Assembly: GCF_003473485.1 (NCBI RefSeq)
Contig: NC_053043.1
Coordinates: forward strand, 2,738,001 to 2,802,000
Source: Medicago truncatula
Lineage: Eukaryota > Streptophyta > Magnoliopsida > Fabales > Fabaceae
DNA length: 64,000 nt
Direction of reading: 5' to 3'
The translations under genes were made by a program, and so were the position numbers. The notes under the pieces are model-generated. The model saw only the letters and a program-made list of their open reading frames with translations, searched no databases and was not told where the DNA came from. How positions within the stretch are numbered: the stretch's first letter is position 1; each line of letters opens with the position of its first letter. Below are positions 1-64,000 of the stretch, one piece after another.

Positions 1-2690
1 ATAAAAGCATTGAGTCAGAATCAGAAGCAATGATCACACGCCAACTCACCAAAACAGAATTCAACTTTCTCTCTCTTTTCTGTTAGATCAAAACAGAATC
101 AACAAAAAGCTTCAAAGATTCATCAATGGCAGAAACCCTAACCACCTCAATCCACCATTGATTTCCACCAAATCAACACAAAAACACCAAATTCAACAGA
201 ATTCAACAAAGTTTCTTTGATTACTCGTTGGTTCTCAGAGATTCAACACGGAATCATCATCACAGAATCAATTTCCTCGCAATTCAAAGTGCGAGTTCAT
301 CACTGAAACGCGACGAACTCAAGCACTGATCACGAGGAAACAGTGAAGAGAAAGAAGAGGGAAGAAGCTAGGTTTAAACCGGTGATGAAGATGAAGATTC
401 ACGTACAAAAATACTGATTTATTTTCAGTAGCTCAATAACAAAATCATCAAAAACGCAGCAAGCAGATCACGGTTTTCTGAAGAAAATCAACCAGAATCT
501 CCATTAAAACCTCAGGTATAACTTCAAACACCTCGTTTTTCTCATAAAGAAGTTCAATCACTGGAAAACGATGTAGAACTTAGTGATAAAAAACGTTTTG
601 GTTTAAGAAAATTCGAAAACCAAAAAACACCTTTGAAACCGAAACTGAAATCAATAAGATCTACATCGTAAACAAAAAACGTTTCCTCTCAGTTTTTCTT
701 CATCAAGAACAGTGGCGAGACCAACGTGATGTGGATTTGTACGAATCAAAATGTTTCAATTCAAAAAAGATAAAAAAACCTCAAAACAGTTTCACGTCGC
801 GTCAAAGTTCTAGATCCACATCGCTTAAAGCCTTTGTTCACTTCATCTCTTTCGAAAAACATCAATCCAAGTGAATCAACGAAGATCTGTGCCAAATCCA
901 TAGAATCTTATCAAAAAAAAACGAAAACTCAACTTTCTGAAACCGTAAAAGAAAATATCAGATCTGCGTTGATTCACGTTTCAAATATGAAAACAGATTA
1001 CGGATTCGTGTTTAGAAGAAGGAGGCGAAGGATTTGGTGCAAGTTTGGTTGGTTTCTGGGCGCTGGTTCACCGGAGAAGATGAAGCTTCCGGCGAACCAC
1101 CTAGGTTTCCGCCGTGGCTTCATCAACTCCGGTGAGGAAGTCTGATGAGAGGTGAGAGATGAGAGAGAAGCTCTGAGTGTAGAGAGAGAAAGGGGAGTGA
1201 AAATGAATTAAACCGGTGCTAGTTCCCTTTTATAGACAACTAAACCGGACCGGTTCAAGACCGGTCCAATCCCTTCGATCCTGAGCGTTGGATCTAGGGT
1301 TTCCTTCCCTGGATCAATCCAACGCTCCCTGTGCATCCGGATCTCTTAGTGATTGGGCTTTGGTTTGGGCTTTTGTTTCTTTACGTTTCTGTGTGTTATC
1401 TGCTACTTGCACCACTTCACTGTGCTTCCTGCACCCCTGCTTGCTCCAAATTTTTACCATGAAATCCGAGGAAATTACCACGTAATTTTTACTACTTTCT
1501 TGATAATTTTTAGTGGTATTTCGCTTGGAAAAGACTGGTAAAAACATATGTGTTGTTTTGTTAGGGTTTTTACCACTTTAAGTCATTTTTCTCGCATTTC
1601 TACCCGTTACTTCATGTGCATAATGTTCGTGTTCGTCATGTTTGATTTGCATACCATTCCATGTGAACTTTGCTACTGTTTGCTATGTGTATGTCACTGT
1701 TTTGATGTGTTGGGTCTTATTTTAGCTTCATGCGCATTATTCATCACATGTTTCCGGCTTATTTTCATCGTCACTTTACCGTCTTATGCCATACTTTCTT
1801 CTATCGCTTCATGCCATATTCTTTTTTACTATTTTGCTACTAACGTTTCCTTTCATGTTGATCACTTCATAGCACTTCATTATCTTCACTATTGTATCCG
1901 TTAGTTTAGTTTTCCCTTTTTACAAATTGTAATTCATTCGGTGATGTAATATTTTACCATTTGGTTTGTAGCTTGGCAAAGGGGCCATAGAATGTATTTA
2001 GGCAATGTTGTAATATGGACTATGGACACTATGGCGCACCGACACGCACACACTCACTTTAGATGTATGCATAGGATTGTATTGTTAAATAAGCGTTTAG
2101 GTTTTAAACACTTAGAGAAAATCCATCTTTTTTCAAAAAAAAAAACAATTGAACTTCACTTCAAAAATTTTCATAATAAATATGAAGTCAACACTTCATT
2201 TTTCTTCTTTCTTTTTTCTTAAGAAAAATTCAATTCATCTTAATCATTTAGACTTTCTTTTTAATCACTAATCAAACCTCACTTTTTTTTGCTAAATCTA
2301 ATGCCCTTGAGGCCTCTCATCTCTATTCTTCAAAATCTCTTTTCAAACTTAAAATCAACCAACAAAAACAAAAACCATTTTTTTGAGAATGAACTACGAT
2401 CGGTTTTGATCCCTTAAAAGGGTACGTAGGCAATGAGTCAAAACTCATCCAAGCCGAAACAAAAAAATCAAATTCTACTTCTTCTCACCCCCACTCTTCA
2501 CTAATCATACCTTCCTTTTTACAAATAAGCAATAAAACTAAAGCGTAGAAATAAACTCAGGAGAGCGGTTCTTATGGAATACCATAATCGCTCCGGATGC
2601 CTAACACCTTCCCGTAGCGAAAACGACCCCCGAACTTAGAATCTAAGGGTTTTTCTCAATTTTGCCCTTCCCAAGAAAAAAATAGAGAAT
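1..2690. mobile_element. Degenerate LTR-retroelement non-coding DNA (Tat/Ogre-like)
   Basis: No credible gene is seen. The stretch around 2390-2640 has phrases I associate with untranslated parts of plant Ty3/gypsy Tat/Ogre elements: a 'ggtacgtaggcaatgagtc' stretch, a 'gaataccataatcgctccgg' stretch and a 'cctaacaccttcccgtagcg' stretch. The first 1.2 kb is A-rich and purine-biased, with repeated 'aacagaatcaac' wording. Short open frames here (for example 834-1145 and 1548-1904) have no recognisable domain. Element boundaries, LTR pairs and target duplications could not be found, so the family call is tentative. Confidence 0.4.
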
Positions 2691-2717
2691 ATCAACGGTC
2701 AAAAGGTTCAAGTCCAA

Positions 2718-3217
2718 TTAATGGCTTGGCACCCCAAAACCATGATAACAGGTGTCTTTGTGTGTGTGCGCGCACGCGCGTGTTGTCGGTGATGGGACCA
2801 AGTCATTATTTTGGTCGGACCAGTGGTTACAGAGAAGTGACGATAGTTGAGATGTATACATTAGGGTTGAATGATGGTGAGGATGGTTCGAAGAGGCAGC
2901 ATAGGCTTTTGGCATGGAAGGAGAAGCAAATTAGGGAGTGTATAGTATGTTGACTAATATTTTCTTGGAGGATGGTGTTGAAGACAAGTGGGACTGGAGT
3001 CTCGATCTAGGTATAGGGTACTCCGTCCGAGGAGCCTATCATTTGATGTTTTCTATGGTGCAAATTGGTAGGTCGGAATACTATGACACGATGTGGCATA
3101 AAGAAACACATCTGAAGGTCTTTTTAATTGCTTGGTGGTTATTGCTATGAAAAATAACTTGATTCATCGTCATTTTTCATAGCAACTCCATGACGATGAA
3201 TCAAGTTATTTTTCATA
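2718..3217 (+). mobile_element. LINE fragment, RT-associated zinc-binding region
   Basis: Broken frames read '...HRLLAWKEKQIREC...' and then '...DKWDWSLDLGIGYSVRGAY' and 'YDTMWHKETHLKVFLIAWWL'. This is the pattern of the zinc-binding domain (zf-RVT) that follows reverse transcriptase in plant LINEs: W-hydrophobic, YSVRGAYHLM, then WHK-xx-LKV. There are frame changes near 2940 and no intact protein. A second copy of the same stretch lies at about 18635-18865, and a longer relative at 30.0-31.07 kb. It is a dead 5'-truncated fragment. Confidence 0.6.
3146..3217. repeat. Perfect 27-bp inverted repeat at the end of the LINE fragment
   Basis: The arm at 3146-3172 is the exact reverse complement of 3191-3217, with an 18-bp spacer. 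The arm reads tatgaaaaataacttgatt and continues into tcatcgtca. The first arm is LINE sequence (N-L-I-H-R-H in frame), so the second arm looks like an inverted copy made at the LINE breakpoint. Confidence 0.85.
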
Positions 3218-3984
3218 TTCAAATTAACTCCAATGGTCTTTTTTTCTTAACGGCACAGGTTAATCAATCCCAAAATAGAAATATTTCATTAATATTTGTG
3301 CATTTAACTAAATAAAATATAAAAAATTAAATGCAATGCACGAATTCCAACAAAAAGTTTCTGCATTTAACTTATTAACTTGATCCTCAAAGGCACAAGT
3401 TAGCATTTCCCATATTTAAAACGTCAATGGTATTTAGTCTAAAATTTGTCTTTTAAAATCACTTTTAAATATTACTTTTTTAATTTATTGTGAATAAAAT
3501 TGTTGTTAAATATATAGAAGGATTAATTATGGTTCTACTCCTTCGTTCTATATTCACTTAATCACAAAATTGGTCCTCCCATTTTAAGATCATTCAGCTT
3601 TAATTCCTCTTTCAGGTTTTTAAACTTAGAAATATCGATCATATCATATTTGAATTAATGTTTTTAGAGAATTTTATGATAATTTTAATGTTGGTGATAA
3701 TTTTACGAACCAAGTTTCCTGCTGCAAAGTTTCTATGTTGTTTCACGCTTGTAACATATCGTGGTCGTTGATTTAAGATCGAACGATTCAGATTTTAAAT
3801 TCAGTTCATATGATAAAACAATCTCAAACATTCATTTAGATCAAACGGCGGGAAGACGCAGTTACAGTTACAGCTAGAAATCCAAACCGTAATTTTACAT
3901 GTCGTACCACACATCATTTAAAATATTTCGCATCACATTTCTGAGTACAAAAACCTTTCAAACATATTACCGGAGTTTACAAAT

Positions 3985-4320
3985 CATAGCTTTCATTAGG
4001 ACCACAAAAACCATAAACATCACAATTATATTTTGCTGAATAGCTTGTTTCTCAACTTGATACCTATTGATGCATGTAGTGACCACCAACTTGCCTTCAA
4101 AACTCACCACAATGGTTAAAAAAAAAAAATTATTGTTGTTTTGACAATTTTTATTGTTAAATAAGCTTCTTTGTAGTTGCTTAAGTTTTCACTTTAATTT
4201 GCCCCTGCATATTAATTTATCTATTTGTAGTGTAGTGTCTTTAAGCAAAACAAGATTTCCTTTATTTTGAAATTGAAGAGTGACAATAGAATTTGACGAT
4301 TCCAAGTTACTTGTGAGTTG
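3985..4320 (-). pseudogene. S-domain receptor kinase gene scraps
   Basis: Bases 3985-4130 match, with many substitutions, the EGF-like part of the receptor kinase gene at about 17240-17370 (the GFCG...C region and the following 'LIYTSWMN' stretch). Bases 4256-4320 resemble the lectin-domain part near 17970-18060. Both are antisense to the plus strand, like the intact gene. No reading frame survives. They lie in the decayed duplicate of the receptor kinase/NHL block. Confidence 0.6.
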
Positions 4321-4329
4321 AGACATTTT

Positions 4330-5689
4330 GAATAGATCCAACCACGTCATTTTTTCACAACTATTTCTCTTTTGACATAATTTAGATTAAATGCAGTTCT
4401 TATACTTTTTTAAATCAAAAATAAAAGAATAGTCTCTCTTTGTGAAAGGAATAGCGAAAACAAGGACAAAACTTAGGTATAATTTTTTAGGTATTTTCCG
4501 TATGGTTCTTAGCAATTGCAGTTAAAGTGTCTAAAAACATTGCACCTAAAGAATTGTACCTAAATTTTTCCCCAAAAACAATACCAACTGCAGCTAATTA
4601 ATTTTGTCCTTTTTCTTTACTCTCTCTTTCAGCTAATTAATATTTATCTGGCTGGACCGCGCACTCCCGGCTGAGTCAGTCGATGGAGGTCGATACTCAA
4701 CACCATCCACCCTCTATGTGTCTCTGTAGTTGAGTTGACGGTTGATTTGATCCAGCTGACCCTTCAACCTGGAGAGGGTGACATCAGTACGAATCCTGAA
4801 CAGATGGTATGTTTTCCACCCATTGTAGTAAACTGCAGCTACCTTGGTTTTCGGATCAAAGACCGAGTTTTCCATAGTTTTTTTATGTGTGGTTTATTGA
4901 TTATGAAAACAGGGACACCTATTTATAGAGGTTTATGGGCGTCCTGGACCACAGAAACTGAACTGTCGGTGCAATGTGGATCAGGAAAAAAAAATCATGT
5001 TTTAAACTTTTCGGATTATATAATTCAAAATGTTCATCACCCTACATAAGGTACGAAGTTTCTCTCAATTGGTAGCTCCATAAATGCCTCCTGACCCTTC
5101 CATTATTATAAATGGAAAACTAATAATTCAACGGATTTGAAGTTCTAAACGTCATTACATACACATGACAAAAAAAATTCGTCAAGAGTAAACATGACAA
5201 TTTGAAGAGGAATTTAAGTTTTATTAGTAAAAAAAACAAGTGAATGAATAAACTCACAGGTGGAAGAAACTATTTTTTCTCGAATTGGTAGGCAGCACTA
5301 ATCAACTGCTGGTGAATTTCTTAGCATCTGAATATTCAGACATGTTCCCTCTAGAGAACTATATGTAATTTCCAAAACCTATATGTAATTTCTTAGTATA
5401 TTCTCATTTTTTTAGAAGATTTTAATATATTTTTAGTTTTGCTCAAAAAAAATAAGTAAAAACAAATTTTTTCAATTATTTTTTAAGAAAAACTTGAATA
5501 AACTCGTCCTTTTGTAGACGTGCCGTGGAAGTCGCCTTAACAACAATCAACAATAATATTGGGACCGATAACAGAATCACATCATTTCAAATATGGCAAA
5601 CTCGCAAAAGACATGAAAAATATGTCAAAATTTAACAAAAAAAGAACAAATAATAATAATAACAATTAGAAAAATGGAAAGATAATCTG
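4330..5689. other. Intergenic DNA of the decayed duplicate block; no gene
   Basis: Several stretches have relatives downstream of the intact receptor kinase gene: 4330-4470 with 19705-19835, 5308-5370 with 19090-19160, and 5534-5670 with 20860-21005. The stretch 4640-5050 is unrelated to these and not recognised. It contains an open frame at 4735-5049 without a domain. Confidence 0.5.
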
Positions 5690-5948
5690 AGATTGTCTTG
5701 CTTGTGGCATGTCTGTTTACATTTCTACATAACAATAAACCCTTTCAGAACTGTTAAAATATCCAACAAAAAAATCTCATATATTTGATGATAATGAAAA
5801 AATGTACAAGGGAAGGTGTTTATACCTCTAAAGCTAGCTAACTAACTTTTGAACTTCTCTAACTAACTCCAATTTGGTATGCTGACTAAGCATAACAAAA
5901 TTGGATTAGATGAAAGCTAAACTACCCTAATATACACAACATACTAAC

Positions 5949-5953
5949 CATAT
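5949..5953. repeat. Left target-site duplication CATAT of the copia element
   Basis: CATAT directly precedes the TG of the 5' LTR and recurs at 11358-11362 directly after the CA of the 3' LTR. A 5-bp duplication is the normal result of LTR-retrotransposon integration and confirms that both ends belong to one insertion. Confidence 0.9.
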
Positions 5954-6632
5954 TGTGAGAGTTAACTTAAAATCAGAAATCTGGAGTATCGTGCCACGAT
6001 GGAGAAGCATCGCGCCACGATGGTTGAAGCAAGATTCCTGGGAAGACACTGGATTTTTCGTGCCACGATGAAGCCTCATCGCGCCACGATGGTCGCGCTG
6101 AAGATAAAAATAAAACGTATTTTCAGTTAGATTTGTTTCAGTTTTTTTTGGGTTTACTTTCCACTATAAATACAGCCTTGTATCAGATGATAAAAGTGTG
6201 TAGAAAAACAAGGTTTAGACCAACAAACAAACTAGGGTTTATAGAGAATCTCTCTTGGCAACAACTCTAGGGTTGGGATTGTTTTGATTCACATTGAACA
6301 AAACACTATTAGGATTGAGTCTCTTGGTCACGGGAAGAGGCTGGGACTTTGGTAGAATTAGGTTTGAAGACTGATTCTTGAAACTCATTATCTCTTTGTA
6401 AAGAAACTCATTCATTATAGTGGATCGGAGAGCTGCTCTCTCCCCCAGACTAGGTCATCATTAGACCGAACTGGGTAAACAAATATCTTGTGTTCTTTCT
6501 CTCTCTCTTCCTTTTATCTCTTGCTGTTTTTTTGTTTGGATTATTTGCTACCCGCTTGATTTGATTACTTGGTATTAATTTGCTCTACGCATCAAGTTTT
6601 ATTGGTGTGGTTTTCTCAACGAATTCACAACA
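5954..6632 (+). repeat. 5' LTR of the copia element
   Basis: 679 bp, TG...CA ended. Near its start are four copies of the motif CG(T/C)GCCACGATG (about 5992-6094), and a TATA box lies at 6164-6172. The 3' end carries 11 bp (gaattcacaac) absent from the 3' LTR. The gap lies between two CAAC words, so slippage or recombination between them explains the difference. Confidence 0.9.
6164..6172 (+). promoter_or_regulatory. TATA box of the copia 5' LTR
   Basis: CTATAAATA sits 211 bp into the LTR, downstream of the four CGYGCCACGATG repeats. This is the expected U3/R position for the promoter driving gag-pol. The same box is at 10900-10908 in the 3' LTR and would read out towards 11.4 kb. Confidence 0.6.
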
Positions 6633-6633
6633 A

Positions 6634-6652
6634 TTGGCGCCCACCGTGGGGC
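6634..6652 (+). other. Putative primer binding site of the copia element
   Basis: TTGGCGCCCACCGTGGGGC starts two bases after the LTR. It is not the TGGTATCAGAGC type (initiator-Met tRNA) usual for plant copia elements. Which tRNA 3' end it matches cannot be told without a search. Confidence 0.55.
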
Positions 6653-6678
6653 AAAGGTCAAGTCAATAACCAGGTATC

Positions 6679-9600
6679 ATGGGTTCGAAGTGGGATATTG
6701 AAAAGTTCACCGGTAGTAACGACTTCGGGTTGTGGAAGGTGAAGATGATGGCAATTTTAATTCAACAAAAGTGTGTTGAAGCTTTGAAGGGAGAAGCACA
6801 GATGTCTGCACATCTGACACCTGCTGAGAAGACGGAGATGAATGATAAGGCGGTCAGCGCTATCATTCTGTGTCTTGGGGATAAGGTGTTGAAAGAAGTA
6901 TCAAGGGAGGCTACTGCTGTGTCTATGTGGAATAAGCTTGATTCATTATACATGACCAAGTCTTTGGCACATAGGCAATTTCTGAAACAACAACTCTACT
7001 TTTATCGTATGGTGGAGTCAAAACCTATAATGGAGCAACTGACGGAGTTCAATAAGATTATTGATGATTTGGCGAACATAGATGTTAATCTGGAAGACGA
7101 GGATAAAGCCTTACACCTACTGTGTGCTTTACCCAGGTCCTTTGAGAATTTCAAGGATACTATGCTTTATGGCAAAGAGGGCACTATCACTTTGGAGGAA
7201 GTTTAAGCAGCTTTGAGAACCAAAGAGTTAACCAAGTTCAAAGAGTTGAAGGTTGATGATAGTGGAGAAGGCTTGAATGTCTCAAGGGGGAGAAGTCAAA
7301 ACAGAGGAAAAGGGAAAGGCAAGAATTCCAGGTCAAAGTCTAGGTCGAAGGGTGATGGCAATAAAACACAGTACAAATGTTTTATTTGTCATAATCCAGG
7401 TCACTTCAAGAAGGATTGTCCGGAGAGAAAGGACAATGGAGGTGGAAATTCATCCGTTCAGATTGCAAGCAAAGATGAAGGTTATGAGAGTGCTGGAGCA
7501 CTAACTGTGACAAGTTGGGAACCTGAAAAGAGCTGGGTCTTGGACTCTGGGTGCTCTTATCACATTTGTCCAAGAAAGGAGTACTTTGAAACGTTAGAGC
7601 TGAAAGAAGGTGGAGTAGTTCGCCTTGGTAATAATAAGGCTTGTAAAATTCAAGGTATGGGTACTATCCGACTCAAAATGTTTGATGATCGTGATTTCCT
7701 TTTGAAGAATGTGAGGTATATTCCTAAACTTAGGAGAAATTTAATATCCGTAAGCATGTTTGATGGTCTAGGCTATTGCACTAGAATTGAACGTGGTGTG
7801 ATGAGAATTTCTCATGGTGCATTGGTTATGGCTAAAGGGTCTAAAATACATGGTTTATATATTTTAGAAGGTTCTACCGTAATAGCAAATGCATCGGTTG
7901 CTAGTGTTGACACTCTGGACATAACTAAACTTTGGCATTTGAGGTTAGGTCATGTCAGTGAGAGAGGTTTGGTGGAGCTAGCTAAACAAGGTTTGCTAGG
8001 GAATGAAAAATTGAACAAGCTAGATTTCTGTGATAACTGCACATTAGGCAAACAACACAAGGTGAAGTTTGGAGTGGGGGTGCATAAATCTAGTAGGCCT
8101 TTTGAGTATGTTCATTCGGATCTTTGGGGTCCAGCATCGACGAAGACTCATGGGGGAGGTTCATATTTCATGTCTATCATTGATGATTATTCTAGAAGAG
8201 TATGGGTTTACATTCTGAAGAATAAAAGTGATGCCTTTGAAAAATTCAAAGAATGGAATATACTTATAGAAAATCAGATTGGTACCAAACTGAAAGTGTT
8301 GAGAACTGACAATGGCTTGGAGTTTGTTTCAGAACAGTTTAATGAGTTTTGCAGGAAGAAAGGTATAAAGAGGCATAGAACCGTGGCATACACACCTCAA
8401 CAGAATGATCTTGCTGAAAGAATGAACAGGACTCTGTTGGAGCGTGTGAGGTGTATGCTGTTGGAAGCAGGATTGTCCAAGATTTTCTGGGAAGAGGCTG
8501 TTAGTACTGCAGCATATTTGATTAACAGATGTCCATCAACAGGGATAGATCTCAAGACACCTATGGAGGTTTGGAGTGGGAGATCGGCAGACTACTCTAA
8601 CTTGAAAGTCTTCGGAGCTTTAGCGTTTGCCCATGTCAGGCAAGACAAACTTGATGCTAGAGCTGTGAAGTGTATTTTCATGGGTTATCCTGAAGGTGAG
8701 AAAGGTTATAGACTGTGGAAGATGGAACCTGGAGGATCAAAATTTATTATAAGCAGGGATGTTACTTTTGATGAGACCCGCATGGGGATGAAGTGCAAAG
8801 ACCTGGATGCAAGCTCGGAAACGGGGACAGAGAAACTTCAGTTTGAGGTGGAGCCTATCACTGATGAAAGGGAAGAGGATGATCAGACTCCAGTACCTGA
8901 TGAGGGTGAAGGCCAAGAGATAGTGAATCCTGACTATCAGCTAGCAAGAGATAGGGAGAGGAGACATATTAATCCATCTAAGAGATACGGTTATGCTGGC
9001 CTTATTTATTATGCTTTGAATGCGGCTGAAGAATTGCAAGACTCGGAACCAAAGAACTTCAGGGAAGCATTAGAAAGCAATGAAAATAAGGACTGGCTGA
9101 AGGCAATGAATGAGGAAATGCTTTCATTGGAGAAGAACCAGACTTGGAAACTTGTTTCATTTCCTGAGAATCAAAGGGTAGTGGGAAGCAAGTGGGTGTT
9201 TAAGAAGAAAGAAGGTATACCAGGGGTCGAAGCACCAAGGTATAAGGCAAGACTTGTAGCTAAGGGTTTTACTCAGGTGGAAGGGATTGATTACAATGAA
9301 ATCTTTTCACCGCTGGTAAAACATTGTTCTATAAGGGTACTTATGGCGATTGTTAACATGTATGATCTTGAGTTAGAACAAATGGATGTGAAGACCACAT
9401 TTCTACATGGAGAGTTGGAAGAAACTATCTATATGCAACAACCAGAAGGTTTTGTAGAAGACAATACAAAAGTGTGTTTGTAATAGAAATCTTTGTATGG
9501 GTTGAAGCAAAGTCCAAGGCAGTGGTATCGTCGGTATGATGAGTTCCTAGTAAAGGCTGGTTTTGTGAGAAGCAACTATGATAGTTGTGTTTACATGATG

Positions 9601-10611
9601 AGAAGGAATGAGAAAGTCATTCTCTACCTTCTCCTTTATGTAGATGATATTCTTATGGCAAGTTCTGACATGCAAGAGATTCAGAAGCTCAAGGAAAGAT
9701 TGAATGATGAATTTGAGATGAAGGATCTTGGTAATGCAAAGAAGATACTTGGTATGGATATCATAAGGGACCGGAACAAAGGTGAGTTATTCTTATCTCA
9801 GCAGGGGTACTTGAGGAAAGTGGTGGAGCGGTTCAGAATGAAAGATTCTAAAGTCGTTAGCACTCCTCTTGGTCACCACACTAAGCTATATATAAAGCAG
9901 TGTCCTCAATCCGATGAAGAGAAAAGCAAGATGGAGGGTACTCCCTATGCAAGTGGGGTTGGAAGCATCATGTATGGTATGGTTTGTAGTAGACCAGACT
10001 TATCCTACGCAATCAGTGTGATAAGTCGGTTTATGGCAAATCCGGATCAAGTGCACTGGCAAGCTTTGAAGTGGGTTCTGAGATATTTGAATGGATCTTT
10101 GAAAGGTGGCCTAAGGTATACAAGGTCATAACCAGGTAGGGATGCTTTGGAAGGATATGTGGATGCGGACTATGCAGGTAACGTAGACACTAGAAAATCT
10201 TTGTCAGGTTTTGTGTTTACATTGTTCTGTACAGCGGTAACTTGGAAGGCAAATCAACAATCAGTTGTAGCTCTTTCAACAACTCAAGCAGAGTACACAG
10301 CCCTTGTTGAAGGGGTCAAGGAAGCCATATGGTTGAAAGGTATGATTGGAGAAATGGGGATTAGTCAAGGATGTGTGAAGATACATTGTGATAGCCAAAG
10401 TGCCATTCATTTGGCAAACCATCAAGTGTATCATGAAAGGACAAAGCACATTGACATTCGTTTGCACTTCGTCAGAGACATGATTGAGACAAAGGAGATC
10501 ATGGTAGAGAAAGTGGCATCGGAAGACAATCCAGCAGACATGTTCACCAAATCATTACCAAGAGCAAAGTTCAAGCATTGCTTGGACTTGATAAACTTCA
10601 CTGAAGCATAG
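6679..10611 (+). pseudogene. copia gag-pol polyprotein frame with three nonsense sites
   Basis: One reading frame runs from the ATG at 6679 to the stop at 10609-10611 with no frameshift. It is broken only by TAA at 7204-7206, TAA-TAG at 9481-9486 and TAA at 10129-10131. In order: gag (W-x-W core, LYMTKS); a CCHC zinc knuckle CFICHNPGHFKKDC at 7378-7419; protease DSGCS at about 7542; integrase with an HHCC finger (HLRLGH...CDNC), then D (HSDLWGP), D (RTDNGLEF) and E (NDLAERMNRT); reverse transcriptase with YVDD at 9637-9648; and RNase H with DADYAG, STTQAEY and HCDSQSA, ending near KHIDIRLHF. Catalytic residues are intact apart from the stops. The first stop (GTT TAA GCA) could come from one C-to-T change. 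The pattern suggests recent death, or reliance on other copies for proteins. Confidence 0.9.
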
Positions 10612-10677
10612 ATGAATGATTGGAGAGAGTAGCAAAGTGATTGATGGTTAAACTGGCATCATCACTGATTTGAAGTC

Positions 10678-10689
10678 AAGGTGGAGAAT
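10678..10689 (+). other. Polypurine tract of the copia element
   Basis: AAGGTGGAGAAT lies immediately before the TGTGAGAG start of the 3' LTR. It is the usual plant copia tract (GGTGGAGA) that primes plus-strand synthesis. Confidence 0.8.
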
Positions 10690-11357
10690 TGTGAGAGTTA
10701 ACTTAAAATCAGAAATCTGGAGTATCGTGCCACGATGGAGAAGCATCGCGCCACGATGGTTGAAGCAAGATTCTTGGGAAGACACTGGATTTTTTGTGCC
10801 ACGATGAAGCCTCATCGCGTCACGATGGTCGCGCTGAAGATAAAAATAAAACGTATTTTCAGTTAGATTTGTTTCAGTTTTTTAAGGGTTTACTTTCCAC
10901 TATAAATACAGCCTTGTATCAGATGATAAAAGTGTGTAGAAAAACAAGGTTTAGACCAACAAACAAACTAGGGTTTATAGAGAATCTCTCTTGGCAACAA
11001 CTCTAGGGTTGGGATTGTTTTGATTCACATTGAACAAAACACTATTAGGATTGAGTCTCTTGGTCACGGGAAGAGGTTGGGACTTGGGTAGAATTAGGTT
11101 TAAAGACTGATTCTTGAAACTCATTATCTCTTTGTAAAGAAACTCATTCATTATAGTGGATCGGAGAGCTGCTCTCTCCCCCAGACTAGGTCATCATTAG
11201 ACCGAACTAGGTAAACAAATATCTTGTGTTCTTTCTCTCTCTCTTCCTTTTATCTCTTGCTGTTTTTTTGTTTGGATTATTTGCTACCCGCTTGATTTGA
11301 TTACTTGGTATTAATTTGCTCTACGCATCAAGTTTTATTGGTGTGGTTTTCTCAACA
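10690..11357 (+). repeat. 3' LTR of the copia element
   Basis: 668 bp, nearly identical to 5954-6632. The length difference is exactly the 11-bp gap near the end. Six of the nine base differences I count are C/T or G/A transitions, as expected of methylated silent DNA. It is followed directly by the CATAT duplication (11358-11362). Confidence 0.92.
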
Positions 11358-11698
11358 CATATACCTACAGCTAGACTACTTCACATACCGATATCTTCTT
11401 CTGCAAGCAATCTCTGATTATCATCTTGTTTTGCATCGGTGGATCCAGCTTGATCATGTGAATCATTTAACAATCAATACATCTAACTCAATATCCCCTG
11501 AAGATTTCTCAATCTTAAGATCTGTTGGCACAGACTGATACAAAACCGCACTTTGAGCAGTGAACCTAACATGCATCATAGTCACATTCTTATGTGGTGA
11601 AAAGACTGGTTAAACCACATTTCTTGCTGGTGGTTGATCCTCATAACCCATTGATACCAACATAGAGTCATAGTATAGTAATACTTGAATTAGGAATG

Positions 11699-11703
11699 TA
11701 TAC
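11699..11703. repeat. Left target-site duplication TATAC of the solo LTR
   Basis: TATAC precedes TGTAATATCTCG and recurs at 14539-14543 straight after GGGTCGTGACA. The exact 5-bp match fixes both ends of the solo LTR. Confidence 0.88.
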
Positions 11704-13415
11704 TGTAATATCTCGCTGAATTTGTAATAAATTGTCGTATCAGTTACATGTCAGAACATAAATAATTGTTAAAGGGCTTAATTATTTATTGAGAAATGAG
11801 ACATTAGTCTGTAAACATCTCGCTCATTATTCCAATGAACTCGAAGAATCTAATGGTTACATATTAACGGAGGGTGATTGTGTCTTTTCACTTGAGGGGC
11901 ATTGTGGTCATTTGGCACTTAAGATTTTTTTTTTTTTAAAGTTGGAGATTTTTTTTTTTCCACTTAATCTACCTACCTCTTTTACTCTCCAACTCTAGAA
12001 TTTTCTTTCCCCTTCTTCCACCTTTTCAATCGGCCTCCTCTTCTCACCCTCACCCACTCAATTTTTCATAAATTTTTTTTAGAAATCATGTATATGTGCT
12101 TCTAGGAGTGGGATAAGCAAGAAACAAACTTCAAATTTCTTCCTCCCTTTATGTTTAGTCTCAACAGCCCCTTCCTCCATGATGTCTTCAATCTCACTGT
12201 AATCTCATGGAAAATAACTTATAAGCTTGCCTTAGAGCATTAAAGAATGGATCAATCATAAGGTGAATGGTATGATCACCTTTTCATGGAAATTTATTTA
12301 GTGTAAGCTTTGTTGTATGTTGAATGTGTAATTGAAGATGATTATGTGTAGTAAAGGTATTTAGAAACATGGTGTGAAGAATGATTATAAGCTAGGAGCA
12401 TTGGTGTGAGAATTTAGGACTTAAAACGTGTAAGTTGTTTCTATAACTATTACAAGTGATTATTAAGCATAACATGATGAAATTTCGTAGAAATGGGTTA
12501 GGAGATATGTATACATGTTTTCTTTGATTCTGGAAAATTAGAATAGAAATTGAATTGTTTAGAGGGCATAAGCTGTCAGTTAAGTTGTTTTGAGCAAAAT
12601 GTCTTAAATGACTAAGTTGTGGTTTAAGCTGCTGTATAAGTGGTTCGTGGCTCTGAGTATATATGTTGGAACATCTTTGTTAAAGGCTGGGTCGAAACTA
12701 ATTTGATAGAAGCCATAAGCTGCTAATTAAGCTTTTTGGAAGTGCTTAAATAGTCAAACGGCGTACTTCTGGTGCAAGGACTGAAATGGAAATTTTCGTG
12801 TATGCTGGTTGATGAAGTGAGAGTACGTTACAGATGAGTTTTGTTTTGGGAAGAGCAAGATCTATAAGCCAAGACATAAGCTATTTTGGAAAATGGATTA
12901 TGGATTTTTGGAGCTAGCAAAAGCTGCAAATTGTGGATAAGCTGCTTGAAATTTCGGGACTAATGCCAAGGTGAGTTCCTTTAGCTTAGAACCCACCTTT
13001 GGGAATGGATCATGATTATGTTAGTTTAATGAGATAACATGAATAATTAGACCATTTTTATGATTTCTTGTCTTTTGTGCAAGCATGACTACTATGCCAT
13101 ATGAATGATACTTTTGAAACAGAATAGATATGAGATAGTAGAATGATTATTTCTGAACTAGGTACAATTATTAGTTATTCTAAAATCTCTTTTATGTTAA
13201 TAAGTATGTTTATGTTAGCATAATTGTTGGAGGGAAATTTTATCAAGACAATTGATATGTATAATTATGGTAATGATTTGAAATACAGTCTGAGTAATAT
13301 GCTCACAGTGAATTATAGAAAGTCACAGAAAAATGGAAATGAGTAGAAAAACTTGAAATGAGTAACATGATCATAGAAAAATAAATAAATAAATAAATAA
13401 TAAATTTGATAAAAT

Positions 13416-13679
13416 CTCCGTTTGCTACAACGAAGAGATAATGTAGCCTATGAGGAACGGCTCATAGTAACGAATGTGAAACTCCGTTTGCTACAACGAA
13501 GAGATAATGTAGCCTATGAGGAACGGCTCATAGTAACGAATGTGAAACTCCGTTTGCTACAACGAAGAGATAATGTAGCCTATGAGGAACGGCTCATAGT
13601 AACGAATGTGAAACTCCGTTTGCTACAACGAAGAGATAATGTAGCCTATGAGGTACGGCTCATAGTAACAATAATGAAA
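13416..13679 (+). repeat. Minisatellite, four copies of a 66-bp unit
   Basis: Units at 13416-13481, 13482-13547, 13548-13613 and 13614-13679. The first three are identical and the last has a few changes. The unit begins CTCCGTTTGCTACAACGAAG. Since 66 = 3 x 22, a 22-residue periodic frame stays open across the array, but there is no sign that it is translated. Confidence 0.95.
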
Positions 13680-13684
13680 TAGTT

Positions 13685-13894
13685 ACCGTTCGCCACAACG
13701 AAGAGAAATGTGGTATATCTCCGTTCACCACAACGAAGAGAAATGTGGTATATCACCGTTCGCCACAACGAAGAGAAATGTGGTATATCACCGTTCGCCA
13801 CAACGAAGAGAAATGTGGTATATCTCCGTTCGCCACAACGAAGAGAAATGTGGTATATCACCGTTCGCCACAACGAAGAGAAATTGTGGTTTAT
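13685..13894 (+). repeat. Minisatellite, six copies of a 35-bp unit
   Basis: Units start at 13685, 13720, 13755, 13790, 13825 and 13860. The unit begins (A/T)CCGTTCGCCACAACGAAG. It shares the core CCGTT(T/C)GC(T/C)ACAACGAAGAGA with the adjoining 66-bp array, so the two arrays share an ancestor. The last unit is diverged at its end. Confidence 0.95.
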
Positions 13895-14952
13895 GTACAA
13901 ATAGTGAAAAGAGATCAATGATATTAGTCAAGTTGAAATGGTTATTTTTATATATTTATTTGAAGATGGGGTTGTAGAATTTTATGTATGACTAACAGTT
14001 GAATCATGCTAAGAATTTTTGTGGAATAGTATTGACTTTGATATTGGAAGTATTCTTTTTTTTAGCATGAATGAGTTTTCAAATGATGAAACTTTTAGTT
14101 TAAAAATTGTTTGGGTAAAGACCGTCACTTACCCATACCCATTATTTTTACTTTGTTTGTCATGCTCCCATTGAATTCTTGTGACTCACCATTTCTTTGG
14201 TTTCATTTTTTGAATTCAAAGATTGCAAAAGATTAATCTCATGGAGTTTTCAGGTTTACCAAAAACATATATTCTTTGTGGTAGATCTCTGTCTTGACCA
14301 TTTTTTTGTGATTTACTTATGATGTAACTATTGAGATAATAATGAGATTAATAATGAGATATACTTTGTGATAATAAACTTGTATCTTTAAATGTCGTGA
14401 AAGCTTATGAGTCATTACCAAAATTTTAGTATTTTAGAAAGGTGTAAGTGTTATAGTTTATTAGGCTTGCCAGGCTAAATATATCATGAGTTAGTGTTAG
14501 CCTGTGCGCCGGTCATGACCTGAAATTGGGTCGTGACATATACTCTTGTGGTGTAATCAAAGTTTACATATTGGTGATTTGTAAATTGCAGCATCTTCTA
14601 CGCAATATTACAAGTGTTTTGGCTTCACAGATAGCAAAATCATCAATACAGCTATCCCTACAAGGACTCTTAGCACATAACCATTTGAAGATCAGGTCCA
14701 ATATTTGTACTCTGTCACTCACCTTATATACAAACAACCCTCTTTTCTTCCTCCTCTCGTCCGGCACAGAACTCATATTTTCAACATTTTTGCTAGATGT
14801 AGCATGCTTTCGGAAAAATGATGGATTATGCTCCATCAATTTTATGATGGACAAGATTTGTCCATGACAGCTGTACAACTTAATATTTTTACTATATAGA
14901 GGTATATATCATTAAATTCTTGAGAGTCATGCTTCATTCCATCATATGTATT

Positions 14953-17900
14953 CTAGCCTTGCAAGCTTGTGACAGTGACACTGTTATTCGAGTCGTTATT
15001 TTGTTGACCTGAGTCTGCTCTATGCTCAGTCTGACTTAGAAGGAATGCAGGTTGAGATGGATGAGGAAGTTTAACAATCTCACTATTAAGCATTGAAACA
15101 ACTGTGGCCATAGTAGGTCTCTCCTTTGCAATTTCTTGCACACAAAGAAGTCCAATGTGTATGCATCTCAAAATGTTACCCACATAATCAGCATTACATA
15201 TTTCTTGATCTATCAAAGCTACAACCTCATCTTCATTCCATAGTTTCCATGTCTTTAAAAAACCAAAAAAAAAAACAAGAAAAATTAAGACTTACATAAT
15301 ATTGAGCTGTAATATGAATCTATGGGCGAAAATTTAAAAAGACTTACATATCCTAAGAGAGTGAGTGCTTGATGATTATAGAAACTTGTATTTTTCCTAC
15401 CACTTATTATCTCCAAGAGCAAAACCCCAAAACTAAATACATCTGATTTCTCTGAAAACAGCCCTTCCATTGCATATTCCGGAGACATGTATCCACTGCA
15501 TTTAAATTTCATTATCAAATTAAATATATATTATGGCTCTTTAATTGCAATGTTATAAGGACGTGTATATAAAGATAAAACATGCTTACTATGTTCCCAC
15601 AATCCTTCTTGTATTTCCCTCGTTTTCGCTACCTCCGAAGATTCTAGCCATGCCAAAGTTGGATATTTTTGGATTCAGTTCTCCATCCAACAAAATATTA
15701 CTCGGCTTTAGGTCTCTATGTATTATTCTTAATCTCGAATCTCTATGAAGATAAAGCAGTCCGCGAGAGATTCCCTCAATTATGTATAAGCGTTTTTGCC
15801 AATCTAAAATCTTATTTTTTATTGGATCTGTAGAGACATCGGTAAGTAACTAAGTAATCATAACTAGCAAAATGCAACTTCTTTCCTTCAGTATTAAAAC
15901 CACTTCAGGAAAGAACAAGTTAAGATGTGCTAACCAAATAGATAGAAATCTAAACTGTTATTAGGCATGTACTCATAGACCAACATCTTTTCTTCGCCTT
16001 CGATGCAACAGCCTAGAAGTCTAACAAGATTGCGATGTTGAAGCTTGGAAATCACAATCACTTCATTCATAAATTCTTCTAACCCCTGTCCTGATGCCTT
16101 TGAAAGTCTTTTCACTGCTATTGCCAGTCCATCTTGTAATTCTCCCTGATATTTTTTTCAGAAATATGAGAACATATAATACAAAATATTAATCAAAGAT
16201 AAAAACTTCACATGACTTAGTTTACCTTGTACACTGAACCAAAACCACCCTGGCCAATCTTATTAGGTGAACAAAAATTATTTGTTGCACTTGAAATTTT
16301 CTGAAACTCAAATAAAGGAAGGTCCTCTATTTGTTGCAATTGTTTCACATTTCCAATAAGACTTGCATTTCGGTTTTCTGGATGGATTTGCCTTGTGCTC
16401 GACACCAACATCTTTTCTATTTTCCTTCTTGCTGATTTCAATTATAATCCCAAATACATAATCAAAAGAATAAATAAACAGAAACACAAACATTTTGAAG
16501 GATGTTTCTTTATTTCTTAAATTAGAAAAATAGCTTTACACATGTTACATTGTTACCTATTAGTTTAATTAATGATTATAAGTAAGCAAATAATTAAGAA
16601 AACGTGAAAATTCTAGAGATACCTGCATATTTAGAAGTCCATGACCATAAGAAATAGGCTGCAGTAGCAAAAATAATTGCTCCCACTACCCCCATTGATA
16701 TGATGATTTTTGTAACATTTTTTTTCCCATCTCTATCTGTAGCTGTTAACATAATTTAGATCACAATATTGTAATTTGACTAGAAATATATTTCTATAAT
16801 AATTAATAAATTCACTACACCCAAAAATAGCTATGAACTATGAATACTCACGGAGTTCTGAATACGCTTGGCGTATGTAAAGATCAATGCCTCCACTTGA
16901 AAACCTGACTATATCAATTAAATTACCACTCCAAGTTAAGCAACGAATTCCATTATCAAATGCATAAGCAGTGCAATTACAATTATTCAAGCACTGAGTT
17001 TTACATTCATCAACAAAAAGATATGATTGTTGTACAAAATCTGGTATTTTTGTCATCTCTAGCTTCACAAAACCATCTTCTTTGCCGCCTAATTCACTTC
17101 CATTGTATTTCACCCTCTCACACTGCAGTGATGTCCTTCTCACACACCCACTTATCCAATTTTGTCTATTCCATTCATCCACATTTCGCGGCTCAAAACC
17201 TGTCAAACATGTGCATATTGGTGAGTTTGTCGAATCACAGTTTCCATTAAGACCACAAAAACCATAAATATCACATTCATTTTGTTGAGCAACAGTTGTT
17301 CCAACTTGATGCTTATTCATCCATGAAGTGTAAATCAGCTTGCCTTCAGAATTCACCACAGCAGTTGCAAAAAAAGAACTATTTAGCAGTGTATACGTAG
17401 TCTCAACAAGACTTCCATTATCTTTCCTTGAAATGCTGAATCCATTCAGATATGCAGAAATGTACAACAAACGGCTTGGTAATCCAATAAACACTTGACC
17501 ATTAAATGGACCTGAGCGCCAGTAAGGTTTTGTTTGGTTCCATACAAAAATTTCAGGAGCATTGAGACGCTCCAGGCTAAAAGAGAATTCCCCAATAGCT
17601 GGATCAGAAGGAGTTTTCCATGAAGTGAGTTTTACTTTTTCCCCTGTTCTTTGGTTTGTGCTAATGCTCATATTTGGAAGGAATGCATCAGATGGATGTT
17701 TGAAACTCTCCCATATTATATTGCCTGTTATTAGAGATATAATTAGTTAATAGTTAATTAATTGTTTAACCGATTATTAAGTTTAACAACGAATTCTCTA
17801 TATAAACACGCATTTTCATTAAAACAATATGATTTCGATTTTACTTTCTACACGAATCTCTTATTAAAGACTTCCATATAAAGTTAACTAATATCAAAGT

Positions 17901-18371
17901 ATAAATTAACCAATAACTATTTATATCTCTAATACCTGTAGTGTCTTCCTGCAAGACGAGGTTTCCAGTAGTTTGAAGATGAGCTGTGACATTAAAATTT
18001 GATGCAAAGTTGGAGACATTTGAGGACCATATAACATGTTTTTGTCCATTCAGTACTACAAGGTTTGTGTTGTCATCAGACATGGTGATAACCCCAGAAG
18101 AATCTTGTAGTGGTTTTTCTCTATTGGCTACCCATATTATGTTGGATTGATTGAGATACCAGATTCCTACGTAGCGATTTGTTGTGTTCATGGGGCTGAA
18201 GAATCCAAGCTTGAATGCATCATCATTTGAGCTTATAGTTTCAGAATCTTTGATCAATTGAGAAGATGTAATTGTGTACATAGAAGCACTACCAATTTCG
18301 ATCATCATGTAAAGAGTTGAAAGGAAGAATAAAATATGTAACATGTTTACTTGCACAAGGAGTACCAACAT
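14953..18371 (-). CDS. G-type lectin S-receptor-like serine/threonine kinase, DFG changed to NFG
   Basis: Eight exons on the minus strand join in frame: 18371-17936, 17724-16852, 16736-16623, 16431-16226, 16145-15935, 15827-15590, 15495-15348 and 15252-14953. That is 2,526 nt, 841 residues. Every junction is GT-AG, and exon 6 has the family's usual 238 nt. Domains in order: signal peptide, B-lectin ([28 protein letters not shown]), S-locus glycoprotein ([11 protein letters not shown]), EGF/PAN cysteines, a membrane segment in exon 3, a kinase with GQGGFG, AVKRL and HRDLK, and a C-terminal tail. The Mg-binding Asp of DFG is Asn (ISNFGMA, codon 15658-15660), so catalysis is doubtful. The family's usually single first coding exon is split by a 211-bp intron made of a transposable element (17729-17934) plus its duplication. 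Relatives act at the plasma membrane in pathogen or self signalling; the role here is unknown. Confidence 0.85.
17724..17939 (-). mobile_element. 206-bp TIR element in the receptor-kinase exon, with 5-bp duplications that form splice sites
   Basis: CCTGT at 17724-17728 and again at 17935-17939 flanks the 206-bp element 17729-17934. Its ends are inverted repeats: TATTAGAGATATAATTAGTT on the left and TATTAGAGATATAAATAGTT read inward from the right, about 31 of 36 bases matching. On the coding strand the upstream duplication plus the first element base reads ACAG|GTATTAG (donor), and the downstream one reads AATAACAG|GC (acceptor). A CTAAT branch-like word lies about 20 nt before the acceptor. 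Splicing at these sites removes 17725-17935 (211 bp) and leaves T-T-G-N-I-I-W in frame. I did not recognise the superfamily. A 5-bp duplication is unusual for hAT (8) or Mutator (9). Confidence 0.8.
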
Positions 18372-18634
18372 GTTTAGATTAATTCACTATATATTTCATG
18401 GTCTGGTTATTATATGCACATAGGGAGGGGACTGTAGTTACCTATTTAGTTGAACTTTTCAAGTCAGAAGTTGGAATAACACCAGATAGATACATCATTT
18501 TTCCACACCTCTTTTTCTTTTTCTTACCGTGTTTTGAATTTAATTCCCAGTTCAGGTTTGACTAAAAATGCCTCTAAAAAAAGGTTTAACCAAAATAATA
18601 TAAAGAACTAAAATGATGTATAGTGTAGTATGTT

Positions 18635-18865
18635 GTTGTCTAATATTTTCTTGGAGGATAATGTCGAGACAAGTGGGACTGGAGTCTCAATCCAGGCAAA
18701 GAGTACTCCGTATGAGGAGCCTATCATTTGATGTCTTCTATGGTGAAAACTGGTAGGTCGGGATAGTATGACATGGTTTGTCATAAAGAAACATATCTGA
18801 AGATCTTTTTATTTGTTTGACGGTTATTTCTACGAAAGATAACCTGATTCATCGTGAAATCATTC
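18635..18865 (+). mobile_element. LINE fragment, second copy
   Basis: Bases here follow 2945-3170 closely: the 'aatattttcttggagga' stretch, 'gtgggactggagtctc', 'gaggagcctatcatttgatg' and the 'gattcatcgt' end. It is a short non-coding copy of the RT zinc-binding region, and part of the evidence that 2.9-5.9 kb and 18.6-21 kb are duplicates. Confidence 0.65.
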
Positions 18866-19089
18866 TCTAAACTTTATATCTTTGTTTGAGTGGTTGTGGT
18901 CAAGTTAAAAATACATATCATTTGCTTAATGTGGGTGCATTTTATGGTATCCTTTAGGCGTATATTGGACTGTGTCTTGGCATATATGTGGGATACAAGT
19001 CACCATTGAAGAAACTGACGTGTGGCAAAGACAATTGCGGTCAATTTGTATTGAATTTTCTCAAAATTTGAAGGCAAAAATCAACTTTA

Positions 19090-19835
19090 GGGCTGGTGAA
19101 TTTCTTAGCAGCTGATGAATATTCAAAGTATCATTCAAACGTATTCCCTCTGAAATATAAGTAAAAATATTTCAAACGTCAAATGGTATTTAGTCTAAAA
19201 CTTGTCTTTTAAAATCACTTTTAAATATTACTTTTTCAATTTACTGTGAATATAATTGTTGTTAAATATATGGAAGGATTAATTACAGTTTTGATCATTC
19301 CTTCTATTTTCATTTAGTCACAAAATTTGTCCTCCTATTTTAAAATCATTCATTTTTAATTCCTCTTTCAGATTTTTAAACTTAAAAATTTCGATATATC
19401 ATATTCGAATTAAAGTTTTTAGAGAGTTTTATGATAATATTAAGGTTCGTGATAATTTTACAGACTAGGTTTCCTGCTGTAAAGTTTCTGTGTTGTTTCA
19501 CCTGTGTAACATATCGTGACAAAGATTTTCCATTAAAATTTTGAAATTGAACAATGACATTAAAATTTGAGGATGCCAAATTACTTGAGAGTGAGACATT
19601 TGATGACCATATAACATGTTTCCTTGGATAATGTGTCCCACCACATGTTTGGATTCATTCACGACTTCACAATAGTACCATTTGACTTAACTTGTAGTTG
19701 GAAATTTTGAATAGATCCAACCACGTCATTTTTTCACAACTATGACAGAATTTAGATTAAATGCAGTTCTTATACTTTTTTAAATAAAAAATAAAAGAAT
19801 CGTCTCTCTTTCTGAAAGGAATAGCAAAAACAATA
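19090..19835. repeat. Duplicate-block intergenic DNA with lectin-exon scrap
   Basis: 19170-19525 matches 3417-3790 and 19705-19835 matches 4330-4470 at clearly recognisable identity. 19540-19680 resembles the lectin part of the receptor kinase exon (17970-18060, minus strand) and 4256-4320. No frame survives. The order of sub-blocks is not fully conserved between the two copies, so rearrangement followed duplication. Confidence 0.6.
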
Positions 19836-20660
19836 CTAGAACAGCATCTAATTAATTTTGTCCTTTTTCTTTTTCTCTACACTCTCTCAGTTTAAGTTTT
19901 TCCGAAGAAAAAAAAAATTTAATAAACATTTTTTTTTTACAAAATGTTCCTTGTTAATAGTAAAAAAAACTAATAAACAATTTCTTTTATAAAATTAGTC
20001 ATTTTTTTAAAAAGTTTTAGCCATTTTTAATACTTTTTCTTTGTCATGTTGAGAATGCTTGTAAAGGAAGCAAAGTATGTGTGTGTATAGTGAAAAAAAA
20101 TAAAAAAATTTAAATATTTAGAACATTGACTACACACATTTCAAAACATAATTATTATATATGATTCCCTAACTAGTGTCTTTTCCTTTTCTTTTCGTTT
20201 TTATACAATACTCCAACTAACAATCAATAAGAGTTGGATATTACTTTGAAAACCGTTCTTGTCAAGAACTTCAAATGGTGAAGAAGGCTCCTTCAAATGT
20301 TCGGCCTTGTAGGAGAGGGTGTATCGTCAAACACTCTACATGTTTGAGTTAATATGTGCTTGAGGTGGTGGCTAAGCTTAGAATGAAGCATGTCATGAAA
20401 AGTGTTGAAATAAGGCTTATACCCAAAATTTGTGACCCAAAATTATTCATTAGACAACTATCTTTGTGGACCATCGTAAACAAGTCATGATTTTCTCTAT
20501 TTGAGACGGTTCTGACTTGATTAGACCGTTCTGACTCCAAATTTGCTCTACACAACTCTGACTTGATTTTCTCTATTGCATAAATTATAATATAAATAAA
20601 AATAACTTTGAAAGATACAAAGGATTTTACAGATAATTATGCATACAAAACACCATTTGC
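19836..20660. other. Intergenic DNA; no gene recognised
   Basis: AT-rich with poly-A and poly-T runs (19905-20120). A small open frame at 20349-20555 (minus) has no domain. Nothing else stands out. Confidence 0.5.
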
Positions 20661-20671
20661 GTGAATTTTTT

Positions 20672-20800
20672 TTTTTTTTTTGAAGAAGCTAAACTAACCC
20701 CCTCAAATTGGCACTAGAGAGAATCGAACATGAGACCTTGAGGAAGAGCACACTACCGGATTCCAAGCTTATACCACTACGCCAACAGAAGTGGGTTCAT
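20672..20800 (-). mobile_element. tRNA-derived SINE-like fragment
   Basis: After a T17 run, the stretch holds 'gagagaatcgaacatgagac' and '...ccaagcttataccactacgc', read on the minus strand as a decayed pol III B box (GTTCGATTC) preceded by tRNA-like wording. The T run would be the SINE's A tail in the minus orientation. Neither end was defined exactly. Confidence 0.4.
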
Positions 20801-21055
20801 TTGGGTGAATATTAATAGCAAGTTTTACTTTTTATTTCAATTTTCAACATAAGAAACCCAAAACCCGTAAGATGAATTACAATAATATACTGACCGACAA
20901 AAGAATCATAACATCAATCTAACAAACACAAGAAAAACAGAAGAAGAAAAAATCAGAAAATTAACACAAAATAAAAACCAAAAAGAACAAATATTAATAA
21001 CATTCGGAAAAATAGAGAGTCTTCCTGAGAGTCTTCCTTCATTTGGCATACTTGT

Positions 21056-21664
21056 TTACATTTCAACATCACAATAGGCCCTTTCAAAACTCTTAGCTTT
21101 AGAAAAATTCACCAGCACGGGTGAACAAGATATCCTTAGAGTACGGTGTCTTGTTTTCAACAATCCAACCTTAAACCTTATCCTTGCTCTGATGAACACA
21201 TCTAATGCAATATCCCCAGAAGATCTCTCAAGCTTAAGATCTTTTGGCACAGAATCATACAAAGCCACAGTTTGAGCAGTGAGTCTTGCATGCATCCTAG
21301 TAACATTCTTATGTGGTTGAAAAAATGGTTGAACTGCATTTGTTGCTAGGGTTTGATCCTCGTAACGCACCGACACTTCAATAGAATCATAGTATAGTGA
21401 CACTTTGGAATTTGGATTCTTTGATCTTATTGTGAAATCAAAGTTTGCATAGAGGTGATTTGCATCAGTTAAATTGAAGTTGTGGATTGAAGCATCTTCA
21501 ACACTATATTGCAAGTTTTTTGGCCTTACAACTAGCCAACTTATGAGTACAGCTAAGCCAACAATGATTATTAAAGCTAAAATTATTATGGCAATGTAAC
21601 GTAGCAGCATTGAACTTTTTGGTTTGGTTGCTTGAGGATTTGATTGTGTGAGAGGTTGAGCCAT
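21056..21664 (-). CDS. NDR1/HIN1-like (NHL, LEA_2) membrane protein, 202 aa
   Basis: A single-exon gene. Residues 1-18 are a short cytosolic N-terminus rich in Q, S and P. Residues about 19-47 form one strong membrane segment (LLRYIAIIILALIIIVGLAV onward). The rest is a LEA_2/NHL domain with the family's YSVEDASIHNFNLT and NPN(S)KVSLYYDSIEVSVRYEDQ wording. Length is typical (about 200-230 residues). Family members are type II plasma-membrane proteins linked to defence and stress signalling; the specific role here is unknown. A disrupted paralogue lies at 5.7-14.6 kb, and an S-domain receptor kinase precedes each copy, so the two genes were duplicated as a block. Confidence 0.88.
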   Translation of the reverse strand: MAQPLTQSNPQATKPKSSMLLRYIAIIILALIIIVGLAVLISWLVVRPKNLQYSVEDASIHNFNLTDANHLYANFDFTIRSKNPNSKVSLYYDSIEVSVRYEDQTLATNAVQPFFQPHKNVTRMHARLTAQTVALYDSVPKDLKLERSSGDIALDVFIRARIRFKVGLLKTRHRTLRISCSPVLVNFSKAKSFERAYCDVEM

Positions 21665-21699
21665 TTTTTGAAAGGCTAATTCAGTTTAGGGTTGTGTAG

Positions 21700-23160
21700 T
21701 TTTAATTTGATTGAAGAACCAAATCAAATGATGTTTATATATTGCTATGTATGAACCATCAATTCAAGATAATATTCTTTGAAATATTTTTTAATAAATA
21801 TTCACTTTTTTGCTGTCAGAATTTCGTGCATGAAACTCAAGAGATCTATGAGATTCTATATATATGCTAAAACATTGTTCTTTACTTGAGATTCTATATG
21901 CTAAGTAATTGTTCTTTACTTGAGATTCAAGTGTCACAATATATTTGGTAACATACATACAATCGCAAGTAATATAGCTGTCGGTATAAAGTGTCCAATT
22001 AAATTGAAATGGCTAGCTAGGAAAAAGTAATATGGCATGCTGGTAATTAAGCTTCTTTAGCATGCAAAATTTTATGATTGTGAAGGTGACATGCCTAAAT
22101 AAAGAGAGGCTGGCTTAGTACATATTTACATTTAATTACGTAAATTACTGTCAAATTTTGGAACATTGTTTGTATTGTTTTTTCTTTTTTATTCATTACG
22201 ATAGGTTTTAAGCATTTCGAGATTATGGCATGATATCTTCTTGTTTAGGAAAAGGGGTATAAAAAAAGAGTTAATATTCTTAAGTCGGCAATGGTTAGTT
22301 TCTTTAGCACAACAATTTTGTTGGTACCCATTACCTGTAAAGTGAGATACTCATTATCACCATAATCGTGAGAAGAAAATAATCTAAGAACATTGTTCTT
22401 TAATCACTTAGCAATTGTTCACATACAACTTAAATTACTCAAAATACTTTCAATGTCAATTAACTACCATTCGTGGAAAAGTGATTAAACCAACTTAAAA
22501 AAGTGTTAACTCTAGTTAACTATTTTGCAGCAAACGGTGGTTAATTGTCATTCAATTTAATAGTTTGGTTGTGAGCAATTGCTAGATATCTAAAGAGCAA
22601 TTTGAAAAAGTCTTACTCACGGGTTTGCAATTAGCAAAACCATTTTGACAAAAAATAAAATATACAATTAACAAAGTTTTGTACAAACAAGGAGATAGGG
22701 ATGAAAATGGAAATTGCTATTTCTCTAGAAAAATAGCATCAAGAATTTTTCAAGGAATTTTTCAAGATACAGTCAGTAAATTTTAATTTTAATTGTATGA
22801 TTTATTTATTCACTTCTTATTTTTCAGTCAGATCTCCTTGAATTGTGGCAAATAGTGCATTGTGATTGGCTGCTATTTTTTCTTGAAGAATTCTTAATGT
22901 TATTTTTCTAGAAATATATCATTGCTCGGATGAAAATAAGTCAGATCGACTTCCGAGTTACGATCTAACCTACATCAAACCAGAGTTAGTCTCCGGATGT
23001 ATCCTTTTTAGGAGTTTCTTTTTTGTATCTTTCAAGTATAGGCTTTTTTTAATAGGTGTCTTGATTTGCTGATGTTTGTTTTGTAGCTTCTCTTTGTCAA
23101 TCATTTTGGTTAGACCATATCAATAAACTCTTAAGAAGTATCAAAATAAAAAAACCAATA

Positions 23161-23199
<39 letters not shown>

Positions 23200-23600
23200 T
23201 AATAGAAACGAAATCCTTTATATTACTCTCTTAAAATGAAATACATTACAAAAAGTAGTGTGTAACTGTATATACAATGAGAAACTTGACGGTACGTTGG
23301 AGCTTTACATTGCTTCGGTTGTTTTTCTTTTTGATCCTCTTTCAACATAGTTTTCCCTCCTATGCATTCTTTTTCTTCCTTATGTCAAAATATAGGTACA
23401 TAAAGTTCACCCTGCTGAATATAATTTACATTTCCAGTTTTCCACCAATATGAGCTAGTCATTTGATTGCCATCATCTTCTTTTGTTTATTCTGAAATCC
23501 AGAAATTTATTGATATAAAAAACAAGAAACATTTGAAGTAAAATAATAATCATGGGAATGATTTAAACGGTGCATCAAAATTAATCTCTAAATTAAAAGG
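21700..23600. other. Intergenic DNA; microsatellite only
   Basis: No coding or RNA gene recognised. An (AAT)n run at about 23158-23199 is the only clear feature. The stretch 22690-22920 contains A/T-rich inverted wording around 'gaatttttcaag' that may be a small decayed element. Confidence 0.5.
23158..23199. repeat. (AAT)n microsatellite
   Basis: About 14 uninterrupted AAT triplets. Confidence 0.95.
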
Positions 23601-23623
23601 GAAGTTGTATAATTAATTTTCAA

Positions 23624-26106
23624 CTATACTACTAAAACTTGGGAGTGCTTACTTTCTAATGAAGGAACCACAACTACATGCATATCAATGTTGTTGGGTG
23701 GTAATTGTAAACGAAGAGGATAGATTTTTGCATTCAAAGGGTTGCGAGAACAAACAACAATATCATCAAGACCTGTCTCTTCTTGTAACTTCTCCTTTAA
23801 CTCATCCACACAACTTCCTTTGAATGTAAAGAATTTTTCTTCCCTTCCTTCATGAACATCTCCATTTTGATCACCCACATTATAAAATATAATCCTCCCT
23901 TCTTTCATTGGTGAGTCACTATGATCTTCAAAATCTCTACTGCCCTGCATTTGAAAAGGGCATTTAAGACAAATATGTTAAGATATAATTTAATTTATGC
24001 ATCCTTAGCTCTAAACTTTCATATATTAGCATTTCACATGAATGAAAAAGAAAAGAAAAAAAATGATTACAAAAATTCCGTACATTATTAATTTAGCTAT
24101 TTTAATTTATTATATTTTGTTATGACTTCTTTTTTTTTGTTACAAAAATTTTAGGGTGAGGGGATGGTGCCCCAGTCCAAGGCAGGGAAGACCTTCGAGC
24201 TCAAAGAGCACTTACAAAGGTATTTACATTTACCTCCCTCCAAAGGCATTAGTGGGACTCGAATCCGGGTTCTCTCGGATTCAAGACCTGTCATTTTACC
24301 ACTAAACCAAGCCTTTGAAGTTATATTTTGTTATAACTTGAGCACATGAGAGAATCCAACCCAAAAGAATGTCTCATTAAATGGAAGAGTTTTATCACAT
24401 TGAGTTTTCTTATCAATCATATGAGACTCAAACATTGTCATCTTTTTTAATAGTCAGCATACACACGACTTTTACTTTATTACAACTGACTCGTGGAAGC
24501 CTTTTTCTCTTCGGCTTCACCCATCTATCAATTTTTGTTATTCAACTCTCAATAAAAGTGTTTGACGTTATGATTTAAACTTGTAAAGAGAACCCAACCC
24601 AAAAGATTAATGTACTAGGTAAAAGAATTTCATAGCTTAAATGTGTGATTAAATTTTATTATTTTATTCAATATGATACTCGTAATTAACACATTTCATT
24701 CCACGGATGACAATATAATATGGATATACACATTGTGCATGAAAAATAAACAATATCTCATTAATCATAGAAACACACACACATGGCATCTTTTCAACCA
24801 TTGTTTTAAGATGTATGTTCTACAATTAGAAACTTGAATCACATGCATTGTCTAAAAGAAACCAAACCATTATGTAGACAAACATGCATGATGTGATGAT
24901 AATGCGTACAATCAATAATTAAAAAAAATATTTAATTGCACTTTTGGGCCCCCTATCTTTTTAAAAGTTGTAATTTTGGTCTCATAACTAATTAAAATAC
25001 AAAGCAGCCCCTATGTATTGGATCTTTGGCAGTTTTGGCTCCCAAGGCCAATTTTGACTTGGTCTTCGCTGATGTGCCAATTTAAAATAAATAAATATTT
25101 TTTAAAAAAATTAAAAATAATTTTTTTAAATTTAAAAAAATAATCTTTTTTACTAAAAAATATACTTTTTTAGATAATTAAAAAATAAAAAAAAATTAAT
25201 TTTTTAAATAATAAAAAATACATGTGGCGTCCGTGTACGTTGACCAAGTCAAAATTGCCAAAGATCCAATACATAGGGACTGTTTTTGTATTTTAATTAG
25301 TTAGGGGGCCAAAATCGCAACTTTTGAAAAGATAGGGGGCCAAAAGTGCAATTAAGCCTTAAAAAAACTATAATCCCAATTTTTAATTGCTACACATCGA
25401 CGGATTGTAATTGTTATAAAAGTAATCGAGATAAATATTAAATTAAGTTTTTAGCAAATTAAAGGAAGCAAACCTCATTTGATATGGAAGACGAGAACCT
25501 TAGGTCAATTGCGCCAAAGGGATCATCATTATTTGAAAGAGTAGGAGATTGAGGAGAAGGAGAACGAGAACGATTGGACAAAGAGTTAACGGGACAAGAT
25601 AGATCTTTAACATCAATAGGTGGGACGTCTTGTATTTGCTTCGGTGGTGGTGGTCGAAGCTCGACAAGATCAATGTCCCATAGAACCCAATTTGTCGTTT
25701 TTGTACGATATGGAATATCATGCGTGACGGAGTTTCTCCATGGTGGTAACCCTCCATTGGCGCGTAAAAATTGGCCATAACGAGTCCTAAGTCTGATTTG
25801 ATTACCTTCTCTTATAGGTTCCCATTCCAAAGATGAATTCAACCTTGATGGAAGTGTTTGCAAAACTTTTTTCCCCGTTCTACCTAACAAGAATGGCATA
25901 TTAGATGCCGTTAAGTATTTACCATAATGACTCTTCAATCTAATCAAGTTTCCACCATCTACAAACTCCACCGTCCATTTAGCATTGTTGTAGCAACCAA
26001 GACGATCTTGGTAAACACCTTCTTTGTCATCATCTGCCAACAAATATTTGTTATGGTGGCTTCTCAAACGAACCACTTTAGCCCTTTGAAAGAATTCCAT
26101 TCCCAC
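23624..26106 (-). CDS. DUF569 domain protein, two exons
   Basis: Exon 1 (26106-25474, 211 codons, phase 0) starts MGMEFFQRAKVVRLRSHHNK and has the DUF569 beta-trefoil pattern three times over: VRLRSHHNKYL, IRLKSHYGKYLT, IRLRTRYGQFLRANGG. A Ser/Pro-rich linker follows. Exon 2 (23944-23624) starts GSRDFED and carries the second family block: GRIIFYNVGD, then ELKEKLQEETGLDDIVVCSR and PLRLQLPPNNIDMHVVVVPS. Splice sites are GAG|GTTTGC and TGCAG|GGC and the join is in frame, giving about 318 residues. A GTAAGC donor after PSLE (about 23640) may lead to a further tiny exon, so the last residues are uncertain. The 1.5-kb intron holds two repeats. Biochemical function of the family is not established. 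Confidence 0.8.
24130..24325 (-). mobile_element. SINE-like element in the DUF569 intron
   Basis: Reading the minus strand gives 'ggcttggtttagtggtaaaa' then '...ccgagagaacccggattcga' and 'gtcccactaatgcc...', i.e. tRNA-like A-box and B-box (GGATTCGAGTCCC) wording. The same wording recurs in many legume introns in my recollection. A T-run lies at the left end (24127-24138). It lies in the same sense as the host transcript. Confidence 0.5.
24932..25355. mobile_element. Fold-back element with about 125-bp terminal inverted repeats, in the DUF569 intron
   Basis: The left end TTAATTGCACTTTTGGGCCC and onward through 'actaattaaaatacaaa' and 'ctatgtattggatctttggc' recurs inverted on the right side, ending ...CCAAAAGTGCAATTAA at 25355. 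The arms are about 125 bp with a short AT-rich core. No coding capacity; a non-autonomous DNA transposon. The target duplication could not be set with confidence. Confidence 0.75.
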
Positions 26107-26109
26107 CTA

Positions 26110-26660
26110 AATTGAATCAAAATGGAGGTGCAGAAACTTGATTGATCGATGAGTTTCAAAATATGTATAAGGATATTGTGATGCACAAATTATTTGGAAA
26201 TGTGGGGTTGAATTTGAGAAGGAAAGTTTAGGCATGAAAAAAGAGGCAATATTATGATGAACTAAAATATTTGTTTTCATATACGTGTTGATTACGAATG
26301 ATAGAAGCGTATGCCTAGAATTAGAGTATTGGTTATAAAAATAGGAGAAAGAGAATTTATAAACAGAAATGAGTGACTAATAATTTACTTAAAATAGTAA
26401 GAACCCATATTTATCGTGAAAATAATGTTTTTTATTGTTTTGTATTGAAATGCATAACAAGAAGAACTCTTCAAATGAGTTGGAAAGCTTTGATGTTTTG
26501 AGTGACCAGATGGATACTGCTTATAAATAAGGGTTCAATCAAGATGAAACACAAGAGTCTAAGCAAAATTTAACTCACTTGATATTTCTCATCTTCGAGT
26601 AATCATAAGAAAACCAGTCCTTTTTATTTTATTCCACGTATGCAACAATTAAATTAGTTG
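26110..26660. other. Region upstream of the DUF569 gene; no further gene
   Basis: Probable promoter and leader of the minus-strand DUF569 gene. No TATA box could be singled out from the AT-rich background. Confidence 0.35.
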
Positions 26661-26666
26661 TCATTT

Positions 26667-26945
26667 ACTACTCCCTCCATCTCTTAATAAGTGAGCTTTT
26701 GTAAAATATATTATCCTAAAATAACATTCATTTTACTTATTAATGCAATATTAATTATTTTTCTCAATTATAACTCTAATTAATACTATTTACATCACTT
26801 CCAATTTAATATATTCTACTTTACATTTATGATAATGGTAAATGCACTAATACTTGACAAGAGCACTTAAAATAATTTTTCTCTCTTCTTCATTAATACA
26901 TTTTTCTTAATAAGTGTGAAATGATTAAACGGAACAAGTTATTTT
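26667..26945. mobile_element. Stowaway-like MITE
   Basis: Starts TACTCCCTCCATCTCTTAAT and ends near '...cttaataagtgtgaaatga', with partial inverted complementarity of the ends. CTCCCTCC is the classic Stowaway-type end. AT-rich core, non-coding. Confidence 0.5.
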
Positions 26946-27094
26946 ATTTTTGAAGGAAAATAAAACATGTAATTTCTCTATAAAAAAATAATCAAATTTT
27001 AAGTTTAATAGTTCTCTAAGAAAGGTCTTTTTTTTTTTTTTACGATAAAAAAAAAGGCCATTGTAGTGGTAAAAAGCTATAAGCAAGCTTTTTA

Positions 27095-27300
27095 CTTACT
27101 CCCGTTTGGTTTGAGCATGAAAAATAGCTTATGTAAATAAATAAGTTTTTATTTTATTTTATAAGCTCTCACTAACGAAAACTGTTTTTTCATAAACTAC
27201 TTTAAAAACTTATAAATAATACATAAAACTTATTTATTTGCATAAGCTGTTTTATATAAGCTCTAAAATAAGTCAATCCAAACTGGCCCTCAAGCTATAA
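27095..27300. mobile_element. hAT-type MITE ('cataagct' family), copy 1
   Basis: Repeated 'ataagct' words with ends CCCGTTTGGTTTGAGC and GTCAATCCAAACTGG, partly inverted. The same architecture returns at 60077-60292. Non-coding. Confidence 0.55.
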
Positions 27301-28830
27301 GCTAGTTTATAGTTTATAGCTTATAGCGGATAAGCTCATATGCTTAAACCTTGATTGATAAACATCATTTTACCACGAGTTTATAGCTTATTTCATGAGC
27401 TTATAACTTATAACTTATCATTTTTTCTTTCATTTTTACCCTTATTATTTTATCTAAAATTCACTTATACCCATTATAATTTATTATAATTTTAAAAAAA
27501 ATAACCTCTTACAGTTCCATAATAAACATGCATGCCTCGTTTTTCTTTTTTGACCGAATATGCACACCTTGTTGATATATATGATCTATTTGCCTTCCAC
27601 TTTTTTAATATAGTAGATTATACGTGTTTTTCTCTACCAAAAAAAAAAGAATATACGTGTTTTTTTTAATGATATTACACCTCCCTTGTTTTCAACTAAA
27701 TAAATTGTTTTGTCTATTCCCCTAAAAAAAAATTGTTTTGTCTGTTATCCCTTCTCTAGTTAACAATGCATATAATAATTCTTATTAAAAAAAATGTATT
27801 TAATATATTATTCAGTAATTTTTTTCAAGAATAATTACACTCACCTCCCTTGAGGTCTTCTTAAATAACACTAACATCCCCTCTAATTTTTAATTAAACA
27901 CTTACATCCATTAATTTTTATTTAAATTTACAAGCACCTCCCCTATCATGTAACACCGTTAGCTTCTTTCCCTTGAAGCGTGAAGTTTGATGTCTAAACA
28001 TAATAAATATTCAATATTTGGATGAAGCAAGTGATTTTAATTCACATCAACATAATAAAGTTGGATGAATTGCTTAATGTTGCTTTTGTAGAATTGGAGA
28101 AGGAAGTGAATTGATAGAAACTGAAATTCTAAGTTGAAAAACTAGATAAACCAAATTCAAGAGGATGAAGAATAAGTAAGTGCAGAAATCGATTGAAAAT
28201 ATGAACTCATTAGCAGCATATATTGTTGAAATCAATGCTGCATATGTAAAATCAAGAGAAATTTGTTAATTGGAAATCTTAGAAGAAGAAGAAGAAGAAG
28301 AGGGTGTGAATTGAAGGAAGGTGTGTGAATTGATTTCAATCGAAACGTTTCAACACTGTTTAATAAAGGATATATACAAAATAAAATTAGGTTATAGTGT
28401 GATGATTGAGGGAAACGTTATCAATCTCTAATAACATTCTTGTAGTGTTTTAATTATCAGTGAGTTAACCACCCCAGGTAGTGGTAGCAAAATTGGTAGC
28501 TAATCTCTAAAAAATTTGTCATATATCTAACGGAAAGCTAACCGTGTTACATGAGAAGGGAGGTTAGTGTTTAGTTTAAAATTAGAGGGGATGTTAGTGT
28601 TATTTAAGAAGACCTTAAGGGAGGTGAGTGTAATTTTTCCTAAATTTTATTATGAATCAAGAATATTCTTTGTCATTTTGCATTTATCAGCTAGTTAAAG
28701 CGTTAATTTTACCAAACACTTCAACTAGCTTATAAGCTATCAGTCATCGATCATAATTTATAAGTTATTAGTCATCAGTTATAAGCTATCAGTTAGCTTA
28801 TTAGTTATCCTCTATTTTTTCCAAATAATG
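27300..28830. mobile_element. 'ttatagctta' element A, split by a nested fold-back element
   Basis: The left part (27300-27480) matches the start of element B (28880-29130): TATAGCTTATAGCGGATA, 'cttatttcatgagcttataa' and 'ccatttttacccttatta'. The right part (28690-28820) matches the end of element B (29620-29760): 'accaaacacttcaactagct' and 'ttataagctatcag'. Between them sits the fold-back element at 27830-28645, so B shows the uninterrupted form. Confidence 0.6.
27830..28645. mobile_element. Fold-back element with about 135-bp inverted ends
   Basis: The left arm reads ATTACACTCACCTCCCTTGA, then 'aataacactaacatcccctc' up to 'tgtaacaccgttagctt'. The right arm is its inverse, from 'gctaaccgtgttacatgaga' to 'ggaggtgagtgtaat'. 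The core of about 540 bp is AT-rich without a protein. Long ends suggest a Mutator-like non-autonomous element. Confidence 0.7.
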
Positions 28831-28877
28831 TTTTGTGTCCTCATTTGACATGGTTCAATTCTCACCTAAAATTGTTA

Positions 28878-29770
28878 TTTTTGGCTCTGTTTGGCAAGGC
28901 CAAAATATAAGCTTATAGCTTATAGCTTATAGCGGATAGTTTATAAGCTCGTCTAACAAAAAAAGCTTTGTTTGGTGACAGTTTTTTACAACGAGCTTAT
29001 AACTTATTTCATGAGCTTATAAGCTATTTTTTAGACGCTATTCCAAGTAGCGTTTGAGCTTATAATTTATCATCTTTTATTCCATTTTTACCCTTATTAG
29101 TTTAACTAAATTCCATTTTTCACCTTTTAGCATTCATTATATTATAAATTAAAATACATATGGTTTAAACATGCATATATGAATAAAAAGAAATTAATGA
29201 AAGATATTTTTTCTGTTATGTTTATGTTTTTTTTTTTACAATTGTTATTTTTTTTATAACTATTTCAGTATTTACTGTCACTATATTGTTACGGCAGAAC
29301 ATTATTTTTACGCTTTACTTTTTTTTTTAGTACAAACTACTTCTTTTTTTTAAAGAAGGTACAAACTAGTGTTACGTTTAAAATATGTAAAAATAAAAAA
29401 TTGAAGGGATGTAATTTTATTTATTGTTAATATATTTTTTAACACTTTTAATGTAAATTTTCTAGACAAATGAAAATAAATATAAATTAAAATTTAGGGA
29501 TTTAAAATTAATTTAATAATAATATTAAATTAATAAATTTAAATTATTAAATTTTAATTAAACATTAGTTGATATAAACTTTATTATGAATTAAAAATGT
29601 CTTTTTATGTCATTTTACATTTATCAGCTAGTTGAACCGCTAATTTTACCAAACATTTCAAGTATCTTATCAACTGTCAGTCATAAGTATCAACTATCAG
29701 CTGTAAGTTATAGAGTTATCAGCTATAAGTCATCAGTTATCCGCTATTTTTACCAAACATAACGAAAAGG
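28878..29770. mobile_element. 'ttatagctta' element B, uninterrupted copy
   Basis: Starts near GGCTCTGTTTGGCAAGGCC and ends '...tccgctatttttaccaaaca'; TTTGGCAA and TTACCAAA are inverted ends. It carries the same sequence as the flanks of element A. About 890 bp, AT-rich, non-coding. Confidence 0.6.
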
Positions 29771-29989
29771 TCACTACTAATGCCACTATTATCAATAATG
29801 ATTTTTCATTCCCCTTTTTCTTTAAGACGGTTTTATTAGCTAGGATAAGGATATTACCGATATCAAAAATATTAGATTTCATAAAAGTAACCATGTGATA
29901 GCCAATATTGAATAAAGTAGATCCTCACACAAAAGTTATAGTTAAAAATATATGGAAACTTACCCTTGCTTACCTTGAAAGCGGATAAC

Positions 29990-31069
29990 AATTTCGGAGT
30001 GAATCAAATCGTGTCAAGTGATGATAGTAAGAATGTCTTCTATAGAATTCCGAATTCTAATATTTGATGGTAGGGATACATTATTCTCGCATGATAATTG
30101 GGTGGCGGATATTCCTTTGAGAAGTAAATTCCCCCGTTTATTTGACTTGGTTGTATATAAAGAGAGTACTGTGGAGGAGATGGGAAGGTTAGGTTGGGAG
30201 GTTGGGGGGAGGGGTGGGAGTGGAGACGTCGGTTGTTGGTGTGGGAGGAGGAGTGTGTGGAGGAGTGTTATGTTCTGTTACGCAATGTTGTTTTGCAGGT
30301 TACGGTTCATGATACCTGGCGGTGGTTACTTGATCTTGTACATGGTTACTCGGCTAGTGGAGCATATCACTTTCTTACTACTCCAGTGGTGCCTGTCGAT
30401 AGGTACTTGGTTGATGATGTTTGGCACAAGTTAATTCCATCAAAGGTGTCATTGTTCGTGTGGCGTCTTCTTCGTGATCGATTGCCTACTAAAGATAATT
30501 TGGCAAGACGTCGGGTTATTCCAGCAGCTAACACGACATGTTCGGCAATTTGTGATAATTTGGAAACGGCTAGACATCTGTTTTTGGAATGTAATGTTCT
30601 TAGTTCTATTTGGCCTTCAGTGTTACATTGGTTAGGCAGTTCAGCAGTTCTGCCTGGTGAGCTTCGACATCACCTGAATCAGTTTATTCATATGGCTGGC
30701 TTACCTAGATTTACACATATTCACCTAAAGATAATTTCGTTTGCTTCTGTTTGGGTGATTTGGAAGGAGGGGAACAACCGCATATTTAACAATGCAGCCT
30801 GTAATCCTTCTTCTCTCCTAGAAAAAATTAAGTTCAATTCTTACCTTTGGTTGAAATCAAAACAGACAGCTTTTAGTTACAGTTATCATGATTGGTGGAA
30901 AAAATCTCTTTTGTGTATGGGCGTCCACTAGTTTCTTGTTTTGTTGTTGGTGCTTCTAATGTTGGGGCATCTTCCTTTGTAAATATTTTTGGTTGTATCA
31001 TCTTTTGCACATCTTATATGGGACGATTCATCGTTGTTTATAATATATCATTTTAGTTTGTTCAAAAAA
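29990..31069 (+). mobile_element. 5'-truncated LINE: RT zinc-binding region and 3' tail, one frameshift
   Basis: The frame from 30018 reads '..FDGRDTLFSHDNWV' and 'PLRSKFPRLFDLVV..'. Near 30190-30200 the frame shifts, and reading continues to 30931: WRRRLLVWEEE, HDTWRWLLDLVHGYSASGAY, DDVWHKLIPSKVSLFVWRLL, RDRLPTKDNL, a C-x4-C, ARHLFLEC finger and ASVWVIWKEGNNRIF. These are the zf-RVT domain and C-terminus of legume L1-type LINEs. The 3' untranslated part ends in an A run at 31062-31069, the priming tail. The catalytic reverse transcriptase is missing, so this is a typical dead 5'-truncated insertion. Confidence 0.85.
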
Positions 31070-31585
31070 AACTCTCTTAAGTTATCCATTTTGCTTTATT
31101 AGTATTACTTTAAATTAGTCTTTAAACTCTTAAATTTTATTGGATAATACGGTTATCAAGAAAACATAGTAGGCCCAACATCCAAAGTACATGCTATCAC
31201 GTAAAATCAGTACAGAGTGCATTATGTGCATACTTTTGGTCATGCCTTCTTTCATAGAAGCCACATATCTGCAGAAATCCAAAGCATTGAAGTCAGAATC
31301 TGTGTAACCACAAAGCTAAGTCCAAACTTCTGAAAACTACGTGAAATTTCTATTATCTGACCTCTTTGTTGCTTTTCTTTGTATGATCCAAAAAGGCACA
31401 AGATTTCGGCAGCTTCCTTAAGTACTATGTTATGGCCATGAAAATAAGAGAACTTCCCAATTGATGGAACAGACATCTATCAAAGATAAAAGAAATTCAA
31501 CTAATTCTTAACCAAGTTTGTAATGAATTATACTAGCTAACTAGTATTTTATATTAAATATTAACTAATGTGATGATATATTTTA
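31070..31585. other. Intergenic DNA; unassigned open frame
   Basis: A minus-strand open frame (31476-31252, 74 codons, MSVPSIGKFSYFHGHN start) is less AT-rich than its surroundings and could be an exon relic, but I recognise no domain and see no partner exon. Confidence 0.3.
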
Positions 31586-31587
31586 TT

Positions 31588-31845
31588 TTCTCCTTCCGGT
31601 CCTTATTATAAGAAAAAATTTCAAAAAAATTGGTCCTATTTATAAATAAAAATATCACAACTTTTAAAGTGTAATTATTGTTTAAAATACTTTTTTATCC
31701 ATCATTATTTATGTTTCACAATTTTTTATGAGGATATATATTTATAAAAATATTCAAAAAGTTACACTAATTAATGATTGCATCGGTTTTAATGTTTTTT
31801 TGGTTTTGTTTCTTATAATAAGGATCATGTGAAGTATGAGTTTTT
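31588..31845. mobile_element. Stowaway-like MITE
   Basis: Ends CTCCTTCCGGTCCTTATTAT and its approximate inverse '...cttataataaggatcatgtg' about 255 bp apart. AT-rich core without a gene. Confidence 0.6.
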
Positions 31846-31849
31846 CATA

Positions 31850-34455
31850 TATTCTTCTCACTTGAGTTGATTATTTGAGGTGTGTTTGGACCTTCTAGAA
31901 AGCAACGTTAGATTGGACTTTGATTATCATATTGGAGTGTGAGCAACAACAAAATTGAGTTTGAGCATCACATTTTCATCTAAAATTTTAAGGCATCTAC
32001 GACATGGATTATCTTTACATATTGTCTAACCTCCATTTTCCTATTCAATGTGAGATTTATAATTCACTTTGACACATCAATATATTATCTTCATACACTC
32101 ATATTATTGTTGGGACTTCTGAAATAGAAACATTGAGTTGAATCATCATATTGAACTATGACTAACCAGACAAATAAATTTTCATACCACATCTTCACCA
32201 AAAGCTTTAAGACATTAGATACATGAGTCAGCTCATTTATATGTTGTTTAATTTTCTACTTTTCTATCTAATACTTATAACTTATTATCATTAAACTCAA
32301 CCCGTTGATATGTCATGATCTATTTAAAAGGTGAAAGACATGAAGTTGATACTATATAAACCTATTTGCTTGTTTTATTCAATCTTTTATGGATATACAA
32401 CAAATCTATATAGTCTCTTTTTTTGTAATACCTGTGTGGTCTTTTTAAGACAAAATATTGTAAGAATTGCGCTTGTACGAGTTACCATTGTCTTTTTTGG
32501 TACATTACCATTGTCCTCTAGCTGTCTAGCATATTAGTAAATGACACCTCAAAATATTGCAAATGACCAACCAGTAACCACTAAAATACATTAGATCCAA
32601 ATTAGTGCGTACTGTATGATGGTTCATCGATATCTTTAAACACTAAATTCCAAATCGATAATTTTGAACGAAGGAAGTTGTCTATCATGTTAAATCATGC
32701 AAGGTTCGACTCTTAGGAATATGGGTCTCATTCTTGTTAAGGATTTAAAATTGTAAACAATTAATAATGTTCTTTTAAAAAAAAATTACTTTTTAATATT
32801 TTAATATGTTAAATACATAAATTTTAAAAGGCACTTTTTAGCATTTTCTTATGAATATATACGGGTGTTTACGGGTATTTTTGTTCAAAGAAAGTTAACT
32901 AAATATATAATACAAATAAATATTTAATCAGTTTGACTTAATTGATAAACCCATGTTTTGTGTAGGATTGTTTTGAACATATTTCTGAATTAGATTCGGG
33001 TTTAAGGGTAAAATTGGTTCAAAAAAGTTTTAAAGGTTAAGGCGATTTGAAATCAAAGGTAAAAACAATCAAATTAAAAAGACTTGAAGGTAAAATTGTA
33101 TGAAATCGAAAAGACGGAATTGTAAAAATATTTAAAGTAAATTTGCAAGTTGCAAATAAGTAAATGAATGTAAAAACAGACTTTGAAATGAAATGTTTGA
33201 CAAAAAAGTAATTTGCTTCAAAGTTAAATTACGGTTATTGAAAAGAATTTAAAGACAGTGGAGGGCATACTTCTGATTTTCTTTTTTTGTGTTTACAAAC
33301 GTAAGCGGTGTTTAATCATTTAAGTTTATAGAGTAGGTTGATATAATACAAGTTCAAACTCAGACAGAAATGATGAAACAAACGCACATCATTTATGTTA
33401 ATAGTATAAAATAACAATGTACATATGCCTATAAATATGATTATATTCAAATCTCTAAAATACTCATGTCTTCGGATCTGCAACGTTGACAACAACAAAG
33501 TCATTGATTCGATCATCGCTTAATCGAAGTTGATAGGACAATCTGAACCGAAGAAACATCTTACTTAGACGAAAAATCAAAACAATACCGCACGAAGACA
33601 GAAAATCAACACAAACAATGGCGAAATCACAAAAGCATGTGAAAGAAGACTGAAAATATGTGAAAATTACTTATTTAAAGAGAAGAAAAAAAAAAAAAAA
33701 AAACTTTGAAATGGTGATTTCAGGCCAAAATTAAGTCTAATTTATCCCTCTTAGGTAGATCAAAGAAGAAGAAAAATGATGACGGTTAAGATTTAACAAG
33801 AATAGAGAATACTTTATGTTCTTAAAAGCTTGTGTCTATTTATAGTTAGCAGTAGCCTCTAACAATTAAGTATTTCACATTTTGTTCTCTTTTAAGAACT
33901 ATTATTTATTTGACACGCATTATTGATAAACCCACATCATGTGTTGAATGATCATGTTCTCAACCATCAATAAATTCCCCTTTAAAATAAATTATACATT
34001 TGTTAACTTTTTTGAGTAATGTAAACTTAATAGTATATATATTCGTTCTCCGTATATTTAAATGTATTACTATAAATTAAAATTAAAATACGATATAACG
34101 TATAATTAAATTCTCTAAATATATATGTTAAATATCAAAAGGGTGTTAATCTCATTTATATATTAGCTTGCTAGTATATTTACAGGGAAAATCTAATTTA
34201 ATTTAGAAGTTTTTCCTTAAACTTTGTACATTCAATGTCTTAAAAGTTTCAAAAGTTATCTTTTCAATATCAAACTTATTTTTAATTCCGTTTTAAACTT
34301 CTTAACTTGTGTCATCAGGCACAACTTAGCATGACCCTTATATTTAAACTTAGAAAACATTATTAATTTAAATATTTTTATATTAAATAGGCTTTTAAAC
34401 AGGTTAGCATGTCATATCAGACTTTCAAAAGATCAGGCTAGCTCAAGGCTAAAAT
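31850..34455. other. Long AT-rich intergenic DNA; no gene recognised
   Basis: No coding pattern. 33680-33705 is an A-rich run. Small frames (32331-32537, 33316-33516) have no domain and plain AT composition. The phrase 'ttgataaacccatgttttgtg' (32941) and 'ttgataaacccacatcatgtg' (33923) is a direct repeat about 980 bp apart, which may mark a decayed element. Confidence 0.4.
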
Positions 34456-34459
34456 ATAA

Positions 34460-35304
34460 GACTATTACTTTTTCCACCTACCTATTTCTCACGCGCCATA
34501 TTATTTTTACGAAAATGTCCATATGATTTTCAAATTTTGTAATCCGAATTCAATTTTTCCTTTGTTATGGGGTTGAAAAATGTGTTTTTCACCAATTTAG
34601 ATTTTATAATCCGAAAACCTCAAAAAATAGGGAGCGTTCCTTTTTTTTCGTATTATAGAATACGGAAACCCCATAAACACTATTATTTAGGGAAATAGCA
34701 GTTTGGATTAGATAATCTGAACTGTGTCGGCATAAATTTTGAACCTGTTTGTAACATGGATAGCTCTCATCCTTCTATTTTAGGTCATTGTTAGCTGTTT
34801 TCAATAAAAAAAAAAATGATTTTTGGGCTACTTGATCTGCTCCAAAACTTCCCTAGAAAATCAGAAGAAAACAAAAATCAAGGATCAAGATTCCCAACTT
34901 CTAATGGGACTCCGCCTCTCAAAGTCTAAAATTTCATCGTTTAGACTCATTTTTTATTTTTCATATTCTCATAAAAATCCGAAAAAATTTGCATTAGTTT
35001 TATTTGATTTTTTAAAAAAATTTGGTGGTATTTTTATATATATTTTTATTTTATTTTATTTGACATGTTCTATCATTTTTTTACTGTTTTTTGTTGTTTT
35101 TAAAAGCGAAATTCGCAACTGCTGAAATGAGAGAGATTCTGATTGTGGCTTATATATAAGCATATTTCGGATTATATAATCAGAACACATCCAAACTATG
35201 TTCAGATTATATAATCTAAAACTCATGGGATTTTTTGTATAAAAATAAAAAATAAAAAAATAAAAACCGCGTGAGAAGGTTATAAGGTGGAAAATGTAAT
35301 AGTC
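34460..35304. mobile_element. 845-bp element with inverted ends
   Basis: The left end GACTATTACTTTTTCCACCT..TTCTCACGCG is mirrored at the right by CGCGTGAGAAGG..AGGTGGAAAATGTAATAGTC. Inside are several 'cggattatataatc' palindromic words. The 100-codon frame at 34823-35125 is low complexity and not a protein I recognise. Confidence 0.6.
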
Positions 35305-36045
35305 AAAAAATAAGCATATGACAACTCCATATCAGACTTAAGCCTTAAAAATTTTGACATGTCAGACTTAGGCTATGTGAAACTAAATTTGACCAAGTCT
35401 ATTTTCACCACTAGTTATTAACGTGAAGACTTCTTTGATGGGTGATTTGTATGCACCTCTATAAGCCTTTGAGCCTTGAGCTCTGACCAGATTTTGGTGA
35501 GCTCCGGAACCAGCTCACTTGAACTTTCTTGCTTCAAAAAGTTTTTTGGCGGTCATTTACCGCTCATATGGTCATTTACCTCGATAACAAATTTATACAA
35601 CCAAAAAAAAGTACTCCGTAATTTGAAATTGAAAAGCAACACAAAAAAATTGAAATTGCTAATTTGTTACTTATGGTAAGTGACAAAAATTGATGTATGC
35701 AAAAGGAAAATGCTAGCTACATAAGTGATTATTGATTATGACCATTTTGTACTTAGGTAAATGGTAAGTCACACTCACATTATAGAACTTCCCACGCACC
35801 TTCCAAGAAGGCCACGAAATATTACAATTGTGCCTAGCATACCAACAACCTTAAAATTTACTCCTTCCACAAATTTCCTTCATGTTAATTTGTTTTTTCC
35901 TCATCTAACTATATATATAAATGCTCGTCCCACATACATATTTCCAACAACAAACATTGTTCCTCGCTATATAACAGTAGGCAAAGCTATTTTGTTTTAT
36001 TTTTTTTATTTTGTTTATATTACAACTTCACAAAATTGAGCAAAA
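35305..36045 (+). promoter_or_regulatory. Upstream region and TATA box of the PBP1-like gene
   Basis: TATATATAAATG at about 35912-35923 lies about 125 bp before the ATG at 36046 and is a good plant TATA box. The rest is AT-rich without a gene. Confidence 0.55.
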
Positions 36046-36402
36046 ATGGCATCGAGTTCGAGGAAGAATGGTGGATCGGTTGTTTTTGAGGACTACTTCC
36101 CTTCAATGATGGAGAAATTAGGAAGTGAAGGGTTTATGAAGGAGTTGGCAAATGGTTTTAATGTGTTGATGGACAGGGAGAAGAAAGTGATAACATTTGA
36201 GAGCTTAAAGAAAAACTCTGCATTGCTTGGATTGGAAGGTATGAACGACGATGAAATTACTTGCATGCTAAGAGAAGGTGATATTGATGGGGATGGAGCT
36301 CTTAATGAGATGGAGTTTTGCACCCTCATGTTTAGGTTGAGTCCTGCTTTGATGAGTGACTCTAAGCAACTTTTGGAAGAAGCTATTTTCACTGGCCATT
36401 GA
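36046..36402 (+). CDS. PBP1: PBP1/KIC-type single EF-hand calcium-binding protein, 118 aa
   Basis: An intronless gene. The N-terminus MASSSRKNGG is short and Ser-rich. Residues 15-60 read as the family's EDYFPSMMEKLGSEGFMKEL, then NGFNVLMDREKKVITFESLK. One canonical EF-hand loop, DIDGDGALNEME, lies at about residues 78-89 with all coordinating positions filled, followed by F-C-T-L-M-F-R-L-S-P. Length agrees with Arabidopsis PBP1 and KIC (about 120-135 residues), small calcium sensors. PBP1 binds the PINOID kinase and KIC the kinesin KCBP, so calcium-dependent binding of a partner is the likely role. Which of the two is the true orthologue is not settled here. Confidence 0.88.
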   Translation: MASSSRKNGGSVVFEDYFPSMMEKLGSEGFMKELANGFNVLMDREKKVITFESLKKNSALLGLEGMNDDEITCMLREGDIDGDGALNEMEFCTLMFRLSPALMSDSKQLLEEAIFTGH

Positions 36403-36409
36403 TGTTTTT

Positions 36410-37020
36410 TCTCCTTTTGTTAATGTCCTTGATCTTGATTACCCTCTAAGCATGCTTTAGTGTGTGTTTGCGTGTTTCTACTTGGTTGCTGAAAATCTTA
36501 TTCAACAATGAACTCTTCTTTTTGTTTGTTTTCAGTATGTTGGTGAGTATGCCATGCTAACTAGTAGGCATCATCATCAAAATCTAAGAAGAAAAATTGT
36601 TGATTTAGGCTTCAGTTGAATCAGAAAAAAAATATATTATAATTCCTAGTATTTATTCTAGGTTTCATTTTGATCCTTTATGTATTAAAGATTTCACTTT
36701 GATTCATAACGTTACAAATGTTCCACTATTTTAGTCCACTGCATCAAATTCTAATTTAAAATTTGTTAAAAGAATATTATGTGACAGATCGTGTACTAGG
36801 CAGCATTTATTTGTTGATATGGCTGCTACACATAGTGATGACTAGAAGCGTTTACATGACTGAAAAATAACTTTTTTTTAGGGATGACCGAAAAGTAACA
36901 ACTTTAAAAAATTCCTAAAGGTGGAATCAACTTAGTCCCTCTAATTCAATAAAGTTGAAATTAAAAATCATCCAAGTCAAAGAGAGAATACCTCAAAGTT
37001 CAAAAACCATTTACAAAATA
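36410..37020. other. 3' flank of the PBP1-like gene; repeat-like DNA
   Basis: No gene. 36650-36800 has the 'tgatcctttatgtattaaag' and 'gtccactgcatcaaattc' wording of common legume low-copy repeats. Boundaries not defined. Confidence 0.35.
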
Positions 37021-37024
37021 CTTA

Positions 37025-37990
37025 AAATGACTAATAGCTCAAATTCGTCCTTGAATTTTTAAAAATCGGTCAAACTCGTCCTTGAATTTTGCGAAATATC
37101 TATTTAGTCCCTGAATTTTACAGACGTCTATCAAAATGGTCCCTCTGTCCAAAAGCTCCGTTAGTGGTGATGATGTGTCCTCTTGTATGTTGTGTTGTCC
37201 TGTACACGTGTTAACAAGGCAGTCACGTGTACATGGATTAAATTGATGGAAATAGTAAAAATTCGAGATTTAACTTTTCAGTATAATTTTTCCTGTGTTT
37301 CCAATTATACCCCTCTATTACATGTGTTGTCCTAGATCGATTTGAGACTTACTATCATAATTTGAGGACTAATTTGATGGATTTTGTTATAATTTATGGG
37401 CTGAAATGATTGATTTTATTTGCAGAGAATGAGTACAAGAAGATATGGCATGAGAGGACCAGTGATTTCAAATGACATGCATAAACAAACACCACTGAGG
37501 GGTCCTACTCCGCAAAATCCAACTGCTCCTAGAGTTATTAGAGTTCCAATTCAAATTACGGGTCATATGCTTCTACTCAACCCCAATACATGGAGTTTAT
37601 TCCAACTCCAGGATTTCCAAAGCATTGATGCATGTTTAAATTATGCTTTTGGACTAGTTTAATTAATGTTTTTTGGACTTGTTTAGTTTATGTTTTTTTG
37701 GATATGTAATCACTTAAGAACATCAAATGATTTGATGACTTGATGACTATGTAATGTTATATTTTTTTTGCTATGTAATGACTTATGATGGTATGCAAAT
37801 GTCTGTCTTTTTATAATCAAAGAGTTTGTCTTTTACTTTTTACTTTGTTCAGAAAATGTATGCACCAAGGATCACAGTGATATCTATTGTGAAAATTCAA
37901 GGACCAATTTGATGGTATTTTCACTAAATTGAGGATCGATATGATGGATATGTATATAATTCAAGGACCAATTTGATTGAATTTTTTTGA
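37025..37990. mobile_element. About 1-kb DNA transposon relic with 'gtccttgaatt' inverted ends
   Basis: Left ends repeat CGTCCTTGAATTTT three times (37040-37120). Right ends carry its inverse AATTCAAGGACCAATTTGAT three times (37895-37980). Between them an 80-codon frame (37420-37662, MQRMSTRRYGMRG start) follows a TTTGCAG acceptor-like site; the protein is not recognised. An inactive Mutator- or similar-type element is likely. Confidence 0.5.
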
Positions 37991-38036
37991 CATAAAGGTT
38001 TTATTCATTCATTGACAACCTCTTTTCATTACAACA

Positions 38037-38508
38037 TTACATGGGTTTGGCACAATACAATAGCATTTTAAACAACTTAATCAAACAAAATACTCCTATC
38101 AATATCTTAATCAACCTAAGCTTACTTCCTACACAATCAACTTTATCCATCAACCTTGCCCTCCAAACCTCTTCTCTCCCCCTATCCTTTGGCTTCTCCA
38201 TCAACCTTGCATTTCTTCCATGACCAGCACCATTGTTTTTAAAATAGCCTAGTTCTTCAGCTTCATCAACCCACACAAAAAATTTACAATTTTCACCATC
38301 ATCCTATATAATCAAAAGACAAAACCAGTACTATTTAAACAAATCATTCACACATCACATAACCATTGTTGATAGTGTTGGCTTTTTTTACAACACAAAT
38401 TCTAGGACACCAACATTGAAGCTCTCTCACCTCATCATTGTACATAGAGCTTGAAGATGAAGACCGACTGTTGTAGTTGTTTTTGCCCATACGTCCACCA
38501 CTCATCAT
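38037..38508 (-). CDS. GRF-like zinc-finger protein, probably two exons
   Basis: Exon 1 starts at the ATG at 38508 (MMSGGRMGKNNYNSRSSSSS) and reaches LQCWCPRICVVKKANTINNG. After an intron of about 45-70 bp whose acceptor is TATATAG|GATGAT (exon 2 starts at 38303), reading continues DDGENCKFFVWVDEAEELGY and ends with a hydrophobic C-terminal helix (LIKILIGVFCLIKLF). The C-x-C..N..C..C-x-F-x-W-V-D spacing is that of GRF zinc fingers of small plant proteins with a C-terminal membrane segment. The NPGR(P/R)F heart of the domain reads NNGYVMC here, so the finger is degenerate. The exact donor is unsure. It adjoins an inverted-repeat element and may be transposon cargo or a pseudogene. Confidence 0.5.
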
Positions 38509-38584
38509 TTCTGAACACTGAATCTTCAACAATGACCACTGATTTTTGAATTTCGAATTGAATCAAAAAAATTAGGGCTTTAAA

Positions 38585-39310
38585 TTATTTAAATTGGGGA
38601 AGAACATTGACATTATAATTTCGTCCATTCTTTTTGTACAAAAGAAGACAGAAGCACAACAATTTCGTCCATTTAAACATGAAAGCAATATGACAATGTA
38701 AATTAATTTGAGTATCTATTTTATTCGTAAGACATAATAATTGATTTTTTCTAATTTTTTTAATGTGTAAAAACAATCCAAAATTTTACTGTTTGTATTC
38801 AGAAAAAAGATCTCTCCATTCAAGTTGGAGACCAATCATTCCTTACTATTTACATTCCCCCTTTCCTTTTCCCAAAATCCTCCCCTAAACTCCCATTCAG
38901 ACCACCTAAATATTTTTCACTTTGAACTGGAGTTATTATATAAGCTAAAATATAGATTAGAGAATGAACTCTACATGCAAAGATATGACATGCAATTTTA
39001 AATCCGGTCATCTTTATCAACTCCCATTGGCAGACTTGCTGGTATTTAATCATTAACACTAGGTTTTAACTACATTACGGTATAAAAATATTAGTGTTGC
39101 CAGTTGCATTGGCCATTATCTATCACATAGATCCTTGCGACAGCTCTGCATTACTATTATTGTTGCAACAAATGCGCAGACATGCAATGCAGAAACTGCA
39201 AGAATGAGACAATACATCCACTTCATTCTGCAGAATCTACCCAGGATACAAAGCCCATGACCTCACAGAACTCACCAACTCCAAATGCAAAGATATTAGG
39301 AAGCATTAAA
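38585..39310. other. Intergenic DNA; no gene recognised
   Basis: Small frames at 38585-38776 and 38850-39059 have no domain. Nothing else stands out. Confidence 0.45.
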
Positions 39311-39311
39311 T

Positions 39312-39475
39312 TAAGGGAAAAGTTAACGGGGCACTCTTTAAGACCTTTAAAATGTAACTTTTTTTGAAATTTTTTGTAATCAATGCATTAGAAATTGATT
39401 CATTTGACATTTTTTATGGAATAATTTCTCCTTTTTGAATGCTTAAAGAGTGCCCCGGGGCACTCGTTAACAAGA
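39312..39475. mobile_element. Small MITE with 'gggcactctttaag' ends
   Basis: AAGTTAACGGGGCACTCTTT on the left is mirrored by AAAGAGTGCCCC...CTCGTTAAC on the right. The right side holds GTGCCCCGGGGCAC, a perfect palindrome. Non-coding, about 160 bp, in the 3' flank of the otubain gene. Confidence 0.65.
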
Positions 39476-39720
39476 CCCATAAATTAATTATAGCCAACAA
39501 ATAACAAAGCAACATAAACTGGGTGAGTTTTGATTCTTAATGCACTAATGTCGGCGTACTTTGTTGATCAAACTTTCGAAATACGTATAACATTCTAGAC
39601 ATATTTGACCTTTTCAACATTAACAAGACAAGTTACAGAGTACATGTGCCCTCATTAACAACCAAGCTCAGTGTGGAGCCGAAAAAGCATCAAATAAAAG
39701 GTCTCTCCAATAGATCATCC

Positions 39721-42700
39721 TCACTTTGGATAGAGGATATCATAGTGACCAGGACGATATAGTAATGTGATGAAGGGATTCTTCTTTTCAGAGCTACCAC
39801 TAGCACTTGGGAGATCACCAGCAACCGGAGTGAAATCATGATGATTTACACTGACACCACCAGTATCACATGAGCTACGGTCAAGATACACAACACGGAT
39901 TGGAATGCCCAATGCATCTGAAAGGGCGGTAATGTGAACATGGTCGCTCTCTTCACCCATTGGCTCAACAGCTGATTTGCAGAACTAAACAGCAACATGA
40001 AAGAGATGGGGAATATTATATCAAAATCAGATGACTATATCCATATACAAGGTTTTCTGCAATAACACAATGGCTATATTCTTTATTTCTACTAAGATCC
40101 TAACTTTAAACTCAACTTTTGGAGGGATGCAAAAATAATTTAGCATTGAAACTAACCTGCTCAACTGTTGTATTGGTTAAGCCCATGATGAAAGGTTCGA
40201 AAAATTCTGAGCGCTTTTGTATTTCAGCAGACGTAACAAATCTGAAGAACATAACAACTAAGAGAAACGGTTTGTCAAGAAAAATGGAAGAAATAAGATC
40301 AAGACATTTGGGCATTGGGACAGGTCTAAGTCACTCACCATAATCTGAAACTGACTGATCTCGACTTCTAAGAACAAGCTCTTCATGACTGTGATCATAT
40401 AATATATAAGTTCATTCAAATATGATAATTAGAGCTAGATGAACAGAAAATTGGGACGATTCAATATTCTGAGAATATATCATGCTTCCAGTTCAAAATT
40501 GTCAATAAAAATTAATAGTGAAGGAGTCGGTTATCACCTTATGGACGTCTCTTTCCCTTGAATAACGTCTTCCAGCTGCTCAAGGAATAACTGAAATTTT
40601 TACAGTGAGATAGTAAATTATAATATTCTTAAATGAGGAAAACAAGTACTTCTACAGATATAGAATTAGTACATCTGCCTGGGGTTCAGATGTCCAATTC
40701 ACAGCATTTTAAAAATAAAAAAATAAAGCAACGTGTTTGTGGCTTTGTTTATACTTTCATCAACACTAATTGAAGAACTATATCCCAGAAAAATTTCCAC
40801 ATTGTTCCATTAAATAGAAACCTTTGTTAAACCTAAATTGTTCTGTTGTATGATTTTCCAACTTTTTTGAACAATCAACAGTTTTTATTTCCATTTCTGG
40901 TCAGTTCTCCCGGGAAAAGTTAGAAGAGATAAAAACAAGTTTATGAATAGCTTCCACTACAAAATACACCCTATAACATAGCTCTGGTCTGCTGATTTCT
41001 AATGCAAAGTACTTCAATAGCTCCATATCGTAACATTAACAGGCCTTCATTTTTTTACTACTGTAGTTCTTGGTTTTCAGCATATGATATGACAATAAAT
41101 CCGCATCAAAATGAATATCCTCTATTAAAACTTGAAAGGGAGAAAAGTATGTAAAGAAAGTGACATGAAATTGGAGATGATACAGGGCATATCATGACTT
41201 GATAATTACGAGTACGACAGTGTATTTATTTCTTTAAACTTCAGAAAACAGAAGTTACAAAAATGAATTCAAATTCTGATATCAATAAATTCACCATAGT
41301 TCAAGGCTTGCAAAATCGTTAACAAATCAAAATTCCATAGCTGGAAAATCTATTCAAATAGTTCCCATAGTTCAAGGCTTGATAGACAGATAGCACATAT
41401 GCAAATTCATAGTAGCTATTTTCAACTAGCCTAACCTAAAGGCCCGCAGAGATTACTATGTATACCCAAACACAATATGCCTATGTTTGGAGAATTTTTC
41501 ATAAGATTAGTGGGTACATTCATTTTGACTGGTAAATTTTTGAGATACTTAATAAGAAAAAATATTAAGCCCAGAAACACAAGGAACGAAGAACGCAGTT
41601 GATAAGTTACCGTAAAAAAATCTTCAAAAGTCAATTCTGCATAACCCAAGGTCTGAAGTGCTTTTCTGCTTCTCTCAACATTGGCTTTGATGCGATCAAT
41701 TTCTGCACTGTCTTGAGCTTCCAAAATATGCTCCTAGAGAATGAGATAGAGTTAATTTATAAACTGAAATTATTGGAATTGGAAGGTTTCATTCCATGCT
41801 CCCTACCCAAGCCAGAATATATCCATCGAAGGTTAAAGTAGAGAATATGCAATTAAACTGGAAACAATAAAACATACAAGGTATGAAAATGTAACAATAA
41901 AACACATTTAAGGTGTGAAAACATAACAATAAAACATACAAGGTATGAAAACATAAAGCCTCGAAAGAAGCAGTTTCCATCTCCACGAGTACGCCGAATG
42001 GCAGCATATTGCCCATCAAGCACCTGCATTAAAGGGAATAACAGAAAAATTCAAGAAACATGAAAATATGGAATGAAACAATACGACATGGCACAAAAGG
42101 AAATAGAGATAAAAGGTTGATCAATCAAACCTTGATTTTCTCCAGTAATATAGGACTGCCTGACTGATATTCAGCAGCCAAGCTAGATAGTGGTTCCTGC
42201 CAATTTACCACATGAAACCTTAAACTTTGTTCTTTCAATCATTTCTAAAATCAAATTCCATCCTCTCCATCCCCCCGGTGAAAAAATCCCAAAGAATAAC
42301 AATAAGCACGCAAAGTAATACCATTTTAGTTTAACAAATTTTGTCACTTTTCTCAAGTTAAACATGTTAGCACTGTGTACAGTAAACAAAACAAACCTTG
42401 ATGACTAGATAAGCAAGTAAACAGGTTTCAAAGAGTGATGCAAGGTGGTTTAACCATGCATAAGTATCAAACTAAACTCCCCTTTTTCTCTCTTCAAATA
42501 AATTTAGCATCATTCTCACCAAAGTCTAGTTTTTTTATGATTGATTGTACATACATAAATTAGGATGGTCAGCAACTAAGGAAGTGGTTCTCAATGTTAG
42601 ATGAAGATCAAATGATTCTTACTTTGAAATGTATTTTGAAGTCGATTTAAGAATGCAAGTCATTGATCTTCATCAAATAGTCAAGATCATTCAACTATGT

Positions 42701-44908
42701 GACTCACTTTTGGATTGATTATACACGTACATAAATAGATTTGGATTCTTAGCAGTAAGGCTGTTGTGGGTATTTTCAAGATCAGGTGACTAGTATTTTA
42801 AGGTATACTTGTATGTGGATTTGGTGAAAATAGAATACGAATCATCTGATTATTATAAAATAGACTACTCTATTACCTCTTTTCCTTCAGATCACAAACA
42901 CACATATGAAATGTTGATTCTTATTTTTTTTTGACCAAATTAAATGTTGATAAAGATAGATGTAGTTAATTATTTCATTAATGTTTTTTGGCATATAATA
43001 TATTGTATGTATGCGCAGAAGGTGTTTGTGGTTATGGTGATCTCTTTGAGAAAGGGTATATAGCCTTGAAACCACAGCTATATTCAACAATGGTTGTTAC
43101 CGTTGTGGTTCATATTCTGTCAACAATCTGTAATGGTGCAAGAAGGATGTGAACTCAATCACCGTGACTGCAACAAATTATTGTCCTCCCAATTACTACA
43201 AACTGGGTGGCAATTGATGTAATCCTCCAGAAAAACACTTAGACTTGAGCATGAAAATGTTCAAACCTATTGCCATTTACCAAATAGGGATCATCCCAGT
43301 TCAATATTGACGTTAAAGGTGGTGGAGTTAGGTTTAAACTTAGAGAAAACCCTTGCTTGTTGATGATTTTGGCGTACAATGTTGTCAATGCGAGTGATGT
43401 TTTATATGTATATATCAAAGGGTCTAAAAGTGATTGGGCTCCAATGACACATAATAGGGGACAATTGGCAGTAACTTTAGATTAATTTATTCCAGTATGC
43501 CAAAATTGTCCCCAATTATGTGTCTCTAGAGCCCAATCAGTTTTAAACCTATAAAACATCACCAACGTTTGCAACATTGTACAGCAAAACCATCAAAAGT
43601 AAGGGTTTCCTGTAAGTATTAGAATAGTAAATATCTTTTGTATTTAAAATGTATCTTTTGTATTTAATATGAATTGCAGTTAATATTCTTAGGTAAGCAG
43701 GATATTCTTAAGAACGCGGTTACATATGATTTGACCAAACAAATGTAGCCGTGTTCCTAAAAATATGTTGATTACCTAAGAATATGAAACTGCAGTTAAA
43801 TACAAAATATATTTACTATTCTAAGACTAAGCTCAAACCTAGCACCACAGCCTTTTTATGTCAATATTGTACTAGGATGACCATGCTTGGTAAATGGTAA
43901 TAGTTGTGAACATCTTCATGCTCAAGTCAAAGTATTTTTGTGGAGAACCACACCAATTGCCATCAGGTTTTGAGTAATTGGGAGGTAAAATTTGTTGACA
44001 CACTTGATCTCCATTGGAGATCATTGACAAGTATCTCAAAATATGCACGACTAGTATCCCAAAATAAGCAACATATATAGCCATTGTTGAACAGAGCTGT
44101 GCTTAGTGTATTGGTTTTGAGGCCATACCCTTGTTGAAAGAGATAACCATAACAACAAACATCCTCGCGCATACATACAATATATGATATACCAAAAAGT
44201 TAATGGAATAATAAGATAATAATTAAATACACCTATCAGTCTTTAGGAATCAATATTTAGTGTGTGTGTGATTCAGTTGAAAAGGGGTAATAACATAGTC
44301 AAGCAATCTTGACTCATTTATAAAAAAAATCAAATGATTCCTATTCTATTTTCACCAAATCCACTTATAAGTGTACGTTAAAATACAAAACATACATTTA
44401 ATATAAGGTTGCATGGGCATCATGCATCAAAGGCAATGGTTTAATGACTTAGGGTCTATTTGGCAAGCACAATAAGCTAGCTTATAAGCTCATATGACTA
44501 AAAAAGACCCATTTACTCACCATGATTTTCTCACAAGCTTATATTATAGCTTATTTTTACTAGCTTATAGCGTTTATTTAGAAGCTAATTCAAGTTACTT
44601 ATAGGTAAAAAAAAAATTCCCTTAATTTTGCCCCTATTATCACTTCCTTCAAATAGTTTTTTCATCAAATTCAGTAAATCAACTAACCCTAAATGACTAG
44701 ATAATGAAGGAAACAGTTGCAAAGAGTATGTTCATACGATTTAGGACCGTACCTTATCACCCACAAATGGAAATTTCTTGGCTTCATCATCCTGAATAGA
44801 AGATTGCTGCTGCATTACATCATCATCCTCAAAATTACCCCACGCAGATTCTGGACCAGCCTCATACTCTACTTCCCCATCATCCAAAACCAATTCTTTA
44901 TTCCGCAT
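39721..44908 (-). CDS. OTU1: Otubain-type ubiquitin thioesterase (peptidase C65), 298 aa
   Basis: Eight coding exons join in frame: 44908-44753, 42196-42131, 42023-41940, 41733-41611, 40590-40538, 40388-40339, 40257-40157 and 39984-39721. That is 897 nt with consistent phases and all GT-AG. The acidic N-terminus [20 protein letters not shown] is followed by the catalytic segment [17 protein letters not shown] (Asp and Cys of the triad, exon 3), the helical arm [56 protein letters not shown] and the catalytic His in [11 protein letters not shown] at the C-terminus. Length fits Arabidopsis otubain-like OTU1 (about 300). It removes ubiquitin from proteins or chains in the cytosol. Intron 1 (2.56 kb) carries a large expansin-derived inverted repeat and other elements. 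Confidence 0.93.
43015..43310 (+). pseudogene. Expansin pseudogene fragment, left arm
   Basis: Reads '[14 protein letters not shown]', then after frame breaks [17 protein letters not shown], a stop, [15 protein letters not shown] and [14 protein letters not shown]. These are the alpha-expansin landmarks (GACGYG..., VTATNFCPPN, WCNPP, HFDLSMPxF, AEYRAGIVPV). It lies antisense to the host otubain gene. Stops and frameshifts make it dead. Confidence 0.75.
43618..43835. mobile_element. MITE nested in the right arm of the expansin inverted repeat
   Basis: The left end TTAGAATAGTAAATATC and the right end ATATTTACTATTCTAA are inverted, and the interior is also inverted ('gttaatattcttaggtaa' with 'ttacctaagaatatgaaact'). 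The left arm of the large inverted repeat lacks it, which gives the empty site. About 215 bp. Confidence 0.7.
43855..44185 (-). pseudogene. Expansin pseudogene fragment, right arm
   Basis: On the minus strand: [37 protein letters not shown], then [20 protein letters not shown] and [15 protein letters not shown] in a second frame. This is again the expansin order, better kept in the first half than the left-arm copy. It lies in the sense direction of the otubain gene. Together the two copies form the inverted repeat. Confidence 0.75.
44447..44620. mobile_element. 'ttataagct' MITE fragment in otubain intron 1
   Basis: Starts GGGTCTATTTGGCAAGCAC and continues with 'aagctagcttataagctcat', the wording of the elements at 27.3-29.8 kb. 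A truncated copy. Confidence 0.5.
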
Positions 44909-44981
44909 TTTTCCTCTTAAACCAATTCAAATTTCACTTTTTTCTTAGAACAATACAAATCTATTCAAGAACTTAACAACC

Positions 44982-45226
44982 CTGCAAAGATAATAATAAT
45001 TTTCATTATAATTGACAGAATCATAAAATTGCGTTGAAACTACGGTATACGAGAATAAACAAAATCAATTAGAGATTCTTGATAAAGAATATTTTCAACA
45101 CATAATAGCATTTCAAGAGAAATATAGTGAAAAAAATCAACAACAAAATTGAGATGAAATTGATTGATTTAAGCATCGATGATTGGCGCATTGAGAAAGA
45201 AAACGATGCAAAGAAGGGAAATTTAC
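44982..45226 (-). other. 5'-UTR intron of the otubain gene
   Basis: On the minus strand GAAG|GTAAAT at 45227/45226 and TTTGCAG|GGTTG at 44982/44981 frame a 245-bp AT-rich intron upstream of the ATG. The leader exon would lie around 45228-45330. Confidence 0.55.
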
Positions 45227-45502
45227 CTTCGGACGGTGAAGATCGAAATCGCAAGCTACCGGTGAGAGTGAAGGAGCAAGAGTGAACTCGAATCCCTAAA
45301 TTCTCGACAGATTTTTTAATTATGCAAAAAGCTAAACGCACTGGTGTCAGCGTTTTATAGTGCTTCACACTAGGGTTCAAAATGTGTTTTTCTTTTTTTT
45401 TTAAGTCTTCGTTTCAAAATGTGTTAAATAGAACAAAATGATGTATCTAACTAAAAATTTGATTTAGAATATAAATCAATCAATTTTAAATAAAATAAAT
45501 AA

Positions 45503-45506
<4 letters not shown>

Positions 45507-45566
<60 letters not shown>
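45507..45566. repeat. (AT)30 microsatellite
   Basis: 60 bp of uninterrupted AT, preceded by an (AAAT)n run. It lies upstream of the otubain gene. Confidence 0.95.
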
Positions 45567-45568
<2 letters not shown>

Positions 45569-45884
45569 ATCAATTTTGTTTAACTTTTTTTGTTTACATT
45601 CAACATATATTCTCTTTTTTTTTATGTTAATTCTTTTTCAGAGAAATTTTTTTTGATTGTTTGGAGTTTAGTTGGAGATAAATAAACACATAGTTTGTCA
45701 TGGAGAATATGATTAAATATAGCATTTGTATTTTAATTTTAGTTTATAATAATAAAACTTTATTGTGCCAAAATAAAAATAAAACTTTGTCAAAAAAAAA
45801 TTAATATAGATTAAAAAAGAAAAAAGTTGATATTAAAACTATAAAAGTTTTCAAGAGCTCTTTCGTTTCAAATGTACGTATTCC

Positions 45885-45985
45885 CTGTGTCCCAAAATGT
45901 AAATAAAAATTAGTTAAAATTTGTATCAGATATATCAACTTATATTAACTCATTTTTATTTATATTCTAGAAGGGAGTACTTTGT
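45885..45985. mobile_element. Small Stowaway-like MITE
   Basis: GTATTCCCTGTGTCCCAAAA ... TATTCTAGAAGGGAGTAC: imperfect inverted ends about 95 bp apart of the CTCCCT type, with 'aaataaaaat' / 'atttttattt' internal complementarity. Confidence 0.6.
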
Positions 45986-45994
45986 TTTCAGGGT

Positions 45995-46810
45995 ATTGTT
46001 GCTTTTGATTTGAAATCTAGGTATGGCGCTAGTGTTGAGACCTCTCATCATGTGTTTTGTTATTGCATTTTTCTCAAAAAAAGAACTTGGAAAAAGCTAT
46101 TGGATTACCTTTGGGATCGAAACTTTTTTAATTTAGACCTCATTATTTGGCTAGTGTTGAACTTCAGTGAGCCCCTATCTCTAATATGTTGATCAAAGAA
46201 AGAATGAAGAGGACAATCTTTTTAATGCAAATGCAAAGTCTTTATGTCGGATGCCATGACTCTGTACCATGTTGAGGAGTCTAACAAAGAATAATAAAAT
46301 GAGAGAAATAAGAAATTTTGGAATTGATATCATTAACTAATTGATTACAATGTGTGTGGAATGCACTTTATATAGTCATTATATCGTAACGAATATAATT
46401 AATTAGTAACTAGTATCTTAATCAATACTAACAAATTTTAACTATATCGGTTACCCTTTAGACCCAAACTTTTTCCAATTAGTCCTTATTCCTTGGTTGG
46501 AGTTAAATATGAATTCTCCTAACTCTAATATGTTAATCAATTGAAAGTTGTGTTTTAGTGTTACATTGGTGCACCCATGATTTGATTTAAATGATATTAT
46601 TTTAATTATGTCACCAGTTCGGTTGAGAGGTTACATCAAGTTTGCATAAAATGGTGGAAGGTATTGCATTCAAGCACGCTAGTTGGTGGATATGATTCGC
46701 ATTTATCCCATCTGCTAAGCTCAACCCCTGTATTTTTGTGCCTTATTTCCCTTGGTTGGATGAAGCTAAATTGTGATTCAATTGGGCTTGCATCTTAAAG
46801 AGGTACTCAT
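45995..46810 (+). mobile_element. Degenerate LINE remnant (zinc-binding and RNase H part)
   Basis: 46010-46192 reads '..GASVETSHHVFCYC' and 'WKKLLDYLW', the CxxC...HxxFxC finger of LINE zf-RVT domains. About 46755-46800 reads GWMKLNCDSIGLA, the start of the LINE RNase H domain. Many stops between. Dead. Confidence 0.5.
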
Positions 46811-46839
46811 TCCAGCTTATTGTCACTTACTCGGGATGG

Positions 46840-47352
46840 CTGATGTGCGGGAAGGAAAGGGTGTATCGTCATTTACCTGAGCGGGTAAAGAGACATCTTT
46901 TCTATGTACAGGATGTTCCCAGACATCCGTCATCTGTCGCTCAGGTGCCTACACATAATCTCACCACCGTGCTGCAAAACGCTCAGGCGTGGTTCTTCAC
47001 TGCTTAGGGAGATGCGTGTGAGAGACCATGGCATCATGCTCCTGGCTACATGGCTTGGTATGACAAAGTCTCTCACCCTCGTATTCTCCCACCTGATGAA
47101 GGATCTCCTCCCAGGGCGGCGAACGTGGAGCAGATCATAGAGGAGGAGCATGTCAGGGAGATGCCTGACACATTGACGATCATCCGGGATGTGATGCATA
47201 TTGTTGACGATATTGTGGCCAGGCAAGCCGAGATGACTAAAGAGGAGATTGTCCAGGAGGTGATGCGGATAGCTAGTACTAGTGGCCCTCCCCTTACTTA
47301 TCAGATTTCCAGGCGGCGCAGGGGGCAGAGGCAGGGTAGGCAGCATGGCTGA
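46840..47352 (+). pseudogene. Plant mobile domain (MAIN-like) protein C-terminal fragment
   Basis: From about 46846 one frame reads CGKERVYRHLPERVKRHLFY, VQDVPRHPSSVAQVPT and then a TAG near 47005. The same frame continues GDACERPWHHAPGYMAWYDK, VSHPRILPPDEGSPPRAANV and ends GQRQGRQHG. LPERV-RH-YVQ-PRHP and YMxWYxxVSHPRI are hallmarks of the aminotransferase-like plant mobile domain (MAIN family). This domain occurs in host genes and inside Mutator-like and gypsy elements. Only the C-terminal third is present, with one nonsense codon, so this is a remnant, probably transposon-borne. Confidence 0.6.
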
Positions 47353-47638
47353 TTATTATTAGACTTTTTTTATGTATTTTTTTACTATGATGATGATGTA
47401 TTATTATGACATTTTCGTATTTCTATGACATATACGTACGTACGTTTTATATTATTTTTTGCGTTTTAATTTTACCATTTTCCTGTTAAATATTGGATGA
47501 ATATGTTTAGGTATCAATTGGTTATTAGATGAAAATTTTAGATGAATTTTCAATTGATTATTGGATGAAAATCTTAGATGAATTTGTTTAGGTACCAAAG
47601 AATTTGGTTAGGAAACTGGAAAATGATCCAGACACGTA

Positions 47639-47735
47639 GCGGTAGTTAACAACCGCCGGAAGCCAGCGGCAATTAACTGTCGGCGCATGTCCTAACGGTT
47701 GTTAACTGCCGGCGCATGTCCTAGCGGTAGTTTCC
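47639..47735 (+). repeat. Short tandem repeat, 29-bp unit
   Basis: Two clear copies, 47667-47695 and 47696-47724, of CGG..(A/G)TTAACTG(T/C)CGGCGCA followed by TGTCCTA, with partial units on both sides. GC-rich compared with its AT-rich surroundings. It follows the MAIN-like remnant by 290 bp and may belong to the same element. Confidence 0.7.
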
Positions 47736-47739
47736 AACC

Positions 47740-48545
47740 ATTTAACTATCTTGTTCTTTTAGTAGCTCATTTTGCAGTCATACACTTTTAGTGAAAGTTT
47801 CTTACGAACATCATCATTTTTATGTTTTGACACACATCTCTCCAAATCAATTTCTCTCGTGATTTTGTTGTGGTTTGTATCCCTTTCTCACACGCAAATT
47901 AAGAACTAGTATGGCATATGGTCATTTTAAATTGGCTATGCGTAATCATATTAATTTGCATCTTAAAGAATCCACATTCCACATGAAAGCTTTGAAATGA
48001 AAATGAGAGTAAATGCTTCAAGCTTTGTAGCATGATCACATCTCTTGGTCAGTTCGAAGCACAATTCAAAAACAACATCAAAATTAAGATCATTGGATTA
48101 GGTGCAGTCGGGACAGGCGCAATCAAGATGCGGTCAACATCTCAGAACCGTGATTTTATTTTTTCAGATCATTGGTCATTTGGGGGTTTGTTTGTATTCG
48201 CTAAAAATTGTTTTATTTGTTCAAGTAATATGGCGAAACACTAGTGAGGAGAGGACCCTCTTTTTTTTGTCAACATTGGTCCATTGAGTCTTCCTCTTCC
48301 CTTATAATATGTTGATGATTGTTTTACATATGCCCCCTGCATTCCCATAAAATCCCCTTAAAATATCACTTAAGATAATAAGAGTTTATTAGTATTAGTT
48401 GGTTAGTTATATTATTAGTTAAAATTAGTTACTTAATAAGTTAGTATAGTCGAACCCTATAAATTAAATATGCTTCAAATAATATTCTTCTAAAAAAAAT
48501 GTTCAGATATGGATTGAACAACTGAGGAGCCCCCTCCAAGCAATT
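47740..48545. other. Intergenic DNA; no gene recognised
   Basis: Small frames at 48032-48287 have no domain. Nothing else stands out. Confidence 0.4.
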
Positions 48546-48893
48546 ATCTAAGACCATGTCCAATGGTTGTGTTGAATGGGACTTTCAACATGTGATGAAG
48601 CTCCAATGGGATGTTGAATGGTGTTGAGAGATGACATGGAAGAGAGAAGTGTTGAACACATTCAACATTGTTTAACCACCTGCCACAGGGACACGCGGAA
48701 GCAAACCGTTGGCCAAGCATGGCGCGAGTGTGCTGCAGGAGAGGCGGAGAGAGAAAATTCTTTGTGGATAATGGATGACACGTGGCTGATTTTGATTGGT
48801 TGTCTGGATTTTTATCATCTTAATAATTTCAACTCAATTATACTCGAAATTTTTATTTTTATTTTTTTACCAAAATTCATGATTTTTTTTCTC

Positions 48894-48901
48894 TATAAAT
48901 A
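48894..48901 (+). promoter_or_regulatory. TATA box of the Harbinger element
   Basis: TATAAATA, 122 bp before the ORF1 ATG at 49023. Confidence 0.55.
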
Positions 48902-49022
48902 GAGACTTGGTTTATTTGATTTGGACACGGAAAAAAAAAAAAAAAAGTTTTTCACTATCTCCATCTTATTATTATTTTTCTATTACCAAACTAAGTGAAG
49001 TTTTAATCTTATTTTTAGTGAA

Positions 49023-49600
49023 ATGGATCTCAATAATAATCATTTCAACACCCAAAATTATTCTAATTATCCATTTAACTACGAAAATCCCAACAATTAT
49101 CCAAATCGAAATCAATTTTTCAACCAACGTCTTCAAAACATACCTAATTTTGATTTTACACCAAATTTCAACCAGCCATCCTCTGTTCCAAACTTTCATG
49201 CATATTATGGATCTATGATGAGATATCCATCTCAAACACCTCCGTTTAATGGTTATATGCCAATGGAGAATGAAAATTTTCCCAGTGTTGGTGCATCTCA
49301 ATATCCTGAATTTTCAACACAAATAACTCCTGGTGGCATGGCAGTTGCTAATGAAATCACTCCAAATCTAGAAGATTCAACTCCTAAGAGTAAGAAAAGT
49401 AAGGAACCTGCATGGAACACTCAACAAAATTTGGTGCTAATTAGTGCATGGATTAAATATGGAACAAGCAGTGTTGTCGGGAGAAACCAGAGAGAAGAAA
49501 CATATTGGGGTAAATTGCTGAGTATTGCTCATTCGATTCTCCCCGCGATCTAGTTGCATGCCGAAACCGTTTTAATTATATGAGCAAAGTAATAAATAAA
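49023..49600 (+). pseudogene. Harbinger ORF1, Myb/SANT-like DNA-binding protein, truncated
   Basis: The ATG at 49023 opens an Asn/Pro/Phe-rich N-terminus (MDLNNNHFNTQNYSN) followed by a Lys-rich patch and the start of the SANT-like domain: PAWNTQQNLVLISAWIKYGT, then GRNQREETYWGKLL. The frame stops at 49553, but a neighbouring frame carries on as SPRDLVACRNRFNYMSKVIN to about 49597, so a frameshift lies near 49530. The C-terminal part expected in full-length relatives is absent. In Harbinger transposons this protein binds the element and helps bring the transposase to it. Confidence 0.75.
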
Positions 49601-49601
49601 T

Positions 49602-50577
49602 AGATAAAGAAGGTATATCACCGTTAGCAAAATGTACCACAACAATGCGAATGTTAGCATATGGTGTGGCAGCAGATACGGTTGATGAATACATCAAAAT
49701 AGGAAGTAGTACAACATTGGAGTGCTCACTTAGATTATGCAAAGGAGACATACGATTGTATGAGCAAGTGTACTTGAGAGCACTAATCCAAGATGACCTG
49801 CAAATAATACTACATGTTAGTGAAATGCGGGGATTCCTAGGGATGATCAGGAGTATTGACTGCATGCACTGGAAGTGGAAAAATTGTCCTAAAGCATGGG
49901 AAGGTCAATTTACCAAGGGGGATAAGGGAACCACCACAGTTATTCTTGAAGCAGTTGCATCTCATGATTTATGGATCTGGCATGTCTTTCTTAGATGCCC
50001 GGGAACGTTGAACGATATAAACGTTCTAGACCGGCCACCAGTGTTTGATGATGTGGAACAGGGAAAGGCTCCAAGAGTGAATTACTTTGTGAATCAACGT
50101 CCCTATAATATGACATACTATCTAGCTGATGGTATCTACCATTCTTATCCAACTTTCGTCAAATCAATTAGACTTCCTCAAAGTGAACTCGATAAGTTAT
50201 TTACAAAACATCAGGAGGGATGTCGGAAGGACATCGAACATGCTTTTGGAGTGCTTCAAGCTCGATTTAAAATCATCTGTGAACCGGCTCGCTTGTGGGA
50301 CATAGCCGATTTGGGTATCATCATGAGGTCATGCATCATATTACAAAATATGATTGTTGAGGATGAACGAGATACATATGCTCAACGTTGGACCGATTTT
50401 GAGCAACCTAGGGGAATTGGATCTAGTACAATGCAACCATACTCGACCGAGGTGTTACCAGCTTTTGCAAATCATGTGCGTGCTAGATTTGAGTTGCGTG
50501 ATCCAGATGTTCATCACGAATTGCAAGTAGATCTAGTGAAACACATATGGACAAAGTTTGAAATGTATCGTGATTGA
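49602..50577 (+). CDS. Harbinger transposase (DDE_Tnp_4), N-terminally truncated
   Basis: From about 49610 the frame reads GISPLAKCTTTMRMLAYGVA and runs open to the stop at 50575-50577, with the first ATG at 49645. The DDE residues are visible: MIRSIDCMHWKWKNCP (first D), TYYLADGIYHSYPTF (second D) and CRKDIEHAFGVLQARF (E). WEGQFTKGDKGTTTVILEAV and NDINVLDRPPVF are family signatures. About 310-320 residues remain; the N-terminal 50-100 residues normal for plant PIF/Harbinger transposases are missing, removed by the deletion after ORF1. The catalytic core itself looks intact. Host-domesticated relatives (ALP1-like) exist, but the flanking ORF1 and inverted ends argue for a transposon. Confidence 0.8.
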
Positions 50578-50944
50578 AGATGATTTGTATCGTACTAAAT
50601 AAATTACTTGTGTGTTGTATGCTTAGTTTGTTGTATTGCATTTTAAGTTAAGAAAATAAAAATAAATTATTTTATAAAATTTTGTTTTTCCAAAAATACT
50701 AAAAAATAAATAGTTAATTGTATTATTTTAATTTAATTATAATCGATAATTTTATGTAATTATAAAAACAAAAATTAAATAAGAATAAGAAATAAAAAGT
50801 GGTGGGGTTGAATGAAAAATTATTAGAGAGAGTAAAAGTTAAATAGGTGTTGAATAAGAGAGAGAAAATGATGTAGAATGTTAGGAATTGAAAAAGTGGA
50901 CGTAGAAGGGCGTTGAAAGAGAAAATCATTGGATGGTCCAATTT

Positions 50945-52305
50945 GCTTGATCTTTCCACATTGATGTATCGACGGGTCCACAAGACCACAAGTAGCAAAA
51001 AGAATACAAAAGAAATATAAAAAGCTCACAAATTTTGTCTTTCACTGTTCAATGCCCCAAGGAGAAAATACCAACCTCTAAAATAAATCCACCTACTTAG
51101 TCAGAGAGAGTAAATCGAGCAAACCTCAAGAGCCACAATTACGTACCCACAGAATTCATTGATCACTGGCTTTGTGAACGCGTGTCCTTATGTGAGGCTA
51201 GCTACCCTTTACCAAATTGCTTCCATTAAAGATGAGTCTTGTTAACAAATGTCTTCAAACATAAATTTCTAATGATAAAATTATTATTTTAAAAAGTTAA
51301 ATATTTTGATTTTTAATACTATAAATACACATATTTTAATAAAATCTTACTATTTTAGATGCTATCAAACACTCATTGACATTTTCCATAAATAAAATTC
51401 AAGTCCAATATTTAGCAAATTTTGGTGAATGTACTAATTTTTCTTTTCAAATGCATAGTGAGAGAATTAAGTGCATGAGAAAGGGTAACGCCTAACCTTT
51501 AGAATGTCAGCAAAGAGGATAATATATTCAAAAAATATAGTATAGTCTTATTTGATGTGATAAGCTCTGTGTGCTTAGCAAGCAAGCCACTTCAACAATT
51601 ATCCTCTACACCCAATTCTCAATCTAGAAGGAAAATCTCAAAATTAAAGCTTGGTACCAAATTTATGATGACATAATTATATTATTTTTAACGTGTTTCT
51701 TTTATCGGATATCGGAGTTAATCATATTTAAAATATTCAGACATTAAATGTGGATATAAGTTTGAGTGATTGAGTTTCACATCAATTATAAATGAATAAA
51801 ATGTTGAATATATAAGCGGCTTATACTAAATATCTTAATATTTTCGGTAGATATGTAATGTCCCTCTCTATCTTTTGAAGCATTGATTTATTATTATTCT
51901 TGACACTTGATCATACCCCAACAAAACTCGTTGTTGCTCTTGACTCTCCCACGGCCTCCCCAACACACTTCCACTTTTACTAAACTGCAACCTAGTTGAT
52001 GTCATAATCATTTGTCACTAGTTTTGGTCTAGCTGTAATTATCACTACTACAATTAGTTATAAAAACTTATATCCTATTTAACTCATGATCAGGAAATGA
52101 CGGTCATCAAACAAACCAAGACATAGTAACCAACTTGTTTGACTCCAAGTCATAAACAACTACGTAGTTTTCTTCCCTCACTTGGTCAACTTTATCCACG
52201 TAGGAGTGAGAAAACAAATCCATTGATTAAAAAAGAAAAACAGGTGGTTTCAATAGTAGCAAGTTGCCCCACTATATTTCATTTCTTTTTATTTTGGCCT
52301 CAAAA
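50945..52305. other. Intergenic DNA; no gene recognised
   Basis: AT-rich. Small frames have no domain. The last 300 bp are probably the promoter of the B-box gene. Confidence 0.45.
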
Positions 52306-52311
52306 TTTGGT

Positions 52312-52320
52312 TATATAAAT
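52312..52320 (+). promoter_or_regulatory. TATA box of the B-box gene
   Basis: TATATAAAT, about 57 bp before the ATG at 52377. Confidence 0.6.
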
Positions 52321-52376
52321 AATTGCGAGCCTTTGTGTAAGACAATATAAAACATAACATTTTCAAGGTTGATGAG

Positions 52377-52745
52377 ATGAAGAAGAAATGTGAGTTGTGC
52401 AAAAGTCCAGCAAAGTTGTTCTGTGAATCAGATCAAGCAAGCCTTTGTTGGGAATGTGATGCTAAGGTTCACACTGCAAACTTCATAGTCACAAAGCATC
52501 ACAGGTTTCTTCTCTGCCATATTTGTCAATCTTTAACACCTTGGCATGGCACTGGACCCAAGTTTGTACCCACTATCTCCCTTTGTAACCACTGTGTTGC
52601 TGTTACCAACAACAATGATGAAGATAATGATCAAGATGATGATGATGATGATACTGAGGATGATGATGAAGAAAATCAAGTGGTTCCATGGAAATCTACA
52701 ACTCCACCACCAGTTTCTTCTTGTTCTTCAAATAGTGCAAACTAA
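52377..52745 (+). CDS. B-box zinc-finger protein, very short (122 aa), BBX28/29-like N-terminus
   Basis: Residues 1-45 form one B-box: CELCKSPAKLFCESDQASLC, WECDAKVHTANF, with the C-x2-C-x8-C-x2-D-x4-C-x2-C-x3/4-H-x8-H ligands present (KHHRF). A second Cys cluster, LLCHICQSLTPW...CNHC, follows as in BBX28/29 of Arabidopsis. Then come an acidic run (Asp/Glu/Asn, residues about 78-100) and a Ser-rich end. There is no CCT domain and no PFVFL tail. Family relatives are about 200-240 residues, whereas the true microproteins BBX30/31 are about 120. Such short B-box proteins act by binding longer BBX/CONSTANS partners in light and flowering control. Whether this is a genuine microprotein or a BBX28-type gene cut short is open. 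Confidence 0.85.
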   Translation: MKKKCELCKSPAKLFCESDQASLCWECDAKVHTANFIVTKHHRFLLCHICQSLTPWHGTGPKFVPTISLCNHCVAVTNNNDEDNDQDDDDDDTEDDDEENQVVPWKSTTPPPVSSCSSNSAN

Positions 52746-53094
52746 TGCTACCAACTAGTATAAATATATTTCCTGTAATTTTTCTTCCTCTCTTCATTTT
52801 TCTTGTGTGCTAAATTAATTTGAGGATTTTTGTTTTAGATTCATAGATTGGTAAGTAACAAAATTAGTTTCTAGTTTATGTGATGTAATAATCAATATAT
52901 CCACTCTCTCTTGTAGTAAATGCTTTCATTCATACATTGGTGTTTTTCATTTCCTTCTTCATGTGAAATAATCTAGTTAATATGTATGTGCTTTGTTACA
53001 TGCACCTTAGCAATCACATGCTTATCAAAAGTATAATGCTAATTGCATAACAAAAGCTAGGGACTATTAAAGTATTACCAAATCAAGTCATTTT

Positions 53095-53170
53095 GTCCTC
53101 GTGAGCTTAGTTCAGTTGGTAGAGATAATGTATAATATATGCAAGATCTGAAGTTTAATCCTCGACCACA
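53095..53170 (+). mobile_element. Truncated SINE (tRNA-derived head)
   Basis: GTGAGCTTAGTTCAGTTGGT followed by AGAG gives a pol III A box (TTAGTTCAGTTGG), and 'gaagtttaatcctcgacc' a decayed B box. An A9 run ends it at 53169. This is the 'GTGAGCTTAGCTCAGTTGGT' SINE head common in legumes. Confidence 0.7.
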
Positions 53171-54964
53171 AAAAAAAAATCAAGTCCTTTTCATATGGCA
53201 CTGCATGTTTTATATGACTGCTTGATTTGAGAAAAAGTTAAATCCTAACACAGTTTGTGTTTTCTCAATGACAAACAGACTCTACTATTGATGATTTTGA
53301 TTTACTACTTGATTTGTAAATTATGAAGGGCCACAACTATTATAGTAGAACATATAATCTTGCGGTTCTAAATTGAAGATTGCCCCACTTGCATTAATTA
53401 TAGTACTTAAATTGACACCATGTGTTAAATTTCTATTTGATGTGATGATAACATGGCCTCTTTACACTGATTGAGGATTTTGTCTGATCTTAGATATTGC
53501 CTAAGTTTATAGTATGTAGTCGATAATCACCTGGTAACATATAAAATTGATCATATCACATAGTAGATTGGTAGGAATATTATATAATAATAGATTAAAG
53601 GACAAACACTTCTTAGTTAATGTGATTCACCAATTATAGAATAAGCTTTTGAACCTGAGAATGGGGAGGTAGGGCCAACAAATTAGACAGCACCACGTGC
53701 CTTCCATAAGCATATGTTAAACTTAATTAGTATCAAATTTGTTATCGAGATTTGAAGGAATCAAGAGGGTGGGGGTGGAAATTAAATTTGCAATAACTAT
53801 GTGGTATGATTTATTTGGAGATCATACTTCTACAAGAAACCATCTTGATAATTGATTCATCATTTATAAATTGTCTAAAACTTCAATGATGACCGTCATT
53901 GTCACATCTATACAACTACAAATTTATGGTCGTTTTTATTGCATTGTCGAAGAAGGTGGCATAATCGGTATCAATTTAGCTAAAGACATGAAAAAATAAA
54001 AATGCACATTTCATATTTGTTTTTTCTTATCACATTATAACTTAAAAGGTGGGAAATTTTTATTTTTTTACGCAAAATTAAGGTAGGAAAAATGTACATT
54101 TATTGGTGATTTAATGCTATGAGAGTACGAAGGATATACATGTGGCTGTAAGTGTATGTATGTATCCTTTTGCCAAAATTTACCACCACGGATACAAGAG
54201 ATACTTTTTGAGAAGTATGTTCTTATTCCTTGGATTTTGATCTGCTCCAAATCCATTGGTTTATCTAATTTGTCCGTGATTGTACTTTACTATCTCAATG
54301 TGTGAACCACAAAAGAAAAAAAATATTCTGCTTGTTGAAATTATAGCCATTACATTCTCTTTGGCATGGACACGTGACATGTCAAAGTCATTTCTCATCA
54401 AAGATGATAATACAAGTGCATGCATGCTTTAAGCAACGATGTAAATCATATGGAGTCTCTATCAAATTCAACACATTTTTTAGATTCATGGAAGAAGAAG
54501 AAAGAAGCAACGAATAAAGTTCTTTGTGTAGACCAAAAATTCAAAAACGAATAAATATATATGACGTTACATTGCTTGGCTATCTCATTATTTACTTTAG
54601 GTGCTTCTTTAGATATTTTCAACCACGTATATAGTTTCAAAGATGGTAATCATTGGCTGCACTCAACGTAGGTGATAGAATTTGATTAAATTGTACTCCT
54701 AAATTAAATTAAATTTGATAGGGACAAACTACTACGAGCGTGATGATATTTATCAAGTTTGAGTTTAATCATATGAAATATTGAGTTAAAGTCTTTCATT
54801 AGGTAAACTATAAGTTCACAAGGTTGACAAGAAATTAAGATGAAATATAAATTAGCAAGTACTACAATATAAAGTGGAAAAGAAAATAATGCCGTCATCA
54901 AGTGAATTGATAGAAAAATAACTCTGCAACGAAGATAAAGAAAACAATAAAGTAATTAAATACA

Positions 54965-55145
54965 AATCAAGTTGCTTGGGCTCCGATGGCATTGCAATGA
55001 GCTCCTTTCAAGGACGTATCCGAGGAATACCGAGTTCGATTTTCAGGGAAACAAGATTTGGTCAGTGCGCATGCCTCTACGCATGAGTCAGATTAGTCGT
55101 CCATCATTGATGAGTCGGAAACCGGTGCGAAAACTAAAAATAATA
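54965..55145 (+). mobile_element. SINE-like tRNA-derived fragment, second family
   Basis: 'ttgggctccgatggc' (A-box-like), 'ccgagttcgattttcagg' (B-box-like), then 'gcgcatgcctctacgcatga' and 'ttgatgagtcggaaaccgg', wording I know from dispersed legume SINEs. Followed by an A-rich stretch. Confidence 0.55.
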
Positions 55146-55954
55146 AAAACAAAATGTAAACAAATAATAGTAAATTACATCAAAAATATAACAATCAAAT
55201 GAAATATAATGTGGGATAAATCTTTTATGAGATATAACATCATTTTATGATGTACAAGTGTCAAGTGGGATAAATCTTGTATCATAGATAAATTTGTTTA
55301 TATCATTGAATCAGCAAATTACATTATTAGATCAAATGAAATATAATGTGATTATTATTAATCTAATGCTAGAAAATAAACTTGTTTATAGACTATGGTG
55401 CAAGACTATTTCACATGTGCGCATTGGAGTATTGGGCAAAGACATGAATCTAAATTGAAAACAAAAACAAAATGTAAAAAACTAATAAGAAATGTGTACG
55501 AATAATAAAGAGATGAAGGAAACATGACAAAAGAGTGGATTTACTTTTATCAACCAAAAAAAGGTGTGGAATTACAAAAGATAAAGAGGATTTGATATGA
55601 AAACAATTAACCATAAACACCTGAGACATTAAATCAACGTCCTCACGTTGAGAAAAGATAATGTTTAGGGTGTGCTTGTTTTAAAGTTACTACAATCATT
55701 TCTGGGAAAGTGAGCTTAGTTATTTTCTTATGTTCAATAAAATTTTTAAAAAAAATGTTCCTTAAAAAAAGTTATAAAAAATTGTTCTTTCAAGTGTGGA
55801 AGAGCAATAATAAGAAAGTATCATTCAAGAGGCCAAAAATGAGCTCAAGAAACTTTAAGACAAAACCAATGGAAATTTAAAGACAAACAAGAAACAAAAA
55901 AAGAATAAGAAAAAGCACACTCAAATAGGAATGCCAAAATGTTAAGTCTTCTAA

Positions 55955-57000
55955 ATATAAGGACCCCCCTCCTAGTTATTCTCATTCCTCAATTAAATAT
56001 TTCAAATGTTTAGGAAGAGGTCACATAACATCAAATTGCCCTAATAAAAGGTCTATGATTTCATTAGGCAAAGATTTGTATGAAACTGTTTCCTCTTCAT
56101 CTCATTCTTCTTCACATTCATCTTCAAGTGACAATGAAATTGAATGGGAAGTAACTCCTGTTGAAGGGTATCTTCTTATGGTTAGAAGACTCATTGGAGT
56201 CCAGATTAAAGATAATGATAATTCTCAAAGGGAAAATATTTTTCATACTAGATGCCTAGTTAGTGAAAAAGTCTGATGTTTGATAATTGATAGTGGTAGT
56301 TGTACAAATGTGACTAGCACTAGATTAGTCATAAAACTTGGTTTGAAAACAACCCCACATCCACAACCTTATTAGCTTCAATGGTTAAAGGAAAATGTGG
56401 AACTTTTAGTAGATAAACAAGTTTTAGCATTATATTGGCAAATATTATGTGATGTAGTGCCTATGAAAGTCGGCCACATCTTGTTGGGGGCGGCCTTGGC
56501 AATTTGATAAAAATGTTTTTCATGATAGAAAAGCCAACACTTTCACTTTTGTACATGAAAAGCATAAAGTAACTCTTTTACCTCTAGTTCGAAAGAAATT
56601 TGTCATGATTAAATGGCTTTGAAACTAAAAAGGGAAAAAAAGACTAAAGAACAAAGATGCAAATCCATCATGCATTCTAATGAATCAAGTAGCCATGACT
56701 CCATACCTAGAGTTGAAAGCTTGTTTATTAGAGATCATTTGGTTAGGAAAACATTATTTATTGGTAAATCTCCATATGTTTCTTCTGATGATTTGCGTGT
56801 GACTATTGAATCTAATGTTTTGCCTAGTTCTATTGTTTGTCTCTTCAATGAATTTGTAGATGGTGTTTCCTTCTACAAGATGTTTAGGGTAAATGGAGCC
56901 TCATTTGGAGTTATGTGATATTGTACACAATGAAGCCCCCTTAGCATTTCCTGACATGCAAAAAAGTGATTTTCAAAGCAAATCTCTTGTTTAACTCTCT
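55955..57000 (+). mobile_element. Ty3/gypsy gag-protease remnant
   Basis: Broken frames read HSSIKYFKCLGRGHITSNCP (CCHC zinc knuckle), then EWEVTPVEGYLLMVRRLI..IFHTRCLV and CLIIDSGSCTNVTSTRLV (protease active site), then VLCDVVPMKVGHILLGA. This is the gag-protease junction of plant gypsy elements. Several stops. 56613-56918 (MALKLKREKKTKEQRCK start) may be the degenerate linker to RT; no RT is seen. Confidence 0.65.
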
Positions 57001-57560
57001 GTTTGCAACTCTCTAATTTTTCTCTTGCAAATCATTTCCTTCACTTTGTTAGGTTATGTTTATATTCTATTTTGCTGGGGTTTATAAGTTCATTTGTTAA
57101 GAGGCTTGCCTTGTACTGTTCCCTTCGGTTACTTTTCTGTAAGGACATACTGCATGATTTGAGTACTTCACAACATAATCTGAGTGGGTTCTATGTAATG
57201 TTGTTAAGTACTCTAAAAGGTTAATACAATTTGATATTTTAAATCTTTGATTAAAGGGAGAGTTAGAATTGCTCTTCTAGGTTCTTGGATGAACCAAATC
57301 TAGATCCTTATCAAGAGCATCTTATTCTTGTGACGGATCTGCGATTCGATCTTATTGTTCATCTTGAATGTGGCGATCGTTCTTCCCACTTGTCATCTAA
57401 TTCCATTTTGTATGTTTTCTTTCTATTCTTAGTTTGGCCATTTTTTTTAGATTTTCCTTCATTTTCTATCTCAATTTAAGCAATTTACACTTAGGTTAAA
57501 GATTATTGTGTGGTGAATCCTTACTAGATTCACATCAAGTGGTATCAAAGCCTGATTTTG
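57000..57560 (+). mobile_element. Possible LTR relic with primer-binding-site motif
   Basis: TGGTATCAAAGCC at about 57540-57552 is one change from the TGGTATCAGAGC initiator-Met site that follows plant LTRs. The preceding 500 bp could be the LTR end. No matching LTR was found in the window. Confidence 0.4.
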
Positions 57561-58165
57561 TTTAGAGAGTAAGAATTTTATATTTCTAGAAATAAAACAC
57601 AATTGCACACTTTGCTCATCTTTTAAGTACAAATTAAATTGCTTAAAAATGAATTAAAGGATAAATTTTGTATTGAAAAGATAAAGGTTTAAATTTAAGG
57701 TATTGAATATACAGTTTCAAAATTATATTTTTTATATTTGATTTTTTGGCCTTATGAACAAGTTATCATTTTTCTTGAAAGAAAGAAAAACACATACATA
57801 CACCCGAGTTGTTTAGATCAAAAGAAAGACCAAAAACCACCCTATTTTTTATGAATGAAGAAGATAAAATTTAAAGAAAAAAAATTAAATTTGTCTCTCT
57901 TAAAAATTGGATCCTACTTTTTTTTGGAAGCCAACATTCTTCTTTTTTTTGGTCGCTAAGAAGCCAACATTCTAACCTGATGATACAATCCTCTCCCATA
58001 CAAGAATACACATTTATTTCCTATGGAATGAGCTTCCAAAATTATCATAAATAAATAATAAATCATGGTAATAACTAATAAGTTCCTTAACAGCAGGATT
58101 TGGATCACATGCTACTCAACATGACTGATATTGTGTGTGTGTTTTTTTGGTAGACTGTTATTGTG
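57560..58165. other. Intergenic DNA; no gene recognised
   Basis: A direct repeat of 'agccaacattct' (57929 and 57962) around T-rich DNA is the only feature noted. Confidence 0.4.
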
Positions 58166-58169
58166 TGTT

Positions 58170-58475
58170 TTATACTACTCCGTTCTTAAATATAGAAACC
58201 TTTTGTCAAAATTGCAGAGATTAAAAAAGTTGGTTGTAGTATTAAATTTGTATATAATTACTATTGTTTTTACAATTTTATCCTTAAGAGAGAGAGTTAA
58301 TTTATGTTTTCAATATAATATTTATTGTTGATTGAGGAAAAAATGTAAAATAAATAAGGGTATGTTGGCAAAGAAATAAGTAATGTACTTGGAAATACCA
58401 AAGTGGTCTTATAAAAAGGGACAAATTATTTTTTCAAAAGAGTTTTATAATTATGGACGAGGTAATAAGTCTAAG
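58170..58475. mobile_element. Stowaway-like MITE
   Basis: TACTACTCCGTTCTTAAATA on the left and 'aattatggacgaggtaataa' on the right form imperfect inverted ends of the 'ctccgttc' family, with an AT-rich core. Confidence 0.55.
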
Positions 58476-59584
58476 TGGAGAAAAATAAAATAAAAAGGAA
58501 GATGCTAACATGTGTCTTTAAGACACAAGTTAATGTGAGTCAAAAGTGAAAATATTTTATTGTAACTAATGCATTTAAATTTAATATTTTTATTTTTAAT
58601 TAATTGAATGCACAAACTTTAATAGAATGTTTCTACTTTTAGACAGCTTAACATATGCCCTTAAGACACAAGTTAGTATGATCCAATAAAAAATAAAAAA
58701 TGAAGAGGAATGTCGAGAGAGGAAGATGATGAGAGAAATAAAGGCATATATACAATGACATCATATAATGCATCCAGATCTAGGTCCTTAAGAACATTAT
58801 TGAATGAATTTATAAAACGAAATGTTGTCTTATAAATACAATTTAAGTACTTACGAAAGTAAATAACACACACTTAATATACTATGATGTTCACATACTT
58901 TAAACACGAATATGTATTAGATACCGATACTCTATGGATACTCGCGAATACGTACTTACGAAATTATACTTATATGATACTTCACACATACATATCATAG
59001 AAAAGATGAATGTTAAAAAAGTGAGACAATATTGTGAAAGTTTAATGGAAATGTATATCATTCAATTTTAAATATGCATTAGTAAAATTGTTTCTGGAAA
59101 AACCATTTAAAATTATACTCCATGTATATGATTCAATTTCATATCCTAAATTATAAAATTTTGCATATCCGTATATCCGTATCGTATTGTACTCGCTCAT
59201 GTATCACATATCCGAACTTCATAGATACTAACTTTGTCATTAAAATTAAGGCACCTTCTTTTTTAACTCTATTGAGTTTCTCGCACACTTAACACAATTT
59301 AGATTATAAAATTTGAAAGACATAAACAACATCCAATAAAATCTTCCAAAACACGTTAAAATATATTGAATCATAGGGTGGGAAAAGTAACTCAAAAAAA
59401 TTGATTTATTTTAGAGGCATGACCTATAGCTGTAAAAAGCCCATAAACACCAAACCAAGTCATCCTCTGTAGCGGTTTACCGCGAAGACCTAGAACTCAA
59501 ATCAATCATCAATCAAAATCGAAAATCTTCGAAGATTCAAAACCCTAACCCCTCTTTCTGCAAAATCACCGATTTGTCACAGAA
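58476..59584. other. Upstream region of the CSU1-like gene
   Basis: AT-rich, no gene. 'aagacacaagttaatgtgag' (58520) and 'aagacacaagttagtatgat' (58664) form a direct repeat about 144 bp apart. The leader of the gene probably starts near 59460. Confidence 0.4.
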
Positions 59585-62500
59585 ATGCCTCAGAGACATT
59601 CGAAGAACAACAACGATCTCGCGTTCTTCACATACGACGAGAAGCGTAAACTCGGTTATGGAACGCAGAAGGAGAGGTTGGGGAAAGATTCTATCAAACC
59701 CTTCGATGCTTGTTCTCTCTGTCTCAAATCGTTAATCGATCCTATGAGCTGCCAAAAAGGTCACCTTTTCTGCAAAGAGTGCATTCTCGAGTGTCTCTTG
59801 TCTCAGAAGAAAGACATTCAAAGGTACTCTCTTAATTTCAATGCTAATTATAATCAACGAAAGAGTTAAGATGAAGAGTTTTGAACTTGACACTGTTTAA
59901 TTGAAATTATGACATGGGTTGTTTAATTTGTTTCATAAATCTGTGTATTCTGTTTATAATTTATATTATAACTTGTTTTGTTGGGATTCAATTTTTTAAC
60001 TTGTTGGCTACTAGATGCAAAAGACTATTATTTGAAGATGAATCAATGTTTTGTTTGTTACTTAGGGCTTGTTTGGACATTCAATTTAATTAAGGGCCTG
60101 TTTGATTTGGCTTGTTTTTTAGCTTTATGTTAATTCATAAGTACACAGTACCCACTACTGGAAATTGTATCTTCATAAGCTGTTTATTCATAAAATACCT
60201 TGACAAGCTTATCAATAATGCATAAAAGCTTTATTTATTTGCATAAGCTGTTTTGCATAAGCTCAAAAATAAGCCAACCCAAACAGACCCCAAGTACTTA
60301 TAACAAAACTGCTTATGTATATAGTCAACATGTTTCAGATAAGCTATAAGTTGGAGAGATGATTGAAAAGCTGAAAAGTGAAAACAACTTATGGACATGT
60401 CATTTGTTGTTTCTGTAAGATCTCTTGAAGAGTCTGACAAGTACTTATACTAGTAGATAAGTTCAAATAAGCCAATCCAAACAGGCCCTTAGTATTCCTC
60501 CAATAGTTTCTCCACCCAGAAACATGAAATTCATTGATTTGAAATTTCGAAATGAGTCTGTGACAGTCTATCCGTTGGAGCTCCAATCTCAATAATTGGC
60601 ATGAGCAATACTTTGCTCTGACAAAACATAAAATGATGATGAATTGGAAAAGCTGGCAGCAGGCTTAGTATCTAGAACTAGAAGGAAAATAGAAAAATGA
60701 TAATATAAATACCCTTCTCTCGAACAGGGTCACAAGTACTTATGCTAGCAGATAAGTTCAAATAAGCGAATCCAAACAGACCTGTATTATCCACCCAATA
60801 GTTTCTCCATCTCGAAAGTCGAAACATCAGATTAATTAATTTGAAATCCTGAAATGAATCTTGGTTTGAGACAATCAATCTGTTGGAGCTCAAATCTCCA
60901 TTGTTTGCATGGTCAATACATTGTCACAAAACATAAACTCTATTGAATTAGAAAAGGTGTCCCTGACTTGTAAACTAGAAACTAGAACAACGAAAATAGA
61001 ATGACTGTTCATAGAAATAGAGCCTTCCTCAAACTCCGAAACCAGAACATGGAAACCATAAAAGGAAGATTCTCAAAGAGTGCTGGGCTGTTGGCTGATA
61101 CTCTCAAACTATTGTCCAAGAATATTTCTGGCTTGAATGAAGAAATTTCTACCTCTTGATTTCATTTTAATCTAGGATTGGCCATTTTAACACGTGGTGG
61201 CTTTGGGGGTGGCGGTGGATTGGTAACGGTACCTGATTGAGCCCACTTGCTAAAGAGTTGCTCTGCTAGTAATGTGACCACATCAACCGCATGTGGGTTA
61301 GCATCCAGTGGGAGCATGGTCAACCCACCTTTGATTTGGATTGGATCACTGCTGGTCCTCACTCTGAACTCATATCATATGTCACGCTTCACCTGTCTGC
61401 GATCCTTGACAAAGTTTGGCCACACTGTCTTTGCATTGGTCTCTTTTTAAGTTGAAGTATGATTCAGGATTCCAGGGCTCTAGACCATGTTTCCGGTAGA
61501 AGGGAACCTATACATCAACAAAGCTGGCAACTTTAGACATTTCCTCAAATGTTAAATAGAAGACAGTGCCCCACCATCATAAAAAAATAACATTAATGCT
61601 TTTCAAAGGGTTAATCAATAGCTAACATAAAAAGGTGATTCCTTCTTAGGGTCAGTGGTGGAGACAAATATATCTATGCATGGAATATTAGACTTTTCCT
61701 CAAATGTTAGAAGTCAGTGCCCCACCATCATCAAAAAACAACATTAATGCTTTTCAAAGGGTTAATCAATAGCTAACATAAAAAGGTGATTCCTTCTTAG
61801 GGTCAGTGGTGGAGACAGATATATCTATGCATGGAATATTAGACTTCCGAGTAGCCTTATATTGAGTTTGAGTTTCAAATTTTTCTTTTAAGAACATTAA
61901 AGTGGAATGGTTTAGTGCACATAATTTGGGAAACTGTTTGAACAATCAAGAAAAAGCAAACTATCTCACAAACTACAAAAATGCCGAATGCCCCATAGCC
62001 AAACTGCATCAGTATTTTGATGTATGGGAGATATGTTTTGCTTTCTCTTGTTTGTTGGACCAGTTGCGCCAACTGTGTCCAGTAAATTGTTCCACGATTC
62101 TTAATGTTCTTAAAGAGAAATTTGAAACTCCAACTGAATATAATGCTATTGGGAAGTCAAGCATAGATATATTTGTCTCCACTGCTGATCCTATGAAAGA
62201 ACCACCTCTTTACGCTGCAAACAGTATTTTGTCTATTTTAGCTACTAGTCACATTGGAAGGCGCTCATGCTATGTTTATGATGATGGAATTGAAGGAAAT
62301 TTAACAGAGATAGCCCAAAATCATAGATACAAAATTATGACATATTATAAAATATGTAAATGTGTACCTTGATCAGATGGTACACGTTTACATATTTGAT
62401 AATATGTCATAATTTTGTATCTATGATTTTGGGCTATCTCTGTTAAATTTCCATCAATTGGTATCAGAGAAGTCAGGAGCGGAGTAGAGGGGCACTTCTA

Positions 62501-63750
62501 ACTATTGAGGCAATGTCTAAAGCTTCCAGCTTTGCTGATGTATGGGTTCCCTTATGTTGGAATTGGAAACATAGCAAAGAGATCCTGCAAAAACACAGTG
62601 CAGCTAAACTTTGTCAAGGATTGTAGACAGGCGATTTGTGAGTTTGATGAGTTCAAAGTTAGTGTCAATAGTTTGCTCGACAGTTGACACTATCTACTTT
62701 CACTCAGATTTCTTAAATAGAGAGCATGGTCAACCCAGTTGCGGCTTGGATCACTATTAGCTTGAATAGGGAGACATACATGAACATAAAAAAAAAATTA
62801 ATTTTAAAGTTACATGATTACCCTTCGCTTTACATTGGGGGGGGGGGGGGGGGGGGGGTCCATGGTGTACAATTCTAAAGCACTCCTTCACAAATTGTAG
62901 TGGGTGGATTATAGCAATCCCCTTCAAGTATATGTCGCCTTTATGTATGTTACATTTTCATTGCTATGAATACAACCAGTGTTAAGTCCCTCTCAAATAA
63001 AATAAAATACAACCAGTGTTAAGTTGTGAATATTAACAATGTTGTTTGTGATATTACCATTTTCAATAAAATAGGAGGCTTGTTGCACATTCTGCTCAGC
63101 AGAAGCAAGAAAAAGAAGAGGAAGAAGAAAAATTAATGTTGCAGAAGGCTAAAGAGCTTGATGCGTTTGATCAGCAAAATCATGGTGCTGTACCACAATA
63201 CAGTGATAGAAATTATAACCGTGACAAGAATGGTTTCCATGGGGCAAACAGTGTGAAGGTCACTTCCTATGAGGAAGAAGCCCTTAGGACAATGAAGGCC
63301 TTTTGGCTGCCTTCTGCTACACCAGAAGCTTCTGTTAAAGTAGAAGCTCCTTCTACAAGTACTATCTGTCCGGAAGGCAAGGAGAATCTAAAGTTAAAGA
63401 CACTTTTTCCTGTCCAGTTCACTGAAGATACTAGTGAGCAGAAAAAATCGAATGCTCTTGATCGGAGCTACATTTGTCCTAGCTGCAAAACCACTCTCAC
63501 CAACACAATGTCACTTGTGGCCCTCAGTTCATGTGGGCATGTATTTTGCAAAAAATGTTCGGACAGGTTTATGGCTGTGGATAAGGTTTGTCTTGTTTGT
63601 AACAAGGCATGTAAAGAGAGACATTTGGTTAATTTGAAGAAGGGAGGGACAGGTTTTGCTGGTCATGATGATAATCTTGAAGCCAAAGATTTCAAGCATT
63701 TGGGAAGTGGTTCTGGTTTGGGGCTGGTTAGACCTGCGATGAAGACTTGA
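59585..63750 (+). CDS. CSU1: RING/U-box E3 ubiquitin ligase, CSU1/NOSIP-like, 304 aa
   Basis: Two exons, 59585-59823 and 63075-63750 (AG|GTACTC and AAATAG|GAGG), join in frame for 915 nt. Exon 1: [20 protein letters not shown], then a NOSIP-type U-box/RING half, [29 protein letters not shown]. Exon 2: a charged coiled-coil stretch ([13 protein letters not shown]), a variable middle, and the second RING half, [13 protein letters not shown]...[12 protein letters not shown], then CLVCNKAC. Overall order and length match NOSIP homologues; the Arabidopsis member is CSU1 (COP1 SUPPRESSOR1), an E3 ligase that limits COP1. The 3.25-kb intron is packed with MITEs, a duplicated block, and an inverted pair of cellulose-synthase-like D pseudogene fragments. 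Confidence 0.9.
60077..60292. mobile_element. hAT-type 'cataagct' MITE in the CSU1-like intron
   Basis: GGGCCTGTTTGATTTGGCTT at the left and AAGCCAACCCAAACAGACCC at the right are inverted ends, with 'cataagctg' words between. Related to 27095-27300. Confidence 0.75.
60434..60921. repeat. Two direct copies of a block of about 180-190 bp
   Basis: 60434-60612 and 60733-60921 match: 'acaagtacttat' + 'gataagttcaaataagc', 'aatagtttctcc', 'tttgaaat', 'ctgttggagctc', 'catgagcaatac' / 'catggtcaatac'. The copies start about 300 bp apart. Identity is high but not complete, so it is not a very recent event. Confidence 0.7.
61541..61850. repeat. Tandem duplication, about 154-bp unit
   Basis: The unit starting TTCCTCAAATGTTA at 61541 recurs at 61695 with few changes: 'cagtgccccaccatcat', 'gcttttcaaagggttaatca', 'ctaacataaaaaggtgattc', 'gtggtggagacaaatatat'. 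Each unit is an antisense CslD fragment. Confidence 0.9.
62290..62462. mobile_element. Near-perfect hairpin element, arms about 78 bp
   Basis: The left arm GGAAATTTAACAGAGATAGC and onward to 'aatatgtaaatgtgtacc' is the inverse of 'ggtacacgtttacatattt' to 'gctatctctgttaaatttcc', with only two or three mismatches and a 10-bp loop (ttgatcagat). It splits the CslD frame between the DDG and GALLT codons, which shows it inserted after the CslD copy formed. Confidence 0.85.
62837..62858. repeat. Homopolymer G22
   Basis: 22 consecutive G in an AT-rich intron. Could be real, or could mark a sequencing or gap-joining error. Confidence 0.9.
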
Positions 63751-64000
63751 TTCAGAAGAAGAAAAAATGTGCAATAAACTTCTCTTGATTATGAAGTTAT
63801 CTTGTTACCCTCATCATCTGTTTTGTCTAATAATGTATTTTAAATTTGATTATCTCTTTCTGTCTAGCTAAATCACACCTTGATAATTTGAAAAGTCAGT
63901 TCGATAATTTTAAATGTAGTGTATGCAATTTCAGCTATACTATAAGTTTATGTTTGGATGGTGTTTCTGGTTATGTATATTGACAGCTATAAAAAATGTA
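63751..64000. other. 3' flank of the CSU1-like gene
   Basis: AATAAA at 63770 and AATAATG at about 63829 are candidate poly(A) signals of the plus-strand gene. Nothing else is seen. Confidence 0.45.

Follow-up and report, generated by a model that had tools for sequence, protein, structure and literature searches.

A probable case of a MITE-like insertion turned, or ready to turn, into a spliceosomal intron in an S-domain receptor kinase gene of Medicago truncatula

Results

An S-domain receptor kinase gene with one extra predicted intron

The window is the whole stretch of Medicago truncatula DNA that was analysed, 64,000 nucleotides (64 kb) of contig NC_053043.1, and all positions refer to it. 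Published sources are cited from excerpts throughout. The minus strand of the window carries, from 18371 to 14953, a gene whose eight exons encode a predicted protein of 843 aa:

17936-18371, minus strand, exon 1a: N-terminal region and first part of the B-lectin domain
17725-17935, minus strand, predicted extra intron: 211 nt, GT-AG, phase 1
16852-17724, minus strand, exon 1b: rest of the B-lectin domain, S-locus glycoprotein and PAN domains
16623-16742, 16226-16431, 15935-16145, 15590-15827, 15348-15495 and 14953-15252, minus strand, six remaining exons: transmembrane and kinase regions

The sequence-only reading had described an eight-exon frame open for 841 codons. The open frame and the eight exons stand, and the length is corrected to 843 codons if the Met at 18371 is the start, or 834 if it is the Met at 18344. 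The predicted protein matched B_lectin (2.4e-31; the B-lectin domain being residues 78-182), S_locus_glycop, PAN_2 and kinase domains above cut-off, and DUF3403 below its own cut-off. The spliced ectodomain matched two PDB sequences, Brassica SRK8 and SRK9, and both alignments span the junction of exons 1a and 1b, with a gap of 3 residues at the junction for SRK8 and two 1-residue gaps beside it for SRK9.

In the prototype of the family, the S-locus receptor kinase, there are seven exons, the first of which encodes the whole S-domain; S-domain genes taken together vary (excerpt of PMC7971086). The earlier claim that this exon is usually uninterrupted in the family is supported for the prototype, where it is a single exon. 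Since the other six introns of the gene fit the seven-exon prototype, the element described below constitutes an extra intron. Judged by its domains and exon plan, the host gene is an SD-1 S-domain (G-type lectin) receptor kinase gene with one additional predicted intron.

The kinase motif encoded at 15590-15827 (minus strand) reads NFG, as against DFG in the two receptor kinases aligned, among the 54 PDB sequences listed. The DFG aspartate is catalytic. With NFG in place of DFG, kinase function may be on its way out in this gene. The other motifs look intact, and the product is possibly a pseudokinase or in early decay.

Anatomy of the element

The following features lie inside the receptor-kinase exon:

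17724-17728, plus strand, CCTGT copy (ACAGG on the coding strand): acceptor ACAG and first base of the next exon
17729-17934, MITE-like element of 206 bp with terminal inverted repeats (TIRs), by direct read
17729-17767, plus strand, left terminal inverted repeat, 39 nt
17896-17934, plus strand, right terminal inverted repeat, 39 nt
17935-17939, plus strand, CCTGT copy (ACAGG on the coding strand): exon-end ACAG and the G of the donor GT

Direct reading of 17724-17939 bore out the claimed 206-bp inverted-repeat element between 5-bp CCTGT duplications. The plus-strand order is ATATTG, CCTGT, the element TATTAGAGATATAA ... TTATATCTCTAATA, CCTGT and AGTG, so that the element lies flush between the two CCTGT copies and ends in TA...TA. 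Its arms are imperfect, 85% complementary over 39 nt with the outer 14 nt perfect, and surround a 128-nt centre. The element carries stops in all three coding-strand frames, and the 211-nt intron that holds it has 22% GC. Shortness, TIRs and a flanking target duplication are all present, and MITEs are defined as mostly <500 bp, with TIRs and a target duplication flanking them (PMC10741241). Folding of the element with some flank gave z = -2.3 for the DNA single strand (2/200 shuffles as good) and z = -3.5 for the coding-strand RNA (0/100 shuffles as good).

Splice sites and proposed origin of the intron

On the coding strand the borders read CTACAG/GTATTAGAGA ... CTCTAATAACAG/GCAATA (slashes mark exon-intron borders), with the acceptor side CTAATTATATCTCTAATAACAG/GCAATA; the donor is CAG/GTATTA and the acceptor AACAG/G. 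The 5-bp repeat allows six equivalent cuts, and GT-AG occurs in only one of them, 17935 to 17725. The intron so defined is the element plus one duplication copy with no leftover sequence. This rules out the view that a MITE landed within an older intron, since the repeat meets the splice sites with no sequence in between. The duplication had been said to supply both splice sites; it supplies the whole acceptor AG and the G of the donor, and the donor T is the first base of the element. Removal of 17725-17935 in silico restored the message as claimed, with no residue gained or lost and the frame open. The locus therefore shows two features of introners, an intron co-extensive with a TIR element flanked by target-site duplications (a TIR/TSD element) and a coding sequence left unchanged by its exact removal, here in silico. 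With the element retained, the reading departs from the lectin domain at about residue 146 and meets a stop at 176 aa.

We propose that a short non-autonomous MITE-like DNA transposon entered the extracellular exon of the S-domain receptor kinase gene at ACAGG. The duplication would have placed an AG at each border. A GT donor would then arise from the final G of the upstream copy together with the element's first T, and the downstream copy would form the acceptor, behind branch-like words present in the end of the element. The spliceosome, which is expected to remove an element as AU-rich as the native introns, would take out the element and one duplication copy, leaving the original message exactly as it was. 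Three steps in this account are ones that we infer from the sequence: that the source was transposition, that splicing takes place, and that the change was a gain. The claimed MITE-like insertion is supported by the flush inverted ends, tested below, and by the target duplication; as the origin of the element it is very likely. Given the insertion, splicing as drawn is quite likely, and the whole chain, from a MITE-like insertion to an actual or incipient spliceosomal intron, is probable.

Splicing signals and retention

Anatomy, frame, donor strength and composition are direct observations on the locus. Donor strength was taken as the energy of pairing to the 5' end of U1. The donor of the element intron reached -7.2 kcal/mol, tied second among the seven introns of the gene; those of the six others gave -7.7, -7.2, -6.8, -4.1, -4.5 and -5.4 kcal/mol, and only 3 of 123 exonic decoy GTs were as strong. 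Plant introns require AU-richness (Goodall and Filipowicz 1989; Luehrsen and Walbot 1994). The A+U fraction was 0.78 in the element intron compared with 0.65-0.79 in the six others, and the U fraction of the 3' tail was 0.42 compared with 0.38-0.85. The CTAAT branch-like word claimed to lie about 20 nt before the acceptor was found, its A being followed by 18 nt, together with TTAAC, with A followed by 22 and 29 nt. Branch-like A positions lie 18, 22, 29, 33 and 52 nt before the intron end, the motif being loose and also present in 5 of the 6 other introns. No other AG occurs in the last 71 nt ahead of the acceptor.

These signals bear on the foremost alternative, in which a recent MITE insertion breaks or weakens the gene, is spliced partly or not at all, and fits GT-AG by luck. 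Donor strength and AU content that match those of native introns, the AG-free zone of 71 nt and the intact downstream frame speak against it. On the other side stands the folding of the transcript, as the predicted hairpin buries the donor. The mean unpaired probability was the lowest of the seven introns both at the donor (0.29; others 0.34-0.55) and in the branch zone (0.18; others 0.33-0.44), and the highest value was found at the acceptor (0.65; others 0.16-0.59). Plant splicing is reported to be inhibited by hairpins that cover the 5' splice site (Liu 1995). Because the inverted ends pair over the donor, splicing may be partial, and on this model some retention of the element in transcripts is quite possible.

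A lucky fit is also not negligible. For an element with TA...TA ends, 77 of the 2528 5-mers of the coding sequence (CDS) give exact GT-AG borders (3.0%), mostly NNAGG (34) and GGTNN (31), and 12 of 2528 do so with CA...TG ends. Any one exonic hit in this gene would thus have a 3% chance of an exact fit, and the fit alone is no proof of splicing. The NFG change in the kinase is likewise what a broken gene might show. A young insertion would moreover keep the frame: when substitutions alone were simulated over the 698 downstream codons (n = 400), 91% of the runs were stop-free at 0.1% divergence, 32% at 1% and 6% at 3%. All that follows from the intact downstream frame is that the insertion is spliced or else young. 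Weighing both sides, we consider an unspliced or partly spliced insertion with a fortuitous fit unlikely.

Inverted ends compared with chance

Inverted ends were scored as complementarity over 30-nt arms starting no more than 8 nt from the intron ends. The element intron gave a best flush match of 27/30 with an opening run of 14 nt. Markov-1 resamples of the same intron (n = 5000) reached at most 22/30 and a run of 10, and 0/5000 attained the observed values, which rules out an inverted repeat by chance. The six other introns of the gene reached at most 17/30 and a run of 5, so that 0/6 equalled the element intron.

The whole 64-kb window was scanned for pairs of inverted ends that sit flush against a direct repeat (20-nt arms of at least 80%, perfect outer 9 nt, direct repeat of at least 2 bp). 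The scan returned 63 candidates, 4 of them with a repeat of at least 5 bp; the three besides the element lie in two places and have AT-only words. Each of 20 Markov-1 resampled windows contained 0 candidates with a repeat of at least 5 bp. The scan also recorded strong inverted-repeat elements with identical 20-nt arms at 62302-62445 and 27865-28603.

The in-register direct repeat is 5 in the element intron and 0, 3, 3, 1, 0 and 0 in the other six. CAG/G at the exon end and at the acceptor is splice consensus, and repetition of ACAG/G is partly expected at any intron. The 5-bp repeat is hence not independent of the splice sites and is weaker evidence than it appears; the flush inverted ends, and not the duplication, carry the argument for insertion.

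The same expectation lends something to the view that this is an ordinary older intron whose inverted and direct repeats are coincidental. A second point in its favour comes from one of two decayed copies that flank the intact gene in the window:

3932-4296, minus strand, decayed paralogue fragment of an S-domain receptor gene
19540-19662, minus strand, decayed paralogue fragment of an S-domain receptor gene, ending 36 nt before the insertion site

In the fragment 4296-3932, homology ends one base before the intron boundary and restarts about 340 nt into exon 1b, with a CTACA-CTACA tandem word at the break point. No match was found between its stretch 4110-4235 and either the element (394/1000 resamples scored as well) or the start of exon 1b (612/1000). 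The break one base before the boundary counts against the insertion, as an older intron there might cause the same. As witnesses of an empty site the two fragments are uninformative, the first having no bases just past the site and the second stopping short of it. An older intron nevertheless has to face inverted ends that none of the 5000 resamples equalled and, in the excerpt of PMC7971086, the unbroken first exon of the prototype, and we regard it as very improbable.

Copies, neighbouring elements and superfamily

No full-length copy of the element occurs in the 64-kb window beyond 17729-17934, and the matches found were short and partial, the best being 48403-48437 (35 nt, 80%, E 0.01). 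The 14-nt end word occurs three times in the window with up to 2 mismatches, two of these being the element's own ends (chance mean 2.1). The 21-nt end word had 0 matches in viral contigs and 0 in prokaryote contigs, Rfam gave 0 matches at gathering score over 14500-20500, and a 13-letter end word had no match in a search of the open-access literature.

Other mobile DNA is present in the window. A Ty1-copia-type retrotransposon at 6670-10611 (plus strand) has gag, integrase and reverse transcriptase domains in a frame broken by stops. A plant transposase open frame lies at 49600-50577 (plus strand; Plant_tran E 5.4e-103, DDE_Tnp_4), which we take to be of PIF/Harbinger type, with another open frame, 48999-49553, directly upstream of it. 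No evidence was found for this transposase gene as the source of the element.

CACTA elements make target duplications of 3 bp and Mutator elements of about 9 bp, and neither fits a 5-bp duplication. The 5-bp repeat and TA...TA ends of the element also disagree with hAT (typically 8 bp), Tc1/Mariner (TA), PIF/Harbinger (3 bp) and Ginger (4-6 bp with TG...CA ends; values partly from PMC10741241). The combination fits no superfamily that could be named.

This misfit with common plant superfamilies, and the lack of a second full-length copy in the window, would suit a hairpin intron formed without transposition, for example by inverted duplication or repair synthesis, but the imperfect arms around a 128-nt centre and the flush target repeat follow the layout usual for MITEs, and such a route is very improbable.

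Discussion

Relation to known transposon-made introns

The probable origin of the intron in a MITE-like insertion has precedents. Introners are TIR/TSD elements that form whole introns in algae and other eukaryotes (Gozashti et al. 2022, PMC9860276), in line with the algal precedent invoked by the sequence-only reading. In some introner families the splice sites come wholly or partly from the target duplication; most families leave mRNA length unchanged, and their GC is generally below that of exons (PMC9860276). The Medicago truncatula element resembles them in being a TIR/TSD element that makes up a whole predicted intron with splice sites partly from the duplication. The 2022 survey kept only families with at least 4 similar introns; of the 835 genomes of animals and land plants that it covered, only two groups, both of animals, had introners according to the excerpt, and land plants had none (PMC9860276). 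In contrast, one copy of the present element is known. By analogy the element would work like an introner, and it is not classed as one, since a family of copies defines the class.

Giroux and colleagues reportedly described in 1994 a de novo intron made by maize Ds in a mutant allele, with the 8-bp duplication of hAT. That case shares with ours a plant DNA transposon in an exon that is removed as an intron (here by prediction). It differs in its mutant allele and 8-bp duplication; the present element is short, lies in a natural gene and has a 5-bp repeat. The Ds intron is cited in PMC3443670, PMC2586383 and PMC4256211. In the AGGT-insertion model of intron gain, a duplicated AG-G word yields both splice sites and the message is unchanged (PMC3443670); unlike the model, the target here is ACAGGC without T, and the first base of the element supplies the T.

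A 2012 review lists intron gains by transposon insertion in Oryza, Drosophila, Oikopleura and Zea (PMC3443670). According to the excerpt of PMC4256211, no intron gain fixed in a species had been linked to transposon structure, a statement that does not sit quite easily with the Oryza entry in the review. Among the matches listed from the open-access literature, none described an S-domain kinase intron made by a MITE, which is a weak negative. Judged from these excerpts, similar transposon-made introns are known, and natural land-plant cases seem very rare.

Implications

A bolder extension would be an introner-type family in a flowering plant, in which a TA...TA MITE with 5-bp duplications turns any exonic NNAGG or GGTNN site into an intron and the receptor kinase is one of several gains; this we hold to be improbable. 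The ends of an element suggest a rule all the same: TA...TA in place of CA...TG lifts the exact GT-AG sites from 12 to 77 of 2528 in this coding sequence, and a TA...TA family would make accidental introns several times oftener than a CA...TG family. The origin of new introns is an old question, and a natural plant intron that still has transposon ends at its splice sites, as this one probably does, makes that question directly testable.
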